The notes beneath the pieces were generated by a model. The model was not told the origin of the DNA. It ran no database searches and worked only from the letters and a program-made list of their open reading frames with translations. A stretch of 64,000 bases of DNA, from positions 1 to 64,000 of the forward strand of contig DYLK01000007.1 of assembly GCA_020722065.1 (NCBI GenBank). Direction: 5' to 3'. The stretch comes from Melioribacter roseus (GTDB lineage Bacteria > Bacteroidota > Ignavibacteria > Ignavibacteriales > Melioribacteraceae). A program made the translations under genes and the position numbers. This document shows, in pieces, positions 1-64,000 of the stretch (position 1 is its first letter; every line of letters starts with the position of its first letter).

Positions 1-135
1 ATTATTAAGTATTTTATTTTCAAAAAGATAATCGGATTAATTTATCATTTTTTAAGAATTTAAGATTTTTTTTTAATAATTTCTTCTATTATTTTCTAAC
101 TTGCTTTTTGTAATTTTTAACTATTTGGATGATTT

Positions 136-1506
136 ATGTTAAAAGATGTTGAACGGGAGAAGTGGGGTTCAAGAATTGGTTTTATTTTAGCGGCTGCAGG
201 CTCGGCAGTTGGTTTGGGAAATATTTGGAAATTCCCCTATTTAGCTGGCGAAAACGGCGGGGCTGCATTTATACTTGTTTATCTTTTCAGTGTTATTGTT
301 ATAGGTTTACCCTTAATTTATGCAGAAATTTTAATTGGAAGAACTACAAATCGAAATCCAGTTGGAGCTTTTGTAACTTTATCAAACAATCATCCATTCT
401 GGAGATTATTTGGCTTTCTTGGAGTAATTGCTGGGTTTTCAATTTTATCTTATTATTCAGTCGTTGCTGGTTGGACACTCGGTTACATTTTTGAAGCCAT
501 AAAAGGAACTTTTTACAGTTTTTCATTACCAACAGACGCAGCAAATCATTTCAATTCGCTCACTGGAAATCCTTATTGGAATGTTAGTTACTTCATTCTT
601 TTTATGCTTCTTACAATGTCTTTTGTCTATTTTGGAGTTCAAAAAGGGATTGAACTCGGAAGTAAATTTATGATGCCACTTCTTTTCATAATCTTATTGG
701 TTCTTTTGGTTCGTTCGTTAACGATGGAAAATACCAATTTGGGATTGAGTTTTTTGATAAAATTAGATTGGTCAGTAGTCCGCCCAGGAACATTCCTTTT
801 AGCTTTGGGACAAGCTTTCTTTTCGTTAAGTTTAGGTATGGGAGCAATGTTAACTTATGGAAGTTATATGAACAAAAAAGATAGTATAATTTCTTCAGGT
901 TTTAGCGTTGTAACTTTGGATGCTTCTGTTGCTATTTTAGCAGCATTTGCAATTTTCCCAGCACTTTTTGCAGTTGGAATGGAACCAAATGCTGGTCCAG
1001 GCTTGGTTTTTCATACTTTACCAATTGTTTTTACAAAAATGCAAGGTGGATATTTCTTCGCAATTTTGTTTTTTATTTTACTTGCTTTAGCTGCTTTAAC
1101 TTCTACAATATCATTACTCGAAGTTATTACAGCATATTTTGTTGATGAAAAAGGGTGGTCACGCAAAAAAGCAGTTATCATTTTTGGCTCATTAACAATT
1201 CTATTAGGAATTCCCAGTGCGTTATCTTTTAATGTTTTATCAAATTTCACAATTAATTCGCTAAACTTTTTTGATTTGATAGATTTTATTTCATCGAACA
1301 TATTTTTACCAGTTGGAGGATTTTTAATCTCAATTTTTATTGGTTATTTTTTGGGAAAAGAAAAATCAATTGAAAATCTGAAACAAGGCTCTGAATCATT
1401 CTTCGATAAATATTATTGGTTTGGCAACATTTGGTTTTTCTTCATAAGATTTGTAAGCCCAATACTAATCTTCCTCGTTTTTTTAAGATCACTCGGTTTA
1501 ATCTAA
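136..1506 (+). CDS. Na+-dependent amino-acid symporter, NSS/SNF family
   Basis: Predicted inner-membrane sodium-coupled amino-acid importer of the neurotransmitter:sodium symporter family (LeuT fold). The first membrane segment (about residues 12-35) carries the family signature with GSAVGLGN followed by IWKFPYL, and GGAAF follows; these residues line the Na+ and substrate site in LeuT-type proteins. The 456-residue length and 11 or so hydrophobic segments fit the bacterial branch. The ATG is preceded by GGATGA about 5 bases upstream. The next gene, another Na+-coupled amino-acid carrier, starts 14 bases after the stop, so the two are probably co-transcribed. Substrate cannot be told from sequence; tyrosine, tryptophan or branched-chain amino acids are all plausible given genes in the window. 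Confidence 0.93.
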   Translation: MLKDVEREKWGSRIGFILAAAGSAVGLGNIWKFPYLAGENGGAAFILVYLFSVIVIGLPLIYAEILIGRTTNRNPVGAFVTLSNNHPFWRLFGFLGVIAGFSILSYYSVVAGWTLGYIFEAIKGTFYSFSLPTDAANHFNSLTGNPYWNVSYFILFMLLTMSFVYFGVQKGIELGSKFMMPLLFIILLVLLVRSLTMENTNLGLSFLIKLDWSVVRPGTFLLALGQAFFSLSLGMGAMLTYGSYMNKKDSIISSGFSVVTLDASVAILAAFAIFPALFAVGMEPNAGPGLVFHTLPIVFTKMQGGYFFAILFFILLALAALTSTISLLEVITAYFVDEKGWSRKKAVIIFGSLTILLGIPSALSFNVLSNFTINSLNFFDLIDFISSNIFLPVGGFLISIFIGYFLGKEKSIENLKQGSESFFDKYYWFGNIWFFFIRFVSPILIFLVFLRSLGLI

Positions 1507-1520
1507 ACTAAAGGTAAAAA

Positions 1521-3164
1521 ATGCAAAATCGAACAATTTATGGATTAATTTCCTTTTCAATAATATTTCTAATTTTAATTGTTTTCGGATTGAAATTTTT
1601 CACTTCAATTTGGTCTTTTCCAGGCAATTTTGAAATTTTCAAGAACTTCCCATCTGATAATTTACCACTCGGTTTAATTCCTTTTATGGTGATTGCTCTT
1701 ATTGGGACGGGAATTTTCATCACATTCCGCTTAGGTTTTCCTCAAATTAGATACGTTTGGCACGGAATTAAAGTAACAAGCGGCAAGTATGATAGTCCAA
1801 AAGATAAAGGTGATTTATCGCATTTTAAAGCACTTTCTACCGCACTTTCAGCCACTGTGGGAATTGGAAATATTGCTGGAGTTGCTACTGCAATTTATTA
1901 TGGTGGACCTGGTGCATTATTTTGGATGTGGGTTTCTGCCTTTTTTGGTACTTCATTAAAATTTGCTGAAAGTACTTTAGCCGTAGAATATCGAAATTAC
2001 AATTCCAACGGCGAAACTGCTGGCGGACCAATGTACACAATTGAAAAAGGTTTAGGTAAAAATTGGAAATGGCTTGCAATTGCTTTTGCCAGTTTTGCTA
2101 TAATTTGCTCGTTTGCAACCGGAAACGCAATTCAATCTTTTACGGTTTCTGACCAAATTTATCACGAATTCTCACAAATCTTCGGGACTGAACATTTTCT
2201 AACATTAAAATATGTAGTTTTTCAAGGATTTTCAGTTTCAATTCTTCAAATAATAAATGGAATAGTTTTAGCATTTTTGGTTGGTATTGTGATTATTGGT
2301 GGTATAAAACGAATTGGTGATGTTTCAGGGTTTTTAGCACCTTTTATGGGAATAATTTACACAGTCACAGGATTATTGATTCTTTTTTATAATTATGAAA
2401 CACTTTTCCCAAGTTTTGGGATAATAATAAATTATGCTTTTAATCCACCTGCACAAATTTCTGGAACCATTGGAGGATTATTCCTCGTATTTATGAATTC
2501 TATGCTTTGGGGAATTAAACGAGGCCTTTATTCAAATGAATCTGGACAAGGTTCGGCAGCAATTGCACATTCAACAGCAAAAACCAAATTCTCCGTTCGC
2601 GAAGGTGTTGTTGCCCTTTTGGAACCATTTATCGATACAATAATTATTTGTACAATAACTGGACTCGTAATTATTACAACGGGAGCTTGGCATCATACAC
2701 AATTTTATCTTAACCATTTTGATCCAAATTTTTCTGGTGAAATTATGAATAGCAGTATTCTGACTTCTTATGCTTTCAAAATCGGACTTGCTTGGCTTTT
2801 CCCTTATGGAGATAAAATTGTAACAATGTCTGTTTTGCTTTTTGCCGTTTCCACAGCAATTGGTTGGTCGTTTTACGGTGATAGAGCAACTGATTATCTT
2901 TTTGGAGAAAAAGCCATTATTTATTACAAATACGTGTTCATCCTATTTGTTTTTCTTGGAGCAATCTCGCAACTTGAAGCAGTTTGGGAGTTTGGCGATG
3001 CAGCACTTGGATTTATGACTTTACCAAATTTACTTGCAATTATTTTACTTTCTGGAAAATTGAAAAAAATGACAAAAGACTATTTTTCTATTAAACATTT
3101 AACATATAAAGAACAACTTTTACAAAATAACGGAGATACAAATGTCGAACGTAAAAACAAATAA
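1521..3164 (+). CDS. Sodium:alanine symporter family (AGCS) protein
   Basis: Predicted Na+ (or H+)-coupled importer of alanine, glycine or a related small amino acid in the inner membrane. Residues about 109-132 hold the AGCS core with ATVGIGNIAGVA and YYGGPGA; GGPMYTIEKGLG follows around residue 165, and a late segment has the NESGQGSAAIAHS block typical of the family. At 547 residues it is slightly longer than many AlsT/DagA homologues because of an N-terminal membrane segment and a C-terminal tail after the last helix. It lies 14 bases after the NSS transporter and its last 23 bases overlap the start of the phosphofructokinase gene, indicating a three-gene unit. Confidence 0.93.
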   Translation: MQNRTIYGLISFSIIFLILIVFGLKFFTSIWSFPGNFEIFKNFPSDNLPLGLIPFMVIALIGTGIFITFRLGFPQIRYVWHGIKVTSGKYDSPKDKGDLSHFKALSTALSATVGIGNIAGVATAIYYGGPGALFWMWVSAFFGTSLKFAESTLAVEYRNYNSNGETAGGPMYTIEKGLGKNWKWLAIAFASFAIICSFATGNAIQSFTVSDQIYHEFSQIFGTEHFLTLKYVVFQGFSVSILQIINGIVLAFLVGIVIIGGIKRIGDVSGFLAPFMGIIYTVTGLLILFYNYETLFPSFGIIINYAFNPPAQISGTIGGLFLVFMNSMLWGIKRGLYSNESGQGSAAIAHSTAKTKFSVREGVVALLEPFIDTIIICTITGLVIITTGAWHHTQFYLNHFDPNFSGEIMNSSILTSYAFKIGLAWLFPYGDKIVTMSVLLFAVSTAIGWSFYGDRATDYLFGEKAIIYYKYVFILFVFLGAISQLEAVWEFGDAALGFMTLPNLLAIILLSGKLKKMTKDYFSIKHLTYKEQLLQNNGDTNVERKNK

Positions 3165-4350
3165 AGGCACAATTGGAATTTTAACTGGTGGCGGTGACGT
3201 ACCAGGTTTGAATCCCGCAATTCGTGCAGTAACAATTAGAGCAATTCGCGAAGGCTACAAAGTAATTGGTATTCGTCGTGGTTGGGGCGGAATGATTGAT
3301 ATTATCCGCGATAAAAAATATGATAATAGTGCAAATTTTATCGAACTTTCTGAAGAATTGGTGAATAGAATTGGAAGAACTGGCGGTACTTTTTTGCATA
3401 CCTCAAGAACACGTGCATCTAATGTCCCAAAATCATTAGTGCCAGATCATCTTAAAGATACTTACAATCAAGAAATTAATGATTTAACACCCGAAGTCCT
3501 GAAAAATATCGAGTTTATGGGGTTAGATTATCTAATTCCAATTGGCGGTGATGATACTTTAAGTTATGGTGTTCGTCTTCATAAAGAAGGATTCAAAGTC
3601 GTTGCAATTCCAAAAACGATGGATAATGATGTCCCAGGAACGGATTATTGTATCGGATTTTCTACTTGCGTTACCCGAACAATCGAAATGACGCACAACC
3701 TACGAACTTCTGCAGGCTCACACGAAAGATTTCTTGTAATCGAAGTTTTCGGACGTTATGCAGGTTTTTCATCACTACTTCCCACAATGGCAGGCGCCGC
3801 AAACAGATGTGTTATTCCAGAACACAAATTTGATATCGACCAATTAACTGAATTAATGGTTGCCGATAGATATACAAATCCAAGTAAATATTCCGTTCTT
3901 CTCGTTTCCGAAGGAGCAATGCCAAGCACAAGCAAAGAAATGATATTTGAAAATGAAGAAACCGATATGTTTGGGCACAAAAAACTTGGTGGAATTGGTG
4001 ATTTAATTTCAAGAGAATTGAAAGAACGTTCAGCTAAATTCAATAATGGAAGAAGAGTTAACGTAATCAATCAAAGACTTGGATATTTAGTTCGAAGTGG
4101 TAATCCTGATGCAATCGATTCAATAGTTCCAATGGCATTTGGAAATTTGGCACTCGATTTAATTCTTGATGGAGTTACTGGAAGATTAGTTACTCTTCAC
4201 AACGGAAGATATGATAATCAACAAATTGAAATTGTTACGAGTTACAAAAAAGTTGTCGATGTTCATAAATATTACAACATAAACCGTTTACGCCCTGTTT
4301 ACGAAAAATTTGAATCAAAACCACTTTTCATTATGGCAAGTGATTTTTAG
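3142..4350 (+). CDS. pfp: 6-phosphofructokinase, residues indicate PPi-dependent type
   Basis: Phosphorylates fructose 6-phosphate to fructose 1,6-bisphosphate in glycolysis. The N-terminal GGGDVPGLN (about 16-24) is the phosphofructokinase fold signature. Two positions that separate phosphate donors both have the pyrophosphate-type residue: GGDD at 135-138 (ATP enzymes have GGDG) and PKTMDND at 157-163 (ATP enzymes have PGT). This is known for the family, so PPi use (reversible, gluconeogenic as well as glycolytic) is inferred. 402 residues is normal for this clade. A good ribosome site (GGAG about 8 bases upstream) supports the ATG at 3142, which overlaps the AGCS gene by 23 bases. A strong hairpin terminator follows. 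Confidence 0.93.
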   Translation: MSNVKTNKGTIGILTGGGDVPGLNPAIRAVTIRAIREGYKVIGIRRGWGGMIDIIRDKKYDNSANFIELSEELVNRIGRTGGTFLHTSRTRASNVPKSLVPDHLKDTYNQEINDLTPEVLKNIEFMGLDYLIPIGGDDTLSYGVRLHKEGFKVVAIPKTMDNDVPGTDYCIGFSTCVTRTIEMTHNLRTSAGSHERFLVIEVFGRYAGFSSLLPTMAGAANRCVIPEHKFDIDQLTELMVADRYTNPSKYSVLLVSEGAMPSTSKEMIFENEETDMFGHKKLGGIGDLISRELKERSAKFNNGRRVNVINQRLGYLVRSGNPDAIDSIVPMAFGNLALDLILDGVTGRLVTLHNGRYDNQQIEIVTSYKKVVDVHKYYNINRLRPVYEKFESKPLFIMASDF

Positions 4351-4383
4351 ATTTCATTTTTTTTGAACAACTTTTATTAAATA

Positions 4384-4412
4384 AAAAAGCCCCAAATTTT
4401 GGGGCTTTTTCT
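4384..4412. terminator. Bidirectional intrinsic terminator (pfp / tRNA-Asn)
   Basis: GCCCCAAA and TTTTGGGGC form a perfect stem with almost no loop, flanked by an A-run on the left and a T-run on the right. It would end the pfp transcript on the plus strand and the convergent tRNA-Asn transcript on the minus strand. Confidence 0.85.
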
Positions 4413-4416
4413 TTTG

Positions 4417-4488
<72 letters not shown>

Positions 4489-4670
4489 AAACAAATTATA
4501 ACAACATTAAAAAAAAGGTTTTCAAATCTATTACTTAATTTCTTTTTTGTCAAGATTATTTAATATCAAATTTAAAATTATCTTAATATTAATTTAATTT
4601 TGATAGAATTTTGTTGCCTTTTCTTATTTGTAACTTATTTTTGCTTTTTTGAAACTCAAAAAGAAGAAAC
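4489..4670. promoter_or_regulatory. AT-rich intergenic region with a possible Bacteroidota-type promoter
   Basis: No gene is seen here. Just upstream of the peptide-transporter gene is TATTTTTG (4636-4643), matching the -7 consensus TAnnTTTG known for Bacteroidota, with TTTG at 4610-4613 about 22 bases before it (consensus spacing 19-21). This is a weak motif-based guess. The minus-strand promoter of tRNA-Asn must also lie in this stretch but cannot be picked out. Confidence 0.3.
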
Positions 4671-5993
4671 ATGACAAATACACAACAAACAAGCGAAAAT
4701 TGGAAATTCCCAATTGAATTTTGGTCAGCTAACTTTATGGAATTGCTCGAAAGAGCAGCTTATTATGGCTTTTTCATAGTTCTAACTCTTTATTTAACTG
4801 ACATTGTAGGTTTTTCGGATATTGAAACTGGAATTATTGCTGGAATTTTTTACGGACTTCTTTACTTTTTCCCCCCTTTTGTTGGCGCTTATGTTGATAA
4901 AATTGGTTTTAAGAAAGGTTTAATTATTGCTTTCAGTTTATTAACTATTGGTTACTCGCTACTTGGATTATATCACGCAAAACTTGCAGTACTTTTTTTT
5001 CTTTTCATTCTTTTAGTTGGAGCTTCTTTCATAAAACCATTAATAACTGGAACAGTTGCTAAAACGACAACTGAAGCTAATAGAGCCCGTGGTTATTCAT
5101 TATTTTATTGGATTGTAAATATTGGGGCTTTTAGTGGAAAGACATTTGTTCCCTATATTCGTCAAGGAATGGGAATTGAATATGTTAATTTCTTTTCAGC
5201 TTCAATGGCTTTGTTTGCTCTTCTTTTTGCAATTTTTGTGTACAAGGAACCAGATAAAAATTATGAAAACAAGACAATTCAAGACACAATAAAAGCATTA
5301 AAAGGAATTATGTCCAAACCACGACTTTGGGTTTTAACACTTATTATTACTGGTTTTTGGTTAATTCAATCTCAATTATACGCAACTATGCCAAAATATG
5401 TAATTCGTTTACTTGGAGAAACGGCAAAACCAGAGTGGCTTGCAAATGTAAACCCATTAGTTGTTGTAATTTTTGTTGTGGTGGTTACTCAATTGACAAA
5501 AAAATTAACTGCTGTAAATACAATGATAATTGGAATGTTTATTATGCCAATTTCAGCTTTTACGATGTCTTTTGCAAATCCTTCTGATGTTACAACTATG
5601 AATATTTTCGGATACCAATTACCAAGTTTAACCTTCTATATGATTGTTGGAATTGCTTTTCAAGGTTTAGCCGAGTGCTTCATTTCACCACGCTATCTCG
5701 AGTATTTTTCGCTTCAAGCACCAAAAGGTGAAGAAGGATTATATCTTGGGTTTGGACATTTACACTCTTTCCTTTCAGCAATTTTTGGATTCTCATTATC
5801 TGGATTTTTACTCGATAAATATTGCCCCGACCCCAAAACTTTACCAACTGGAATTACTGAAATTCAAAAAGCTTCATATTACGCTGATGCTTATTTTATT
5901 TGGTATTATTTTGTGGCAATCGCTATTTTTTCAGCAATCAGTCTTATTATTTACAAAGTAATTACTGATAAAATTGATAAAAATCTTGCATAA
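4671..5993 (+). CDS. POT/PTR2-type proton-dependent oligopeptide transporter (MFS)
   Basis: Predicted inner-membrane importer of di- and tripeptides driven by protons. ELLER at residues 24-28 followed by AAYYG is the ExxER motif of the POT family in helix 1, known to couple proton and peptide binding. About 12 hydrophobic helices follow, and 440 residues is short-normal for POT members, some of which have two extra helices. The assignment to POT rather than general MFS rests mostly on that motif. The start ATG follows a purine-rich AGAAGAA. rsmA begins 12 bases after the stop, so it may head a five-gene run to menG. Peptide uptake fits the secreted aminopeptidase at 36.3 kb. Confidence 0.85.
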   Translation: MTNTQQTSENWKFPIEFWSANFMELLERAAYYGFFIVLTLYLTDIVGFSDIETGIIAGIFYGLLYFFPPFVGAYVDKIGFKKGLIIAFSLLTIGYSLLGLYHAKLAVLFFLFILLVGASFIKPLITGTVAKTTTEANRARGYSLFYWIVNIGAFSGKTFVPYIRQGMGIEYVNFFSASMALFALLFAIFVYKEPDKNYENKTIQDTIKALKGIMSKPRLWVLTLIITGFWLIQSQLYATMPKYVIRLLGETAKPEWLANVNPLVVVIFVVVVTQLTKKLTAVNTMIIGMFIMPISAFTMSFANPSDVTTMNIFGYQLPSLTFYMIVGIAFQGLAECFISPRYLEYFSLQAPKGEEGLYLGFGHLHSFLSAIFGFSLSGFLLDKYCPDPKTLPTGITEIQKASYYADAYFIWYYFVAIAIFSAISLIIYKVITDKIDKNLA

Positions 5994-6005
5994 AATGGTG
6001 AACTT

Positions 6006-6809
6006 TTGAATCTAAAACCACTAAAACAATTTGGTCAGAATTATCTACAAGATAAAAACACAATACTTAAAATTACGAATAGATTTGCACCACAAAAAGA
6101 AGATTTCATTCTTGAAATTGGACCCGGGCAAGGTGCATTGACCGAAGAAATCTCCAAAATTACTTCAAATTATTTGGCAGTAGAAATTGATTCTCGTGTA
6201 ATTGAAAATTTGCAAACACAATATCCAAATGTCCTTTTTTACAATGAAGATTTCTTGAAATTTGATTTTAACAAAATTCAATCTGACAAAAAAATAAGAG
6301 TAATCGGAAATATTCCATATAACATTACTGCCCCAATTTTATTCAAATTAATAGAAAATCATTCTAAAATAAATGATGCAATTTTAATGGTTCAATTAGA
6401 AGTTGCAGAACGACTTTCAGCTAAACAACGAACAAAAGATTATGGAATTTTAAGTGTAATTCTCAACTATTTTGCCGATGTAAAACTTGAATTCAAAATT
6501 TCAAGAAATGTTTTTTTCCCAAAGCCAAATGTTGATTCTGCCATAATTTCAATAAAATTTCGAGATTTTCATATTTTATCTAAAGATGAAAGTATTTTTA
6601 TTCAATTTGTTAAAACAGCATTTTCAAAACGTAGAAAAACTCTAAAAAATTCTCTAAGTAATAGTATATTTGAAAGTTATTTTAAGAATAATATAGCTTT
6701 CGATTTCTCCAAACGAGCGGAGGAATTATCAACTGAAGAATTTGTAAATCTTTCCAATATTTATACGGCAAACCTATGGCAGAAGAAAGAGCAACAACAA
6801 AACATGTGA
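6006..6809 (+). CDS. rsmA: 16S rRNA adenine(1518/1519) dimethyltransferase
   Basis: RsmA (KsgA) uses S-adenosylmethionine to dimethylate two adjacent adenosines near the 3' end of 16S rRNA, a late step of small-subunit maturation. Motif I EIGPGQG (37-43) binds SAM and the catalytic NIPYNI is at 102-107; the N-terminal KQFGQNYL block is also typical. 267 residues is the standard length. The start is TTG at 6006, and no ATG gives the conserved N-terminus. The 3' end overlaps mgtE by 34 bases, or by 4 if mgtE begins at the GTG at 6806. Confidence 0.95.
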   Translation: MNLKPLKQFGQNYLQDKNTILKITNRFAPQKEDFILEIGPGQGALTEEISKITSNYLAVEIDSRVIENLQTQYPNVLFYNEDFLKFDFNKIQSDKKIRVIGNIPYNITAPILFKLIENHSKINDAILMVQLEVAERLSAKQRTKDYGILSVILNYFADVKLEFKISRNVFFPKPNVDSAIISIKFRDFHILSKDESIFIQFVKTAFSKRRKTLKNSLSNSIFESYFKNNIAFDFSKRAEELSTEEFVNLSNIYTANLWQKKEQQQNM

Positions 6810-8152
6810 TAAAAATCGACCAAGAATTGCTCGAAAACATTGAATATCTCATTGAAATAAATGCAGATAATTCATTGTTAAACATCTTAGTTGATATTCA
6901 TCCTGCTGATATTGCCGAACTACTTAACCACTTACCTACCGATAAATCCATCCATTTGTTTCATCTTCTTGATAGTGAAACTGCATCCGATTTAATTCTC
7001 GATTTAGATGAAACCCTTCGCGAAAAAGTGCTTGAATCTTCAGAAACCGAAAGAATTACGGACATTGTCGATGAAATGGAAATTGACGATGCAACCGATA
7101 TTATTGCAGATTTGCCAGATGAAATTGCTGAGCAAGTACTTGATAATATCGATAGTGAAGATTCTCAAGAAGTTAAAGAATTACTAAAATATCCAGAAGA
7201 TACTGCTGGCGGAATTATGTCCACCAATTTTATCTATGTATTAGATGACCAAACAGTTGATGATGCCATAAATGTTGTACGTAAACATTCAGATGATTTT
7301 GACCATATTTACCATATTTATGTATTGGATAGAAATGATAAACTAATTGGAATTGTCTTTCTAAAAACCTTAATAATTTATTCCCGTTTCAAAAAAATAA
7401 GTGAAGTACTCGAAAAAGATTTGATTTATGTCCATCCCGAGGTTGACCAGGAAGAAGTTGCCAGAACAATGACAAAATATGATTTAGTTGCCATTCCCGT
7501 TGTAGATTCCGAAATGAAGATGTTAGGTAGAATTACTTTTGATGACGTTGTTGATGTTATTCAAGAAGAGGCTGTAGAAGATTTATCAAGAATTGCTGGT
7601 TTGAACGAAGAAGAAGAAACAAGTGATACTATTTTAGATTCAACAAAAAACCGTTTACCTTGGTTATTTGTATCGCTATTTGGGGAATTAATTTCAGCAT
7701 TTGTTCTGCTATCGTATCAAGCTTCAATTGAAAAAATGATTGTCGCAAGTTTTTTTATCCCAATTGTAATGGCACTTGGTGGAAGTTCTGGCACACAAGC
7801 GGCAATTATTACCGTTCGTTCAATTTCTTTGGGCGATTTGTGGCCATCTCATACAACAAAAAAACTCATTAAAGAATTCAAAATTGCAAATATTAATGGA
7901 TTTTTTCTTGGCTCAGTGCTGCTAATTTCTACTTTTTCCCTTTTCAAAACTGAATTTTCCTTTTCCCTTCTTATTGCCTTTACATTATTAATAATTCTAA
8001 ACTTTGCAACTATCGTTGGGGCAGCAATTCCTATAGTTTTACACAAAATGAAAGTTGACCCTGCCATTGCAACCGGACCTTTTGTAACAACTATGAACGA
8101 TATTTTTGGTCTTTTAATCTACTTGGGAATGGTTACCTTCTTTTTAATGTGA
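6776..8152 (+). CDS. mgtE: Magnesium transporter MgtE
   Basis: Mg2+ channel/transporter of the inner membrane. The order is that of the family: an acidic alpha-helical MgtE_N domain (about 20-135), two CBS domains (about 140-265) that sense cytosolic Mg2+, a connecting helix, and a five-helix membrane domain (about 295-458). The last segment contains GPFVTT followed by MNDIFG, which includes the pore aspartate region. 458 residues is normal. ATG 6776 lies inside rsmA; an in-frame GTG at 6806 would give the compact GTGA overlap with the rsmA stop, and neither start has a clear ribosome site. The PAP2 gene follows with a 1-base overlap. Confidence 0.95.
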   Translation: MAEERATTKHVIKIDQELLENIEYLIEINADNSLLNILVDIHPADIAELLNHLPTDKSIHLFHLLDSETASDLILDLDETLREKVLESSETERITDIVDEMEIDDATDIIADLPDEIAEQVLDNIDSEDSQEVKELLKYPEDTAGGIMSTNFIYVLDDQTVDDAINVVRKHSDDFDHIYHIYVLDRNDKLIGIVFLKTLIIYSRFKKISEVLEKDLIYVHPEVDQEEVARTMTKYDLVAIPVVDSEMKMLGRITFDDVVDVIQEEAVEDLSRIAGLNEEEETSDTILDSTKNRLPWLFVSLFGELISAFVLLSYQASIEKMIVASFFIPIVMALGGSSGTQAAIITVRSISLGDLWPSHTTKKLIKEFKIANINGFFLGSVLLISTFSLFKTEFSFSLLIAFTLLIILNFATIVGAAIPIVLHKMKVDPAIATGPFVTTMNDIFGLLIYLGMVTFFLM

Positions 8153-9111
8153 TGAATAAATTAACCTCAAATTTCAAAAATCTTTCAGCTTCAAATGCTG
8201 TTACTATCCTTTTTTTAATCTTTTTAATGATTTTGAGTATAATTTATTCAAATCGAATTGAATATTTTGAAGAAATTCTGATTGTTGATATAATCGTTAT
8301 TCTGTTAATTTATTCAATAAATTCACTAAAAAACAATAAATATCTTTTTCTAAGATTATTATACTATTTACTTCCAATTCTAATAATTATGATAGTTTTC
8401 AAACAGCTAAATTTTATGATTGATGAAATTTCAGGTTTTATAATCGATTTTCAATTAATTGAAATTGATAAATTCCTTTTCGGCAAAAATCCATCATTAT
8501 TTTTTAATCAAATTGCTAATCCATTTATTACAGAAATTTTACAAATCTCTTACACAAGCTACTATTTGCTTCCGATTGTACTTGCTTTTGAACTTCATAT
8601 ATTTAAAAAATACGTTCAAGTAGAATATCTAATTTTTTTAGTCCTATTTGGCTTCTTTCTCTCATACTTGGGATATTTTTTGTTTCCTGCAATTGGTCCA
8701 AGATTCTTTTTAACCGACTTTTCCAAAATCAATGAAATATTACCAGGATTATTTTTTACAAATTTTATTAGAGAAAGCATCAATGCTGGCGAAGGTTTAT
8801 CAAAATCAACACAATTTCCAATATTAGAAGTTCAACGTGATGCTTTTCCAAGCGGACATACAGATATTACATTAATTATTACATACTTAGCTTTCAAATT
8901 TAATTCTCGATTTAAGTTCATTTTCCTTATAATTGCAATTCTAATTTTAATATCTACCATTTATTTATGGTACCACTATGTAATAGATTTAATTGCTGGT
9001 GCAATATTTATGCTTTTTACAATTTGGAGTGGTAAATACCTTTTTAATTTCTGGCAGTTATTTTCAGAACGAAATGAATTTATAGATTGGACTTATGATG
9101 GAAAAAAATAA
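8152..9111 (+). CDS. PAP2-family membrane phosphatase/phosphotransferase
   Basis: Integral membrane protein of the phosphatidic acid phosphatase 2 superfamily. The catalytic FPSGHTD and the later YHYVIDLIAG (His then Asp) are the second and third PAP2 signatures; GPRFF precedes them and resembles the inositolphosphotransferase-like PAP2_3 branch. The substrate is probably a lipid phosphate or polyprenyl phosphate, not determinable here. About eight hydrophobic segments. I take ATG 8152 (TGATG overlap with the mgtE stop) rather than the GTG one codon upstream. The 3' end overlaps menG by 14-17 bases, so translation of the two is probably coupled. Confidence 0.85.
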   Translation: MNKLTSNFKNLSASNAVTILFLIFLMILSIIYSNRIEYFEEILIVDIIVILLIYSINSLKNNKYLFLRLLYYLLPILIIMIVFKQLNFMIDEISGFIIDFQLIEIDKFLFGKNPSLFFNQIANPFITEILQISYTSYYLLPIVLAFELHIFKKYVQVEYLIFLVLFGFFLSYLGYFLFPAIGPRFFLTDFSKINEILPGLFFTNFIRESINAGEGLSKSTQFPILEVQRDAFPSGHTDITLIITYLAFKFNSRFKFIFLIIAILILISTIYLWYHYVIDLIAGAIFMLFTIWSGKYLFNFWQLFSERNEFIDWTYDGKK

Positions 9112-9784
9112 AGATGAAATAAAGAAGATTTTTGACCCAATTTCGAAAAGTTATGATTTTCTCAACCATTTTTTAAGTTTTGGGTTAGATTATTATTGGA
9201 GATACAAGGCAACAAAACTCACCAAAATAAACAAAAATGCGACATTACTTGATGTTGCCTGTGGAACTGGAGATTTTTCAATAAGTGCATATAAAAAAGG
9301 CGTTAAAACTATTTACGGTTTAGATTTATCTGCTGAAATGATAAAAATATTCCATCAAAAAGCACAATGGAGCAAAGGAAAAATTATTCAATCGGTTGCT
9401 GAAGAAATTCCGTTTAAAGATAATTCCTTTACAAATATTTATGCTGCTTTCGGAGTTCGCAATTTCTATGACATTGAACAAGGTTTTTCAGAATTCTTTA
9501 GAATTCTAACTCATGGAGGGAAAGTTACAATTCTTGAATTGCGTCTTCCACAAAATGAATTTCTAAAAAGATTATACAATATATATTTTCTTAATATTCT
9601 TCCAATTTTAGGTAAAATTATTTCAAAAAATGATAAATCATACACTTATTTACCAAATTCAGTAAAAGATTTTGATGAAAGAATAAACACTTCTGAACTA
9701 CTTTGCAAAGCGGGATTTAAGAAAGTTAAAGTATATTCTTTAACTTGGGGAACAGTACAATGTGTAATTGCAGAAAAAATATAG
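9095..9784 (+). CDS. menG: Demethylmenaquinone methyltransferase (MenG/UbiE)
   Basis: SAM-dependent methyltransferase for the last step of menaquinone synthesis. It has the UbiE family N-terminus (YDFLNHFLSFGLD), motif I LDVACGTGDF (about 54-63) for SAM binding and the family marker AAFGVRNF (about 110-117). 229 residues is standard. In a menaquinone-using lineage demethylmenaquinone is the expected substrate. Two tandem ATGs occur (9095 and 9098), both inside the end of the PAP2 gene. The gene converges with the acyltransferase with only one base between stops and no terminator hairpin. Confidence 0.93.
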   Translation: MMEKNKDEIKKIFDPISKSYDFLNHFLSFGLDYYWRYKATKLTKINKNATLLDVACGTGDFSISAYKKGVKTIYGLDLSAEMIKIFHQKAQWSKGKIIQSVAEEIPFKDNSFTNIYAAFGVRNFYDIEQGFSEFFRILTHGGKVTILELRLPQNEFLKRLYNIYFLNILPILGKIISKNDKSYTYLPNSVKDFDERINTSELLCKAGFKKVKVYSLTWGTVQCVIAEKI

Positions 9785-9785
9785 A

Positions 9786-10595
9786 TTAATCTTCAATTAC
9801 TAAATCTTTTCTTCCCCATTCATAAAACTTGTTTTTTATAAAATCTGTAACTTTTTTATGTGTTTCAGTTCCATTTCCTTCAACTTCCAATGCTTCTCCG
9901 AATGAGAATTTTATTGTTTTATCATTATGAATTTTACCAAAATCTTTAACATATTTTCCATTAGGCCAAGCATCAGTCAATAAAGCAATTGGTTGAATTT
10001 TTACATTATTTTTTTTTGCTAATTTTATCCCTAAAGTATTGAATTCCTTAATTTTGAAAAATGGGCTTCGTGTTCGTTGTGGAAAAATAATTATTGATTT
10101 GCCCTCTTCAATTCTGCTTTTACCTTGTTCGAGCACAAGTTGCAAATCTTCTCTAGGATTTTCTCGTCCGACAAGAATTGGATATCTTGCAGCCGAAACA
10201 GGACCAAATATAGGCACAGAAACTAATTCAGATTTCATAACAAACACGACTGGTTTTATGGGGTGAATAATTGCAGGGAATGCCAAAGTTTCAAAAGTGC
10301 TCATGTGATTTGCTACAAAAATTACTGGTTCTTTCTCATTCTTCATCAAATTGATATTTTCGATTTCAATCTTTACTCCTGCCTTTTCTAATGCTTTAAT
10401 AATGCGATGCGAAGATTCAATCCAAGCTCGACTATTATAATTACCTTTAACTGCATAATCATTTGCTTGAAGAAATATTGAAACAACTTTTGGCACAAAA
10501 TAAAGTGTTGGGAAATATCTGTAAACGGGTTCTATAAAAGTTGTTTCGTAGAAATTAAATTGGGAATAAAAATTAGGTAAGTTTCGATTATTCAT
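9786..10595 (-). CDS. PlsC-like 1-acyl-glycerol-3-phosphate acyltransferase, divergent motifs
   Basis: Membrane-associated acyltransferase-family protein. The NH(x4)D catalytic motif appears as NHMSTFE (from about residue 96), with glutamate in place of the usual aspartate, and the second motif FPEGTRS appears as FPQRTRS (171-177). Overall layout and length (269 residues) fit PlsC-type proteins, so an acyl transfer to lysophosphatidate or another lipid is likely, but the acceptor is uncertain. I start at ATG 10595 because the longer frame to 10622 runs into tRNA-Glu. It lies downstream of the tRNA array on the same strand and may be co-transcribed with it. Confidence 0.8.
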   Translation of the reverse strand: MNNRNLPNFYSQFNFYETTFIEPVYRYFPTLYFVPKVVSIFLQANDYAVKGNYNSRAWIESSHRIIKALEKAGVKIEIENINLMKNEKEPVIFVANHMSTFETLAFPAIIHPIKPVVFVMKSELVSVPIFGPVSAARYPILVGRENPREDLQLVLEQGKSRIEEGKSIIIFPQRTRSPFFKIKEFNTLGIKLAKKNNVKIQPIALLTDAWPNGKYVKDFGKIHNDKTIKFSFGEALEVEGNGTETHKKVTDFIKNKFYEWGRKDLVIED

Positions 10596-10613
10596 AAGTT
10601 TTCTCAAAATGTG

Positions 10614-10687
10614 TGACCCCAACGGGGATCGAACCCGTACTCTCCACCTTGAAAGGGTGATGTGTTAACCTATTACACCATGGGGCC
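10614..10687 (-). tRNA. trnE: tRNA-Glu (TTC), copy 1
   Basis: Complete cloverleaf on the minus strand: acceptor GGCCCCA with TGGGGTC (one G-T pair), anticodon loop CTTTCAA giving TTC, T-loop GGTTCGATCC, discriminator A, no encoded CCA. Identical over its full length to the copy at 10738-10811. Confidence 0.96.
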
Positions 10688-10737
10688 TCAGAAAATGCAT
10701 TTTTTAATATACTTAAGATTAAAAATTTAAAAACGAG

Positions 10738-10811
10738 TGACCCCAACGGGGATCGAACCCGTACTCTCCACCTTGAAAGGGTGATGTGTTAACCTATTAC
10801 ACCATGGGGCC
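10738..10811 (-). tRNA. trnE: tRNA-Glu (TTC), copy 2
   Basis: Same 74-base sequence as the neighbouring copy, separated from it by a 50-base AT-rich spacer whose sequence is not repeated on the other side. This is a tandem duplication of the tRNA body only, or one homogenised by gene conversion. Confidence 0.96.
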
Positions 10812-10820
10812 GATTTTTTG

Positions 10821-10895
10821 GGTGGGAGATGGGACTTGAACCCACGACCTCCTGGGCCACAACCAGATACTCTAACCAACTGAGCTACACCCACC
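10821..10895 (-). tRNA. trnH: tRNA-His (GTG)
   Basis: Anticodon loop TTGTGGC gives GTG. The extra 5' G(-1) expected for tRNA-His is encoded at 10895 and faces C73 at 10821. The acceptor GTGGGTG against CTCCCAC leaves a U-U mismatch at position 6-67; everything else pairs normally. Confidence 0.93.
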
Positions 10896-10909
10896 ATAAA
10901 ATTAAGAAG

Positions 10910-10982
10910 TACGCCCGAGTGGGGTCGAACCACTAACCTACGGCTTAGAAGGCCGTTGCTCTATCCATTGAGCTACGGGCGC
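10910..10982 (-). tRNA. trnR: tRNA-Arg (TCT)
   Basis: Minus-strand cloverleaf with acceptor GCGCCCG and CGGGCGT (G1-U72 wobble), anticodon loop CTTCTAA giving TCT, T-loop GGTTCGACC and discriminator A. It reads AGA/AGG arginine codons, frequent in this AT-rich genome. Confidence 0.95.
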
Positions 10983-11017
10983 AAGTATATTAAAATCAAC
11001 AATTTAAGAACTATTTG

Positions 11018-11092
11018 TCGGGGCGGCAGGATTCGAACCTGCGACCTCCTGGTCCCAAACCAGGCGCGATAACCGGACTACGCTACGCCCCG
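11018..11092 (-). tRNA. trnP: tRNA-Pro (TGG)
   Basis: Acceptor CGGGGCG pairs perfectly with CGCCCCG; anticodon loop TTTGGGA gives TGG; T-loop GGTTCGAATCC; discriminator A. It is the first tRNA of the minus-strand array Pro-Arg-His-Glu-Glu, spaced by 10-50 bases, probably one transcript whose promoter lies between 11093 and about 11160. Confidence 0.96.
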
Positions 11093-11202
11093 AGTATTCT
11101 TTAAAAATAAGAGTTGTAAACTTATAGTTTTCTTTTTAAAATGTCAATTTTATACCGTTTTTTTTTATCTTTTTGTTCACAATTTTGGAAATATTTTATT
11201 TA

Positions 11203-12420
11203 ATGTCGTTTAACTTTTTTCTACTTAAAAAATTAATTAAAAGTTCAAAACGAAATAGTTTCTTTTCTTTAATTAATTGGATTACTTTCTCATCTATTGG
11301 TATTGGAGTTGCTGTATTAATTTTAGCACTCCAAATTTTAAATGGCTTTCAGAAAAATATTGAGAAGCTTTCTCATAGTTTTGATTCTGACATTAAAATT
11401 GTAGGCTTTTCGAATAAACCTTTAATTATTGATGAAAAAATCAACAATATTATTTTAGATGAAATGAAAAATGGAATTTCTGAATACGAGTTTCTCATTT
11501 CACAATATGCTGTTGCAAAGTCTGATGAATTTACTGATGGAGCTTTAGTTGTTGGATTACCACATAAAACGACTTGGAAAAGTATTTCAAGATTTTTAAT
11601 AGTGGGGAAAATGCCAGCTTCTTCAAATGAGATTGTACTTGGTTGTGAATTGGCTAATAAATTACAACTTTCTATCGGTAATACTCTTACAATTTTCGCT
11701 TTGAGCAATGAAAATTCAGCTTTTACAGAAATTCTACCTAATATTGAACAATTTAAAGTAAGTGGAATTATTAAATCGGGAATGTATTTTTATGATTCTG
11801 AATTGGCACTAACTTCAGTTGATGTAGCAAAAAATTTGTTTTCATTTCCTGAGAATCATTTTTCAGGGATTAATATTTATCTAAATGATTATTCAAAAAC
11901 TGCAAAAATATCAAAAAATCTGAAAAACAAACTTCCTTACCCTTTTTGGATTCGCAATATTGAAGAAATTCATCGAAATATTTTTGTTTGGCTGGAACTT
12001 CAGAAAGTCCCAATTCCAATTGTGTTAACTGCAATTTTACTTGTTTCAAGTTTTAATATAATCGGTTCGTTGCTTATTATTATTTTAAGAAAGAGAAATG
12101 CTATCGGAATACTTCTCTCGCTGGGAATGAAAAAGAGTGATATTAACAAAGTTTTCATATTACAAGGAATTTTCATCACGTTTATCAGCACTATTTTAGG
12201 AATTCTGATTGCAATTACCCTAACTTTTCTTCAAAATCAATTTGAAATTATCAATTTGCCAAGTGAGATTTATTTCATCGAGCAAGTTACAATCGATTCT
12301 GATTTCACAATTTACTTGATTGTTGCTTTTTCAACTTTGCTTTTAGGAACACTAATTTCACTTATCCCGAGCCGAATTACTAAACGTTTTTCTCCAACAC
12401 AAATTCTGAAGAGCTTTTAA
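11203..12420 (+). CDS. Lipoprotein-releasing ABC transporter permease (LolC/LolE family)
   Basis: Inner-membrane permease predicted to extract lipoproteins from the inner membrane and pass them towards the outer membrane. It has the MacB/LolC layout: an N-terminal helix with GIGVAVLILALQILNGF after a basic KRNSFFS stretch, a large periplasmic domain (about 50-265), then three C-terminal helices. I start at ATG 11203, which gives the standard short cytoplasmic N-terminus; a TTG 30 bases upstream is in frame but adds atypical residues. The stop overlaps the next permease by one base (TAATG). Confidence 0.88.
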   Translation: MSFNFFLLKKLIKSSKRNSFFSLINWITFSSIGIGVAVLILALQILNGFQKNIEKLSHSFDSDIKIVGFSNKPLIIDEKINNIILDEMKNGISEYEFLISQYAVAKSDEFTDGALVVGLPHKTTWKSISRFLIVGKMPASSNEIVLGCELANKLQLSIGNTLTIFALSNENSAFTEILPNIEQFKVSGIIKSGMYFYDSELALTSVDVAKNLFSFPENHFSGINIYLNDYSKTAKISKNLKNKLPYPFWIRNIEEIHRNIFVWLELQKVPIPIVLTAILLVSSFNIIGSLLIIILRKRNAIGILLSLGMKKSDINKVFILQGIFITFISTILGILIAITLTFLQNQFEIINLPSEIYFIEQVTIDSDFTIYLIVAFSTLLLGTLISLIPSRITKRFSPTQILKSF

Positions 12421-13619
12421 TGTTTGAATTTTTCATAGGGAAGAAATATCATAAAACTAAAAAAAGTCTTTCATTTATTAATGTAATAAATAAGATTTCA
12501 GTTGTTGGAATTGCAATTGGAGTGGCAACATTGATTGTCGTTCTTTCAGTTTTTAATGGATTTCGTGAAATTAGCACTACTTTAATGACGGAAGGCGAAC
12601 CGCATTTGACAGTTCAAACCGCCAACGATTCTGAAGATATTTCTAAATATTTGAAAAAAAGTGAATTTGTTGACCTTTTTTACAAATTTGAAGAAGGCAA
12701 GGTTCTATTTGGGAATGAAGAACATTTTGAAATCATGAATCTAATTTTAATTGAAGATTCAATATTTCGGTCTAAACAATTGATTTATAATAAGTTATCC
12801 GAATATGACACTATATTTTATGGTGGTAATTTGGCTATAAGCTTTTATTCGGCAATTGAAATGAATTTACAAGTTCGCGATTTTGTCCAAATAACAAGTT
12901 TCGAAAGTCTTGAAAATTCTGCACTTACCTTTTCAATTCCAGATATTACAACCTTGCAAATTCGTAATATCTACTTTTCGAGAAATGCATCATTGTTTAA
13001 AAATTATATTTTTGCGAGCAGTAATTTAGCTTCAGAAATCTTCCCAGATCGGAATAGAAATACACAGTCAATTGCAGTTTTTCTCATCAATCTTGAAAAT
13101 GCAAACGAGTTCAAAAACCAACTTTCTGCCAAATTTCCAGATGCAAATATTAAAACTTGGAATGATAATCACGCTCAAATTCTTAATGTTATGAAAATTG
13201 AAGCTTTTTTTGCTTACTTATTATTGAGTTTAATAATTGCTGTAGCCGCTTTTAACATTTTAACTTCGCTTACAATGTCGGTTCAAATAAAAAAGAAAGA
13301 CATTGCAATTTTACGTTCTTTAGGAGTAACTCGAAAAGGAATTCGCAATATTTTCCTTTTTGAAGGTTTATTGAATGGAATAAAAGGAACAAGTTGGGGA
13401 TTTTTGCTTGGTTTAGCAATTTATTTTGTGCAAAAATATTTCCAAGTATATAAACTTGATTCTTCAAAATATATTTTGGATGCTATGCCAGTCTCAATTT
13501 CATTTTGGGATTTGCCCGCAATTGTTTTGATGTCCGTTTTTCTATCATTTATAAGCAGTTATTATCCAGCTAAAAAAGCGAGTTTAACCAATATTATTGA
13601 ATCAATAAAATGGGAATGA
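12420..13619 (+). CDS. Lipoprotein-releasing ABC transporter permease, second subunit
   Basis: Paralogue of the preceding gene with the same topology: N-terminal helix containing GIAIGVATLIVVLSVFNGF, periplasmic domain, and three C-terminal helices with the LRSLGVTRKGI coupling segment that contacts the ATPase. 399 residues is typical of LolC/LolE. The translational coupling on both sides (1-base overlap upstream, one base to lolD downstream) says the three products form one complex. Gene order is permease-permease-ATPase, unlike lolC-lolD-lolE of E. coli. Confidence 0.88.
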   Translation: MFEFFIGKKYHKTKKSLSFINVINKISVVGIAIGVATLIVVLSVFNGFREISTTLMTEGEPHLTVQTANDSEDISKYLKKSEFVDLFYKFEEGKVLFGNEEHFEIMNLILIEDSIFRSKQLIYNKLSEYDTIFYGGNLAISFYSAIEMNLQVRDFVQITSFESLENSALTFSIPDITTLQIRNIYFSRNASLFKNYIFASSNLASEIFPDRNRNTQSIAVFLINLENANEFKNQLSAKFPDANIKTWNDNHAQILNVMKIEAFFAYLLLSLIIAVAAFNILTSLTMSVQIKKKDIAILRSLGVTRKGIRNIFLFEGLLNGIKGTSWGFLLGLAIYFVQKYFQVYKLDSSKYILDAMPVSISFWDLPAIVLMSVFLSFISSYYPAKKASLTNIIESIKWE

Positions 13620-13620
13620 A

Positions 13621-14301
13621 ATGTCAGTTTTAATAAAAGCCAGTCAACTTGTAAAAGAATTCAAATCAGCAAATAAATCAATCAAAGTATTGAAAAATAT
13701 AGATTTAACAATAAATAAGAATGATAGAATAATAATTTATGGTGCTTCAGGTGCTGGAAAAAGTACTTTGCTAAATATTTTAAGTAGTTTGGATTTTCCC
13801 GATAGCGGCAAAGTTGAATTTGAAGAAATAGATATTTTCTCTAAAACTGATGACGAAATTTCAGCTTTCAGAAATCAAAATATTGGGTTCGTTTTTCAAT
13901 TTCACCACCTTTTACCAGAATTTACTGCTTTAGAAAATGTTGCAATTCCAATGATGATTAATGGTATTTCATATAAAAATGCAATGAAAAAAGCAGAAAA
14001 AATGCTTCACAAAGTCAATCTTTCAGATAGATTTTCTCACAAACCTGCGGAACTTTCTGGTGGAGAACAGCAACGAGTTGCAATTGCCAGGGCATTAATT
14101 AATTCCCCAAAAATACTTTTTGCAGACGAACCAACTGGTAATCTTGATTCTGAAAACAGCAAAATTATTCAGGATTTACTTTTGGATTTACATAATAAAT
14201 TGGATTTGACTGTAGTAATTGTTACTCACAATTCGGAATTGGAAAAGATTGGAAATAGAATTATTAAAATGGAAGATGGAAATATTTTTGAAATTAGTTA
14301 A
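13621..14301 (+). CDS. lolD: Lipoprotein-releasing ABC transporter ATP-binding protein
   Basis: ATPase subunit of the Lol transporter. Walker A GASGAGKS is at 41-48, the Q-loop region is [10 protein letters not shown], the ABC signature LSGGEQ is at 145-150, Walker B ILFADE at 165-170, followed by the D-loop and a switch histidine in VTHN. 226 residues is the usual LolD/MacB-type length. LolD and other ATPases of the MacB/FtsE group are hard to separate by sequence; the two LolC/E-like permeases immediately upstream decide the call. Confidence 0.92.
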
Positions 14302-14314
14302 TTAAACGATTCTT

Positions 14315-15433
14315 TCACATAAAAATATCTTTATTTCTTTCAAATTCAACATCCCAATTTAATTCCTGCACAGCTCGAATTGTATTTGATTTCATTTGTA
14401 ACAAATATTGAGGATTGTCTCGCATAGTTTGTATTTCATTCTTCAGATTTGCTTCCGGATCATGTTCTAAATTCACAATTCTACCAATTTTAAACTTTTC
14501 AATAATTTGTTTCATTTGCGGTAAATCAGATGACAAAATTGGAATTCCAGAATTTATATACTCAAAAAGTTTATTTGGCAACGCATAGAAATAGCTTAAC
14601 GAAATATTTTCAATCAATGATAACCCAATATTAGCCGAAGCAGAATAATTTATTAATTCGTTATGTTCCACTAATCCAGTAAAAAAAACTTTTCTCTCCA
14701 GCCGTTTTTCTTCAACAATTTTCTTGTATTCTTCAGATTTCGGACCATCGCCAACTATAATAAATGCAATATTATCAATTTCTGATATTGTATTTAGAAC
14801 TAACTTTATTCCTCGTCCTTCTTGCAAAATCCCTTGATAAATCATTATAAAACAATCATTTGGCAAATTATATTTCTCTCGAAAATCAATTTTGGAAGTT
14901 GGGAAAGTCATTTTTGGAATATTTCTTATTACACGTACATTTGAAATTTGATATTGCTTTTCCAAAATCTCCTTATCCATTTCTCCAGTTGCGAGCACAA
15001 CGTCAACTGATTTAATAAATTTATTTTCAATCCAACTAATTAACTTTTGAATTTTCGGTCGATTTGAAAGACCGCCGAGAGCAAAATAAAACTCACGACT
15101 ATTATATAAAATTTTTGCTTTTCTAATTTTTGCCCAAAACACAACAATTGGAAGCGAATAAACATCTTCAGCAATATAAGTTTTTGCTTTAATTTCCTTG
15201 AGTTGAAAAAATGCTAAATAAATGAATTTCAAATAAAAAATGAAAGCGGGACGGCGTTTTATTTTAAAGATAAACCAATTAGTTTTTGATATTTTCCTCG
15301 AGTTTTCAAACCAATCAAACCCAACAACTGCAGTAGATTTTGAATTTTTCGTTAACGATTCATCAAGATTAACAAGTCTTGAATCGTAAATTGGGTTGGA
15401 AAGGAAAACCGAGCAAAAATCAACGGAAATCAT
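14315..15433 (-). CDS. Glycosyltransferase family 1/4 (GT-B fold)
   Basis: Predicted cytoplasmic, retaining glycosyltransferase that uses an activated sugar donor. The C-terminal Glyco_trans_1 half has YQGILQEGRGI, IVGDGP and a glutamate-containing FEYINSGIPIL segment of the donor site. 372 residues fits GT4 members. It is the last gene of a six-gene minus-strand operon, starting 2 bases after the FemAB-like gene, which suggests that it acts on a surface glycan or glycosylated protein belonging to this cluster. Donor and acceptor cannot be read from sequence. Confidence 0.85.
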   Translation of the reverse strand: MISVDFCSVFLSNPIYDSRLVNLDESLTKNSKSTAVVGFDWFENSRKISKTNWFIFKIKRRPAFIFYLKFIYLAFFQLKEIKAKTYIAEDVYSLPIVVFWAKIRKAKILYNSREFYFALGGLSNRPKIQKLISWIENKFIKSVDVVLATGEMDKEILEKQYQISNVRVIRNIPKMTFPTSKIDFREKYNLPNDCFIMIYQGILQEGRGIKLVLNTISEIDNIAFIIVGDGPKSEEYKKIVEEKRLERKVFFTGLVEHNELINYSASANIGLSLIENISLSYFYALPNKLFEYINSGIPILSSDLPQMKQIIEKFKIGRIVNLEHDPEANLKNEIQTMRDNPQYLLQMKSNTIRAVQELNWDVEFERNKDIFM

Positions 15434-15435
15434 TT

Positions 15436-16401
15436 TTAATAAGTGTACTTAAATGTATTTCTCATAACAGTTTTTGCATCAAACTTTTCTTTAAATATTA
15501 TTAAATTTCTACTTGGAGTCATCGGATTTTCAGCTTTTGTATCTTGAGAAACACCAATATCAACATAAGAAAAACCATTTTCCGTAGCATCAAGAATTAG
15601 TTCATACATTACTCGTTGAATAGGTTTTAAGTGCTGAAAATCGTATTTGAGCATATTGTAGAAACACAATGCAACTTGTTTATTTGGATAAAACATTAAC
15701 GAACCGCCAATAGGATTATCTTTATAATAAACCATAAAAAGTTTAAGTTCATTGGGCATAAGTTGTTTTAATTTTAGCAAATCTTCGTAAGAATGTGTTG
15801 GTTTTACATCATGACGAGCTTTATTTTCAAGCAGAATTGGATAAAATTCATCGTATCTTTCATTGATTTCGACACGAATATCCGGATTTGAGAGTGATTT
15901 TCTTACATTTCTTCTGATCGTTGGAGAAAATCGTTCGAGATAATCAATCCCTTTTTCCAACTTAATTGCACTCGAAATGTAATGAAGATCATATTTGAAG
16001 CCGAGCCAAAGTAACGCAAAATCTAAATTTTCATTCTGATGATTTTCATAAACTCGCGGTGCCGAAGTTAAATAGATTGTTTCCCAATTTTGCTCTTTCC
16101 CATAATTAATAAGAGTTTGGACAAGCTCCAATGCTGTTTCAAATTTAAGATCTTTTGTAACCAAAGAACCATAACTTGCTCCAATTGGTGATTCAAAAGA
16201 ATTTCCATTTCTTATTGAGCCTGGTAAAAGAGCCAAAATATTGCTATTTTCGATAAAAATTAAATGATTAAAAGTAAATTTCCCTGGTGTGTGATAATCA
16301 AAAAATGCTTGTTTATGAAACATTGTCCCATTGTTTGATTCATCTACAAATTTATCCCATTTTTCTTTCCATTCCTCTGAATATTGAATAACTTCAATCA
16401 C
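15436..16401 (-). CDS. FemAB/GNAT-type acyl or aminoacyl transferase
   Basis: Member of the FemAB-related GNAT acetyltransferase superfamily (Acetyltransf_6-like). Markers are a middle SPTIRRNVRKS segment with clustered basic residues and a C-terminal half with GGSLMFY, a buried ALCFYNML strand, YELILDATENGFSYVDIG and KEKFDA. 321 residues is a single double-GNAT unit. Relatives attach amino acids to peptidoglycan or acyl groups to polysaccharides; the substrate here is unknown. The position between PorV/PorQ genes and a glycosyltransferase suggests modification of an envelope glycan or anchored protein. It starts 8 bases after the upstream gene. Confidence 0.75.
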   Translation of the reverse strand: MIEVIQYSEEWKEKWDKFVDESNNGTMFHKQAFFDYHTPGKFTFNHLIFIENSNILALLPGSIRNGNSFESPIGASYGSLVTKDLKFETALELVQTLINYGKEQNWETIYLTSAPRVYENHQNENLDFALLWLGFKYDLHYISSAIKLEKGIDYLERFSPTIRRNVRKSLSNPDIRVEINERYDEFYPILLENKARHDVKPTHSYEDLLKLKQLMPNELKLFMVYYKDNPIGGSLMFYPNKQVALCFYNMLKYDFQHLKPIQRVMYELILDATENGFSYVDIGVSQDTKAENPMTPSRNLIIFKEKFDAKTVMRNTFKYTY

Positions 16402-16409
16402 TAAAAAAC

Positions 16410-17303
16410 CTATAAACTATAACTAAATGAAATAATGTGTGAATTTCCAAGTGAATAATCAAATGGAGAATATGCGTAATCGAATTGAATATTTTTCCAA
16501 TTTAACCCAATTCCTGCAGAGTAGGATTTTGCTTCATATCCAGTAAAATAACCACCTCGAATAAAGAACAAGTTATCATAAGCAAATTCCGTCCCAAAAT
16601 GGAAATGTGTTGGTTCGTTGTTAAAATATTGTTTTGTTGCTAAAATGAATTTTGAATCAAGTTTGAACTCTTCAAACGGAATTTGATAATCTGCTCCAAA
16701 CGAGACTGAAGTTGGTAATTCAATTTTTTCTGCTCGAAATTCTGAGATACTTCCCAAATTCTGTAATGAAAAAGCCAAGTTTACATTTTCAAAAATGTTT
16801 GAATAGTAGCCACCGAAATCAAATCCGTAGCCTGTTGCTTCGTTTGTGTAAATTCCTTCGTATAAATACTTTATGGTACTTCCGACTGATAATTTTTCTG
16901 AAATTTTTATTGCTGTTGAAAAATTTGCAGCTAAATAATTTGCCCGAAAAGTGGCTTCTGGTTCGCCTGGGTTTGTGTAAACTTCAATATCATCAATTCT
17001 AAAATTTGATATTGAAAAAGCGAATGGAATTTGCCAAAGAATGAATTTTGTTGCAAAGTATTGGTTTGTAACATCGTTCATCCATGAATTGTGTGTAAAA
17101 TGAAATTCCGTTTGTGTGTTTAATGTTAAAGTTGCAGGATTATAATAAGCTCCAGTAACATCTGAAGTTAAAATTCCGACATCGCCAGTAGAAATATTTT
17201 TAGCTCCAACTCCAACTTTTAGGAATGAAGCTCCGCTATTTATATTTGTTTGAGAAAACCCAACTGCAAAAGACAAAATCAACATAATTGCTATTTTATT
17301 CAC
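16410..17303 (-). CDS. PorV/PorQ-family outer-membrane beta-barrel protein
   Basis: Predicted 297-residue outer-membrane protein with an N-terminal signal peptide (about 1-18, ending near FSQ). The early block GASFLKVGVGAKNISTGDVG followed by YYNPATL is the family fingerprint. PorV and PorQ are known T9SS accessory barrels that bind secreted cargo C-terminal domains, but this family in Ignavibacteria-like genomes has many paralogues, so its role in secretion is inferred. The protein ends in alternating aromatic residues with a terminal SYSL, as outer-membrane barrels do. A second family member precedes it by 19 bases. Confidence 0.78.
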   Translation of the reverse strand: MNKIAIMLILSFAVGFSQTNINSGASFLKVGVGAKNISTGDVGILTSDVTGAYYNPATLTLNTQTEFHFTHNSWMNDVTNQYFATKFILWQIPFAFSISNFRIDDIEVYTNPGEPEATFRANYLAANFSTAIKISEKLSVGSTIKYLYEGIYTNEATGYGFDFGGYYSNIFENVNLAFSLQNLGSISEFRAEKIELPTSVSFGADYQIPFEEFKLDSKFILATKQYFNNEPTHFHFGTEFAYDNLFFIRGGYFTGYEAKSYSAGIGLNWKNIQFDYAYSPFDYSLGNSHIISFSYSL

Positions 17304-17322
17304 TAATTTTTCCTTTTTAACA

Positions 17323-18309
17323 TTAGAAATTTAACATTATTCCCAAAATATGCCTATCTGAAATTGTAACGGCATCATAAACAAATGCATAATCAAAACC
17401 AACAAGCAATTTAGAAACTTGGCGATTATAACCAAATCCAATTGATGGAAGTGAAGGCTCTTCAAAATTTGAAAGGTTTATTCTATCAAAACCGCCACGC
17501 AAAAACATATTTTCTATCAAATTATATTCAAAACCAAAGCGAAAATAGTTCGTTTCAAGGTTCGATCTTTCAAATTCGGTTGCCAAAAGTAAATTGTATT
17601 CTTCAAAATGATAAGAGCTACCGATTTTGTAAAACATTGGAAATTTATTTGTTTCTTCAGTGCCATAAATATCATAAAGTGAAGTGGAATTCCATTTGTA
17701 ACTTGAATTTATGTCAGTAATTAATAATGACAAATTCCAATTTGGATTAATTTTGTAAAGAAATCCCAAATCGAAACCAAAACTAGTTGTTGTTATTTCC
17801 TTATACAAACTATAATAATAAAATTTTAGGTTTAACCCGACTGACAATTTATCGCCAAAGTTTTTAGAAATCGAACCATAAAATAAATTCTCTGATGTAG
17901 ATAATTCGCCAAGCAAATTTCCTTCATCGTCTCTTTCTTCAATTTTAGAAACGCCTGAATTGATTAACCCGACACTGAAACCAGCTTTTGATTCATTTCC
18001 CTTTTCTTTGCTACCGAAAGTGAAATTCCGAGTAAAGCTAATAAAATTCAAACTTCTATCTAAAGCGAGAAAGGAATAACCAGAATGAAAAGAATTTTGT
18101 TCTTGATAAATAGAAATTGCTGGATTATGAAATCCAACTAAATTTCCCATTGTTACTGATGAAAGTGAATTCCCCATTGAAATTCCGCGTGCTCCAAATC
18201 CCATTCTACTAAAAGCTCCAGGTTTTCCAGCTAATTGGCTAATTTCTTGTTGGGCAAAACTAATGGACGCAAAAAACAACATCAAAACTATAAATTTATT
18301 TATTCTCAT
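17323..18309 (-). CDS. PorV/PorQ-family outer-membrane protein, second paralogue
   Basis: Second, more diverged family member (328 residues) with a signal peptide cut near SFAQ and the fingerprint FGARGISMGNSLSSV then FHNPA. The remaining sequence alternates short amphipathic strands and ends with a phenylalanine (MLNF), the usual barrel assembly signal. Its ATG overlaps the stop of the upstream T9SS-cargo gene by four bases (18306-18309), a coupling that suggests a working link between this barrel and that cargo. Confidence 0.78.
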   Translation of the reverse strand: MRINKFIVLMLFFASISFAQQEISQLAGKPGAFSRMGFGARGISMGNSLSSVTMGNLVGFHNPAISIYQEQNSFHSGYSFLALDRSLNFISFTRNFTFGSKEKGNESKAGFSVGLINSGVSKIEERDDEGNLLGELSTSENLFYGSISKNFGDKLSVGLNLKFYYYSLYKEITTTSFGFDLGFLYKINPNWNLSLLITDINSSYKWNSTSLYDIYGTEETNKFPMFYKIGSSYHFEEYNLLLATEFERSNLETNYFRFGFEYNLIENMFLRGGFDRINLSNFEEPSLPSIGFGYNRQVSKLLVGFDYAFVYDAVTISDRHILGIMLNF

Positions 18310-19904
18310 TTTATCACCATAATCTTTCCAAAAAGTGCATCATTATCATCAATGTTTATTTTATAAAAATAAACTCCATTTGGCAATAATTCACCAGAAT
18401 CATCTTTTCCATCCCAAATTTCCATTCTTTCGCCCTTGTTTCGTTCAACATTTTGAACAAGAGTACGAACTAATTGCATATTGAAATCATAAATTCTGAT
18501 AGTAATTTGCTGAGTTTCCTTTTCGACAAAATATTTTATTCTTACAATATCATAATTAGGATTAAATGGATTTGGAAACGCATAAGTTGAAACAGAATTT
18601 TTTAATGCTGTTGAAGCAAAGAATATTTCCCAATTTCCATTCCAAGCAGTAGTTTCTGTTAATTTTGCTAAACCGCCTGAAGTTCCAACCCAAATATTGA
18701 ATTCCCCATTTCCCAAATCATTGGAAGCAACAGAATAAAAGGCTTCATCTTCTATTTCAATGGATTTATATTCATCATAAATGGAATTTGGAGTTGTCCA
18801 ACTCGAACCTTGATTTTCACTTCTAAAAAGATTATTAGAAGTTGCGACAAAAACATCACTAACTTGCTCAGAACCAGAAAAATATTTCTTAAAACCAAAA
18901 CCATGCGGCTTTTCATTTTCGAGAACAGTTTTCCAAGAATTTCCACCATTTACTGAATAGCTAACTGCATAATATTCGCTTGTTTCAACTGCTTGCCAAG
19001 TTGATGCCCAAATTGTTTCTGTTGTGTTATCATATCCCAAAGCTGTAATAAAATTTCCACTAATTGCTGAATCTTGATTTTGATGATTAAATTTTATCCA
19101 ACTTTTTCCACCATCTTCTGATTTGTTTATTCCATTTGCAGTTCCTACATAAAGATGATTTGAATCTGTTGCAACAATCGAAAATGCCACGTGATTATTA
19201 TTCGCTTCATTTCCAAATGAACCAGAAACTGCTTGAATTGTAAATGAATACTGTTCATCTGGCGTAATCTCATCAAGATAATCGGGAGGCAGTACAATTC
19301 TTTCCCAAGTAACTTCAGGATTTTCAAGTAAATCTGAAATTAATGCTCTTCTCAAATTTCCCGCCCACGAAGTTGTGTAAAGATAACCGTCTAAAACTGC
19401 CATGTCGTAAGTTACATTTTGTTGTTCTACTGTTACTGGAAGAATTCGTAAAGTATTTACTCCATATACAATTAGCGAATCTCCTGGTTTGTCAACTGAT
19501 TGCGGGTGAGAAATCCAAGTTTGTCCACCATCGGTTGTAATTTTTATCCCAGAACCTGTAATTACACTTTCTCCAGTAGTTGGGTCGAGTTCATTATGTC
19601 CTGTTGACACAAATATAATTCCATTATTCTCTTCGATTGATATTATAGCTTCAGTTCCAAAAGCTTCAGATTGGTAAAAATTTGTCCAACTTATTCCGTT
19701 GTTATCTGTAAAACTTAATCCTTTGCTTGTTCCAACCCAAATTGTATCATTAACTATTACAATTTCATTTATAGAATTGCTTAATGGTGTTGAAGTTGAA
19801 GAATTCAGTTTTCGTAACTTATTATCAAGTTGAAAATTTTCTGGTTTTATCTGTGATAACAAACTTATTGAAGTTAGTAAAATTAAAATCATTAATTTTT
19901 TCAT
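18306..19904 (-). CDS. Secreted beta-propeller protein with T9SS C-terminal sorting domain
   Basis: 532 residues: signal peptide (1-18, ending LLSQ), then repeated blades with Asp-box-like NGGxSW or DGGQTW motifs (for example IWVGTSKGLSF and NNGISW), like sortilin/BNR propellers. The last 85 residues are a FlgD-like Ig/T9SS type A sorting domain: FPNPFNP, IRIYDFNMQLVRTL, WDGKDDSGELLPNGVYFYKI and a basic-aliphatic end. It should be exported and released or anchored at the cell surface by T9SS. No enzymatic motif is seen. It lies second in the six-gene operon, with 4-base overlaps at both ends. Confidence 0.82.
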   Translation of the reverse strand: MKKLMILILLTSISLLSQIKPENFQLDNKLRKLNSSTSTPLSNSINEIVIVNDTIWVGTSKGLSFTDNNGISWTNFYQSEAFGTEAIISIEENNGIIFVSTGHNELDPTTGESVITGSGIKITTDGGQTWISHPQSVDKPGDSLIVYGVNTLRILPVTVEQQNVTYDMAVLDGYLYTTSWAGNLRRALISDLLENPEVTWERIVLPPDYLDEITPDEQYSFTIQAVSGSFGNEANNNHVAFSIVATDSNHLYVGTANGINKSEDGGKSWIKFNHQNQDSAISGNFITALGYDNTTETIWASTWQAVETSEYYAVSYSVNGGNSWKTVLENEKPHGFGFKKYFSGSEQVSDVFVATSNNLFRSENQGSSWTTPNSIYDEYKSIEIEDEAFYSVASNDLGNGEFNIWVGTSGGLAKLTETTAWNGNWEIFFASTALKNSVSTYAFPNPFNPNYDIVRIKYFVEKETQQITIRIYDFNMQLVRTLVQNVERNKGERMEIWDGKDDSGELLPNGVYFYKINIDDNDALFGKIMVIK

Positions 19905-20680
19905 TCTACAACCTCAATATTTTGTGAAATTACATTACTTAAAGCATTGGAATAATCTCGGGCTTGGAACTCAAATCGATAAGTACCCAAAACTGCAGTT
20001 GCTGGGAACATCAATTTGTTTGTAAAAATACCATCGTTTGCTGTAACATCGCCACTTTCTGAAGTATCGCCCAAATCGGAAAGTGGATATTCACTAATAT
20101 TCTCGCTATTAACTATCAAATTCCCATCTATGTCGTAAAGTCGATAGAAAACTAATTTAATATCCGAATAACCATTCGAATCTTCCGCTTCAATTGTAAA
20201 AGTAAAAGCTGTATTTCTTTGTATTTGCGTAGGCATTACCAAATTTGAGACTTGTGGGGCAGTATTCACTACGTCAGAAATAAAATCAAAGTAAGAAATT
20301 CCTATTAATACTTCTTCATGCTGAAAATCTTCAACAACAAAATACAATTTATATCTTCCAGCTATTTTAAGCGAATCAGTTGGAATTTCTGTGATAAAAT
20401 TCCCCACTTCTCCATTTTCAAAAGATAATTCAAGTGGGAAAGTTATTTCAATATTGTTTGGCGAAATTAACGACACCCAAACACTATCAATTTGTGTTTT
20501 CCAATTATTAATTTCTACTGAAATAGGTACATTTTCTTCTGTGAAATGTACATTTTCTGGTGAATTTACTGAAAGCACTTGATATGCTTCAATATTTATA
20601 TTTGGGTCAATAATATTGTCATATTCCTTTTCACATCCAACTAAAAGGAATAACAAAAAAGCTAATAGTAGTGTTTTCAT
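19901..20680 (-). CDS. Lipoprotein with Ig-like domains
   Basis: The signal peptide ends in a lipobox LLVGC with the lipidated Cys at residue 16, and the mature N-terminus EKEYDN should be carried outside the cytoplasm by the Lol system. The rest (about 245 residues) is beta-rich: one domain around 25-130 and a second around 135-260 opening with APQVSNLVMP and containing TFTIEAEDSNGYSDI, which resembles an FN3/cadherin-like fold. I chose ATG 20680 because it starts the signal peptide directly; the frame is open upstream to 20728 but those residues are not signal-like. First gene of the six-gene operon. Confidence 0.75.
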   Translation of the reverse strand: MKTLLLAFLLFLLVGCEKEYDNIIDPNINIEAYQVLSVNSPENVHFTEENVPISVEINNWKTQIDSVWVSLISPNNIEITFPLELSFENGEVGNFITEIPTDSLKIAGRYKLYFVVEDFQHEEVLIGISYFDFISDVVNTAPQVSNLVMPTQIQRNTAFTFTIEAEDSNGYSDIKLVFYRLYDIDGNLIVNSENISEYPLSDLGDTSESGDVTANDGIFTNKLMFPATAVLGTYRFEFQARDYSNALSNVISQNIEVVE

Positions 20681-21037
20681 AATTTTGTGCGGGTAATTTC
20701 GAAATGAAATACCGAGTTTTAACTCCATTCTTAAATGATAAAAAAGTAAAAATTACTCGATATTTTTCCTTTGGTTTATTTTCGCTTGCAAAAAATAATC
20801 TACCGCCACTTAAAATGCAAATCTTTTTTAATTATAGATTTCGAATCAACCGACAACCGATTAAAATATTCAATGTGTGTCTTCCTTCGAACTACTACTT
20901 TCTGCTCTTTGAGAACACTGACTACACGGATTTTCGCTAATTTTTTTCTTTAATTTTGAATAATTACAAACTGAGTTTAATATTTGTCATACTATTTGTT
21001 ATTTTTTCACATAAAAATTAAATTAATATGGAAATAA
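20681..21037. other. 357-base intergenic region between divergent operons
   Basis: It must hold promoters for the minus-strand lipoprotein operon and the plus-strand queF. Small overlapping frames exist on the plus strand (20704-20940 and 20771-20953), but they have no ribosome site, no recognisable protein feature and poor codon pattern. I see no riboswitch (a preQ1 element was looked for because queF follows), no tRNA and no clear hairpin terminator. Confidence 0.5.
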
Positions 21038-21400
21038 ATGGATAACAAAAAAGAAATATTGGATGTTTTTGACAATCCAAATCCTGAACGAAATTATATT
21101 ATTGAACACACCGCACCAGAATTTACATCAGTTTGCCCTAAAACTGGTTTACCAGATTTTGCTACTTTAATTCTTGAATATATTCCCAACAAACTTTGTG
21201 TTGAATTAAAATCTTATAAATATTACTTAAATTCCTTCCGAAATGATGGAATTTATTTTGAGGCTGTAACAAATAAAATTTTAGATGATTTAGTACAAGT
21301 GTTAAATCCAAGATATATGAAATTAACCGCAAAATTCAATACTCGCGGTGGGATTTCATCAATAATTATTGCCGAACACAAACAAGAAAAATCCCTATAA
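21038..21400 (+). CDS. queF: NADPH-dependent 7-cyano-7-deazaguanine reductase
   Basis: QueF reduces preQ0 to preQ1 in queuosine synthesis, using two NADPH. It is the short unimodular type (120 residues). The catalytic Cys33 sits in SVCPKTGLPD with Asp40 seven residues on, as in characterised QueF, and ELKSYKYY plus SFRNDG form the family NADPH/substrate block. ATG 21038 is preceded by ATGGAAATAA, a weak ribosome site. The tyrosine phenol-lyase gene follows after 21 bases. No other queuosine gene is in the window. Confidence 0.95.
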   Translation: MDNKKEILDVFDNPNPERNYIIEHTAPEFTSVCPKTGLPDFATLILEYIPNKLCVELKSYKYYLNSFRNDGIYFEAVTNKILDDLVQVLNPRYMKLTAKFNTRGGISSIIIAEHKQEKSL

Positions 21401-21403
21401 TAA

Positions 21404-22816
<1,413 letters not shown>

Positions 22817-22821
22817 TAATT

Positions 22822-22861
22822 AGGTTGTTTCGAGAACTTCTTGAAACAACCTTTTCTTTTT
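22822..22861 (+). terminator. Intrinsic terminator after tpl, immediately upstream of glnD
   Basis: AGGTTGTTTC (22822-22831) pairs perfectly with GAAACAACCT (22843-22852), and the loop can pair further; TTTCTTTTT follows. The end of the T-run is only about 9 bases before the glnD ATG, so glnD transcription must either read through it or start essentially at the gene. Confidence 0.88.
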
Positions 22862-22869
22862 AGGTAAAT

Positions 22870-25413
22870 ATGTATAAAGACGAAAAGCTAAAATTATTCA
22901 ATATTCAATCAATTTTTGAAAATCCAATTGATTTTTCAATCAATTTTACTAAATTGAATGAAAAATACATTTTGGAAGCTTTTTCTCTTTATCCTGGAAA
23001 TTTTGCAATTTTATCTACTGGAAGTTTCAGCCGAAAGGAACTTTCTCCTTTTTCTGATATTGATATTATTTTCCTTTCTGATGAATTTGATGAACAAACA
23101 AATCATAATATTTCTCAAATAATTAAATTTTTGTGGGACAGCGGAATTGAAATTAGTCACACAGTCCGAACTTTTTCGGATATTGATGATTTTTTGAGAC
23201 AAGATTTGAATTCATATACACAATTGTTTGAAACTCGCTTTCTGGTCGGCGAGCAGAAGTATTTTCATCAACTTTGGGAAATTCTTAAAAATCAACTTAC
23301 ACAAGAAAAAATCAACGATATTACAAACAAACTAATTGATGATATTCAAAAAAAGGAAAAGAAATTCGGAAATTCACCAAAATATCTTGAACCTAATGTA
23401 AAATATTCAGCTGGTGGGTTACGAGATTTGCACATTGCCGAATGGATTTATACAATCCAAAATATTGAATCAATTGATTTAGGGAAAGAAAATACTCAAA
23501 TTGAAAATTTTATTAATTCGCTATTAAAAAATGATTCTTATAGCAAAAATGAAGTACTTAAAATATTTGAAAAATATAAATTTCTTTTGGCTATTCGTCA
23601 TATTTTGCACATAGTTACAAATCACTTGCAAGATCGACTCACTTTTGATATACAAGAATTATTAGCTAAAAATATTGTTCAATACAATTCTAATTTTCAG
23701 CTGTTAATGAATGATTATTTTGAGGCAACTACTACATTATATCGATTCCTTAAAACGATAATTAAGAAATGCCAACTTAATGAAAACGACACTTTGCCCG
23801 AAATGTTGTTCACCGAAATCGATACTACTTTCAGACTTCAAAACGGAATTATTTATTGTGATGAAAGCGAAACTTTAGAACTTTTTGAGATTATTAAAGC
23901 ATTTTATTTACGTGGGAAATATTCTGCGAGATTTTCTCATAAATTACGCACAAAAATTATAGATGCTTCAAATTTACTTAAATCGTCAGTTTCAGTTAGT
24001 AAACACAGCTCCAAGTATTTTAAGGAAATCTTTAATCTCGAGCAAAATATTGGTTCAACTTTACGTCTGATGAACGAAATGGGAATTTTACGTATTTTTA
24101 TTCCCGAATGGGATGGAATTATTGGGAAATTTCAACCAGGAGTTTATCATAGTTACACAGTTGACGAACACACAATTGTTGCAATTACGAAACTTGAAAA
24201 TCTAATTCATGAAAACAATCATCTTTCTAAAATATTTTTTGGATTAAAACGTAAAAATTTGCTCTTTTTTGCCACACTTTTGCACGATATTGGAAAAGGG
24301 ATTAATCTTGAAAGTCACGAAATAATTGGGGCAGAAATGGCAGAAACAATTATGTATAGTTTAGGTTTCGATGACTACAGCGTAAAAATAACCAAGTTTC
24401 TTGTGCGTCATCATCTTACAATGGAACAAACTGCTTTCCGAAGAAATTTGAATGACCCTTATATTCTCGACCAATTTATTTCCATTTTCCCTTCAAGAAA
24501 ATCTTTAGACCATCTTTATTTATTAACTTATGCAGATTTATCGGCTGTAAATCCAAGAGTTTGGACTTCTTGGAAAGCTGATTTATTATTTGAACTTTAT
24601 GATAAAGCAAGAATATTGCTCGAAGAACAAATTTCACCCGAAGAATTAATTCAATCTCATCATAAAAAATTAACAGAAAAATTGATAGAGAAAAATAATG
24701 AAGAAATGGAAAAACATCTTCATTCAATTGATGATGTTAATTATTTGAAAGATTTTTCCGAAGAAGAAATTAACCAGCACATAAAAGAAATAAATAATGA
24801 TTCAAAAGTTTCAATAATTTTCAGAGAAAATGACGATTACACAAACGTTACTGTAATAACGGAGGATTTTAATTCGCTACTTTCCAGACTTTGCGGTGCA
24901 TTTGCGATAAACGATGCCAATATTAATAATGCAAAAATATTTACTCGCGAAGATGGAATTGTAATCGATAGTTTTCATATCACCGATTTTCAGACACACA
25001 AGCAACTTGAGATTTCAAAATATGACAAACTGAAATCTGACATTTCCGCTGCAGTAAATAATGAACTTGTAATTTCGAGGGAATTTAAAAATACACGCTC
25101 ACGCTGGAAACGATTAGAAAAAAGATTTTTCTGGAAAAAGGATGCCGCAAAAGTTACTTTTGTTGAACATCACAAATACACAATAATCGATATCAGTGCA
25201 AACGACAAAATTGGATTGCTTTATAAAATTACTTCAATTCTTAACCAACTTGAATTAGATATTTTCTTCGCAAAAATTTCAACTCAAGGCGATAAAGTTG
25301 TCGATTCGTTTTATATTCTCCAGCGAGACAGGAAAAAGGTATCGAATTTAATAAAAGATGCAATTGCTTTTGAGATTGAAACAGAAATAAACAAATTTTT
25401 AGAGTATAATTAA
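22870..25413 (+). CDS. glnD: [Protein-PII] uridylyltransferase/uridylyl-removing enzyme (GlnD)
   Basis: Bifunctional nitrogen sensor that uridylylates PII protein when glutamine is low and reverses this when it is high. Domain order is complete: nucleotidyltransferase with GS at 51-52 and DID at 63-65, a helical glutamate-rich linker, an HD domain with HD at 472-473 in LLHDIGKG, and two C-terminal ACT domains (about 650-730 and 770-840) that sense glutamine. 847 residues is slightly short of the proteobacterial length. The first motif has STGSFSRKEL instead of GGYGRGEL, a lineage variant. murI overlaps its stop by one base. No PII or glutamine synthetase gene is nearby. Confidence 0.93.
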   Translation: MYKDEKLKLFNIQSIFENPIDFSINFTKLNEKYILEAFSLYPGNFAILSTGSFSRKELSPFSDIDIIFLSDEFDEQTNHNISQIIKFLWDSGIEISHTVRTFSDIDDFLRQDLNSYTQLFETRFLVGEQKYFHQLWEILKNQLTQEKINDITNKLIDDIQKKEKKFGNSPKYLEPNVKYSAGGLRDLHIAEWIYTIQNIESIDLGKENTQIENFINSLLKNDSYSKNEVLKIFEKYKFLLAIRHILHIVTNHLQDRLTFDIQELLAKNIVQYNSNFQLLMNDYFEATTTLYRFLKTIIKKCQLNENDTLPEMLFTEIDTTFRLQNGIIYCDESETLELFEIIKAFYLRGKYSARFSHKLRTKIIDASNLLKSSVSVSKHSSKYFKEIFNLEQNIGSTLRLMNEMGILRIFIPEWDGIIGKFQPGVYHSYTVDEHTIVAITKLENLIHENNHLSKIFFGLKRKNLLFFATLLHDIGKGINLESHEIIGAEMAETIMYSLGFDDYSVKITKFLVRHHLTMEQTAFRRNLNDPYILDQFISIFPSRKSLDHLYLLTYADLSAVNPRVWTSWKADLLFELYDKARILLEEQISPEELIQSHHKKLTEKLIEKNNEEMEKHLHSIDDVNYLKDFSEEEINQHIKEINNDSKVSIIFRENDDYTNVTVITEDFNSLLSRLCGAFAINDANINNAKIFTREDGIVIDSFHITDFQTHKQLEISKYDKLKSDISAAVNNELVISREFKNTRSRWKRLEKRFFWKKDAAKVTFVEHHKYTIIDISANDKIGLLYKITSILNQLELDIFFAKISTQGDKVVDSFYILQRDRKKVSNLIKDAIAFEIETEINKFLEYN

Positions 25414-26237
25414 TGCATTTTATGACAAAATCAAACCCAATCGGAGTTTTTGATTCTGGAATTGGCGGCTTAACAGTAGTAAAACAAATAAAAAACCTAC
25501 TCCCAAATGAAAATATTGTCTATTTTGGCGACACAGCACGCGTTCCTTATGGTTCGAAATCAAATGCAACTGTAATCGAATATGCTCTTCAGGATGCTCA
25601 ATTTCTCTTGAAAAAAAATGTGAAATTAATCGTTGTTGCTTGCAATACAGTTTCTTCTGTTGCACTTCAAGTTCTGCGAGATAAAATTAATCTTCCAATA
25701 ATTGGAATGATATCTCCAGGTGCAAAAATGGCTTTAAAAGAAACTGCAAACAAGAAAATTGGTGTAATCGGAACTTATGCAACCGTAAATAACAAAGCAT
25801 ATTCAAAAGAAATAATGAAATTTGATAAAAAATCAAAAGTTTTTGAAAAAGCATGCCCACTTTTTGTGCCATTTGCCGAAGAAGGTTGGCTAAATACAGA
25901 AGCGACAAAATTTGTAGCCAAAGAATATTTAAAGGAATTGAAAGAGAAAGAAATCGAAAGTCTAATTCTCGGTTGCACGCATTATCCTCTGCTACATGAA
26001 GTTATTCAAGAAGCAATTGGAGATAAAGTTAAGCTAATTGATTCTGGGATTGCTGTATCTTATGAAGTTAGAGAATATCTTCAAGCACGCAATTTGTTGA
26101 ACGATTCTGCCGCAAAAGGTGAAGATTTATACTTTGTTTCTGATTTGCCCGAAAAATTTAGAACTGTTGCAGAATTATTTTTAGGGAATAAAATTAAACA
26201 TCTCCAAAAAATCGATTTAGAGGAAGAGATAAAATAA
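25413..26237 (+). CDS. murI: Glutamate racemase
   Basis: Makes D-glutamate for peptidoglycan. Both catalytic cysteines are present: Cys77 in VACNTVSS and Cys188 in LGCTHYPLL. The N-terminal FDSGIGGLTV (13-22) and YFGDTARVPYG (37-47) are conserved family blocks. 274 residues is normal. The ATG at 25413 overlaps the glnD stop (TAATG); an in-frame ATG at 25422 would also work. Coupling to glnD places two glutamate/glutamine-linked functions in one transcript. Confidence 0.95.
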   Translation: MHFMTKSNPIGVFDSGIGGLTVVKQIKNLLPNENIVYFGDTARVPYGSKSNATVIEYALQDAQFLLKKNVKLIVVACNTVSSVALQVLRDKINLPIIGMISPGAKMALKETANKKIGVIGTYATVNNKAYSKEIMKFDKKSKVFEKACPLFVPFAEEGWLNTEATKFVAKEYLKELKEKEIESLILGCTHYPLLHEVIQEAIGDKVKLIDSGIAVSYEVREYLQARNLLNDSAAKGEDLYFVSDLPEKFRTVAELFLGNKIKHLQKIDLEEEIK

Positions 26238-26362
26238 TTTGATTTAACATCAATTTTATACACAAACTTATCAAACGGATTTCAGTTTTTAGAATTCTTA
26301 TTCTTTTCTATTTCAGTCTATTTTTGCATTTTGCAAATCATTTTTTCATTATTAGGTAATTT
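26238..26362 (+). promoter_or_regulatory. Possible promoter upstream of the leucine-dehydrogenase-like gene
   Basis: TATTTTTG at 26319-26326 matches TAnnTTTG and is followed by C exactly as in the candidate box at 4636-4643. A matching -33 TTTG is not seen at the right distance. No terminator hairpin after murI. Motif-level evidence only. Confidence 0.28.
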
Positions 26363-27478
26363 ATGTTTCAATTTGAAATGCTCGAAGAAAATAACCACGA
26401 ACAAATGGTTATTTTTTCAGACAAACATTCTGGTTTGCGAGGAATAATCACCATTCACGATACAACACTTGGACCAGCAATTGGTGGAACAAGAATGCTT
26501 CCTTATTCATCAATACAAAGTGCATTAAAAGATGGTTTACAAATTTCAAGTGCAATTACATACAAAGCTGCTATTTCTGGATTAAATCTTGGCGGTGGAA
26601 ATGCTATAATTATCGGCGACCCTAAAACGGATAAAAACGAACTTCTTTTCAGAACTTTCGGGAAATATGTAGAAAGTCTTGGTGGAAGATATATTACAGC
26701 CGAAGATGTTGGAACTGACGTTAAAGATATGGAACTTGTGAGAATGGAAACAAAATACGTTGCTGGAATTTCAAAAGCACTTGGCGGTTCTGGTGATCCT
26801 TCGCCTGTTACAGCTTACGGTGTGTTTGTGGGAATAAAAGCGATGGTGAAAAAACAATGGGGAAGCGACACATTACGTGGCAAAAAGATTGCAATTCAAG
26901 GTGCCGGAAATGTTGCTCGATATTTGGTTGAACATCTTGCCCACGAAGGAGTAGAAATCATTATTACGGATAAAAATGAAGATAAATTGAAACGAATTGT
27001 CTCATCTGTAAAAGCTCACGTAGTAAAACCCGAAGAAATTTATTCAGTTGAAGCTGATATTTTTACACCTTGTGCTTTGGGTGGAATTATTAATTCTGAA
27101 ATGATTGAAAAAATGAATTTTGGGATTATTGCTGGTGCGACTAATAATCAACTCGAAAATCCAGAAATAAATGCAGAATTATTGAAGAAAAAAAATATAC
27201 TTTATGCACCAGATTTTGTAATTAATGCTGGTGGATTAATAAATGTTGCAAATGAACTTGAAGGTTACAGACAAGATAGAGCTTTGCGACAAGCAGAAAC
27301 AATTTATGACACACTTTGCAATGTAATTGATTATTCCAGAAAAGAAGATATTTCGACATTGGCTGCAGCAAATGAATTAGCAGAAAAAAGAATTAAGCAA
27401 ATGCGTGGAATGAAAAATATTTATAAAGGCGAATCGAGCTTTTCTGGCAGATTTGGCGAAATTGTAAGAAAAAGGTAA
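26363..27478 (+). CDS. Leucine dehydrogenase-like amino-acid dehydrogenase lacking catalytic Lys80
   Basis: Glu/Leu/Phe/Val dehydrogenase family, closest by eye to Bacillus leucine dehydrogenase, with the same residue numbering. Present are substrate Lys68 (TYK), Asp115 in TAEDVGT, and an NAD-binding GAGNVA (about 185-190) in the C-terminal domain. The invariant GGGK motif reads GGGN (77-80), replacing the catalytic Lys80 by Asn; the codon is AAT at 26609-26611. 371 residues is normal and the frame is intact, so it is a maintained gene, perhaps with altered activity. If active, it would deaminate branched-chain amino acids to keto acids. nusB follows by 2 bases. Confidence 0.85.
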   Translation: MFQFEMLEENNHEQMVIFSDKHSGLRGIITIHDTTLGPAIGGTRMLPYSSIQSALKDGLQISSAITYKAAISGLNLGGGNAIIIGDPKTDKNELLFRTFGKYVESLGGRYITAEDVGTDVKDMELVRMETKYVAGISKALGGSGDPSPVTAYGVFVGIKAMVKKQWGSDTLRGKKIAIQGAGNVARYLVEHLAHEGVEIIITDKNEDKLKRIVSSVKAHVVKPEEIYSVEADIFTPCALGGIINSEMIEKMNFGIIAGATNNQLENPEINAELLKKKNILYAPDFVINAGGLINVANELEGYRQDRALRQAETIYDTLCNVIDYSRKEDISTLAAANELAEKRIKQMRGMKNIYKGESSFSGRFGEIVRKR

Positions 27479-27480
27479 TT

Positions 27481-27969
27481 GTGAAAAAAATAAAATCAAA
27501 AAGAAGAATAGCAAGAGAAAAATCTCTTCAAATTTTGTATGCTGTGGAAATAAACCCAGATGCGCTGGAAGGACTTTTCGCTACTTTTTATTCGGAAATG
27601 GAAAGTGAGAATGAAAAAGAATTCAGTCAGAATTTAGTAAGAAAAGTTATTCGTTATCGTGATTTAATTGACCAAATGATTGAAGAAAAAGCTTCAAATT
27701 GGGATTTATCTCGAATTGCTTTAATTGACAGAATATTAATTCGAATGGGAATTGCTGAAATTATGTACTTTGAGGAAATTCCACCAAAAGTTACAATAAA
27801 CGAAATGATTGACATTTCAAAGGAATTTAGCACTTCCAAAAGTGGGAAATTTATCAACGGAATTCTAGATTCAATTCTTATCGAATTAAAAAACTCCAAA
27901 CAATTGCACAAGATTGGTCGTGGTTTAATTGACACAACTCTGTCCAAAAATCAATCTTCAAAGAATTAG
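27481..27969 (+). CDS. nusB: Transcription antitermination factor NusB
   Basis: RNA-binding component of the rRNA antitermination complex. The N-terminal RRIAREKSLQILYA, the central WDLSRIALIDRILIRMGIAEI and the C-terminal NEMIDISKEF blocks are the NusB fold signatures. 162 residues is typical. Start is GTG at 27481 with an AAAAAGG ribosome site 4-5 bases upstream. The stop overlaps the next gene's GTG (TAGTG). Confidence 0.95.
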   Translation: MKKIKSKRRIAREKSLQILYAVEINPDALEGLFATFYSEMESENEKEFSQNLVRKVIRYRDLIDQMIEEKASNWDLSRIALIDRILIRMGIAEIMYFEEIPPKVTINEMIDISKEFSTSKSGKFINGILDSILIELKNSKQLHKIGRGLIDTTLSKNQSSKN

Positions 27970-29252
27970 TGAACTTAAAATCGAAAAATATCTTTTATTG
28001 GACTTTATTTGATTTTGCAAACACATCGTATTCTATTGTTGTTGTTACATTAATTTATGCTGTTTACTTCAAAAATGTAGTTGCTGAGGGAAATTCAATT
28101 GGCGATTTTTATTGGAGTTTAGGAATTTCAATTTCTATGATTATCACTGCTATACTTTCTCCAATACTTGGAGCAATTGCCGATTATTCAGCTGGGAACA
28201 AGCGATTTCTACTTTTCTTTACATTATTAAGCATAATAGCAACTGCAAATTTATTTTTTGTAAAAAGTGGTGATGTTCTTTTAGGTTTAACATTATTTGT
28301 AATTGCAAATATTGGTTTTGAATCTGGTTTAGTTTTTTACGATTCTTTCCTCCCTGAAATTACTGAACCTAAAAATTTTGGTAGAGTTAGTGGTTATGGT
28401 TTTGCAATGGGATATTTAGGTTCGTTAATTATACTTGCTATCGCCTTCCCTTTTATTCAGAGAAATATGATTGTTGAAACTTTCCCCATTTCCGCTTTGT
28501 TTTTTCTTGTTTTTGCTCTACCACTTTTTATTTTCATTAAAGATAGCCGAAAATCTGTGAAAATTGACAAATCGTTTATTAAAATTGGTTTTGAAAGAAT
28601 TTCAAATACCATAGATAATCTTTCGCAATACAAAAATCTTTCGTTGTTTTTGCTTTCTTTCTTTTTTTATATTGAAGGAGTTAACACTGTTATTTTTTTT
28701 GCTGGGAATTACGCTTCAACTACACTACACTTTTCACAAATTGATTTGATAATATTCTTCATTATTGTTCAAACAACCGCGATACTTGGTTCAATTTTAT
28801 TCGGAATTATTGCTGATTCCTACGGACAGAAAAAAGCAATAATTCTTTCGCTTTCAATTTGGTTAGGAATTATCTTATTTGCCTACATTACAAGCGATGT
28901 TAATAGTGATTTTGTAATTTACTTTTCGAAATTACTTGGCATTTCTGCTTCGGAATTTCTAAAAAGTTCTTTTTATGTTGTTGGTTTGGCGGCAGGTTCA
29001 GTTTTAGGAGCGACACAATCTACAAGTCGAAGTTTGATGTCGAATTTAACACCGATTGATAAAAAAACGGAATTTTTCGGCTTTTTCTCGTTTTTTGGGA
29101 AAAGTTCGGCGATTTTCGGTCCACTTGTATTTGGCTTGGTAAGTTATTTGAGTGGAAGTCAGCGAATTGCATTATCGTCATTGGCAATCTTTTTTGTTGT
29201 GGGACTTTCAATTTTAACTTTTGTAAAAGAACCTAAAACAGATTCAGAATAG
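27969..29252 (+). CDS. MFS transporter, UMF1 (Atg22-like) family
   Basis: Inner-membrane transporter with about 12 helices. The opening YWTLFDFANTSYSIVVVTLIY is typical of the UMF1 family, related to yeast vacuolar amino-acid effluxer Atg22. The central loop AIADYSAGNKR matches the MFS A-motif position. Amino-acid export is a reasonable but unproven guess. The start is GTG overlapping the nusB stop by one base, so it belongs to the dehydrogenase-nusB unit. A bidirectional terminator follows. Confidence 0.85.
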   Translation: MNLKSKNIFYWTLFDFANTSYSIVVVTLIYAVYFKNVVAEGNSIGDFYWSLGISISMIITAILSPILGAIADYSAGNKRFLLFFTLLSIIATANLFFVKSGDVLLGLTLFVIANIGFESGLVFYDSFLPEITEPKNFGRVSGYGFAMGYLGSLIILAIAFPFIQRNMIVETFPISALFFLVFALPLFIFIKDSRKSVKIDKSFIKIGFERISNTIDNLSQYKNLSLFLLSFFFYIEGVNTVIFFAGNYASTTLHFSQIDLIIFFIIVQTTAILGSILFGIIADSYGQKKAIILSLSIWLGIILFAYITSDVNSDFVIYFSKLLGISASEFLKSSFYVVGLAAGSVLGATQSTSRSLMSNLTPIDKKTEFFGFFSFFGKSSAIFGPLVFGLVSYLSGSQRIALSSLAIFFVVGLSILTFVKEPKTDSE

Positions 29253-29269
29253 GAATTTTTATTAGATTA

Positions 29270-29303
29270 AAAAAAGCCGTTCAAGTTAAACGGCCTTTTT
29301 TTA
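29270..29303. terminator. Bidirectional intrinsic terminator
   Basis: GCCGTT (29276-29281) and AACGGC (29289-29294) form the stem, with an A-run before and a T-run after. It separates the UMF1 transporter from the convergent outer-membrane protein gene. Confidence 0.85.
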
Positions 29304-29329
29304 ATAATAATTAAAATTATTTTTAAGAT

Positions 29330-30661
29330 TTATAAATTAAAAGGATATACAAAAGAAACTTTTGGTTCAATTCGTTTTTGTGTTTGGTAACCCAATATTT
29401 CGTCACCTGCTCCACGAATTGGAGAAAATGTCCAATTGTAAACCATCGAAACAATTAAAAATGGATAAGGTTTGTAACCAGTTTCAACATAGAAAAGTGA
29501 ACGGTCGTCTAATTTGAACATATCAGCTTCATCTTTAATATTTACTTTATCGTATCCAGCACGTAAAACAAAAGGAGCATTTTCTGGTGCAACTTGCGAA
29601 AACATAGTTAATGTCCCGCTATTCTCAATTTTCTCCATTCTTTGATAGCTTCCAATTATATCAAAAGCACCAAGTAATCGTACAAACATACCTCCGTAAT
29701 AACCATTTGCATCTGAAACATCAGTAAGACTTAAAGTATTTAATTTAGAATTCCAGCCACCTTCCGTGTAATTAAATCTTTCAATTTCGTATTGTGCATT
29801 AAAATATGAAGGTAAGTATTGAGCATTATTTAACGTTCTTTCTAACTTAATATTTACGGTTGCAACTTTAAAATCCAAGCCTAAAATTGTTCCGTATGCT
29901 TGTCCATCCCCAAAATTGATGATTTTTGAATAAGTGTAATAAACTTCCCAATCAAGTAAATCATTCTTGAATAATGGCAATCCTAAATCAGCAGAAACTA
30001 CTTGTGGTTTATCGAAACGTTCAGTTGTTGTAAATGAATTTGTGGAATCGTCAAAAAAACCATTTTTAACTTTTGCATTTTCATTTAAGTCAGTAGCAAA
30101 AGATGCACCAACTTTCAAACCGCTAATAATTGGGATATTATTTAACGCAGTTAATTGCAAAGGACGTACAAAACCGCGAACACCGAGAACGCCAGCTTGA
30201 GAAAAATCGCCGTAAACAAGCTCAACGCCACCAACTCCAAAATCGAGTTGAGTATTCAATCCAATTGTTCTTGCGTCAAAACTTGGACTATTGTTGTACA
30301 TATACATTATATTTCCGTAACCTAAAGTTGCATAATCTAAAGCACCAACTTTGGCATAAACTGGTCCAGATTTGCTTCCATAACGAACATATCTAATAAT
30401 GGAAAGATAATCTGATAAAGTAAGGAAATCCTCAGAACGTAAACCTTCGGAATTAAATTCAAGATTCAAATCCAAACCTAATCCCCAATTTGCAAATGCA
30501 AATTCTGGACGAACTCTTAGATTGTAATAGGCTTCGCCATCAATAAAATTAACACCCATTCCTCCATCTAATTGTCCTTGATTTTGTTGAGGTTCCCAAA
30601 ATTGTGGGAAAACCGAACTATTTATACTTAAAAAAAGCAATATAATAGCTATTTTTTTCAT
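29330..30661 (-). CDS. Probable outer-membrane beta-barrel protein, unknown function
   Basis: 443 residues with a clean signal peptide (1-19, cut near VFPQ) and a long mature region of alternating hydrophobic strands rich in Gly, Tyr and Asn. It opens with GGMGVNFIDGEAYYNLRVRP and ends with an aromatic-aliphatic strand FVYPFNL. It resembles porin-like proteins in this lineage but I do not recognise a named family. It is monocistronic: the upstream gene is 133 bases away and a terminator lies downstream. Confidence 0.7.
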   Translation of the reverse strand: MKKIAIILLFLSINSSVFPQFWEPQQNQGQLDGGMGVNFIDGEAYYNLRVRPEFAFANWGLGLDLNLEFNSEGLRSEDFLTLSDYLSIIRYVRYGSKSGPVYAKVGALDYATLGYGNIMYMYNNSPSFDARTIGLNTQLDFGVGGVELVYGDFSQAGVLGVRGFVRPLQLTALNNIPIISGLKVGASFATDLNENAKVKNGFFDDSTNSFTTTERFDKPQVVSADLGLPLFKNDLLDWEVYYTYSKIINFGDGQAYGTILGLDFKVATVNIKLERTLNNAQYLPSYFNAQYEIERFNYTEGGWNSKLNTLSLTDVSDANGYYGGMFVRLLGAFDIIGSYQRMEKIENSGTLTMFSQVAPENAPFVLRAGYDKVNIKDEADMFKLDDRSLFYVETGYKPYPFLIVSMVYNWTFSPIRGAGDEILGYQTQKRIEPKVSFVYPFNL

Positions 30662-30794
30662 TTATTCTCCAATTTGTTTTTTTTGTTAGCTAAAAATAAA
30701 GAATAATGGAATATTATGTCGGAAAAATAATTTTCTTGTGATTTTGGATAAATCATTGTTTCTTAAATATTAAATTATTAAACCTATTCTTTGT

Positions 30795-32396
30795 CTATTT
30801 TTCAATAATTTGGAAGATTTCTTCTTTTGGACGAAGTTCATCATACAATGATTTTAGAGAAAGATAAGCCGTTTCATTGCCTCTTGAGGCCGCTAATCTA
30901 TAATATTCTGCAGCTTTTCCTCTATCTTGTTCAACAAATATTCCTTTTTCAAAAATTAATCCCATCAAAGCTTGTGCAAAGACTGAGCCATTTTCTGCAA
31001 CTTTCTTGATAAATTTAAATTCATTTGATTTTTCCGTTTTAGAGATATTTTCCGAGTTAAGTCGAGAGAAAGAAATTCTAATTCCGCCTTCAATATTTCC
31101 CAAATCTTTAGCTTTTTGCCAAAATTCAAACGCCTTTTTTTCATTTTTTTCAAGAAATGTACCAGAATAGTAGATTGTACCTAATTCTAAAATTGAAGGA
31201 ATATGTTGTGCTGAAGCCGATTTTTCAAGAAATTGTAAAACTTGTTCTTTAGAAAGCTGATAATCATACCCAAGCATTGTCATAATTGCCCAAACATACA
31301 TTGCATCATAATTATTATGATTTTTTATTTCCTTTTCTAATTTTTTAAAAAAACTTTGCTTGTTTACTTTCGAAAAAAGTATTTCACCAGCTTTTAGGGC
31401 ACCAAGTTTGAATGCTTGAACGTAAATTGACATTGCTTTTATACTATCTTGTTCTTTTCCCACACCAAGTTCGTACATTTTCCCAAGTAACATTAACGCT
31501 TCTGGACTTCCGTTAAGAACGCCCTTTTCTATTAATTCGAAACTTGTGGATGTATCTTTATCTTCTTCAAAATCATTTTTAGATATTGAATAATCAAATC
31601 CCAATTTTTTCTTGAGGTTCGAGTTGTCTGATTTCAGATATTCTTCAAACTTTTCTTTATCATTTTTAGATGAAACTGAATCGAAAGCTGAATCAATAAA
31701 TTGTAATTGATAACCTTGTGCTACAAATTGATTTTCATTTAGAATGTATTTTGAATTTTCGGAAATATCTGAAGTATCTAATTCCGAAATAATATTTTCT
31801 TCGTCTTTGAAAATAATTCCCATTTCCTTTAGTTCTTTTAGCATTTCAATTGCTGGTTTGTAATTCTGATTTGCTGATTTTTTCACCCAATTATATGTTG
31901 TTTGTAAATCTTTGTTCACCGTTAAAGAATATGAATGCAAAATACCAAGTATAAATTGTGCTTCCGGCATTCCCATTTCCGCAGCTTTTCGAAATAAAGT
32001 GTAAGCCTCAAACGGATTCCAAGATTTCCCAATTCCGTTAGCCTTAATAATTCCCAAATTAAAACAAGCCGAAGGTAAATTTGATTTTGCAGCTTTTTCA
32101 ATCCACAATATTGCTTTTGTGGTATCTGGTTCAAAACCTTCGCCAAGCAAATAACTTAAACCTAAAACATGTTCAGCAATTGGATTTCCCTTTTTAGCTT
32201 CTTCCATTAAATAGTAACTTGAAATTAATGGTCTATTTGGTGAACGTAATTTTCCAATTGATAGCCGATTTTCTGGGATATTATTTCTAAAAGCTTCACT
32301 TTGAGTAGAATCTTGAGAATAATTTTTTAAAAAGGGTAGGAAAAGAAGTAAAACAATTAATTTAGAAAAAGTTTTAGTTTTCAAATTATTTCTCAA
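30795..32396 (-). CDS. Secreted Sel1-repeat (TPR-like) protein
   Basis: 533 residues with an N-terminal signal peptide (cut near NYSQ) and about eight Sel1-like repeats in two blocks (about 55-190 and 285-520), each with the LGxxYxxGxGxxxDxxKAxxWxxKAA pattern, separated by an acidic Ser/Asp-rich linker. Sel1 arrays mediate protein-protein contacts; no catalytic domain is visible. The signal peptide puts it in the periplasm or envelope. It starts three bases after the J-domain gene, so they are one operon although the partner is predicted cytoplasmic. Confidence 0.82.
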   Translation of the reverse strand: MRNNLKTKTFSKLIVLLLFLPFLKNYSQDSTQSEAFRNNIPENRLSIGKLRSPNRPLISSYYLMEEAKKGNPIAEHVLGLSYLLGEGFEPDTTKAILWIEKAAKSNLPSACFNLGIIKANGIGKSWNPFEAYTLFRKAAEMGMPEAQFILGILHSYSLTVNKDLQTTYNWVKKSANQNYKPAIEMLKELKEMGIIFKDEENIISELDTSDISENSKYILNENQFVAQGYQLQFIDSAFDSVSSKNDKEKFEEYLKSDNSNLKKKLGFDYSISKNDFEEDKDTSTSFELIEKGVLNGSPEALMLLGKMYELGVGKEQDSIKAMSIYVQAFKLGALKAGEILFSKVNKQSFFKKLEKEIKNHNNYDAMYVWAIMTMLGYDYQLSKEQVLQFLEKSASAQHIPSILELGTIYYSGTFLEKNEKKAFEFWQKAKDLGNIEGGIRISFSRLNSENISKTEKSNEFKFIKKVAENGSVFAQALMGLIFEKGIFVEQDRGKAAEYYRLAASRGNETAYLSLKSLYDELRPKEEIFQIIEK

Positions 32397-32399
32397 AAA

Positions 32400-33422
32400 T
32401 TAAAAATTATAACGTTTTTTTAACCATTCGTAAGCAAGGTTAATTTCTTTGGTTTTACTTTCAGCTAAATCAATAAGTTCCTTTCCTAATCCTGAAACTT
32501 TATCTGGGTGATAAAGTGAAATCATTTTTATATAATGTTTTCGAACTTCATCTTTTGTTAATTTTCCTTTTAAGCCAAGAATTTGTCCATAATAAATTGA
32601 TTTGTATTCTTCGCTCATTATTTCTGGATTTTCTTTCTGTTCTGATTTTGAATACGAATTAGAGTTGTAGTTTGAATAATTAGCTTCCTCATATTTTTCA
32701 TGGCGTTCGTATTTTCGGTAAGTGTAATTATTCCCACTTTCTGATTCTTCTTTATAGAAAGTTTTTTTATATCTGAAAGAATAATTTTGGACATTTTGCC
32801 TCATTTCTTTAAAAAAATGAGAATTACTCTGATTTGTCAAAACAAGATAATCTAAAATCAAATTGTTCAGGATTTTCCATTCAGTATTTTTTAACTTTGG
32901 TGCAAGTTCGATGATTATTTTCTTTGCTTCTTGTTCTTTTATTAAAGGAAGTAAAGTTTTTAATCTTTTTTGTTCCAAAATTGGTGAAGTATATTTTGAA
33001 ATAACAGCCACCCAATTTGTTTCAATAACATTAATTAATAGATTATATGTTAATAGAAATTCATGAAAAATCATAGCTTGCGTAAATTTATGGATCATTT
33101 CATCAGAATAAATGATTGATTGTAATCTACCAAAGATTATAAATACAAATTCATTGAGCATTTGGTCTAAATCTAAATCAAATTCTCTCAAAAAAGTGGA
33201 ATTTAATGCACTTAATTGAAAATTCTTTCTAAAATCAATTGAGGCTTTTATTGTGAAAGATAAAAATTCTCTAGAAAAATTATTTATCCCATTCTGTATA
33301 ATTGCAATTTCAGTCCAAATTTGATTATAAACTTCAGAATAAAGATAGAAAGCACGTTCATAATCTTTCTTTTCAAGGAAATAATCCCCTATTTCTCTAA
33401 TCTTAACAATGTTTTTCATCAT
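32400..33422 (-). CDS. J-domain (DnaJ-like) protein with C-terminal J domain
   Basis: The last 70 residues form a J domain with YGQILGLKGKL, the HPDK tripeptide core and a final helix; this motif is known to stimulate DnaK ATPase. Residues 1-265 are an alpha-helical region without a recognised family and with no signal peptide, followed by a Tyr/Ser/Asn-rich linker (about 230-265). A J domain at the C-terminus instead of the N-terminus marks a specialised co-chaperone. Two consecutive ATGs (33422 and 33419) lie after AAGGAT; the second has better spacing. Divergent from the cytochrome operon. Confidence 0.82.
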   Translation of the reverse strand: MMKNIVKIREIGDYFLEKKDYERAFYLYSEVYNQIWTEIAIIQNGINNFSREFLSFTIKASIDFRKNFQLSALNSTFLREFDLDLDQMLNEFVFIIFGRLQSIIYSDEMIHKFTQAMIFHEFLLTYNLLINVIETNWVAVISKYTSPILEQKRLKTLLPLIKEQEAKKIIIELAPKLKNTEWKILNNLILDYLVLTNQSNSHFFKEMRQNVQNYSFRYKKTFYKEESESGNNYTYRKYERHEKYEEANYSNYNSNSYSKSEQKENPEIMSEEYKSIYYGQILGLKGKLTKDEVRKHYIKMISLYHPDKVSGLGKELIDLAESKTKEINLAYEWLKKRYNF

Positions 33423-33562
33423 ATCCTTTTTTGAACTAAATGAAAATAATAAAATTTTTTTTAATTAGTATTTCAATTTTAACTAAGATTTACGTATCTT
33501 ATTATCGTATAATTCAATTTTTAGTATTATTTAATTATATTCAACAAAATAAAGAGGTACAA

Positions 33563-35155
33563 ATGCCACACAAAATGTTTTATCAGATTTATGCGGTTTT
33601 CATTCTTGTTGTTATGGTAGCGTTTTCAGATGTGATTGCTCAAGATAAAATTTCCAACTACGATTTGAATTCGCCATATCATAAACACATTCCAATGGTT
33701 GACCATAGTCAGTTTGATGTTCTCAAAAAAAAATTCAAGACACCACAAGAAGTTACTGAAACTTGTTTGAGTTGCCATAACAAAGCACACGAAGGTTTGA
33801 TGAAAACATCACACTGGTTATGGACAGAAACAAACACACAATCAAAACGTGGTGAACACAAATATGGGAAGTACGATGCTGTTAACAACTTCTGTATTTC
33901 TATTCAAGGAAACTGGGCAAGATGCACAAGTTGTCACGCTGGGTATGGATATGAAAATAATGAATTTGATTTTACAAACAAAAGCAATATTGATTGTTTA
34001 GTTTGTCATGATCAAAGTGGAACTTACAAAAAGTTTCCAACAAAAGCTGGCTATCCAGTTACAGAAGAAACAGTTTTCCCAGAAAATAACGTAACATACC
34101 TACCTCCAGATTATAACAAAATTGCTCAAAGTGTTGGTATTCCAAAACGCCAAAATTGCGGTGTTTGTCATTATTTTGGTGGTGGTGGGAATAACGTAAA
34201 ACACGGTGATTTAGAAAAAGCGTTAACAAAAACAACAAAAAAAGTTGATGTTCATATGGGGATTGATGGCGCAAATATGCGTTGTGCAGAATGCCACAAA
34301 ACTGAAAATCATAATATTACTGGAAAACTTTACACAGTTGCCACCGATAATGAAGACAGAGTTTCGTGTACAGATTGCCACGAATCAAATATCCATAAAA
34401 ATCCCATTTTAAACAGACATACAGAAACTATTGCATGCCAAACTTGTCATATTCCTGAATATGCAAAAGTAAATCCAACAAAAATGAGTTGGGATTGGTC
34501 AAAAGCTGGTGAAAATAGAAAACCTGCTGATATTCCAAAAATGCACGGTGAACCAACCTACAACAAGAAAAAAGGCGAATTTACCTTTGGAGTTAATGTA
34601 AAACCAGATTATGTTTTTTTTAACGGGACAGCTGAGCAAGTTCATTTTGGCGATAAAATTGACCCAACAAAACCAGTTGTAATGAACACATTAAATGGTT
34701 CTTACCTTGACGGGAAATCAAAAATTATCCCAGTTAAAATTTTTACTGGGAAACAAATTTATGATACAGAACTTAACACATTTATTGCTCCAAAATTATT
34801 TGGGAAACCTGGCACTGGTGCTTATTGGTCTGACTTTGATTGGGGAAAATCAGCAACTGCAGGGATGAAAGAAGCTGGCTTAACTTATAGCGGGAAATAT
34901 GGTTTTGTAAGTACAGTTGCTTATTGGAGAATCAACCACATGGTTTCACCAAAAGAAGATGCTCTTTCATGTAATGAATGCCACGTTCCAGAAGGCGGAA
35001 GATTAGCAAAATTACAATCAGAAGGTTTATATATCCCAGGTAGAGATCGAAATGCAACTCTTGATTCTATTGGATATTTCCTTCTAATTGCTACTTTCAT
35101 TGGCGTTTTGGGTCATGGATTATTAAGAATAGTTTTTGCAAGTAAAAGAAAATAA
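33563..35155 (+). CDS. Octaheme c-type cytochrome, tetrathionate-reductase (OTR) family
   Basis: 530 residues exported by an N-terminal signal/anchor (about 5-27) with a second membrane helix near the C-terminus (about 505-525). Eight CxxCH heme sites are present in order: CLSCH, CTSCH, CLVCH, CGVCH, CAECH, CTDCH, CQTCH, CNECH. The leading block VDHSQFDVL then TCLSCH and MKTSHWLW matches the octaheme OTR family, whose Shewanella member reduces tetrathionate, nitrite and hydroxylamine in vitro. The natural substrate is unknown. I start at ATG 33563 because AAAGAGG lies 6 bases before it; the frame is open back to 33440. Cytochrome b follows 11 bases on. Confidence 0.9.
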   Translation: MPHKMFYQIYAVFILVVMVAFSDVIAQDKISNYDLNSPYHKHIPMVDHSQFDVLKKKFKTPQEVTETCLSCHNKAHEGLMKTSHWLWTETNTQSKRGEHKYGKYDAVNNFCISIQGNWARCTSCHAGYGYENNEFDFTNKSNIDCLVCHDQSGTYKKFPTKAGYPVTEETVFPENNVTYLPPDYNKIAQSVGIPKRQNCGVCHYFGGGGNNVKHGDLEKALTKTTKKVDVHMGIDGANMRCAECHKTENHNITGKLYTVATDNEDRVSCTDCHESNIHKNPILNRHTETIACQTCHIPEYAKVNPTKMSWDWSKAGENRKPADIPKMHGEPTYNKKKGEFTFGVNVKPDYVFFNGTAEQVHFGDKIDPTKPVVMNTLNGSYLDGKSKIIPVKIFTGKQIYDTELNTFIAPKLFGKPGTGAYWSDFDWGKSATAGMKEAGLTYSGKYGFVSTVAYWRINHMVSPKEDALSCNECHVPEGGRLAKLQSEGLYIPGRDRNATLDSIGYFLLIATFIGVLGHGLLRIVFASKRK

Positions 35156-35166
35156 GGAAATTAGAT

Positions 35167-35769
35167 ATGAAACAAAAAGTTTTATTTTATACACGTTTCG
35201 AAAGATTATGGCACTGGTTACAAGCCTTCCTCATTTTATCTCTTGCTGTAACCGGCTTCGAAGTTCATGGCATTTATTCAATTTTCGGCTTTTCTACTGC
35301 AGTTGAATATCACAATTTGCTTGGTCTATCTCTTATTGGCTTATATATCTTCTGGGTTTTCTGGTTGATAATTACAGGACAATGGAGACAATATGTTCCT
35401 GGGATAAAAGGCGTTTACGAACAGGCTATGTACTATATTTCTGGAATTTTCAAAGATGCTCCTCATCCAACCGAAAAAACCCCAGAATCAAAATTAAATC
35501 CAATGCAGAGAGTTGCTTATTTTGTATTAGTTGCAGTTTTAATTCCACTTCAATTAATTTTAGGGGCACTATATCTTTATTACAATGAACCTGATGTTCT
35601 TGGAATTCAATTAGAATCGCTTGAACCCGTTGCAATTTTACATACATTCGTTGCATTCTTAATTTTGACTTTTGTCATTGGTCATATTTACTTAACTACT
35701 ACAGGACATACTTTAACTTCTTATATTAAAGGTATGATTACTGGTTATGAAGAAGTTGACCACAAATAA
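35167..35769 (+). CDS. Membrane cytochrome b (thiosulfate-reductase/hydrogenase b-type)
   Basis: 200-residue protein with four hydrophobic helices and heme-b candidate histidines in RLWHWLQAF (His16), VEYHNLLG, AILHTF and IGHIYL, the di-heme arrangement of the Ni/Fe-hydrogenase/thiosulfate-reductase cytochrome b family. It probably passes electrons from the menaquinone pool to the octaheme protein encoded just upstream, making a two-gene quinol-linked reductase. A GGAAATTAG ribosome site and the 11-base gap support one transcript, which ends at the terminator at 35793-35821. Confidence 0.88.
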   Translation: MKQKVLFYTRFERLWHWLQAFLILSLAVTGFEVHGIYSIFGFSTAVEYHNLLGLSLIGLYIFWVFWLIITGQWRQYVPGIKGVYEQAMYYISGIFKDAPHPTEKTPESKLNPMQRVAYFVLVAVLIPLQLILGALYLYYNEPDVLGIQLESLEPVAILHTFVAFLILTFVIGHIYLTTTGHTLTSYIKGMITGYEEVDHK

Positions 35770-35792
35770 GAAAAATTAATATTTATTAAAAA

Positions 35793-35821
35793 ATCCCCGA
35801 AAGTATCGGGGATTTTTTTTA
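35793..35821 (+). terminator. Intrinsic terminator after the cytochrome operon
   Basis: ATCCCCGA and TCGGGGAT form an eight-pair stem around AAGTA, followed by a run of eight T. Confidence 0.88.
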
Positions 35822-35897
35822 TAGAAATTTCAATTATAGTTTTTTTTAATTCTTTCTTTTATCATATTTTGAATATGTATATATTAAAGAAAAAAAT

Positions 35898-36311
35898 ATG
35901 AACCCGAGTAAAATTGAACATATTGGAATTGCAGTAAAAAATCTTGATGAAGCAATAATATTGTATGAAAAACTTCTTCAAACAAAATGTTACAAAATTG
36001 AAGAAGTAAAAAATCAGAAAGTAAAAACAGCTTTTTTCCAAATTGGGGATTCGAAGATTGAATTACTTGAAGCTACAGATTCAGAAAGCCCAATCGCAAA
36101 ATTTATTGAAAAAAGAGGTGAAGGTTTACATCATATCGCTTTTGCAACAAATGATGTCCAATCTTCAGTTGTTTCATTAGAAAACGAAAATTTTACTTTA
36201 ATTGATAAATTACCGAAAATCGGTGCAGACGGGATGGAAATTGCATTTGTCCATCCAAAATCAACATGCGGAGTTTTAACTGAATTTTGTTCCCCAATTA
36301 AAAAGGTATAA
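35898..36311 (+). CDS. mce: Methylmalonyl-CoA epimerase
   Basis: Interconverts (S)- and (R)-methylmalonyl-CoA, linking propionyl-CoA with succinyl-CoA. Glyoxalase/VOC fold with metal ligands at the expected places: His8 (IEHIGIAV), Glu55 (KIELLE), His79 in GLHHIAF and Glu129 in LTEFC. 137 residues is standard. It would serve breakdown of valine, isoleucine or odd-chain acids, fitting the amino-acid lifestyle. The mutase is not in the window. The aminopeptidase gene starts two bases after the stop. Confidence 0.93.
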   Translation: MNPSKIEHIGIAVKNLDEAIILYEKLLQTKCYKIEEVKNQKVKTAFFQIGDSKIELLEATDSESPIAKFIEKRGEGLHHIAFATNDVQSSVVSLENENFTLIDKLPKIGADGMEIAFVHPKSTCGVLTEFCSPIKKV

Positions 36312-36313
36312 AA

Positions 36314-38305
36314 ATGGCTAAAATTTTCTTTCTTTTAATTTTTGCAAGTAACCTTGTTATTTCGCAAGTTCAAACACACGAATGTGCTATATCTAAGACA
36401 CAATCAATGAAAAAATTAATGAAATCAAAAGAAATTAATTATCCAGGCGATGATTCTTTTGATGCCACTTATTACAAACTTGATTTGAATGTTGATTACT
36501 ACACTCAAACTTTATCTGGTGTTGTTCAAGTTAATGGAAAGGCTTTGAGCGATAATTTTTCTTCATTCTTTTTAGATTTACAAACCGTGTTTACAGTAGA
36601 TTCTGTAAATTATCTCGGAGTAAATACACCTTTTACACATTCGAACGACAAACTAACTATTTCTTTGCTTTCACCTCTAAATATAAATCAAGAATTCTCA
36701 GTTGAAGTTTTTTATCATGGCACACCAGGAAGTTCAGGCTTCGGTAGTTTTGAATTTAGCTCGAATGGTAGTAATCCTGTAATTTGGACTTTGAGCGAAC
36801 CATTTGGAGCAAGCGATTGGTTTCCATGTAAAGATACTCCATCTGATAAAGTGGATTCAAGTGATGTAATTATTACGGCAGACCAAATTTTTTATACTGT
36901 CTCTAATGGAACATTAGTTTCAATTGATGATTTACCAAACAACAAAAGACGATTTCATTGGAAAAATCATCACCCTATCGCACATTATTTAATTTCATTA
37001 GCTATGACAAATTATGCTATTTATGAACAAGATTTTATTACAACAAACAATGAAATAATGCCTGTTATTCATTATAACTACCCACAAAATTTAACTACTT
37101 CACGAATTTCACAATTACAAAAAACTACTTCAATGCTTGCTTTATTTAGCGAACTTTACGGTGAATATCCTTATCTTGATGAAAAATACGGACATGCAGA
37201 ATTCGGTTGGAATGGTGGAATGGAACACCAAACAGTAAGTTCAATGGGAGCTTACGGAGAAACGATTGTGGCACACGAACTTGCTCATCAATGGTTTGGC
37301 GATAAAGTTACTTGTGCAAATTGGGAAAATATTTGGCTAAACGAGGGTTTTGCAACATTTTCTGAAGCTGTTTGGCTTGGTCATGTTTATGGTGATTCTT
37401 TTTATCAAAATAGAATTGAAATGTATATGTCTGATGCTAAATATGCAGAAGGTTCTATTTTTGTCGAAAATCCAAATTCTGTTTACGAGATATTTAATTA
37501 TAATAGATCTTATGCCAAAGCAGCTGTTGTTTTGCACATGTTAAAAGGAATTGTTGGGGAAGAAGTCTTTTATGAAATTCTCAGGACTTATTTATCAGAT
37601 AGCAGATTAGCATATAACGTAGCCGTAACTGAAGATTTTCAAGCAATTGCCGAAAGCGTTACTGGCTTACATCTAAATTATTTCTTTTCAGAATGGATAT
37701 ATGGCGAAAATTACCCGAAATATTATGTTGATTGGAAACATCTAAACACTGCAAATAGCTACGAATACAATTTAAATATCACACAACAAACAAACACAAA
37801 TCCTAGAATTTTCACGATGCCAATCGAAATTGACATTAATTTTTTTGATGGAACTGATTCTACTTGTATTGTAACTAACAGCTCAGCTAATCAAAATTTC
37901 AATTTCATTTTTGATAAAGCCGTTACTTCAATAAGTTTTGACCCACGCAATAAAATATTAAAATCTGTATTAAGTTTCTCAAACCTTGAAGATGAATCTT
38001 TGCAACCAGCAAAATTTGAGTTAAACCAAAATTATCCAAATCCAGTAAATGCAAAATCTGGGGAAAACAATTCAACAATTATTCGATTTTCTATTCCTGA
38101 AAGCAAAAATTCGCAGTTATCAAATGTAAAACTTGTGCTTTACAATTCACTTGGTCAGCAAATCGATGAAATTATTAATAAACCTCTTCTTTCTGGCAAA
38201 CATGAAATAGAATTTAATGTAGAACATTTGAGCCCAGGTGTTTATTTCTATCAACTTCAATATTTGGGTAACTCATTAACAAAAAAATTGATAATATTAA
38301 AATAG
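36314..38305 (+). CDS. Secreted M1-family aminopeptidase with T9SS sorting domain
   Basis: 663-residue zinc metallopeptidase. Signal peptide 1-17 (ending VISQ), an N-terminal beta domain, exopeptidase motif GGMEHQT (equivalent to GAMEN) and zinc site HELAH (His321, Glu322, His325) with the third ligand Glu in NEGFATFSE. The C-terminal 85 residues are a T9SS type A domain with NQNYPNPVN and GVYFYQLQ, so it is sent to the cell surface or medium. It lacks the ERAP1-like C-terminal helical half of long M1 enzymes. It would release amino acids from extracellular peptides. It probably shares a transcript with mce. Confidence 0.92.
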   Translation: MAKIFFLLIFASNLVISQVQTHECAISKTQSMKKLMKSKEINYPGDDSFDATYYKLDLNVDYYTQTLSGVVQVNGKALSDNFSSFFLDLQTVFTVDSVNYLGVNTPFTHSNDKLTISLLSPLNINQEFSVEVFYHGTPGSSGFGSFEFSSNGSNPVIWTLSEPFGASDWFPCKDTPSDKVDSSDVIITADQIFYTVSNGTLVSIDDLPNNKRRFHWKNHHPIAHYLISLAMTNYAIYEQDFITTNNEIMPVIHYNYPQNLTTSRISQLQKTTSMLALFSELYGEYPYLDEKYGHAEFGWNGGMEHQTVSSMGAYGETIVAHELAHQWFGDKVTCANWENIWLNEGFATFSEAVWLGHVYGDSFYQNRIEMYMSDAKYAEGSIFVENPNSVYEIFNYNRSYAKAAVVLHMLKGIVGEEVFYEILRTYLSDSRLAYNVAVTEDFQAIAESVTGLHLNYFFSEWIYGENYPKYYVDWKHLNTANSYEYNLNITQQTNTNPRIFTMPIEIDINFFDGTDSTCIVTNSSANQNFNFIFDKAVTSISFDPRNKILKSVLSFSNLEDESLQPAKFELNQNYPNPVNAKSGENNSTIIRFSIPESKNSQLSNVKLVLYNSLGQQIDEIINKPLLSGKHEIEFNVEHLSPGVYFYQLQYLGNSLTKKLIILK

Positions 38306-38364
38306 GATTAATTGGTTTTTTGTTTTGAAAATGTTATTTTTTCACTAACAATTAATGTGAAAGA

Positions 38365-38392
38365 TTGACTTGATTATAATTATAGATAAAAT
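38365..38392 (+). promoter_or_regulatory. Possible sigma70-type promoter in the ilvE leader
   Basis: TTGACT at 38365-38370 and TAAAAT at 38387-38392 are separated by 16 bases. Transcription would begin near 38399, directly before two hairpins. If that start is right, the leader-peptide ATG at 38394 would not be transcribed from it, so this promoter and the leader-peptide model are alternatives. Confidence 0.35.
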
Positions 38393-38393
38393 A

Positions 38394-38447
38394 ATGATAA
38401 ACAATCCTATTGTCGAAGAGGGGATTGTTTTTTACTTGCCCGGTTAA
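38394..38447 (+). CDS. Candidate 17-residue leader peptide of ilvE
   Basis: A short frame ATG to TAA encodes MINNPIVEEGIVFYLPG, in which six of 17 residues are Ile, Val or Leu. Its stop lies inside the second hairpin (38438-38461), the classical geometry for ribosome-mediated attenuation of a branched-chain amino-acid gene. No Shine-Dalgarno is visible and the regulatory codons are not in an uninterrupted run, so this is only suggestive. Confidence 0.33.
   Translation: MINNPIVEEGIVFYLPG
38400..38433 (+). terminator. First hairpin of tandem terminators in the ilvE leader
   Basis: AACAATCC (38400-38407) pairs with GGATTGTT (38422-38429) over a 14-base loop, running into six T. It may end the aminopeptidase transcript or be part of the leader's regulatory fold. 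Confidence 0.6.
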
Positions 38448-38467
38448 GTTTTTCACCGGGCTTTTTT
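38438..38467 (+). terminator. Second hairpin, probable ilvE attenuator
   Basis: GCCCGGT (38438-38444) and ACCGGGC (38455-38461) form a GC-rich seven-pair stem followed by TTTTTT. Only 26 bases separate the T-run from the ilvE ATG, too few for a promoter plus leader, so ilvE expression should depend on read-through. Confidence 0.8.
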
Positions 38468-38493
38468 ATTCAAAAAATAAAGGAAGTTAAATT

Positions 38494-39555
38494 ATGATTT
38501 CAGCGAAAGATGAAGAAATGAAAAAAGTAGTTTTACCAGAGAAATTGGAATTTGGTAAATTGTTCACTCCACATATGTTTGAAATGGATTACGATGAAAA
38601 TCTCGGTGGTTGGTTAGAACCTAAAATTGTTGATTTTGCAAATCTTTCTATGCATCCTGCGTCAATGGTTTTTCATTACGGTTTAGAGATTTTTGAAGGA
38701 CTAAAAGCATACAAACAAATTGATGGAAAAATTGCTCTATTCCGCCCAGAAAAGAATTTTGAAAGACTAAATCGTTCTGCAGCAAGACTTAGTATGCCAC
38801 AAGTGGATATTGATTTGGCTTTGCAATTTTTAAATGAACTTATCTTAATCGATAAAGATTGGATTCCAACTAAGGAAAATTACTCACTTTATATTCGCCC
38901 ATTATTAATTGCAACCGACCCAATCCTCGGTGTTCGTCCCGCAACAAAATTTAAGTTATTATTTATTCTATCTCCCGTAGGTCCATATTACCCTGAAGGT
39001 TTCAGACCGATAGCAATTTCAGCTACAGATAAATATGTGCGTGCGGTTAGAAAAGGTATTGGGGAATGTAAAACCGGTGGAAATTATGCCGCAAGTCTAT
39101 TAGCACAAAAAGAAGCTCGAGCGCGTGGATATTCACAAGTTCTTTGGTTAGATGCAATCGAACAAAAATATATTGAAGAAGTTGGAACGATGAATTTATT
39201 TATACGATTCAAAAATGAAATTGTAACTTCACCACTAACTGGTTCAATTTTACCTGGAGTTACACGTGATGCTGTGATTACAATTCTTAAAGAATGGAAT
39301 TACAACATTGTTGAACGCCGTGTTTTAATTGAAGAAGTTTATACTGAATATGAAAAAGGAAATTTGATTGAAATATTCGGAACAGGAACTGCAGCAGTTA
39401 TTGCATCAGTTAATAAATTGGAGTTCAACGATAGAATAATTGATTTCCAAACTGAAGAAGCTGGTGAATTGGCATCCCGTTTATACAAGGAAATTACCGG
39501 TATCCAATTCGGTAAAATCGAAGACACACATGATTGGATTCGAATTGTAGAATAA
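38494..39555 (+). CDS. ilvE: Branched-chain amino-acid aminotransferase
   Basis: PLP class IV aminotransferase that exchanges amino groups between Leu, Ile or Val and 2-oxoglutarate. It is the eukaryotic-like BCAT form (353 residues): FHYGLEIFEGLKAY, the PLP Lys193 in ECKTGGNYAAS, and a C-terminal FGTGTAAVI phosphate-binding block. ATG 38494 has AAGGAAG about 8 bases upstream. It is expected to work both for synthesis and for degradation. Upstream are two hairpins suggesting attenuation; downstream is a bidirectional terminator. Confidence 0.94.
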   Translation: MISAKDEEMKKVVLPEKLEFGKLFTPHMFEMDYDENLGGWLEPKIVDFANLSMHPASMVFHYGLEIFEGLKAYKQIDGKIALFRPEKNFERLNRSAARLSMPQVDIDLALQFLNELILIDKDWIPTKENYSLYIRPLLIATDPILGVRPATKFKLLFILSPVGPYYPEGFRPIAISATDKYVRAVRKGIGECKTGGNYAASLLAQKEARARGYSQVLWLDAIEQKYIEEVGTMNLFIRFKNEIVTSPLTGSILPGVTRDAVITILKEWNYNIVERRVLIEEVYTEYEKGNLIEIFGTGTAAVIASVNKLEFNDRIIDFQTEEAGELASRLYKEITGIQFGKIEDTHDWIRIVE

Positions 39556-39588
39556 TCTTGAAGTTTACTCACTTTATGAAAAATTAAA

Positions 39589-39614
39589 AATCCCGTTTTT
39601 GAACGGGATTTTTT
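39589..39614. terminator. Bidirectional intrinsic terminator after ilvE
   Basis: AATCCCGTT (39589-39597) and AACGGGATT (39602-39610) around TTTG, with A-rich left and T-rich right flanks. Serves ilvE and the convergent tetraheme cytochrome gene. Confidence 0.87.
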
Positions 39615-39623
39615 ATTAATAGT

Positions 39624-40178
39624 TTATTTCTTATTAGGAATTGGATGCTGAATTTTTGTCCACATTTCCTTAAAATTAAATGGTTTGTATGCTGGACTTT
39701 TCGGATTGTGGCAAGAAACACACATTTTTTCAATATCTTTTTCATTCTTGTAATCTATTAATCCATTTTTTACAGCTTTTGCATGATCTTTCATAATTGG
39801 CATTGCTTTATATTCAGAACCTGCACCGTGACAACTTTCGCATTGAACACCATCTGAAAAGTTAAAATCTTTTGTTAACAAATTTGCCGAGAGATTATGT
39901 TGTGGGACATGACAATCCAAACATTCTGGGGTTTCTGCTGCTTTTGTTTTATAACCTTTTTCTTTTGCAATTTTATCAGCTTTTGCTGTTTGAAGTGTGT
40001 TGAAGGCTTTAGAGTGCGGATCAGATTCCCATTTTTTTATCTGATTCCCGTATTTTTCAGCTTTATGGCACATTGCACACTTTTGAACTCCAACAAATTT
40101 ATTTTGCGAAACAACGTTTGTTGAAAATCCAACTATTAAAAAAAGTGCAATCTGTATTAAAAATGAATTATTTCTCAT
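39624..40178 (-). CDS. Tetraheme c-type cytochrome (cytochrome c554-like)
   Basis: 184-residue periplasmic protein with a signal peptide (about 1-24, cut near NVVSQ) and four CxxCH sites: CAMCH, CLDCH, CESCH and CVSCH. VGVQKCAMCHKAE followed by WESDPHSKAF matches the c554 family opening. It probably shuttles electrons in the periplasm, possibly to or from the octaheme cytochrome 4.5 kb away, but that link is inferred only from the shared window. It stands alone with its promoter in the 83-base gap before pheA. Confidence 0.88.
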   Translation of the reverse strand: MRNNSFLIQIALFLIVGFSTNVVSQNKFVGVQKCAMCHKAEKYGNQIKKWESDPHSKAFNTLQTAKADKIAKEKGYKTKAAETPECLDCHVPQHNLSANLLTKDFNFSDGVQCESCHGAGSEYKAMPIMKDHAKAVKNGLIDYKNEKDIEKMCVSCHNPKSPAYKPFNFKEMWTKIQHPIPNKK

Positions 40179-40261
40179 ACTGCTACCAAATTTTATTTAC
40201 AAATATAATTGTTCAAGTTAAATAAGAAAATTGTTATTTTTCAATTTTTAATAGGTGAAAA

Positions 40262-41422
40262 ATGACAGAACTTGAAAAATGCAGAATAGAAATAGATGAA
40301 ATTGATAATCAAATTATAAAACTTCTTGGGATTCGTAGAAAATTAAGTAAAAAAGTAATTGAAATTAAGGATTTACATGATTTCCCTCTTCGTGATAAAG
40401 AAAGAGAAAGAATCTTGTTGGAAAAATTAGTCGAAATTGGTAAAAATTATGGTGTCGATTCAAATTTAATTCAGAAAATATATCTTGAAATTATTGATGA
40501 TTCCGTAAAACTTCAGCAAAACTACCTTTATAAAATTGGGGAATTAAATGAATCTTCAAGTGATATAATAAAAGTTGCAATTCAAGGAATAAAAGGCTCT
40601 TTTAGTTATTTAGCCACAAAAAAATTCTTTTCTCATAATAAAAAAATAATTGAATTTATCAGCTATAAACGTTTTGAAGATGTTGCAAATTCTGTGGAAA
40701 AAGGCGAAGCAGATTATGCAGTTTTGCCAATCGAAAACACAACTTCTGGCGGAATTAATGAAGTTTATGATTTACTTTTACACACAACTCTTTCTATTGT
40801 TGGGGAAGAACGTTATGAAATAAAGCATGTTCTTGCGGCAACAGAAATGGTTTCGCTATCTGAAATCACTAAAATTTATGCACATTATCAGGCTGCTTCG
40901 CAATGTAACCAATTTATTGCAAGTCTTGGTGAAGTTGCAATTGAATATTATGCCGATACCGCAATGTCTGTTCAAAAAATAAAGGAAGAAAATAATCCTC
41001 ATTTTGCTGCAATTGCTAGTGCAGATGCTGCAAATCTATTCGGAGCTGTAATATTAAAAGACAATATTGCAAACCAGACAAAGAATTTTACAAGATTTTT
41101 AATTTGTGCAAGAAAACCAATTGAATTAGATAAAAGAATAGAAAGTAAAACTTCCCTCGTTTTTGCGACATCACACACTGCTGGAGCATTAGTTGAAGTT
41201 TTATCAATTTTTAGAAAATATGATTTGAATTTAACCAAATTGGAGTCTCGCCCGATTCTTGAAAATCCTTGGGAAGAAATGTTTTATCTTGATTTTGAAG
41301 GCAGCATTTATCAAAATAAAGTTAAACAAGCAATCGAAGAATTAAATCCATTTACAAGATTTGTAAAGATTTTGGGCTCTTATCCTAAAAATGAAATAGA
41401 TAGAATACAATTTCCAGATTAA
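40262..41422 (+). CDS. pheA: Bifunctional chorismate mutase/prephenate dehydratase
   Basis: Converts chorismate to phenylpyruvate in phenylalanine synthesis. Domains in order: AroQ chorismate mutase (about 1-85, EIDEIDNQIIKLLGIRRKL), prephenate dehydratase (about 98-280, with IENTTSGG and the catalytic NFTRFL), and an ACT domain (about 300-375) with LESRP, the phenylalanine-binding motif that gives feedback control. 386 residues is standard for the fused form. The ATG is preceded by AGGTGAAAA. Its stop overlaps the convergent gene's stop by four bases. Confidence 0.95.
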   Translation: MTELEKCRIEIDEIDNQIIKLLGIRRKLSKKVIEIKDLHDFPLRDKERERILLEKLVEIGKNYGVDSNLIQKIYLEIIDDSVKLQQNYLYKIGELNESSSDIIKVAIQGIKGSFSYLATKKFFSHNKKIIEFISYKRFEDVANSVEKGEADYAVLPIENTTSGGINEVYDLLLHTTLSIVGEERYEIKHVLAATEMVSLSEITKIYAHYQAASQCNQFIASLGEVAIEYYADTAMSVQKIKEENNPHFAAIASADAANLFGAVILKDNIANQTKNFTRFLICARKPIELDKRIESKTSLVFATSHTAGALVEVLSIFRKYDLNLTKLESRPILENPWEEMFYLDFEGSIYQNKVKQAIEELNPFTRFVKILGSYPKNEIDRIQFPD

Positions 41423-41946
41423 CGTATGATTCTAAATATTTGTATATAAAACTGATTAAATCTTGCGAATGGATTTTCTAAAGAGAAACCATATTTTAAT
41501 CCGAAATTAATATTTATATTTTCTAATAATTCAATTATTTCAAATTCTGTGTGCAAATAAAGTCCGTTGGCGTACTTTTCTTGGTTTTCATAAATATTAT
41601 CAATAAAATATGAATACCCAATTCCACTTAATATTCGTGTGTTTCCTGCAAAAGATTCTTCATAAAATCCACCAATAGAATAAATATTCATCTTACTAAA
41701 AAACCTTTCATTTTCATTCCAAGGAAGATAAAATTTCACTTTTTTCTGATTTATGATATTCCCCACAATCCCAAATCCATAGTTTTCAACTTCATATCTT
41801 ACAGAAAATATTATTGGAATTGACAAAATTTCTGGAGATTCTGAAGAAATATTTCCAAAGCCACTGCCAATTCCAACACTAACTTGCGCTAAATTAACAA
41901 TAGGAACGAAGAAAAAAAATATTAGTATAAGTAACTTAATTTTCAT
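41419..41946 (-). CDS. Small exported beta-rich protein, unknown function
   Basis: 175 residues with a signal peptide (about 1-20, ending NLAQ) and alternating short strands with many Tyr, Phe and Gly; it begins VSVGIGSGFG. The composition and size fit an eight-strand outer-membrane barrel. I do not recognise the family. It shares four bases of stop region with pheA and is divergent from the nuclease gene with only 44 bases between starts. Confidence 0.62.
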   Translation of the reverse strand: MKIKLLILIFFFFVPIVNLAQVSVGIGSGFGNISSESPEILSIPIIFSVRYEVENYGFGIVGNIINQKKVKFYLPWNENERFFSKMNIYSIGGFYEESFAGNTRILSGIGYSYFIDNIYENQEKYANGLYLHTEFEIIELLENININFGLKYGFSLENPFARFNQFYIQIFRIIR

Positions 41947-41990
41947 AAATTTTATTTGTTTTCAATAATAATAACTAATTGGTGTGAAAG

Positions 41991-42347
41991 TTGGATAAAA
42001 ATTTATATTTCTACAAAGCAAAAGTTGTTGATGTTTACGATGGCGACACTTGTCGAGTTGATATCGATTTGGGTTTTAATACTTTATTAAAAAATGAGAA
42101 AATTCGACTTTATAAAATAAACGCTCCAGAAGTTACTGGCGAAGAAAAGGGAAATGGGAAAAAATCACGTGATTTTTTGAAAGAATTGATATTAAATAAA
42201 ACTGTATTCGTTGAAACAATAAAAGATAAACAAGAAAAATATGGCCGATATTTAGCAACTATTTGGCTTGAAGATGAAAGCGGAAATATGATAAATATAA
42301 ATCACTTTCTTGTTGAAAATGGTTTTGCCGAGTTTAAAGAATATTAA
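41991..42347 (+). CDS. Thermonuclease (SNase)-like nuclease
   Basis: 118-residue staphylococcal-nuclease fold. VVDVYDGDT carries the metal-binding Asp pair, IRLYKINAPE the substrate-side Arg and Glu, and EKYGRYLA the second conserved Arg. The core is nearly minimal and no signal peptide is visible from the TTG start at 41991, so it may be intracellular, unlike secreted SNases. No ATG or GTG gives the conserved N-terminal strand. The MltF-like gene follows after about 25 bases. Confidence 0.85.
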   Translation: MDKNLYFYKAKVVDVYDGDTCRVDIDLGFNTLLKNEKIRLYKINAPEVTGEEKGNGKKSRDFLKELILNKTVFVETIKDKQEKYGRYLATIWLEDESGNMININHFLVENGFAEFKEY

Positions 42348-42371
42348 AATTTCAAATAAATAGGTAGAAAT

Positions 42372-43835
42372 CTGATTATCAAAGGGAAAAAATATCCTAA
42401 ACTTAAAATTGCAACCGCTCTACTGGGTGTTTTTTTATTCTTGTTTTCTGTAGTAGCAATTTCAAAGAATTTCATTTTTATGCAAAAAGATGAAAATCCA
42501 CAAGTTCCATTCGACCTTTCCCACATCATCAAAAAAGATACTTTAGTTGCATTAACTGGTTATAATGCTTATAGTTACTTTGTTTACCAAGGCAAACCTA
42601 TGGGCTATGAGTATGAACTTCTGAAACGATTTGCCAAAAAACTTGATGTTGAATTGCAAATAATCGTTCTAAAAGATATTAATCAAATGTTTGAATATCT
42701 TAACAAGGGGAAAGGTGATGTGATTGCTTTCAATCTAACTGTGGATAAGGAACGAGCGGGAAAATACTATTTTACTGAAACATTGAATTATGCAAAACAA
42801 GTATTAATTCAGCGAAAACCAAAAAATTGGCAAAATCTCACAAAAAAAGAAATTGAGAAACAATTGATTGTAAACATAGAACAGCTTAAAGGGAAAACCG
42901 TTGTTGTTACTCGGGGCTCTGTTTATTCGCAAACACTTAAAAAAATTTCTTCTGAAATTAAAAGTAAAATCAATATAAAATTAGCCAAAAATACTGAAAC
43001 AACTGAGGATTTGATAAAACAAGTTTCTGAAGGGAAAATTGATTTTACAATTGCGGATGAAAATATCGCGAATCTTCTTCAAGCGTATTATTCAGATATA
43101 GATATTTCACTTGAACTTACAATTCCACAAAGAATTGCTTGGGCTGTAAGGCAAACATCCGACACACTACTTACAACTTTAAACAATTGGCTTGAAAACG
43201 AAAAAAATTATACTACTTTTTATGCAATTTATGACAAATATTACAAAAATAGGAATGCATTCCGAAGAAGATTTCAGAGTGAGTATTTTTCAAAAAATAG
43301 AAGGAAAATCTCGATTTTTGACAATCTTATAAAAAAATATGCAAAACTAATTGATTGGGATTGGAAAATGATTGCTGCTTTGATTTACGAAGAATCACAA
43401 TTTGACCCAAGTGCCAAATCGTGGGTTGGTGCAGTCGGGTTAATGCAACTGATGCCTTTTGTTGCCGAAGAATATGGCGTTACTGATTTAGAAGATCCTA
43501 ATCAGAATATTAAAGCAGGCGTTTCATACTTAAAATTGTTAAATGAATTTTGGAGTAGAAGAATTAAAGATGATGAACAAAGAATGAAGTTTGTACTTGC
43601 TTCATATAATATTGGTTACGGGCACATTCTTGATGCAAGAAATTTAGCAAATAAATATGGCGCCGACCCAAATGTTTGGGATAATTCTGTAGAAGTTTTC
43701 TTATTAAAAAAATCCAATCCAGAATTTTATAATGATGAAGTTGTAAAAAATGGTTTTGCTTTGGGAAAAGAAACAGTAAAATTTGTTAGAGAAGTTTTAC
43801 AACGTTTTAATCATTATAAAAATCATTTTGGTTGA
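42372..43835 (+). CDS. MltF-like lytic transglycosylase (SBP_bac_3 + SLT), unusual start
   Basis: Envelope enzyme predicted to cleave peptidoglycan glycan strands. An extracellular solute-binding-type domain (about 50-290) is followed by an SLT domain with the catalytic Glu in YEESQFDPSA and the GAVGLMQLMP block; this order is that of MltF. The conventional start (TTG 42441) would cut the only membrane helix in half. The frame is open upstream to 42360 and encodes a basic stretch (KGKKYPKLK) plus a full helix (IATALLGVFLFLFSVVAI), so I place the start at CTG 42372 or ATT 42375, downstream of AGGT. There is no ATG, GTG or TTG in that extension. Confidence 0.85.
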   Translation: MIIKGKKYPKLKIATALLGVFLFLFSVVAISKNFIFMQKDENPQVPFDLSHIIKKDTLVALTGYNAYSYFVYQGKPMGYEYELLKRFAKKLDVELQIIVLKDINQMFEYLNKGKGDVIAFNLTVDKERAGKYYFTETLNYAKQVLIQRKPKNWQNLTKKEIEKQLIVNIEQLKGKTVVVTRGSVYSQTLKKISSEIKSKINIKLAKNTETTEDLIKQVSEGKIDFTIADENIANLLQAYYSDIDISLELTIPQRIAWAVRQTSDTLLTTLNNWLENEKNYTTFYAIYDKYYKNRNAFRRRFQSEYFSKNRRKISIFDNLIKKYAKLIDWDWKMIAALIYEESQFDPSAKSWVGAVGLMQLMPFVAEEYGVTDLEDPNQNIKAGVSYLKLLNEFWSRRIKDDEQRMKFVLASYNIGYGHILDARNLANKYGADPNVWDNSVEVFLLKKSNPEFYNDEVVKNGFALGKETVKFVREVLQRFNHYKNHFG

Positions 43836-43839
43836 TTTT

Positions 43840-44067
43840 TCAATCTTTTGTTTCATTTTTTGAGGATTTTGCACTTTCTGTTTTTTTGTTTTTATAATCT
43901 GTTAAATAAAATCCAGTCCCTTTAAATATTAATCCTGAACCACCACCTATTAGTCTTTTTACCTTTCCACCACAAACTGGACATTCCTTCAAGTGTTCGT
44001 CTTTCATACTCTGAAAAACTTCAAAAATGTGACCACATTCAACACATTTATAATCATAATTTGGCAT
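43840..44067 (-). CDS. FmdB-type zinc-ribbon protein
   Basis: 75-residue protein with two CxxC pairs (Cys8/Cys11 and Cys29/Cys32) binding one zinc, and the family sequence MPNYDYKC followed by GHIFEVFQS. The middle GSGLIFKGTGFYLTDY is also typical. The FmdB family is widespread and proposed to be regulatory, but its biochemical role is unknown. The lysine/serine-rich tail (about 62-75) is disordered. It converges with the MltF-like gene at a 4-base gap. Confidence 0.88.
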   Translation of the reverse strand: MPNYDYKCVECGHIFEVFQSMKDEHLKECPVCGGKVKRLIGGGSGLIFKGTGFYLTDYKNKKTESAKSSKNETKD

Positions 44068-44129
44068 AAAATCTCATATTCTAATTTTTTAAATATTATT
44101 TGATATAAAAATGTAATAAAAAGTTGCAA

Positions 44130-44984
44130 TTATTTTGAATATATTGAATTATAAATTGCAGAATAATCTAATTCAGATTCCCCGTTCGAAATTCCCTTTT
44201 CAATCAAATTGCTAATTACTTCAGATATTTTGGTATCAATTCCTAATTTTGAAAAACTTTCTGTAACAAGATTTACATCTTTTAGAAGATGTTTCAGCGG
44301 AAAATTAGCTTGCTCAAAATCTCGATTAAGCATTTTTCCCAATTTTTTATCAAAAGTCGGGGCATAAATTGCACTTTCTCTTAAAATATCCATGAATTTT
44401 TCAATATCAATTCCCGATTTTTGTATAAAACCCAAGCTCATTGAAAATGATGCAGTTAAACTAGCAATCAGATGATTTAAAGCTAATTTCATAGCCGAAG
44501 CTTTTCCAATTTCGCCAATATGAACAATTTTTGAGCTAAATATTTTGAAGAATTCTATCCATTTTTGAAATTGAGTTTCACTTGCTCCAACTAAAGTAAT
44601 CAAAGTTCTTGTTTTAATTTGCGGAATACTTCCTAAAACAGGCGATTCAATAAATTCTCCGCCAAGTGATTCAATTTTTTTTGCTAATTCAATATTTTGG
44701 TCGCTCGAAAGTGTTCCCATCTGAAAAAATGTTTTCCCCGTTAAAGAATTACATCTTGAAATTACTGAAATATTTGCTGTATAATCTGCCAAAACTGAAA
44801 TGATAATATCTGAATTTTCAATTGCATTGTTTGGAGAATCAAACACAAAGCAATTTGAATAATTAGTTAGTTTTTCAGTTTTTGATTTTGTTCTATTGTA
44901 AACAAAAAGATGATAATTTTCCTTCAATAATTCTTCCGCTAAAGCAAATCCAAGCAAACCAGTTCCTAAAAAAGATATTTTCAT
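44130..44984 (-). CDS. NAD(P)-dependent beta-hydroxyacid dehydrogenase family protein
   Basis: 284-residue member of the 3-hydroxyisobutyrate/6-phosphogluconate dehydrogenase family. It starts with the Rossmann FLGTGLLGFALA, has an N-R-T cofactor-phosphate region (YNRTKSK) suggesting NADPH, a GSIPQIKTRTL substrate segment and the catalytic Lys in SAMKLALNHL. It could be a 3-hydroxyisobutyrate dehydrogenase in valine breakdown, or a succinic-semialdehyde/glyoxylate reductase; sequence alone does not decide. FmdB lies 62 bases downstream on the same strand. Confidence 0.85.
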   Translation of the reverse strand: MKISFLGTGLLGFALAEELLKENYHLFVYNRTKSKTEKLTNYSNCFVFDSPNNAIENSDIIISVLADYTANISVISRCNSLTGKTFFQMGTLSSDQNIELAKKIESLGGEFIESPVLGSIPQIKTRTLITLVGASETQFQKWIEFFKIFSSKIVHIGEIGKASAMKLALNHLIASLTASFSMSLGFIQKSGIDIEKFMDILRESAIYAPTFDKKLGKMLNRDFEQANFPLKHLLKDVNLVTESFSKLGIDTKISEVISNLIEKGISNGESELDYSAIYNSIYSK

Positions 44985-45055
44985 TTTGTTAAATTTTTGT
45001 AATTTTTTTACGATAATTTAATATAGTTTATTTAATTCTAATAAGGAGAAAATCT

Positions 45056-48000
45056 ATGAGAAATCTTAACAAATTACTGTTTTTTTTCGTTTTGACTGTT
45101 TTTTCTGCTTTCGCACAAACAACTAATTATACAAATCTCGGACAAGTAACAGATTATAACGTTTATGTTATTGGAAATTCAAATTTGTCTGGTTCCGATA
45201 TTCAGGGAAAAGTAGCAGTAGGAAGAAATGCAATTTTTGCTAACTACTCAGTTGCAGATCAAATTCCAAATTCATCAGGCAGTGAAGATGTTCTTATCGT
45301 TTCCGATTCACTTTGGTATGAAGGTGGACGAGTTTATAGCGGAAACGTTGTTTATGGCGAATTTGCAGATGTTAGTGATAATTTAATTTTAGATGGTGAA
45401 GGCGAAGTTTTACAAGGGAATCCAATAGATTTTACTGAAATCAGCTTGGAAGTTGCCGATATTTCAACTCAATGGAAATCTCTTCCGGCAAATGGTTCAG
45501 CAACTTTAGAAAATACAACTTTAATGTTAGTCGGTTCAAATGCTGGTTTGAATATCTTCGACTTAACTGCTGAAGATATTTCGAGTGCAACTGGATTAAC
45601 CATAAATTCACCCGCAGGGAGTACAGTTTTGGTTAATATTTCTGGGACTTATGTAACTTGGAGCGGCGATAACGATTTGTTAAATGTAAATCAAACAAAC
45701 GTTGTTTATAATTTTTATGAAGCAGACACTCTAATAATTAGCGATATTGCAATAAAAGGTTCAATACTTGCTCCTTTTGCAACACTAAGTTTTGTTAGCG
45801 GTCAAATTAATGGAAATGTAATTGTACATGATTTTTTTGGATTTGGACAAGTTAATTTGAGTTGGTTCCAAGGAAATGTAGAATATCAAACATCTGAAGT
45901 TATCAGTGAATGTTATGTAACAATGAGAAATACACTACAAGGATCAAGTTTTAGTTTGACACAACCTTTTTATGGAAGAACTTCTTTCTGGGGTGGAACA
46001 ATTTTAGGAACGGCTACAAATCATAGCACATCTTATTATTGTATTGATATTTCTCATTCTTTAAAATGGAATAAACCATATTCTTGGAATGATGAAATTT
46101 CAGGCCCAATTGCTTATATAACAAAAAATTATTACCCATATATTCCATATACTGGATCTAATGGACAGTTAAACAGAGAAAGAAAGGAAGCTGCGGCAAT
46201 TCAAGCTGCAATTTGGCATTTTTCAGATGGTTTTGATGTAAATACTATTCATAATAGTTATAGCGATATTAGAGAAAGAGCACTACAAATAATCCAGCAA
46301 GCAACTTCACAAAACCCACTACCAATTGCTACTTTTGTGGTTTCTCCAGCTTCTCAAGTTGTTCAAGTTGGACAAACAGCAATGATCACTATTACAATGA
46401 AAAACTCACTTGGAATTCCATTAGCAGGAATAGAAGTTACGGTTGAATCAACAGCTGGAATTGTTGACCCCTCAACTGGAATTACAGATAATAGCGGTCA
46501 ATTAGTAGTAGCAATTCATTATGATGGCTCAGAAAATGCCGAACTAACTATTTCAACTGAAAATGGAATTATTTCACCTGGGACAAGATATATTTACCCA
46601 AATAGTCAAACACTTATCACAAATCAAGAATTAATAACTTGCCTTTCTGCAACTGCTTCGGTATTTTGGTCAGATCAAGCATTACCAGGGAATGATTTTG
46701 ATTTCTATATGTACACAACATATAATTCAGATTTACCTGCAGTCCCAATAAATGCTGTAGTAGCTGATGATGAAGATATCTATTTTGGAACTAATTCAAA
46801 CGGTGTTTATAAATTTAATAGATCTGATGAAACTTTTGAATTCGTTGAAACAACAAATTTGAATATCTCTGCACTTTACAAAAATGGTGGTAATTTATTT
46901 GTTGGTTTCCAAGCAGACGGTTTTGCAGTCATAAATTCTGAAAATCAAGCAACATATTACAATTCTTCGAATTCTAATTTTGCTGGTTCAACTATTACTG
47001 CATTCGAAATGATTTCAAATGAAAATATTCTTGTTATCTCTCACGATAACGGAGTTACTTACTTTAATCTAAATACAGAAGAATTCACAAATTATAATTC
47101 CACAAATTCAACAATTTTGCCTGGAAATGTTTATGACATCACTATTGATGATAATAACGGAATTTGGGCAGCAACAGATTATGGTTTGTCGTATCTTTCT
47201 TCACTTGGTGCTACCTGGGAGAATTTTACAACAACTAATTCTGGAATAAATGGCGATTATTTACGTGCAGTTGAATTTGGAAATGGTAAAATCTTTGTTG
47301 GGACATTTTATAACGGTCTTTGTGCATTGGAAGTTGAATCTGGAGTTTGGACAAATTATTCACCTTTCATTAGTACACAACCTGTAATGAACTTATTTTT
47401 TGCCGATGACAAACTTTTCATCGCTAATTGGTCTGAAGGTTTGTATGTTTTTAACGGAGAAAACTTCAAACAATATAGCAGCGTAAATCAATACAACGCT
47501 CCAACTATAATAGAAAGTTTTGCTTTTGATGGAACTGACACTTGGTTTGGTACACAATCTGGATTAAGCCGAACAATCAACGGAATTACTTCTTCAAATG
47601 GCAATGCAGCAATTACAATCGGTGATAACGAAACTTACACTGGTGGAAGTGTTTCTTTAGATTGTGAATTAGTTCCTTCTGGTGAAATTGAATTTTTCTC
47701 ACTTTCTGGAAGTTTTCAATATAATAGCAGTGAATTAACTTATGAAAACTTTACAATTGGCGAAGTTTTGAGTGGTTGTGTAGTTAGAATGCAAGAAACT
47801 TCACCTGGTAGAATTGAATACAATATTTATTCAGAAGAACCAATTACAACAGGTGGAAAATTATTCGATTTAACTTTCACAGTAAACGAAGAATTAGCTC
47901 AACTTGGTGCTGGAATTTCGACTGTTTACGCAATGTCTTTTACTGCAGGATTAGATAATTACCTAACACACGAAGATTTAGGCATTATTTCTTGGAGTTC

Positions 48001-48892
48001 GAGCGGAACAGGAAATGCTGGAATCGGAGATGCTACTCTTGATGGTGGAATTGATATTTCAGATTTATTAGCAACTGTTCACCACTACACTTATGGTGGA
48101 ACATACACTTTGGAAGGTGATAGCTTTATTAACGGGGATGTTGATGTAACTGAACAAATTGATGGATTTGATGCTTGCTTTATTCTTTCAAGAATTACAA
48201 ACGGATGTTTTCCAGATGTTTCACAACAAATAGAACCTTCAGGCGAATTTTTGGTTAACTCAATTACATATAATACGGAAAATGACGAAGCAAGTGTAAA
48301 TCTAAATGTTGATGGAAACTTTAATAATATTACTGTTGTTTTTGAATACGATTCTACAGAAGTTGATTATTCAGCGTTTTCTTCAATTCAAGTCGGAAGT
48401 GGAAATTATGTAAATGCCACAGAAGTAAATCCAACTTCAGCTACTTTTAATTTCAATTCGCTAACTTTACAAAATTCTGAATTAGATTTAGGAAACGTAA
48501 TTTTTAATTACAATGAAACAAAAGGTGATATTTCAATTTCAACAAAATATAGTTTTGATGGTGTAAACTGGAATTACGGTCCAACAATTATTTTGTCCCC
48601 AACAGCAATTGGAGATGAATTAGTTCCAACTAAATTTAGTTTATCGCAAAACTATCCAAATCCTTTCAATCCAAGTACAACAATTAATTTTGCATTACCA
48701 ATTTCAACCGAGGTTTCACTCAAAGTATTTGATATTCTCGGTCGTGAAATTGCAACTTTAGTAAACGAACAAATGGCTCAAGGAATTCACACAATTCAAT
48801 TTGATGCAAAACATTTAGCTTCAGGTGTTTATTTCTATCAATTAGAAGCTGGAAAATTCCGCACAGTTAAAAAAATGATGCTGTTGAAATAG
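45056..48892 (+). CDS. Giant T9SS surface protein: choice-of-anchor-A, thioester, propeller, cohesin/dockerin-like domains
   Basis: 1278 residues. Signal peptide 1-21 (AFAQ). A choice-of-anchor-A domain (about 24-280, NVYVIGNSNLSGSDIQGKVAVG). A Cys-Gln thioester domain (about 283-425) with Cys329 in YYCIDISH and Gln383 in AAIQAAIWHFSDGF, the pair that forms an internal thioester in TED/TQXA adhesins. A Big_1-like Ig domain (about 425-520). Propeller blades (about 555-840). A cohesin-like domain (about 845-980), a dockerin-like segment (GDATLDGGIDISDLLATV, about 985-1065) and a second cohesin-like domain. A T9SS type A domain (last 90, NYPNPFNPSTT). It is predicted to be a cell-surface adhesin. 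A strong AAGGAG ribosome site lies 7 bases before the ATG. Confidence 0.88.
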   Translation: MRNLNKLLFFFVLTVFSAFAQTTNYTNLGQVTDYNVYVIGNSNLSGSDIQGKVAVGRNAIFANYSVADQIPNSSGSEDVLIVSDSLWYEGGRVYSGNVVYGEFADVSDNLILDGEGEVLQGNPIDFTEISLEVADISTQWKSLPANGSATLENTTLMLVGSNAGLNIFDLTAEDISSATGLTINSPAGSTVLVNISGTYVTWSGDNDLLNVNQTNVVYNFYEADTLIISDIAIKGSILAPFATLSFVSGQINGNVIVHDFFGFGQVNLSWFQGNVEYQTSEVISECYVTMRNTLQGSSFSLTQPFYGRTSFWGGTILGTATNHSTSYYCIDISHSLKWNKPYSWNDEISGPIAYITKNYYPYIPYTGSNGQLNRERKEAAAIQAAIWHFSDGFDVNTIHNSYSDIRERALQIIQQATSQNPLPIATFVVSPASQVVQVGQTAMITITMKNSLGIPLAGIEVTVESTAGIVDPSTGITDNSGQLVVAIHYDGSENAELTISTENGIISPGTRYIYPNSQTLITNQELITCLSATASVFWSDQALPGNDFDFYMYTTYNSDLPAVPINAVVADDEDIYFGTNSNGVYKFNRSDETFEFVETTNLNISALYKNGGNLFVGFQADGFAVINSENQATYYNSSNSNFAGSTITAFEMISNENILVISHDNGVTYFNLNTEEFTNYNSTNSTILPGNVYDITIDDNNGIWAATDYGLSYLSSLGATWENFTTTNSGINGDYLRAVEFGNGKIFVGTFYNGLCALEVESGVWTNYSPFISTQPVMNLFFADDKLFIANWSEGLYVFNGENFKQYSSVNQYNAPTIIESFAFDGTDTWFGTQSGLSRTINGITSSNGNAAITIGDNETYTGGSVSLDCELVPSGEIEFFSLSGSFQYNSSELTYENFTIGEVLSGCVVRMQETSPGRIEYNIYSEEPITTGGKLFDLTFTVNEELAQLGAGISTVYAMSFTAGLDNYLTHEDLGIISWSSSGTGNAGIGDATLDGGIDISDLLATVHHYTYGGTYTLEGDSFINGDVDVTEQIDGFDACFILSRITNGCFPDVSQQIEPSGEFLVNSITYNTENDEASVNLNVDGNFNNITVVFEYDSTEVDYSAFSSIQVGSGNYVNATEVNPTSATFNFNSLTLQNSELDLGNVIFNYNETKGDISISTKYSFDGVNWNYGPTIILSPTAIGDELVPTKFSLSQNYPNPFNPSTTINFALPISTEVSLKVFDILGREIATLVNEQMAQGIHTIQFDAKHLASGVYFYQLEAGKFRTVKKMMLLK

Positions 48893-48904
48893 TTCTTTTT
48901 GTGT

Positions 48905-48942
48905 AAAAGAGACAAGCTAAAAACTTGTCTCTTTTTTTTTTT
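48905..48942 (+). terminator. Intrinsic terminator after the giant surface protein
   Basis: AGAGACAAG (48908-48916) and CTTGTCTCT (48924-48932) form a nine-pair stem with a seven-base loop, followed by a run of ten or more T. Confidence 0.9.
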
Positions 48943-49004
48943 ATGCTAATTCCTACCTCTTGCTTATCTTCCATTTATAAAATTTGAAACATTCTGAGAA
49001 TAAA

Positions 49005-51008
49005 ATGAAACTCCTTCTAACTTTACTTTTCTTAATTTCACTCATTTTCGCGCAATCAAAAACCGAAATCCCTGCAATATTTGGGAATAATATGGTTCTC
49101 CAACAAAATACAGAAGTAACATTTTGGGGGAAAACCAAATCGAATTCAAATGTTGAAATTTCATCGAGTTGGGGAAATTCAACAAAAACCACTTCAGATG
49201 AATTAGGGAATTGGAAAACTAAATTACGAACACCAAATTATGGGGAAAATTTTACCATAAATCTTCAATTTTCGGATACATCAATTACTTACAAAAATGT
49301 TTTAGTTGGTGAAGTTTGGCTTTGTAGTGGACAATCAAATATGGAAATGCCACTCGCTGGTTGGCTTCCTGCGGATTCCATAGAAGGTTCCAAAAATGCG
49401 ATTGAAAATTCTTATAATCGAAATATTCGTTATTTTACAGTTGAACATCAAGTTTCTGAAAAACCTGCTTTTAATTGTTCAGGGAATTGGGTGGAACAAA
49501 ATCCCGAGACAGCAGCTTCTTTCAGTGCAACCGCATTTTTCTTCGCTCAAAATATCTATAAAGAGACAAATATTCCACTTGGGTTAATTAATTCAAGTTG
49601 GGGTGGAACTCCAGTTGAAACGTGGACAAGTGCTGAAAAGTTAGCAACAACAGAAAAATATGCGAATGTTTTGAATGATATTAACAAGAATAAAGAAGAG
49701 TTTGAAAATATTTATTCTTGGTTGAATACCAGAAATAAACAAAATGTGTATGAGAAAAAGATTAATGAGCGATGGAAAAATCTAAATTTTAACGACCAAA
49801 ATTGTTCAAAAACTGACTTTGATGATAGAAATTGGAAAAATATGAATTTGCCAACTGGTTGGGAATTAACAGAAGTCGGGAATTTTGACGGTGTTATTTG
49901 GTTCAGAAAAAAAGTAATTATTCCAAGTGAATGGAAAAACAAGGATTTAATTTTAGAATTGGGACCAATTGATGATATGGACATTACTTTCGTAAATGGA
50001 ACGAAAATTGGGAGCCACGAACAAGATGGTTTTTGGAACATGCCCAGAACTTACGAAATCCCAGCAAATCTTGTAAACGACACTTCCCTTTTAATTGCAG
50101 TTCGCGTTATTGATAACCAAGGTGGCGGCGGAATTTACGGGACATCAAATTTGTTAAATATCCATCCAAAATTCTCTACCGAAACAATTTCTATTGCTGG
50201 CGAATGGAAATATCTTCCTGTTGCAGTTTTTCTAAACAACATATTTTACTCATTTGATGTAGAAACTGAAGAATTTTTTCATATTCCGAAATTACCAGAA
50301 CAATTAAATCAAAATACGCCGACAACACTTTTTAATGGAATGATTTCTCCAATTATTCCATATACAATAAAAGGGGCAATTTGGTATCAAGGCGAATCTA
50401 ACACTGGCGAACCAGAACTTTACGCAACTCTTTTTCCTTTAATGATTTCAGATTGGCGTGAAAAATGGCAAATTGAATTTCCCTTTTACTTTGCACAAAT
50501 TGCACCTTGGGATTACGGGACTAAAATTTTTTCGCAGATTTTACGAGAATCTCAATTAAAATCTCTTAAAACACCAAAAACTGGAATGGCAGTTACTATG
50601 GATATCGCTAATTCAGAAAACGTCCATCCAGCAAAAAAACGTGAAGTTGGCGAACGGCTTTCACTTTGGGCTTTAAAAAATGAATATGGAAAGGACATTA
50701 TTCCATCTGGACCAATTTATGATTCCTTTATAATTGAGAATGATAAAATAATTCTCTCATTTTTATATGATGAGGGAATGTTTCTTAAACCAATTGACGG
50801 GAAAAATAATTTTCAAATTGCTGGAGAAGATAGAATTTTTGTTGACGCACAAGTTGAGATTAAAAATAATAAGTTGGTTGTTTCTTCTGATAAAATAAAA
50901 AATCCTAAAGCAGTTAGATATTGTTGGGATAATATTTCTTATGGAACTCTTTTTAACAACGCAAAACTTCCGGCTTCTTCATTCAGGACAGATAATTGGG
51001 AAAATTAG
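49005..51008 (+). CDS. Sialate O-acetylesterase (SASA family, SGNH-type)
   Basis: Secreted or periplasmic esterase predicted to remove acetyl groups from sialic acid or other acetylated glycans. Signal peptide 1-17 (LIFAQ). The SASA blocks are GQSNME (nucleophile Ser), INSSWGGTPVETW, WYQGESN and VHPAKKREVG with the catalytic His. A jelly-roll-like insert (about 245-390, with FRKKVIIP and GGGGIYG) splits the catalytic domain, as in SIAE homologues. 667 residues. I start at ATG 49005; the TTG at 48984 adds seven residues before the signal peptide. Its stop overlaps the convergent symporter gene by four bases. Confidence 0.88.
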   Translation: MKLLLTLLFLISLIFAQSKTEIPAIFGNNMVLQQNTEVTFWGKTKSNSNVEISSSWGNSTKTTSDELGNWKTKLRTPNYGENFTINLQFSDTSITYKNVLVGEVWLCSGQSNMEMPLAGWLPADSIEGSKNAIENSYNRNIRYFTVEHQVSEKPAFNCSGNWVEQNPETAASFSATAFFFAQNIYKETNIPLGLINSSWGGTPVETWTSAEKLATTEKYANVLNDINKNKEEFENIYSWLNTRNKQNVYEKKINERWKNLNFNDQNCSKTDFDDRNWKNMNLPTGWELTEVGNFDGVIWFRKKVIIPSEWKNKDLILELGPIDDMDITFVNGTKIGSHEQDGFWNMPRTYEIPANLVNDTSLLIAVRVIDNQGGGGIYGTSNLLNIHPKFSTETISIAGEWKYLPVAVFLNNIFYSFDVETEEFFHIPKLPEQLNQNTPTTLFNGMISPIIPYTIKGAIWYQGESNTGEPELYATLFPLMISDWREKWQIEFPFYFAQIAPWDYGTKIFSQILRESQLKSLKTPKTGMAVTMDIANSENVHPAKKREVGERLSLWALKNEYGKDIIPSGPIYDSFIIENDKIILSFLYDEGMFLKPIDGKNNFQIAGEDRIFVDAQVEIKNNKLVVSSDKIKNPKAVRYCWDNISYGTLFNNAKLPASSFRTDNWEN

Positions 51009-52384
51009 ATTTTTCTTGATTTCATTCCAACAAATTGGATAATTATTGAAACCAATAAACCGACTAACATCGGTTCTGATATTTCAGTGATTATAACTGA
51101 TAAATTTAATTGTGATTTTAATATTTGCCAAATAATTGCAATTAGCGGACTTAAAATCATCTGAAGATTGAGGTATTTTTCTGAAATTCTAATTTTCGGG
51201 AAATAGGTTGAAAATACAGGCAAAATTAATCCTGGAATAATTATTGAACCAATTACGTACCAAATTTGAATTACCGACTTAAAATAAATTGAAAGAAAAA
51301 GAGCAATAATTAACGAAATTGCAATTCCCAAACGAGTTCTAAATATTAGCGATTTTTCATCTTCATTTTTTGTAGGGAATAAATCATTCGCAAAAGTTAA
51401 GCCACTCAAAAACGAAATGCTGTTAAAACTTGAAAGAATTGTGGCAAATAATCCAACATAAAATATTCCTTTCAAACCAATTGGTAAAATTTTGTCAGCC
51501 AATAAAGGAAATGCTAATACTGGATTAATATTTTCATCCAAAATCACTCTCGCAAATAAGCCAGTTGTAGTAGTTAGTAAGTCAAAAATTGCCCAAAACC
51601 CAACTGAAATGATAATTCCCCATTTTGCGATTTTTTCATTACTTGCATTTGCACTTCTTTGATGAAATCCAGGGTCAACGAATGTCCATAATGCAATTAA
51701 AAACCAAACAAAAAGATAAATTGGAGAAACATTTTCGAGAGATAAGTAGTTTTTAGGAAGATTTTGAGCAAGAAATGAAAAGTTACCATAATTAGCAAAA
51801 AGGAATAAAAACATGATTCCAAAACCTAAAAACATTAAAATAAATTGAAATAAATCTGTGGTAAGCGTTGTTCTGAAACCACCTTTTATTAAAAATCCAC
51901 CAACAATAAGAATAGAAATTATTACTCCGTAAATTTCATTGAAATTGAATAAATGAGCGAAAAGTGTTGAAATCATTAAAAGGTATGGTGCTGGATTTAC
52001 CAATAAATAAATTAAAAATGCAGCAATTTTTGATGATTTTTCGCCGTATTCAAGTTTAATTTTTTGTGGAATCGTAAGTAACGAAGCTTTACGTATCTTT
52101 TTTGAAAAGACAAACGCAAAGATAATCGCAAAAAAATAATATGGAATTCCTTGTGTAAACCAACTAATTATTCCAAATGAGTAAGTGAATTCGCCTATTC
52201 CTAAAATTCCACCATACCAAGTTGCGACGGTTGTAGCGACAAATAGAATATATCCCATTTTTTGCGAACCAGTTAGAAAATCGCTTTTTGAATTTTTCTT
52301 CGTTTTAGTAATAAATCCAATAATGAATAGAATTATAAAGAATGATATTATTATTAAATTGTCGATATTAATCAAAATACCCAC
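51005..52384 (-). CDS. Sodium:solute symporter (SSS/SSF), predicted thiamine porter
   Basis: 459-residue inner-membrane carrier with about 13 helices and SSF features: a TTVATWYGG segment in the first core helix, GQ/GIPYYF and a later FNSISFLSG block. SSS members carry sugars, amino acids, vitamins and others. It is last in an operon headed by a TPP riboswitch and containing a TonB receptor and thiN, which implies uptake of thiamine or its pyrimidine moiety; the usual porter at this position in Bacteroidota is PnuT. It overlaps thiN by 17 bases. The substrate is inferred from context only. Confidence 0.85.
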   Translation of the reverse strand: MGILINIDNLIIISFFIILFIIGFITKTKKNSKSDFLTGSQKMGYILFVATTVATWYGGILGIGEFTYSFGIISWFTQGIPYYFFAIIFAFVFSKKIRKASLLTIPQKIKLEYGEKSSKIAAFLIYLLVNPAPYLLMISTLFAHLFNFNEIYGVIISILIVGGFLIKGGFRTTLTTDLFQFILMFLGFGIMFLFLFANYGNFSFLAQNLPKNYLSLENVSPIYLFVWFLIALWTFVDPGFHQRSANASNEKIAKWGIIISVGFWAIFDLLTTTTGLFARVILDENINPVLAFPLLADKILPIGLKGIFYVGLFATILSSFNSISFLSGLTFANDLFPTKNEDEKSLIFRTRLGIAISLIIALFLSIYFKSVIQIWYVIGSIIIPGLILPVFSTYFPKIRISEKYLNLQMILSPLIAIIWQILKSQLNLSVIITEISEPMLVGLLVSIIIQFVGMKSRKI

Positions 52385-53024
52385 TTTTTAGAGTTGTTAG
52401 AAAATCTCGCATCAATAATATTTTCCCATTTGATGATATTTTAACAGGATTTTGCATTGCCAAATTGCTCGTCCCATCTTTTTCGCCAAATGGAAGAGAT
52501 TGATTTTTTAGTTCGTATTTCAAACCAATTGTGGAAATTTTAGTGAATTCATCTAAACCATACAGAGAAATTGTTTCGCCAACTTGTGTTTTAATTGAGA
52601 TTTCGCCGTTTAGCACATTAACAATTGTTTTTTGATGAACAAGATAAAGTTGAATTTTGCCATAATATTTCAGCAAATTTCCAATGTTTCCAAAAGTGTG
52701 GTCTAATCTATCACCCGAACCACCAAAAATTATTGCTTTACTAACTTTTTTAGAAATTAGATATTTAATCGCTTTTTCAATATCTGTATCATTTTGGCGT
52801 TTTATTTGCTCTGTTTTTATTCCCATTTTTTGGTAATATTTGAAATTTTCGTTGGTAATTGAATCAAAATCACCAATTATCAGATTCGGGAGAATTCCAA
52901 TTTTTCTTGTGGAATTTGCACCGCCATCCGCTGCAATCAGAAAATCAAATCCTAATGAAAGTAATTTGATTATTTCACTTTTTCTTGGTAAATATCCATT
53001 TCCAACAATTATCGCATTTTTCAC
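52368..53024 (-). CDS. thiN: Thiamine pyrophosphokinase
   Basis: Transfers pyrophosphate from ATP to thiamine to make TPP in the cytoplasm, trapping imported vitamin. The catalytic-domain motifs are ADGGAN (about 33-38), GDFDS (51-55) and QNDTDIEKA (about 76-84), followed by GGSGDRLDH; a small C-terminal beta domain binds thiamine. 218 residues is standard. Four-base overlap with the TonB receptor upstream and 17-base overlap with the symporter downstream show a single translationally coupled operon. Confidence 0.95.
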   Translation of the reverse strand: MKNAIIVGNGYLPRKSEIIKLLSLGFDFLIAADGGANSTRKIGILPNLIIGDFDSITNENFKYYQKMGIKTEQIKRQNDTDIEKAIKYLISKKVSKAIIFGGSGDRLDHTFGNIGNLLKYYGKIQLYLVHQKTIVNVLNGEISIKTQVGETISLYGLDEFTKISTIGLKYELKNQSLPFGEKDGTSNLAMQNPVKISSNGKILLMRDFLTTLKSGYFD

Positions 53025-55486
53025 AAACTCACCGAAATTCCAGCTAAGATATTAAATTCTGCAGCGGGAAAAAATTCCTTTCCAACTGCATAATGTGAGT
53101 AAAGATTATTGAAAATATTGTTTACTTGAACGAAAATTTGTCCATTTTTAATAATTTCATTCCCTTCATAATTGTATCCCAATTTCGCATTTGCTACAAA
53201 ATACGAATCAACTTTATTATCGTTATAATCTACAAAGAATGGATATTCCGAAAGATAACTTGTTAGATTTTCATCAAAATTATCTGAATAATAACTTCCA
53301 ACATATTTTAAAATAAGTGCAGACGAAAAGCTGTTTTTTGAAGCAGAAATTACGATATTTGCTAAAATTTCGGGGAAACCACCAATTTTGTTATTTTCAA
53401 GATTAATTGAATTTTGTCCATCAATTACATGAGTTCCTTCTTGAATATAATTCTTGCTCAATGTTAAATTTGATAAAATATTCAACCAATTTGTGGGTTC
53501 AAAAGTGCTTGATAATTCAATTCCACTGTGAATAGTTTTGGGCATGTTCCCAGTAATCGCATCTCCAAAAATTCCAACTTGACCATTTTTCACAATTTCA
53601 TTCTCAAACAACATATAGTAAAAATTGGCTGAAACAAATAGATTTTTATTGCGATAATTCCAACCAAGTTCAAGATTTCTCATCGTTTCTGGTTTTACAA
53701 GTGGTTCACTAAAATCATATTTCCCATTGGAATTTTGGCGAAAATTCGGTAACTCTCCGTAATATGAACCTTCAGCATCATAATAATTTTTTAACATTGG
53801 TTCGCGACTTACTTGCGACAAACTCAAAAATAGATTCATTTTTTCGTGAATTTTATAATTAAATCCAAATCTTGGATTGAAAAATGTGTTCCCGATAGAA
53901 AAATTATTAGAAAGATATTTTTCGTTAGAAATTGAATATTTGTGATTAGCAACTTGTAATTCTAAAAGGAAATTTAGCTTGGAATTGAACTGATAATTTT
54001 CATTTACAAATAGATTGAAAATAGTTTTTCCGCCTTCGTAATAATAGAATTTCCTTTCTGGAGAAAGATTTTCGGGCAAACCATTTGCATATTTTACAAT
54101 TCCAAAATGTTCGGAATTGTGCAAACGTATTTCTGAACCGAAAGTAAATTCCCCGTTTTTGTGTTGAATTTCTAATCTCGGAATCCAACCAAATTGATTA
54201 TTATTTACAGTTGCTCTTATGATTGTATTCGTAGGATTTTGTGTGGGAGAAAATCCAAAATCACTTGTTAAACGAAGTGCGTTTGTATCAGCCCAACTTC
54301 CATCAAAATCGAAATATCCATTCCCAATTATCCAAAAAACAGCTGAATTGGCAAGAATATTTTCAGAAATTTTGATTTCATTTAATAATTCAAAATGAGG
54401 TTGCGAGTAATATTCCCTTTCTTCGCTTCGTCTTTTTGTTGACCAATCTTGATATCGATTATTTTCATAATCGTAATCCCAATAACTATAATTCTCTTTT
54501 CTAAGATTTTTATCTGAAATTACGTTTTTTGGTAAACCAAGATAAACCAAACCATCGTTAATTGGTCCACCATAAAAATTGAAATTAGTTGTAATATTTT
54601 CGTCATATCGAGCAATTGCGAAATGAAAAGATTGATAATCAGCCCAAGCTAAATCTCGATAACCAGATTTTAATGTTCTACCAAATTTGGCATAAATTGA
54701 ATATTTATTATCAATCAAACCGCTTGCCGCTGAAATTTGAAACTGGCGTATATTAAAACTCCCAAAATTTGATGAAAATTTTATTTCCTTTTTATTTGAA
54801 AATGGTGAAGTAATTACATTTATTGAGCCTCCAATCGAAGGATAACCAATTAAACTATTACCAGCTCCACGTTGTACTTGAATTAAATCTGTATTGGAAA
54901 GTAAATCGGGCATATCAATCCAATAAACATTGTGATCTTCTGGGTCATTTTGTGGAATTCCATTTACAGAAATTGAAATTCGGCGTTGTTCAAATCCACG
55001 AATATTTAGGAAGGAATAACCGAGCGACCCACCGTCATCTGAATAAAATGTGGTTGAAGGAAGATTGCTGAGAATTTCGGGAATTGATTGGTTAGAAAAA
55101 TTTTCTTCAATAAAATTGCTTTTCAATTCAGAAAAACCTGCAGATTTTTCATCATTCTTTCCCGCAAAACCTTGAATTACAATTGATTGTGTAGAAAGAA
55201 TTTTCGGTTTTAAGGCAATCAAAATGCTTTTGCTTAAAAGTCTGGCAGAAACTTTTTCGGTAGAAAATCCAATGTAAGAAACTAAAATGAAATCATTCAT
55301 TTTAAGATTGGTAAGAATAAATTCACCGTTTTTATCAGTTACGGTTCCAAAAGATGAATTTTCAACTTGAACATTGGCGCCAACAAGAATTTCACCATTT
55401 TCTGAATTTACGACTTTCCCTTTCAAATTTAAATCTTGAGCAAAAATAGCCGTGCATACAAAAAGAATTACAAACAATTTTTTCAT
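53021..55486 (-). CDS. TonB-dependent outer-membrane receptor, predicted thiamine/TPP uptake
   Basis: 821 residues. Signal peptide 1-16 (AIFAQ), a CarboxypepD-regulatory-like domain (about 20-105), plug domain (about 120-230, with FLNIRGFEQRRISISVNG and VQRGAGNSLIGYPSIGGSINV) and a 22-strand barrel to a terminal ISVSL strand. This architecture is common in Bacteroidota-type receptors without a SusD partner. The TPP riboswitch in its 5' leader and thiN downstream identify thiamine or a phosphate ester as the probable ligand. Start ATG 55486 follows an AAAGGAG sequence about 9 bases upstream (complement of 55495-55501). Confidence 0.9.
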   Translation of the reverse strand: MKKLFVILFVCTAIFAQDLNLKGKVVNSENGEILVGANVQVENSSFGTVTDKNGEFILTNLKMNDFILVSYIGFSTEKVSARLLSKSILIALKPKILSTQSIVIQGFAGKNDEKSAGFSELKSNFIEENFSNQSIPEILSNLPSTTFYSDDGGSLGYSFLNIRGFEQRRISISVNGIPQNDPEDHNVYWIDMPDLLSNTDLIQVQRGAGNSLIGYPSIGGSINVITSPFSNKKEIKFSSNFGSFNIRQFQISAASGLIDNKYSIYAKFGRTLKSGYRDLAWADYQSFHFAIARYDENITTNFNFYGGPINDGLVYLGLPKNVISDKNLRKENYSYWDYDYENNRYQDWSTKRRSEEREYYSQPHFELLNEIKISENILANSAVFWIIGNGYFDFDGSWADTNALRLTSDFGFSPTQNPTNTIIRATVNNNQFGWIPRLEIQHKNGEFTFGSEIRLHNSEHFGIVKYANGLPENLSPERKFYYYEGGKTIFNLFVNENYQFNSKLNFLLELQVANHKYSISNEKYLSNNFSIGNTFFNPRFGFNYKIHEKMNLFLSLSQVSREPMLKNYYDAEGSYYGELPNFRQNSNGKYDFSEPLVKPETMRNLELGWNYRNKNLFVSANFYYMLFENEIVKNGQVGIFGDAITGNMPKTIHSGIELSSTFEPTNWLNILSNLTLSKNYIQEGTHVIDGQNSINLENNKIGGFPEILANIVISASKNSFSSALILKYVGSYYSDNFDENLTSYLSEYPFFVDYNDNKVDSYFVANAKLGYNYEGNEIIKNGQIFVQVNNIFNNLYSHYAVGKEFFPAAEFNILAGISVSL

Positions 55487-55510
55487 TATAAACTCCTTTA
55501 GAAAAGATTT

Positions 55511-55537
55511 AAAACAAAAAAGCCGTTGGAAAACGGC
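55511..55537 (-). terminator. Riboswitch-controlled intrinsic terminator
   Basis: On the minus strand GCCGTT (55537-55532) pairs with AACGGC (55527-55522) around a four-base loop and is followed by TTTTTTGTTTT. It sits between the TPP aptamer and the receptor ATG, where the expression platform should be. Confidence 0.85.
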
Positions 55538-55559
55538 AAAAGTTGGTAAAACTATTATG

Positions 55560-55635
55560 TTTTCCTACGCCAGCATTATCTGGTTCAGGTTCAAGGGTAT
55601 AATCTCAGTCCCAAATGGAACACCCCTAACGGCTT
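55560..55635 (-). promoter_or_regulatory. TPP riboswitch (THI element)
   Basis: The minus strand shows the THI-box core in order: AGGGGTG, CTGAGA, ACCCTTGAACCTG, ACCAGATAATGCTGGCGTAGG. These are the pyrimidine-sensing T-loop (CUGAGA) and pyrophosphate-sensing regions of the TPP aptamer. A transcription terminator lies about 25 bases downstream and the TonB receptor gene follows. The expected effect is termination when TPP is plentiful. The hexamer GCCGTT just 5' of the aptamer repeats the left arm of the terminator and could pair with its right arm. Confidence 0.95.
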
Positions 55636-55773
55636 TTCAGTAAATTAAAAAAACGTGTGCAAAATTAATATTTTTTCTAAAACACAACAAATAAATTATT
55701 ATTTTGACGCACTTACTAATTGAATCTTAGTTATGAGACAATTTTATTATATTTCATATAAAACGAACGTAAT

Positions 55774-57153
55774 ATGAGTATCCTAAATTCAAGAATATTG
55801 ATTATTGATGACGATGAGAATCTTTGTTATTTATTAAAAGAAGAATTAATTGACAAAGGTTTTTTCGTTGATTTTGTTCACAATGGATTTGATGGGCTAA
55901 AAGCTCTTGATGAAATAAACTACAACTTGGTTTTACTTGATTTGCAAATGCTTCCAATCTCTGGTTACGATACATTACGTGAAATTAAAAAAATCAATAC
56001 TGAAATTCCCATTATTGTGCTCACAGGTTTAAATGACATTCGAACTGCGGTTGATTGCATAAAAGAAGGTGCTTATGATTTCATTACAAAACCGTATCAA
56101 TTTAACCAACTTGAAGTTTCCATAAATCGGGCGTTGGAATTTGCTTTGCTACGAACACAAAATAAAATTTTATTGAACCGACTTGAAAATATTATCCCAA
56201 CTAAAATTATTGGCGAAAGTCCAAAATTAAAGGAAACACTAAAATTTGCTGAAAAAGCTGCACAATCTGATGCAAATATTCTTATTGAAGGAGAAACAGG
56301 AACTGGTAAGGAACTTTTGGCGGAATTTATTCATCAATCTTCACCAAGGAATTCCAAGCCTTTTGTAATTATAAATTGTGCTTCGCTTCCCGACCAACTT
56401 TTAGAAAGCGAACTTTTTGGATACGAAAAAGGTGCTTTTACAGATGCAAAATCTTCAAAACAAGGTTTAGTTGAAGTTGCTGATGGCGGAACGCTTTTTC
56501 TTGATGAAATTGGTGAATTAAGTTTATCTCTTCAGCCAAAATTATTACGCTTTTTGGAAAATGGAGAATTTCGCCGACTTGGTGGTGTGCAAACTCGAAA
56601 AGCAAATGTTAGAATAATTGGGGCAACAAACCGTAATTTATTAGATGAAGTTGAAAAAAAGACTTTTCGCCGTGATTTACTTTTCAGATTGAATGTTATC
56701 ACAATTGAAATTCCACCACTTCGCGAAAGAGGAAATGACATTCTTGCAATTGCGGAATTCTTTTTGGAAAGAAAAGGCGGGAAAAACAAAAAAACACTTT
56801 CTGAAATCGCTAAACGAGATTTGTTGAATTATGAATTTTGGGGAAACGTTCGCGAACTTGCTCACATTATTGAAAGAGCATTAATTTTCTCAGAAACTGA
56901 TGAAATTCAATCAAAAGATTTGAATTTAGCAAGTGCTGAAAAAAAGATGCCTCCACAAAAGAATATAGAAAATTCACAAACAATTATTACAAATGAGTTT
57001 GATAATTTGCCAGATATGGAAGAAATTGAAAAATTTTATATACAAAAAAGATTGGCAATTTTTAATTGGAACCGCGAAGAAACAGCTCGCAGTTTAGGAA
57101 TTAGTCAGAAAACACTTTATACTAAAATTAAGAATTACGGAATTTCGCAGTGA
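55774..57153 (+). CDS. Sigma54-dependent response regulator (NtrC family)
   Basis: 459-residue transcription activator. A receiver domain (1-120; Asp12/Asp13 and phospho-acceptor Asp56) is followed by an AAA+ sigma54-interaction domain (about 140-375) with Walker A GETGTGKE (173-180), GAFTDA (220-225; the sigma54-contact loop, GAFTGA in most relatives) and a Walker B FLDEIGEL. A Fis-type helix-turn-helix lies at about 430-455 (EETARSLGISQKTLYTKI). Targets are unknown. The kinase gene overlaps its stop by four bases. Confidence 0.93.
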   Translation: MSILNSRILIIDDDENLCYLLKEELIDKGFFVDFVHNGFDGLKALDEINYNLVLLDLQMLPISGYDTLREIKKINTEIPIIVLTGLNDIRTAVDCIKEGAYDFITKPYQFNQLEVSINRALEFALLRTQNKILLNRLENIIPTKIIGESPKLKETLKFAEKAAQSDANILIEGETGTGKELLAEFIHQSSPRNSKPFVIINCASLPDQLLESELFGYEKGAFTDAKSSKQGLVEVADGGTLFLDEIGELSLSLQPKLLRFLENGEFRRLGGVQTRKANVRIIGATNRNLLDEVEKKTFRRDLLFRLNVITIEIPPLRERGNDILAIAEFFLERKGGKNKKTLSEIAKRDLLNYEFWGNVRELAHIIERALIFSETDEIQSKDLNLASAEKKMPPQKNIENSQTIITNEFDNLPDMEEIEKFYIQKRLAIFNWNREETARSLGISQKTLYTKIKNYGISQ

Positions 57154-58136
57154 TAGAAAAGCACATTTTGCACGATATTAATAACATTTTATCTGAAATT
57201 CGTCATTCAATTTCGCTTGCTGAAAAGAAATTGGAAAATTTTAATCCTAAACAATTCCTCGCCCGTTTAAGTGATGATATTGATTATCTTTCGTCAATTC
57301 TAAATAAAGGAACAAAGGAAATTCCCAAAGTAATTAATCTTAAGCAAGAAATTGAATTTTTGGCTGCTTATTTTAACACGAAATCTTTCAACTTTTCGAT
57401 AGATATTCCAGAAGACTTTACAATTTTGATTGAAAAAACAGATTTTAGAAGAATTTTCGTGAATTTGATTCACAACTCAATAGACGCAATTCAAGAAAAT
57501 GGAAGAATAGCAATCTATGCTAAAGAAAATCTTAATTTAGATAAAATTGATATTTACATTCAAGATAACGGAAAAGGAATTGAGAATTCAATAAAAGATA
57601 GAATTTTTGAAGATGGATTTTCGACAAAAGGGACTAAAGATGAACGAGGGTTTGGTTTATTCAATGTAAAGCAAATTGTTGAAGAAAATGGTGGCGAAAT
57701 CCAACTTGTAAATAATTTCCCCACAACTTTTAAGATTTCTTTCCCATTTTTCCATAATACAAAATTTAAAAAAGATAATTTTTCAATTCTTATTGCCGAG
57801 GATAATCAGTCATTAGCAATTTTACTTGGAGATTTACTTGAATATGACGGTTACAAAGTGAAATTTGCCGAAAATGGAAAAATTGCTTTAGATTTGGTGA
57901 AAAATGAATATTTTGATTTGATTATTCTTGATGTAGATTTACCAATTTTAAGTGGAATTTCCGTTTTGAATGAAATAAGAAAAGAAAATATTGATATTCT
58001 TGTAATTCTTTGTTCAGGATTTTCGGATTTACAACTTTCAGATGGATTTATGCCTGATTTAATAATTAAAAAACCTTATGATTTTAATTATCTAAATCAT
58101 AAAATATTAGAATTATTTAATAATAAATTCAATTAG
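57150..58136 (+). CDS. Soluble hybrid histidine kinase with C-terminal receiver
   Basis: 328-residue cytoplasmic protein with no sensor or membrane domain. It begins almost at once with a short phospho-acceptor helix (His8 in LHDINNIL), then a HATPase_c domain (about 80-200) with N-box NLIHNSIDAI, G1 DNGKGIE, F-box IFEDGFSTKG and G2 GFGLFNV, and ends with a receiver domain (about 210-325; AEDN, phospho-Asp in LDVDLP, Lys in IKKPYD). Start GTG 57150 makes a GTGA overlap with the regulator stop, so the two are partners. The input signal must come from another protein or be read by the receiver. Confidence 0.88.
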   Translation: MIEKHILHDINNILSEIRHSISLAEKKLENFNPKQFLARLSDDIDYLSSILNKGTKEIPKVINLKQEIEFLAAYFNTKSFNFSIDIPEDFTILIEKTDFRRIFVNLIHNSIDAIQENGRIAIYAKENLNLDKIDIYIQDNGKGIENSIKDRIFEDGFSTKGTKDERGFGLFNVKQIVEENGGEIQLVNNFPTTFKISFPFFHNTKFKKDNFSILIAEDNQSLAILLGDLLEYDGYKVKFAENGKIALDLVKNEYFDLIILDVDLPILSGISVLNEIRKENIDILVILCSGFSDLQLSDGFMPDLIIKKPYDFNYLNHKILELFNNKFN

Positions 58137-58145
58137 AAAGATTAA

Positions 58146-59507
58146 CTAAATATCTAAATCGGCAATTTCCATCTTAATTATTTCATATTTCGGAAATTCT
58201 GATATTAATTCATCATACAATTTTTCCGCATCGCCAACCACAACAATTATATGATTATCCACCAAAATGTTTTTCTTTGCGGCTTCAAGTACATCTGATT
58301 TTGTTACTTTTCCAATGTTTTCGCTAAGTTTTACAAAATAATCTCTTTCTAATTTGTTGCGAACAAGAAACTGAATATTTGAAATAATATAACTTATCGT
58401 ATCATCATAAATTGAAGAATTTTTAATCAAAAATGATTTGGCAAAGTTGAGTTCTTCATCAGAAATATCTTCGCGAATCAAATTTATTTCTCTGATAATT
58501 TCTTTCAAAGCAAGAATTGTGTTTGCTGTATCGACCGAAGTTCTAATACTAAAATTCCCCATATTTAACGATTGTGCAAATTCACTTTGAATGCCATAAG
58601 TTAAACCTTTTTCTTCACGTAAATTATGGTTTAATCGGCTACTGAATTGTCCACCAAAAATTGTATTTAGAACTTTCATTGCATAAAAATGCGGCGAATT
58701 AATTTTATCAGATATATTTACAATATTTATCACACTTTGAGGAGCATCTTTTTTATTAATTAACAAAATCTGGTTTTGCGGGACTTGAAAAACAATTTCT
58801 TCCCTTGATGAAGAACTTCCGCTTGGAAAATCACCGAAATGTTTTTCTAAAATTTCAGTTAATTCTTGCGAATTAACATTTCCAACAGCAATTATTTCAA
58901 GATTTTGAGCTATATAGTTTTGCAAATAAAATTCTTTAATATCAGAATTTTCAATATTTTGAACTGTTTTTAAGGTTCCCATCGAGGAATTTTCAAAAGG
59001 AGTTTCTTTGAACAAGTATTTTTGAGAGACTAAAAATCCCAAATTTCGAGGATCATCTTGAAGATGAACTAAAGAATCTAAATGTTTTGCCTTTTCACGA
59101 TTAAAATCTTCATCTCTAAAATTAGGTTTCAGAAATATTTTAGAAATAACACTTAAAAATTCATCCAAATTTTCTTTTAATGAAGAAAGATAAAATGTTT
59201 GATCAATTGTATTTACCCCGCTATCAAAAGACGCACCTAATTTTTGAATAATTCTATCAATTTCAAGAGAGTTAAGATTTTCAGCACTTTCGTCAATCAA
59301 TTTTCCAGTCAAAAATGCAGTCCCACGTTTGTTAACTGGATCTTCGGCAGCACCTTTATGAAGTAAAAACCTTAATTGTAAAACCGGAAGTTGATTTCTT
59401 TCAACCAAATGCACCGCAATTCCATTTTTAAGATAAAAAGTAGAATGAATTGGCGTTTTCAAATCATATAAACTTGGCAAAACGGGTGGATTTTTTCTAT
59501 TTATCAT
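58146..59507 (-). CDS. M16-family peptidase-like subunit, catalytically inactive
   Basis: 453-residue pitrilysin-fold protein. Where the active subunit has HxxEH, this one reads AFLTGK (first His to Phe, Glu to Gly, second His to Lys), so it cannot bind the zinc. In the two-chain M16B peptidases such a non-catalytic partner carries substrate-binding residues. I start at ATG 59507, overlapping the upstream gene by 11 bases; an ATG 33 bases earlier is also in frame. No signal peptide is seen. Confidence 0.88.
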   Translation of the reverse strand: MINRKNPPVLPSLYDLKTPIHSTFYLKNGIAVHLVERNQLPVLQLRFLLHKGAAEDPVNKRGTAFLTGKLIDESAENLNSLEIDRIIQKLGASFDSGVNTIDQTFYLSSLKENLDEFLSVISKIFLKPNFRDEDFNREKAKHLDSLVHLQDDPRNLGFLVSQKYLFKETPFENSSMGTLKTVQNIENSDIKEFYLQNYIAQNLEIIAVGNVNSQELTEILEKHFGDFPSGSSSSREEIVFQVPQNQILLINKKDAPQSVINIVNISDKINSPHFYAMKVLNTIFGGQFSSRLNHNLREEKGLTYGIQSEFAQSLNMGNFSIRTSVDTANTILALKEIIREINLIREDISDEELNFAKSFLIKNSSIYDDTISYIISNIQFLVRNKLERDYFVKLSENIGKVTKSDVLEAAKKNILVDNHIIVVVGDAEKLYDELISEFPKYEIIKMEIADLDI

Positions 59508-60777
59508 TTTCTTTCTCTTTTGGAACAATACGTAGTTCAAAATATTTTTTGGTAAGATATTTTTTTGTAACGTTTTTGATATCTTCAGTTTTTAGTTGGG
59601 AATATCGTTGTAAATCGTAATTAAATGAATCTGGTTCGTTTAAAGTACAGTTATAATTGTTAATTTTATTTGCTACGTGTTGAAGAAAATCAAGTTCCCA
59701 AATAAAACTTGAGCGAATCGAATTTTTGGACACAATTAATTCCTCTTCCTCCACACCATTTTGAATTAATTTTTCAATTTCTTCAAAAATTACTCGTTTT
59801 ATTTCAGATAATTCAATTCCCATTTTGACTGTACACATAATGACAAACAAGCCTTCATTTTCCATAGAATATTGAAAAGCGGCTACATTTAAAGCAATTT
59901 GCAACTCAAAAACTAATTTTTTATACAATTTTGAGTTTTTAGTTGAAGAAAGAATATCCGCCATAATATCTAAAGAAGAATCATCTGGGTGGAAATTTTT
60001 AACACTTTTCCACACGAAATAAATTCTTGGAAATTCAATATTATCTTGATGAATTACTTGCTTATTTTCTTGTATTTCCCATTCTGGAAAAACGGGTTGT
60101 TCAATTTTATACTTGTTCGGAATTTCTTCAAAATACTTTTTCACTAAGTCTAATGTTTTTACTTCATCAAAATTCCCAGCAATTACCAAACTGGCATTTT
60201 GTGGAGAATAATATTTTTCAAAGAAAGAAATTACATCATCTAAAGTATAAGACTGAATTTCATTCAAATAGCCAATTGTTGGAGTGTGATAAGGATGATT
60301 TTCAGGGAAAACATTTCCCATTATCAATTCCCACGATAAACCATACGGGGCGTTATCATAATTCTGTAATCTTTCATTTGAAACAACTTCAATTTGGTTA
60401 GTAAGTTTTGTTTGATCTAAAGCTGGAATCAAAAATCCCATCCTGTCAGATTCCAACCATAAAGCTAATTCCAATGCGTTTGGCGGAATTGTTTCAAAAT
60501 AATTTGTTCTGTCTAAACTTGTAGTTGCGTTCAACTGTCCACCGACTTCTTGTATGTAACGAAAATGTTCTTCTTTTGCTACATTTTCGGAACCTTGGAA
60601 CATCATGTGTTCAAAAAGATGAGCTAAACCGCTTTTTTTAGGGAAATCGTTAGCCGAGCCAACTTTATACCAAATATTAAGTGCAACAGAAGACCGATTT
60701 TCATCTTTTACAAGTATAACTTGCAAGCCATTTTTCAAGATCTCTTTTCTGTAGTTGATATGTAAAATATTATCCAT
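59497..60777 (-). CDS. M16-family zinc peptidase, active subunit
   Basis: 426-residue M16 peptidase with the inverted zinc motif HLFEH (His53, Glu56, His57) and a downstream Glu in SNERLQN for the third ligand. The usual fold has two alpha/beta halves. It forms a pair with the inactive homologue encoded next, as in mitochondrial processing-peptidase-like bacterial M16B enzymes. No signal peptide, so it is probably cytoplasmic and acts on peptides, although the gene before it encodes an exported enzyme. That gene ends 8 bases before this start. Confidence 0.92.
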   Translation of the reverse strand: MDNILHINYRKEILKNGLQVILVKDENRSSVALNIWYKVGSANDFPKKSGLAHLFEHMMFQGSENVAKEEHFRYIQEVGGQLNATTSLDRTNYFETIPPNALELALWLESDRMGFLIPALDQTKLTNQIEVVSNERLQNYDNAPYGLSWELIMGNVFPENHPYHTPTIGYLNEIQSYTLDDVISFFEKYYSPQNASLVIAGNFDEVKTLDLVKKYFEEIPNKYKIEQPVFPEWEIQENKQVIHQDNIEFPRIYFVWKSVKNFHPDDSSLDIMADILSSTKNSKLYKKLVFELQIALNVAAFQYSMENEGLFVIMCTVKMGIELSEIKRVIFEEIEKLIQNGVEEEELIVSKNSIRSSFIWELDFLQHVANKINNYNCTLNEPDSFNYDLQRYSQLKTEDIKNVTKKYLTKKYFELRIVPKEKENDK

Positions 60778-60785
60778 AACTATTC

Positions 60786-62030
60786 TTATTTTAAAATGTG
60801 TCCAATTCTTTCTAAATCTCCATCAATATTTTGGCGTGGTTCGATATTAAATATTTTACATAAAAGTGGATAAATGTCAATGTTTTTGATTGTCCCAGTT
60901 TTATAACCACTTTTGAATGCTGGACCTTTTGCGAGAAAAAAACCATGCATTTCGATATTTCTATTGTCATATCCATGATTTCCACGTACTTCGCCGTTAC
61001 TGTAATCTTTATTTGAATTTTTATCAATCAACGACCAACCTAAATCAGCAATTAGAACAATTTCAGAAATAAAAGGATGTTTATTGTAATGAAAATACTC
61101 AGGAATTTCTGATTTTTTATATGCTTTGTAATGATTTTCATTTTTCTTTAACAAATCAAATATTTTTTGCTGATTCTCTTTCTTTGTATCAATAAACATA
61201 ACTGGACCACTATTCTGAGTTTTGTACGATAATCCATTTAAAATATCGTCAACATTAATTGTCCATTCGGGTGAAATTTCCGTCATTCCGTGATCAGAAA
61301 CAAAAATTATGTTTAAACTGTCTTTTATGTCTGTTTTATTAATTTCTTCAAGTAGATATTTTGTAGTTAAATCCATTTGATTGATTGCCCAATTTATTGA
61401 GTCGGAATTTGGACCAAATTTATGTCCATAATCATCTGTTAAACAAAAATATAATGTAACAAAATGCGGACGTTTTTTTTGAGGATAGTTAAACCACGAA
61501 ACTACTGAATCAATTCGAGTTGAAAATTTAACATTTCTATCAAATTCTTTATAAATATTTGGATGATAATTTTCATCTTTCACAGAAGATGAGGGCCAAT
61601 AAAAACTTGCCGTTTTTATTCCATTTCTTTGTGCAGTAACCCAAAAAGGTTCACCTAAATACCAATCAGATTTTTGAACTTCCTCTCTATTCCCGAGTGA
61701 GTATTTTCTTCCGTTTGCATTATTATAAATATTATTTGAAATAATTCCGTGATTATCTGCATACATCCCAGTAATTATTGATAAATGATTTGGGAATGTT
61801 TTTGATGGAAAAACTGGTTCAAACGATAAAGCACGAACTCCATTTTCAGCAAAATCTGAAAGAGTTGGAGTTATATTTCTATCGAGATAATCATATCGAA
61901 AAGCATCGTAAGAAACTAACAAAACATAAGGTTTTTGTGCATAACTAAAATTAGTTAACAAAAATATTGCTATGGTAAATAGATAAATTATGTTATAAAA
62001 TGGGAAATTTTTCAAGCTATTTATTTTCAA
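60786..62030 (-). CDS. Exported ENPP-type nucleotide pyrophosphatase/phosphodiesterase
   Basis: 414-residue alkaline-phosphatase-superfamily enzyme with an N-terminal signal peptide (about 10-31, ending SYAQ). Metal and nucleophile motifs: VSYDAFRYD (Asp), PSKTFPNH (Thr nucleophile), DDYGHKFGP (Asp and His), SDHGM (Asp-His) and a late RGNHGYDN (His). This matches the ectonucleotide pyrophosphatase/phosphodiesterase family that cleaves nucleotide or phospholipid phosphodiesters. It acts in the periplasm or at the surface. First gene of a three-gene unit with the M16 pair. Confidence 0.9.
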   Translation of the reverse strand: MKINSLKNFPFYNIIYLFTIAIFLLTNFSYAQKPYVLLVSYDAFRYDYLDRNITPTLSDFAENGVRALSFEPVFPSKTFPNHLSIITGMYADNHGIISNNIYNNANGRKYSLGNREEVQKSDWYLGEPFWVTAQRNGIKTASFYWPSSSVKDENYHPNIYKEFDRNVKFSTRIDSVVSWFNYPQKKRPHFVTLYFCLTDDYGHKFGPNSDSINWAINQMDLTTKYLLEEINKTDIKDSLNIIFVSDHGMTEISPEWTINVDDILNGLSYKTQNSGPVMFIDTKKENQQKIFDLLKKNENHYKAYKKSEIPEYFHYNKHPFISEIVLIADLGWSLIDKNSNKDYSNGEVRGNHGYDNRNIEMHGFFLAKGPAFKSGYKTGTIKNIDIYPLLCKIFNIEPRQNIDGDLERIGHILK

Positions 62031-62139
62031 ATCAACAACCTTTACTTTTTTATAAGTTTAAAATAAGAATAAAAATCCTTTAATCATCCCCGTAAATATA
62101 AAACTCATTTGCAAATATATAGGTAAATTTTATTACAAA

Positions 62140-62167
62140 TAAAAAAGCCAGTCAAAATCGACTGGCT
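62140..62167 (-). terminator. Intrinsic terminator of the TonB receptor gene
   Basis: AGCCAGTC (62146-62153) and GACTGGCT (62160-62167) make an eight-pair stem; on the minus strand it is followed by TTTTTTATTTG. It lies 26 bases after the receptor's stop. Confidence 0.87.
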
Positions 62168-62192
62168 CTTAAATTCATTAAATCTGAAAAGA

Positions 62193-64000
62193 TTATAATT
62201 TTATACCAAATCCGAAGTTAATATATCTTTCAGGTCCTAAAAATACTTCAGCTCTTTGTGCAGAGTGTTTTTCAACTCCAGAAACTGTTGTAGGAATAGC
62301 ATTGTAATGACTTTCATCAACTGCATCAGAAATGTAAATTTCATCAAATACGTTGAATACGTGTGCGAAAACATCCATTCTAACACCAGCAAATTTCCAA
62401 GGAAGAATATATCTGAAATGGAAATCAACTAAACTATAAGCAGGTGTTTCCCAACTTTGTGCTGTATCTGTAGAATCAGTTCTGCTAAATGGATCAAAAT
62501 CAGCATATAATCTTGCATTATATCTGTAAACCACTTGTGCTGTCATTCCTGGCATTGGAAAAACAGAAGCTTGTAATGCTAATTGTGTTTGTGGAGCATC
62601 ACCAACTTTTAATCCTTTTACATAGAAATCATAATTTACAACAGGATCAGTTGGATTATCATAATTTTTATATGTACCACTTACGTCATCAGTATATGTC
62701 CAATTACCTAATGAAGCAGCTCCATCTAAACGGAATAAACTCATTGGTTGATAAGCAAGTTCTAACTCAACACCAGTATGAAGGGCATTCATACCAGTTA
62801 AGAATATTAAAGCTCCGTTTCCAGAAGTATCAGTTTGGACAAATTTTGAATATGCTCTGTCGTTCCATTGTGTATAATAAGCTGAAAGTTTTGCTGAGAA
62901 AGTTTCAGCTTCGTAATTAGCACCAAGTTCAAAACTTGTAAATCTTTCATTTTTTGGATTATCTGTAAAAACACCTTGAATATCATCAATTACTGCATCA
63001 AATATTGGCACTTTTTCTACATAACCAAAGTTTGCATAAGTTGACATTTCTGTTGAAAATCTGTAGCTTGCACCACCTTTAACTTGGAATCCGTTAAAGT
63101 TATCAGATTCTAAAGTAAATTCATTTCCTGTTCCGTCATTTCTGAAGTGATTTGTGTATTTGTAAGAAATTGTTGACCAAGCTAAAGTTCCGTAAGCAGT
63201 AAATAATGGAGATGAATATTCTGCACTACCATAAGCACCTAACCATTGTACGTTGTTTGTGTTGTAGTAGTTGAATTTATCGCCAAGTGTTAAATATTGA
63301 GTTTCGCCATTCCAGAAATCGTTTTCAGTACTTCTTGCAAAGAAATCACCACCAAGTAAATCTCTAACTTCTTGATAATGTTCAATTTCTGCTAAACGAG
63401 CATCTACTCCAAAAACTGTTTTTACGTTATCATTCAATTTATAAATAGCTTTTGATAAAATACCCCAAGTATATTGGTTATTTACGCTATTTCTTAAGAT
63501 ACCTTTTGATTGGTAGCCATGAGTAGAATCAAAAGTAGTTTGGTTATTAGCAATTGTGGCATCAAAAGCAACAAAGCGCGAAGGGGAAGGAATACCAACA
63601 TTATAATTCCATTTCAATGAACCATAAGTACCAGAACCACCACCATTTCCACCAGAATAATAAGCAGTAGTGTAAACTGATAATTGGTTACTTAAGTTTG
63701 AGTACCAGTTCAAGTTAACTTGAGGTTTGTGGAAGTAGTTTTCACGTTCGTTGATAAAGTCTTCAGCATATCTGTCGTGAGTTGAACCATTCCAAGATTG
63801 TAGTCCTTTATATGAAGAACTAACAGGTCCCCAATTTTCGTTGTAACGTCTTCCAGCACTAGATTGTGCAAAATATTGAACTTGTGCAGAAGTATAACCT
63901 AATTTATCCATTGCCCATGTTGAATCATAAGCAGCCGCATTTTGTTTGTACAAATTTTGGCCATGTCTTTGAGGAGCTCCTACTGCATAAAGTTCAAAAC
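62193..64000 (-). CDS. TonB-dependent receptor, C-terminal part (cut by window edge)
   Basis: The frame is open to the right end of the window, so the N-terminus (signal peptide, plug and part of the barrel) is missing; about 600 residues are visible. The sequence is a run of amphipathic strands with extracellular loops rich in Tyr, Asn and Gly. Late blocks such as NFGYVEKVPIFDAVIDD, FELGANYE, VDFHFRYILPW and a final YINFGFGIKL are typical of TonB receptor barrels ending at the BAM signal. Ligand unknown. The apparent TTG start near 63953 is not real because coding sequence continues upstream. The terminator at 62140-62167 follows. Confidence 0.88.
   Translation of the reverse strand, partial: FELYAVGAPQRHGQNLYKQNAAAYDSTWAMDKLGYTSAQVQYFAQSSAGRRYNENWGPVSSSYKGLQSWNGSTHDRYAEDFINERENYFHKPQVNLNWYSNLSNQLSVYTTAYYSGGNGGGSGTYGSLKWNYNVGIPSPSRFVAFDATIANNQTTFDSTHGYQSKGILRNSVNNQYTWGILSKAIYKLNDNVKTVFGVDARLAEIEHYQEVRDLLGGDFFARSTENDFWNGETQYLTLGDKFNYYNTNNVQWLGAYGSAEYSSPLFTAYGTLAWSTISYKYTNHFRNDGTGNEFTLESDNFNGFQVKGGASYRFSTEMSTYANFGYVEKVPIFDAVIDDIQGVFTDNPKNERFTSFELGANYEAETFSAKLSAYYTQWNDRAYSKFVQTDTSGNGALIFLTGMNALHTGVELELAYQPMSLFRLDGAASLGNWTYTDDVSGTYKNYDNPTDPVVNYDFYVKGLKVGDAPQTQLALQASVFPMPGMTAQVVYRYNARLYADFDPFSRTDSTDTAQSWETPAYSLVDFHFRYILPWKFAGVRMDVFAHVFNVFDEIYISDAVDESHYNAIPTTVSGVEKHSAQRAEVFLGPERYINFGFGIKL

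What the first reader, a model, noticed from the sequence alone, without database searches (positions are those of the whole stretch)
14315..20680. Six-gene coupled operon: lipoprotein, T9SS propeller, two PorV/PorQ barrels, FemAB-like transferase, glycosyltransferase
Stops and starts overlap or nearly touch throughout (4-base overlaps at 19901 and 18306; gaps of 19, 8 and 2 bases). The set links a secreted T9SS cargo and a lipoprotein with two family members of the T9SS shuttle protein and two enzymes that could build or attach a surface glycan or conjugate. T9SS cargo is known to be attached to a lipopolysaccharide; this could be a dedicated cargo-specific export and anchoring unit.
Basis: inference. 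Interest (0 to 1): 0.65.

Follow-up and report, generated by a model that had tools for sequence, protein, structure and literature searches.

The report
Conserved secreted propeller with own barrels
A six-gene operon in an Ignavibacteria genome contains a gene set that has stayed together across much of its phylum: a lipoprotein, a propeller protein exported by the type IX secretion system, and two outer-membrane barrels of the kind that normally serve that system, which suggests an undescribed surface complex separate from the known sortase machinery.

Summary
In detail: six same-strand ORFs, with overlaps and gaps as stated, between convergent and divergent neighbours. The real unit is smaller and older than proposed. 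The lipoprotein (LIPO), a BNR/Asp-box propeller with a T9SS C-terminal domain (PROP) and two PorV/PorQ-family barrels (PVa, PVb) form a conserved core. LIPO-PROP-PVa is intact in 61 of 61 loci of the order. PROP-PVa persists in 47 of 50 PROP-selected loci outside the order, in 25 families. Each barrel is one clade, apart from the genome's own PorV and PorQ. PROP is not PorZ: the genome also has canonical PorU, PorV, PorQ and PorZ. The core survives in 11 genomes without detectable PorU or PorZ that keep SprA and PorV. The FemAB-like and glycosyltransferase genes are an exchangeable glycan attachment: FEM is VimA-like by superfamily, and other lineages carry different glycan genes there or none. 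Best reading: a T9SS-exported propeller held uncleaved on its own barrels, working with a surface glycan. Cargo-specific anchoring by FEM/GT is not supported as obligatory. Barrel binding is inferred; structure models failed.

The parts
19901..20680 (-). LIPO: lipoprotein (signal sequence with LVGC lipobox; choice-of-anchor X / Ig-like), first gene of the core
   Evidence: Cys16 invariant in 18 relatives; conserved next to PROP in 61/61 loci of the order and in most PROP loci outside it
18306..19904 (-). PROP: secreted beta-propeller (five Asp-box motifs, residues 66-369) with a T9SS C-terminal domain (residues about 443-532)
   Evidence: one hit per genome at E<=1e-40 in 125 of the 127 matching genomes of a 296-genome phylum sample; CTD profile closest to the PorU CTD
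17323..18309 (-). PVa: divergent PorV/PorQ-family outer-membrane barrel, paired with PROP
   Evidence: NF033709 67.9 bits, E 1e-18, below the cut-off of 90; ortholog in about 73 of 77 relatives; one clade 100/100 across classes
16410..17303 (-). PVb: PorV/PorQ-family outer-membrane barrel
   Evidence: NF033709 147.6 bits, cut-off 90; profile matches solved F. johnsoniae PorV 6h3i_F, E 5e-21; one clade 99/95
15436..16401 (-). FEM: FemAB/GNAT-type aminoacyl transferase-like enzyme, VimA-like by superfamily
   Evidence: PF13480 and TIGR03019; profile matches solved aminoacyl-tRNA-dependent peptide synthases and a lipid II glycyltransferase; 64-75% identity to orthologs in other genera of the order
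14315..15433 (-). GT: GT4 glycosyltransferase
   Evidence: PF00534 E 5e-15; follows FEM in most loci of the order, or PVb directly in families f8, f19 and f29

Best explanation
LIPO-PROP-PVa-PVb encodes a conserved outer-membrane surface complex attached to the T9SS. PROP is made with a Sec signal, crosses the outer membrane through SprA by means of its CTD (inferred from the CTD and from SprA being present), and is then held, probably with its CTD uncleaved, by its own PorV/PorQ-family barrels PVa and PVb, as PorZ sits on PorQ and PorU on PorV (inferred). LIPO is probably an outer-membrane lipoprotein partner (inferred). The Asp-box propeller most likely binds or presents a surface glycan of the LPS/O-antigen kind. 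FEM (adding an amino acid to a sugar, as VimA does) and GT make or finish that glycan in this order, and other lineages use different glycan genes in the same place. Shown: gene content, conservation, orthology and independence from PorU/PorZ. Inferred: barrel binding, retention of the CTD and glycan binding.
For: LIPO-PROP-PVa is intact in 61/61 loci of the order and PVb follows in 60; LIPO and PROP overlap or touch in 53/61. PROP-PVa are neighbours in 47 of 50 PROP-selected loci outside the order, 25 families. PVa and PVb are each one clade, apart from the genome's PorV (C53, 254 bits, cut-off 250) and PorQ (C37, 260 bits, cut-off 220). The PROP CTD profile is nearest to the PorU CTD, and the PorU model finds PROP's tail at E 4e-9. 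Eleven genomes keep PROP while neither PorU nor PorZ was found, and all eleven keep SprA and PorV. 61 of 90 loci with PVb have a glycan-type gene in the downstream same-strand run, of at least three unrelated sets. Relatives carry GT2, polysaccharide deacetylase and radical SAM genes upstream. Precedent: PorZ, two propellers plus an uncleaved CTD, is anchored by a barrel, binds A-LPS and works with PorU (PMC8545088).
Against: No direct evidence of binding: AlphaFold models from two sequences were unusable (pLDDT 29). The PROP CTD profile also matches ordinary cargo CTDs well, so cleavage by PorU is not excluded where PorU exists. Asp-box propellers also occur in hydrolases and assembly factors, so glycan binding is only one option. 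Glycan neighbours differ between lineages and are absent in about a third of loci. Some families lack a recognised PVb or LIPO, and families f22 (L209) and f26 have loci with LIPO-PROP but no PVa. The 11 PorU-less genomes still have other CTD proteins, 7-32 each, so PROP is not the only substrate left.
Confidence: 0.5

Rival explanations
1. Ordinary cargo reading: PROP is a normal T9SS cargo, shuttled by PorV, cut by PorU and linked to a glycan that FEM and GT help to make; the two barrels supply extra shuttle capacity. This is.
For: PROP has a recognisable type A CTD; the genome has PorU, PorV, PorQ and PorZ; FEM is of the VimA/TIGR03019 kind (PMC7468200).
Against: PROP persists with its barrels in 11 genomes without detectable PorU or PorZ. 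FEM and PROP rarely co-occur in the class outside the order. Eight top-scoring CTD genes (L001-L008) and the two other CTD genes in the window show no PorV-family barrel beside them. Ordinary CTDs here end in KKM-type tails, PROP's in GKIMVIK.
Confidence: 0.22
2. Glycan housekeeping reading: the unit is part of outer-membrane or LPS assembly. PROP, LIPO and the barrels form an assembly or transport complex for the O-antigen-like polymer made by the neighbouring genes, and the T9SS only exports PROP.
For: Glycan genes on both sides in many lineages, including Wzx flippases, GT9, GT4 and polysaccharide deacetylases, with a site-2 protease directly upstream. PorV/PorQ barrels are related to the FadL-type transporters, as the FadL match of family member L110 shows.
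Against: The glycan genes are not homologous between lineages and are missing from about a third of loci. The barrels match PorV/PorQ and not known LPS exporters.
Confidence: 0.18
3. The six genes are an operon of convenience: a conserved four-gene core of unrelated purpose (for example a surface hydrolase with its export barrels) that happens to be co-transcribed with two polysaccharide genes.
For: PROP has weak similarity to a glycosylhydrolase family and to sialidase-type Asp-box repeats. FEM also occurs in class members without PROP.
Against: Unrelated glycan gene sets recur next to the core in several families, which is hard to explain by chance.
Confidence: 0.1

Closest known systems
PorZ-PorQ / PorU-PorV attachment complex of the T9SS (P. 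gingivalis)
   Same: A propeller protein with a T9SS CTD working with PorV/PorQ-family barrels at the surface and linked to glycan; PorZ binds A-LPS (PMC8545088).
   Different: PROP lacks the PorZ N-terminal propeller domain and PorZ model match, has one propeller region rather than two, is operon-linked to two barrels, co-exists with a canonical PorZ, and persists where PorU and PorZ were not found.
Type B CTD adhesins with cognate PorP/SprF shuttles (F. johnsoniae)
   Same: A T9SS substrate encoded beside its own outer-membrane shuttle (PMC12618676).
   Different: PROP has a type A/FlgD-like CTD and the barrels are PorV/PorQ family. That paper states that type A CTDs are all recognised by PorV.
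VimA-VimE-VimF and the Wbp/Vim linking-sugar pathway (P. gingivalis)
   Same: A FemAB/GNAT-type enzyme of the TIGR03019 family together with a glycosyltransferase, in a T9SS organism.
   Different: No VimE-type deacetylase in this operon. VimA's sequence was not at hand, so orthology is untested. FEM also occurs without PROP.
XrtA/PEP-CTERM FemAB protein (TIGR03019)
   Same: FEM matches this model at E 1e-8.
   Different: 34.5 bits against a cut-off of 260; no exosortase over cut-off in 39 relatives, own genome included.

Membership tests
T9SS type A CTD protein | C-terminal match to TIGR04183 / PF18962 over cut-off | tested here: met
   PROP: TIGR04183 25.0 bits, cut-off 23. PF18962 25.1 against 27 for the protein scan, 28.1 with neighbours in the frame: borderline.
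T9SS type A CTD protein | CTD cleaved by PorU and replaced by a glycan | not testable with these tools
   Needs proteomics; persistence of PROP in PorU-less genomes argues against dependence.
PorV/PorQ family (NF033709) | Model score over 90 bits | tested here: met
   Met by PVb, 147.6 bits. PVa scores 67.9 bits, significant but under the cut-off, so PVa is only a distant member.
Canonical PorV or PorQ | NF033710 at least 250 bits or NF033711 at least 220 bits | tested here: not met
   PVa and PVb are far below both; canonical PorV and PorQ lie elsewhere in the genome and fall outside both clades.
PorZ | PorZ N-terminal propeller domain PF21544 / PorZ model NF052228 | tested here: not met
   No match for PROP; the genome's PorZ is at C13:9731.
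PorZ | Binds the anchoring glycan and a PorQ-type barrel | not testable with these tools
   Structure models unusable.
VimA-type linking-sugar enzyme | FemAB/GNAT family match (PF13480/TIGR03019), as reported for VimA | tested here: met
   PMC7468200.
VimA-type linking-sugar enzyme | Orthology to VimA and transfer of an amino acid to a sugar | not tested
   VimA sequence not at hand; activity needs biochemistry. The profile matches aminoacyl-tRNA-dependent enzymes.
XrtA/PEP-CTERM FemAB | TIGR03019 over 260 bits and an exosortase in the genome | tested here: not met
   34.5 bits; no exosortase over cut-off.
Type B CTD with PorP/SprF shuttle | TIGR04131 over 35 bits and a PorP/SprF-type barrel | tested here: not met
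   PROP 21.9 bits; the barrels match the PorV/PorQ family model.

The most novel reading that the evidence does not exclude
PROP-PVa-PVb-LIPO is a phylum-wide, undescribed T9SS accessory complex with its own shuttle barrels, a type A-like counterpart of the SprB-SprF pairing, that works without the PorU/PorZ sortase machinery. It may be one case of a wider rule in which FlgD/PorU-type CTDs are each encoded next to a dedicated PorV-family barrel; four further barrels in this genome follow genes with such tails.
Probability: 0.35. Interest if true: 0.78.

Novelty: new variant of a known kind. Interest (0 to 1): 0.6.

Why it matters
The current statement in the field is that type A CTDs all use one shuttle, PorV, while only type B CTDs have cognate shuttles (PMC12618676). 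A deeply conserved type A-like protein tied to two dedicated PorV/PorQ-family barrels would mean that shuttle specialisation also exists on the type A side, and that T9SS surface complexes exist beyond the PorU-PorV-PorQ-PorZ set. Genomes that keep this unit but seem to have lost the sortase make the question directly testable: what holds T9SS proteins on the surface when no sortase is there?

Tried and rejected
PROP as PorZ or its replacement: rejected, because canonical PorZ is in the genome and in all genomes of the order in the phylum sample and PROP does not match the PorZ models. FEM as part of a PEP-CTERM/exosortase system: rejected. FEM and GT as obligatory partners of PROP: rejected by distribution. 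Structure prediction of PROP and PVa with two sequences gave pLDDT 29, so no fold search was run; loci from whole-genome searches were not handed to that tool because its stated rule does not list them. Solved-structure profile searches found PorV for PVb, propellers for PROP and aminoacyl transferases for FEM, nothing firm for PVa and only chance-level matches for LIPO. A direct VimA comparison was not possible. Literature searches found no description of this unit; the library holds open-licence papers only, so this does not prove novelty.

Full report
Observation. Six ORFs on the minus strand, 14315-20680, are packed as described: 4-base overlaps LIPO/PROP and PROP/PVa, gaps of 19, 8 and 2 bases, bounded by a convergent ABC transporter (ends 14301) and a divergent QueF gene (21038). 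The aligned relatives support the lipoprotein start at 20680. Against a congener (G003) all six are intact with dN/dS 0.09-0.25. The genome (G000, 2.38 Mb) has 48 Por_Secre_tail matches. A named relative at 95% protein identity is a Melioribacter roseus-labelled MAG.

What the genes are. LIPO: lipoprotein with an LVGC box and a choice-of-anchor X domain. PROP: secreted protein with five Asp-box motifs, matched by BNR, sortilin, Ycf48 and sialidase-type propellers, ending in a T9SS CTD (TIGR04183 25.0 bits, cut-off 23; also FlgD_ig). PVb: PorV/PorQ family (147.6 bits, cut-off 90), whose profile matches solved PorV. PVa: the same family at E 1e-18 but under the cut-off, with no solved relative found by sequence. 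FEM: Acetyltransf_6/TIGR03019, whose profile matches aminoacyl-tRNA-dependent peptide synthases and a lipid II glycyltransferase. GT: GT4.

Conservation. PVa has an ortholog in about 73 of 77 relatives. In 61 loci of the order LIPO-PROP-PVa is always present in that order, PVb follows in 60, and LIPO and PROP overlap or touch in 53. These loci were selected by PVa, so the stronger test is the phylum sample selected by PROP: 127 of 296 genomes have PROP, 125 of them as a single hit at that threshold. PVa lies on the same strand close by in 47 of the 50 such loci read outside the order, in 25 families; one of the three exceptions is a contig end. Loci were read in most but not all of the matching genomes. 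In family f37 and in one f22 locus PVa lies upstream of LIPO instead of downstream of PROP. PVa and PVb are each one clade over these lineages (100/100 and 99/95), separate from the genome's own PorV, PorQ and other barrels. The unit therefore looks old and mainly vertically inherited.

Relation to the known T9SS. The genome has PorU followed by PorV (C53), PorQ (C37), PorZ (C13) and SprA (C41). PROP is thus an additional protein. Its CTD profile is nearest to that of PorU, then ordinary cargo CTDs; PorZ's CTD is reported not to be cleaved by PorU (PMC8545088). Comparing, eleven genomes (G132, G148, G175, G185, G210, G232, G254, G258, G262, G320, G328) have PROP but neither PorU (E<=1e-100) nor PorZ (E<=1e-6). 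All eleven have SprA, PorV and 7-32 CTD proteins. Loss of PorQ, PorU and PorZ with the rest kept has been reported for Sphingobacteriia (PMC7323717). The PROP unit evidently does not need the sortase.

Glycan link. FEM-GT follows the core in most loci of the order. Other loci have a different FemAB-like enzyme (31-37% identity to FEM), a GT4 and a Wzx flippase, or GT4-Wzx-polysaccharide deacetylase-GT4-GT9/WecB, or GT alone in f8, f19 and f29. The names Wzx, GT4, GT9 and WecB for these neighbours were read from the sequences and not scanned against families. Of 90 loci with PVb, 61 have a glycan-type gene in the downstream same-strand run; this count rests on a reference set that I chose from these loci, so it describes recurrence and is not a test against chance. 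FEM is not tied to PROP: within the class but outside the order, 15 genomes have PROP only, 24 FEM only and 4 both (the FEM profile includes both FemAB subtypes). VimA, which completes the linking sugar in P. gingivalis, also matches TIGR03019 (PMC7468200), so FEM is plausibly an amino-acid-to-sugar transferase; orthology with VimA is untested. Exosortase is absent over cut-off in 39 relatives, which removes the PEP-CTERM reading.

Mechanism proposed. PROP is exported through SprA, held with its CTD uncleaved on PVa/PVb beside LIPO, and acts on or with a surface glycan; FEM and GT make that glycan in this order. Gene content, conservation, clade structure and persistence without PorU/PorZ are shown. 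Barrel binding, CTD retention and glycan binding are inferred.

A wider hint. In this genome four further PorV-family barrels (C20, C33, C64, C34) form their own clade, and each directly follows a gene with a FlgD/PorU-type tail. Only the C20 tail is recognised by CTD models; the other three resemble PROP and PorU tails in profile comparison (95.6 and 97.0% probability) more than ordinary cargo tails (60.2%). The eight top-scoring ordinary CTD genes and the two others in the window have no barrel beside them. These were small, chosen sets and need a whole-genome survey.

Limits. Genomes are anonymous, so the lineages outside the class are known only as family handles. AlphaFold models failed. 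Some assemblies are incomplete, so an absence in a single genome is weak; the PorU/PorZ absences rest on 11 genomes of 97% completeness or more in 4 genera.

Noticed in passing
own genome, loci L101, L102, L104, L105 (C20, C33, C64, C34): Four further PorV-family barrels each follow directly after a gene with a FlgD/PorU-type CTD-like tail and form their own clade; ordinary KKM-type CTD genes examined show no such barrel.
   Followed up: partly
genomes G132, G148, G175, G185, G210, G232, G254, G258, G262, G320, G328: Genomes with SprA, PorV and 7-32 CTD proteins but no detectable PorU or PorZ: a T9SS that seems to lack its sortase.
   Followed up: partly
own genome C37, locus L103 14-2367: Canonical PorQ lies directly after a Wzx-type polysaccharide flippase gene, a second barrel-glycan neighbourhood.
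   Followed up: no
own genome C34:46610-51244, loci L113 and L114: A second PorU-like protein (237 bits, under the cut-off of 420) with a PorU-type tail and no barrel directly downstream.
   Followed up: no
relatives L041, L044 and most loci of the order, upstream of LIPO: A conserved block of flippase-like, GT2, polysaccharide deacetylase, GT2, radical SAM, DUF1207-like and site-2 protease genes (named by reading the sequences) precedes the core in relatives but is missing beside it in the window.
   Followed up: partly
window 55545-55637: TPP riboswitch, minus strand, 66.9 bits against a gathering score of 54.3.
   Followed up: no
window 10614-11092: Five tRNA genes in a row on the minus strand, with a sixth at 4417-4488.
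   Followed up: no
genomes G094, G164 and other class members (loci L227, L228): The FemAB-like enzyme is kept in 24 class genomes that have no PROP hit, so it has a role of its own.
   Followed up: no

Follow-up and report, generated by a model that had tools for sequence, protein, structure and literature searches.

The question raised by this locus is which compound is transported by a sodium:solute symporter (SSS family) that is encoded in an operon under a thiamine pyrophosphate (TPP) riboswitch. The operon lies in a window of 64,000 nt from Melioribacter roseus, by which is meant the whole stretch of DNA that was analysed. Our answer, to which we assign a probability of about 0.82, is that the locus constitutes a complete thiamine salvage operon, with the symporter as a Na+-coupled importer of intact thiamine that feeds the kinase ThiN. 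According to this scheme, the TonB receptor would take up scarce thiamine through the outer membrane, the SSS protein would carry the intact vitamin across the inner membrane together with Na+, and ThiN would phosphorylate it to TPP, by which it would be trapped. The symporter would then fill the slot held by PnuT in operons of the Bacteroides type.

All parts of the operon are on the minus strand, in the order TPP riboswitch, TonB receptor, thiN and SSS symporter. The aptamer of the riboswitch (55545..55637) matches RF00059 with 66.9 bits, compared to a gathering score of 54.3, and this is the single RF00059 match in a genome of 2.38 Mb that is listed as 100% complete. In an alignment of 33 sequences, 12 of the 17 consensus pairs of the aptamer have one or more sequences in which both partners are changed. 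Downstream are the gene for a TonB-dependent outer-membrane receptor of 821 aa (53021..55486; PF00593/PF07715/PF13715), which is a candidate thiamine receptor of the OMthi-like kind, thiN for a thiamine diphosphokinase of 218 aa (52368..53024), and the gene for an SSS/SLC5-family symporter of 459 aa (51005..52384), a candidate Na+-coupled inner-membrane thiamine importer, where the latter two have GTG starts. The reading frames share 4 bases between receptor and thiN and 17 bases between thiN and symporter, and together with the RF00059 match these overlaps confirm the arrangement and the coordinates given in the initial annotation. The assignment of ThiN is firm, with 161 bits against the TIGR01378 equivalog cut-off of 76.4, and the genome has no other match to this family. 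Firm is also the placement of the symporter in the SSS/SSF superfamily, with 59.3 bits against a PF00474 gathering score of 22.8; its score for TIGR00813 is below the stricter cut-off of that model (86.8 bits versus 184). PF00474 is the sole domain found in the symporter, which does not match PF04973 (the PnuC/PnuT family), and the receptor matches general TonB families only.

Between the aptamer and the receptor gene, the leader contains an intrinsic terminator, consisting of a hairpin with a T run behind it (55522..55537, minus strand), and further down the motif AAAGGAG (55493..55499, minus strand), read from the sequence as the probable ribosome binding site for the receptor. In the ligand-free fold of minimum energy, the 3' arm of the terminator is paired with the 5' end of the aptamer, i.e., an antiterminator is formed, and part of the terminator 5' arm is paired with the aptamer 3' end. 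Such pairing would make the leader a transcriptional OFF switch. When the TPP level is low, the 5' end of the aptamer would hold the 3' arm of the terminator and transcription would go on, while binding of TPP to the aptamer would free the terminator and turn the operon off. Hairpins of this kind were seen in 11 of 13 leaders from family f1, in five of seven from family f2, in one of six from other families with the operon and in none of the remaining 22 leaders examined, the scan comprising those 48 of 61 loci for which a receptor start had been called.

That the order of these genes reflects chance can be rejected, because it recurs across diverged relatives, the symporters of which are just 35–51% identical to the one in the window. 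The sequence riboswitch-TonB-thiN-SSS is seen without exception in the 13 f1 loci and the seven uncut f2 loci examined, and also in further families. The relatives are mostly Melioribacteraceae, Ignavibacteriales and Kryptonia; in two Kryptonia members (L162, L171) a riboswitch precedes the thiN-linked symporter, and loss of thiamine synthesis in Kryptonia is described in PMC4737851. When more than 3.7 kb of upstream sequence is available, riboswitch, receptor and thiN precede the symporter in 58 of 62 named loci; in L111 and L148 all three are absent upstream of the symporter, and in L116 and L140 riboswitch and receptor are absent. Among the 80 named loci overall, 77 have room for thiN upstream of the symporter and 75 have it there, and in 68 of these 75 the two reading frames overlap. 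In a sample of the class to which the genome belongs, Ignavibacteria, thiN is directly upstream of the symporter in 60 of 88 symporter-bearing genomes, the other 28 not being scored as adjacent under a limit of 400 bases, by which G302 was missed although the genes are adjacent on inspection.

Outside this class, 186 genomes of the phylum were sampled, and 20 of them have the symporter. Fourteen of these loci were retrieved, and in 13 the gene just upstream of the symporter is thiN, mostly with neither riboswitch nor receptor nearby. Since thiN and the symporter are kept together also where the riboswitch is missing, the pair is a stable unit that travels together. No riboswitch was seen near those fetched symporter copies that stand alone, away from thiN.

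The claim that an SSS protein has taken the place of PnuT at the inner-membrane step can be related to the distribution of the symporter over 119 genomes of the class, which are a sample of a larger group. With the symporter called at E-values up to 1e-60, it is present in 88 of these genomes, compared to 21 with ThiC and five with a PF04973 protein. Exactly one of the three is found in 112 genomes, two are found in a single genome (G286, with ThiC and the symporter), and none in six, all from family f45, where at least two of the "negative" genomes are affected by the incomplete scoring of those genomes that had over 13 SSS candidates at first look. Fisher tests give 6e-14 for symporter versus ThiC and 9e-4 for symporter versus PF04973 when related genomes are counted as independent, and because related genomes are not independent, these figures weigh less than the switches within families, which are few (f5, f9 and f12) and more telling.

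To exemplify, family f12 has nine genomes with ThiC and four with the symporter, and family f9 has two with PnuT and three with the symporter. Two of the f9 genomes (G089 and G317) have the order riboswitch-receptor-thiN-PnuT, and three (G116, G240 and G196) have the order riboswitch-receptor-thiN-symporter. This is a natural in-place swap, with PnuT and the symporter in the same slot across genera (two versus three), and together with the complementary distribution it strengthens the proposed replacement. Three of the five PF04973 genes (in G019, G039 and G164) are not linked to thi genes, so that they cannot safely be counted as PnuT, and they may be PnuC instead. The PF04973 genes of f5 and f8 adjoin cinA, lytB, VTT-domain and OmpA-type genes.

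The structure of the symporter was predicted with AF2 (mean pLDDT 90.2), and along its whole length it resembles SSS structures. The best match among solved structures is human CHT1 (Z 37.9, 3.1 Å over 454 residues), with a narrow lead over SiaT (Z 35.6) and SGLT1 (Z 35.2); CHT proteins also come first in a sequence profile search. Residues described for human CHT1 (PMC11589582) and sfCHT (PMC13220886) were compared with those in 70 aligned symporters. The aromatic cage of CHT1, consisting of W62, Y91, W141 and W254 together with W406, is kept in part. W56, which corresponds to W62, is present in 70 of 70 symporters, position 82, which corresponds to Y91, is Y in 64 and F in six, and W375, which corresponds to W406, is present in 62. 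At the position of W141 there is mostly S, T or N, and the position of W254 is taken by D237, with D in 63 of 70. The hydroxyl pair of the Na2 site in TM8 (S346 and S347 in CHT1) is maintained, with S318 in 68 and S or T at 319 in all 70 sequences, and this would be in accordance with Na+ coupling. Two cage tryptophans are not conserved, and the likeness to CHT is therefore no proof of a cationic substrate; the site may be a cation site that has been altered for a larger ligand.

In a tree built by a quick method from 70 symporters and 11 outgroups, to which the 80 named loci contributed 12 and from which L061 and L215 (fragments) and L065 (extended start) were left out, all 70 symporters are separated with 99% SH-aLRT from PutP, PanF, ActP, CHT, plasmid SSS proteins (n = 3) and paralogues from the same genome (n = 3). 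Several outgroup branches are long, so the mutual order of the outgroups in this tree is not reliable. The lone symporter copies make up a few groups that are nested among the thiN-linked ones. The initial annotation had named two outcomes that would speak against a thiamine carrier, namely grouping with sugar or proline carriers and a thiN overlap that is not conserved. The overlap is widely kept, as described above, and the symporter stands apart from PutP, PanF and ActP of E. coli as well as from the SGLT-type carriers of its own genome. On the basis of the tree we reject a role in the transport of sugar, proline, pantothenate or acetate, and for pantothenate the TIGR02119 score is 41.9 bits against an equivalog cut-off of 328.05. 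A plain choline carrier of the CHT type is rejected because of the cage residues.

A symporter that is merely carried along in the operon could nevertheless have a substrate that is unrelated to thiamine, for instance choline, a sugar or an amino acid, given that SSS proteins have many substrates, that choline carriers are nearest among the solved structures, and that copies exist away from thiN. This we regard as very improbable: the pairing with thiN has been kept through the sequence divergence noted above, even where the riboswitch-receptor part is missing, the symporter is complementary to ThiC and exchanged with PnuT, W141 and W254 of the choline carriers are not kept, and the genome has sugar-type SSS genes of its own (vSGLT-like and SGLT1-like) at places other than the operon. 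Nor is there much probability, about four parts in a hundred, in import of a phosphorylated form, thiamine monophosphate (TMP) or TPP. Any B1 vitamer would account for the co-regulation and the missing synthesis genes, but import of TPP would leave the co-transcribed ThiN without a task, and the conserved acidic D237 in the pocket would be unfavourable for phosphates.

The remaining alternative is that the symporter carries the pyrimidine precursor HMP, as has been proposed for ThiV in SAR11; ThiV was also named in the initial annotation in connection with the thiamine pyrimidine. TPP-regulated SSS proteins have been best studied as HMP carriers in SAR11 (PMC11452348), and F240 (68 of 70 symporters) with H241 (62 of 70) in TM6 resembles the F254-plus-His trait described there for ThiV and SSSP, where Y78, D139 and F254 in SiaT numbering are given as traits of HMP/thiamin symporters. 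HMP is, however, a poor fit here. A search of the genome for pnuT and thiamine genes gave no match to PF04973, ThiC, PF02581 (the ThiE family) or ThiB, the last of which is above cut-off in none of the 119 class genomes, and in the absence of ThiC and ThiE matches imported HMP would not be convertible to thiamine. The same applies widely, in that 82 of the 88 symporter-bearing genomes of the class have no strong PF02581 match. Five f49 genomes have a ThiE match beside the SSS protein, and some members of the clade of the f49 type could use a precursor. Without ThiE an imported pyrimidine would be useless, so that intact thiamine is the simplest substrate, and it is favoured also because the adjoining ThiN acts on thiamine. 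We consider an HMP carrier in this operon highly unlikely, and we infer from the gene content that intact thiamine is the better fit. In a plasmid search for ThiV-like proteins, six distant SSS genes with 22–25% identity were obtained, and none was beside thi genes in the three regions that were opened.

With intact thiamine as the preferred substrate, the lineage would have a Na+-driven thiamine route, and as a prediction this proposal of the initial annotation is well supported. A more far-reaching suggestion, for which we put the odds somewhat short of even, is that the symporters form a bacterial clade of their own, which imports intact thiamine driven by Na+ and is distinct from the ThiV-type HMP carriers, with half a choline cage (W56, Y82 and W375) in which one cage tryptophan has become D237. 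Together with ThiN such a symporter might make a two-gene module for uptake and trapping, exchanged in place with PnuT within Bacteroidota operons, in either direction.

For SSS proteins that are controlled by TPP riboswitches, arguments have been made in favour of HMP, of thiamine and of both as substrates. In genomes without ThiC and ThiE, a symporter paired with thiN should carry intact thiamine, and these genomes therefore offer a clean test of the substrate. Compared with a facilitator, for which accumulation depends on trapping, a carrier coupled to Na+ could concentrate the vitamin to a higher degree, and this would bear on the exchange of vitamins in sediments, hot springs and bioreactors, which are the habitats of these bacteria. 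The operon studied here would use a sodium-driven carrier where gut relatives use PnuT.

Those relatives provide the comparison for the operon as a whole. The OMthi-pnuT-tnr3 genes of Bacteroides have known deletion phenotypes, and in most genomes with these genes all three are in a single operon (PMC5613172). As here, a TPP riboswitch, a TonB receptor and a thiamine pyrophosphokinase are described together with an inner-membrane carrier, but the Bacteroides carrier is PnuT (PF04973), which is unrelated to the SSS protein of the present locus. CHT choline symporters have the nearest solved fold and share W62, Y91, W406 and the Na2 serines with the clade described here, but differ from it by their cage residues W141 and W254 and by a separate branch of the tree. 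ThiV, SSSP and SSSQ, which are under TPP riboswitches, are regarded as carriers of HMP or thiamin in PMC11452348 and PMC4260697, and ThiV is among the B1 transporters listed in PMC6593275. These proteins, from SAR11, other bacteria and algae, are of the SSS family and riboswitch-controlled like the present one, but they are associated with the use of precursors, in genomes where enzymes of thiamine synthesis are retained, and a pairing with a TonB receptor and thiN is not described in the available parts of those papers. Uptake of thiamin by an SSS protein has been shown by genetics for Candida Dur31, the deletion of which gives pyrithiamine resistance, and Dur31 / NCU01977 is under a TPP riboswitch in many fungal species (PMC5997356). 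By its description this protein is of the SSS/SLC5 family like the symporter here, but it is eukaryotic and not part of an operon.

The closest counterpart is in Caldithrix abyssi, where Cabys_3975-3977 are described with a TPP riboswitch, a TonB receptor, a sodium-solute symporter and a TPK, and where thiamine transport has been proposed (PMC5317091). In the literature searched, class-wide complementarity, a PnuT swap and a half-conserved choline cage were not found in print, and the Caldithrix paper was the only description of a locus of this composition that was found among the texts available. Caldithrix abyssi belongs to another phylum, and the available part of that paper does not treat conservation or exchange with PnuT. 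Judged from the published description, its locus has the same four parts as the one in the window, and the arrangement is thus not new. With the present locus, a known kind of system gains one more case, and a much broader one.

The symporter and the thiamine synthesis protein ThiC occur together in only one of the 119 sampled genomes of the class Ignavibacteria, i.e., in G286 (family f7; symporter locus L193), and this co-presence may be the result of a recent gain or of contamination. In five genomes of family f49 (G268, G275, G290, G301, and G305), the thiN-symporter pair is accompanied by a strong match to the family of ThiE, another thiamine synthesis protein, while ThiC gave no match, and it is possible that these genomes make use of a thiamine precursor.

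Six genomes of family f45 (G248, G253, G259, G266, G273, and G279) gave no match to ThiN, the symporter, ThiC, or the PnuC/PnuT family PF04973, and ThiE-family genes are retained in four of them. Since the completeness of these six genomes is 68–94%, the absences possibly reflect gaps in the assemblies.

The symporters of family f6 (loci L182–L185) are more distant and stand alone, and in the genomes that carry them the TPP riboswitch is found upstream of a TonB receptor, away from the lone symporter. At the two f6 loci inspected, the symporter is adjoined by genes for ribonuclease HII and GTP cyclohydrolase I (L183) or by a gene for a CDP-alcohol phosphatidyltransferase (L184). Neither ThiC nor ThiE was found in f6 within the class set of 119 genomes.

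In the window, ORF and domain searches place an acetylesterase of the SASA type, which also carries a GH2 sugar-binding-like domain, on the plus strand (48984–51008). Its ORF is convergent with the symporter ORF, and the stop ends of the two overlap by 4 bases (51005–51008). Five tRNA genes are clustered elsewhere, on the minus strand (10614–11092).

At two f9 loci, L190 (genome G089) and L192 (G317), the riboswitch, TonB receptor, and thiN are followed by a PnuT-family gene instead of the symporter, PnuT being the inner-membrane carrier of Bacteroides-type thiamine operons.
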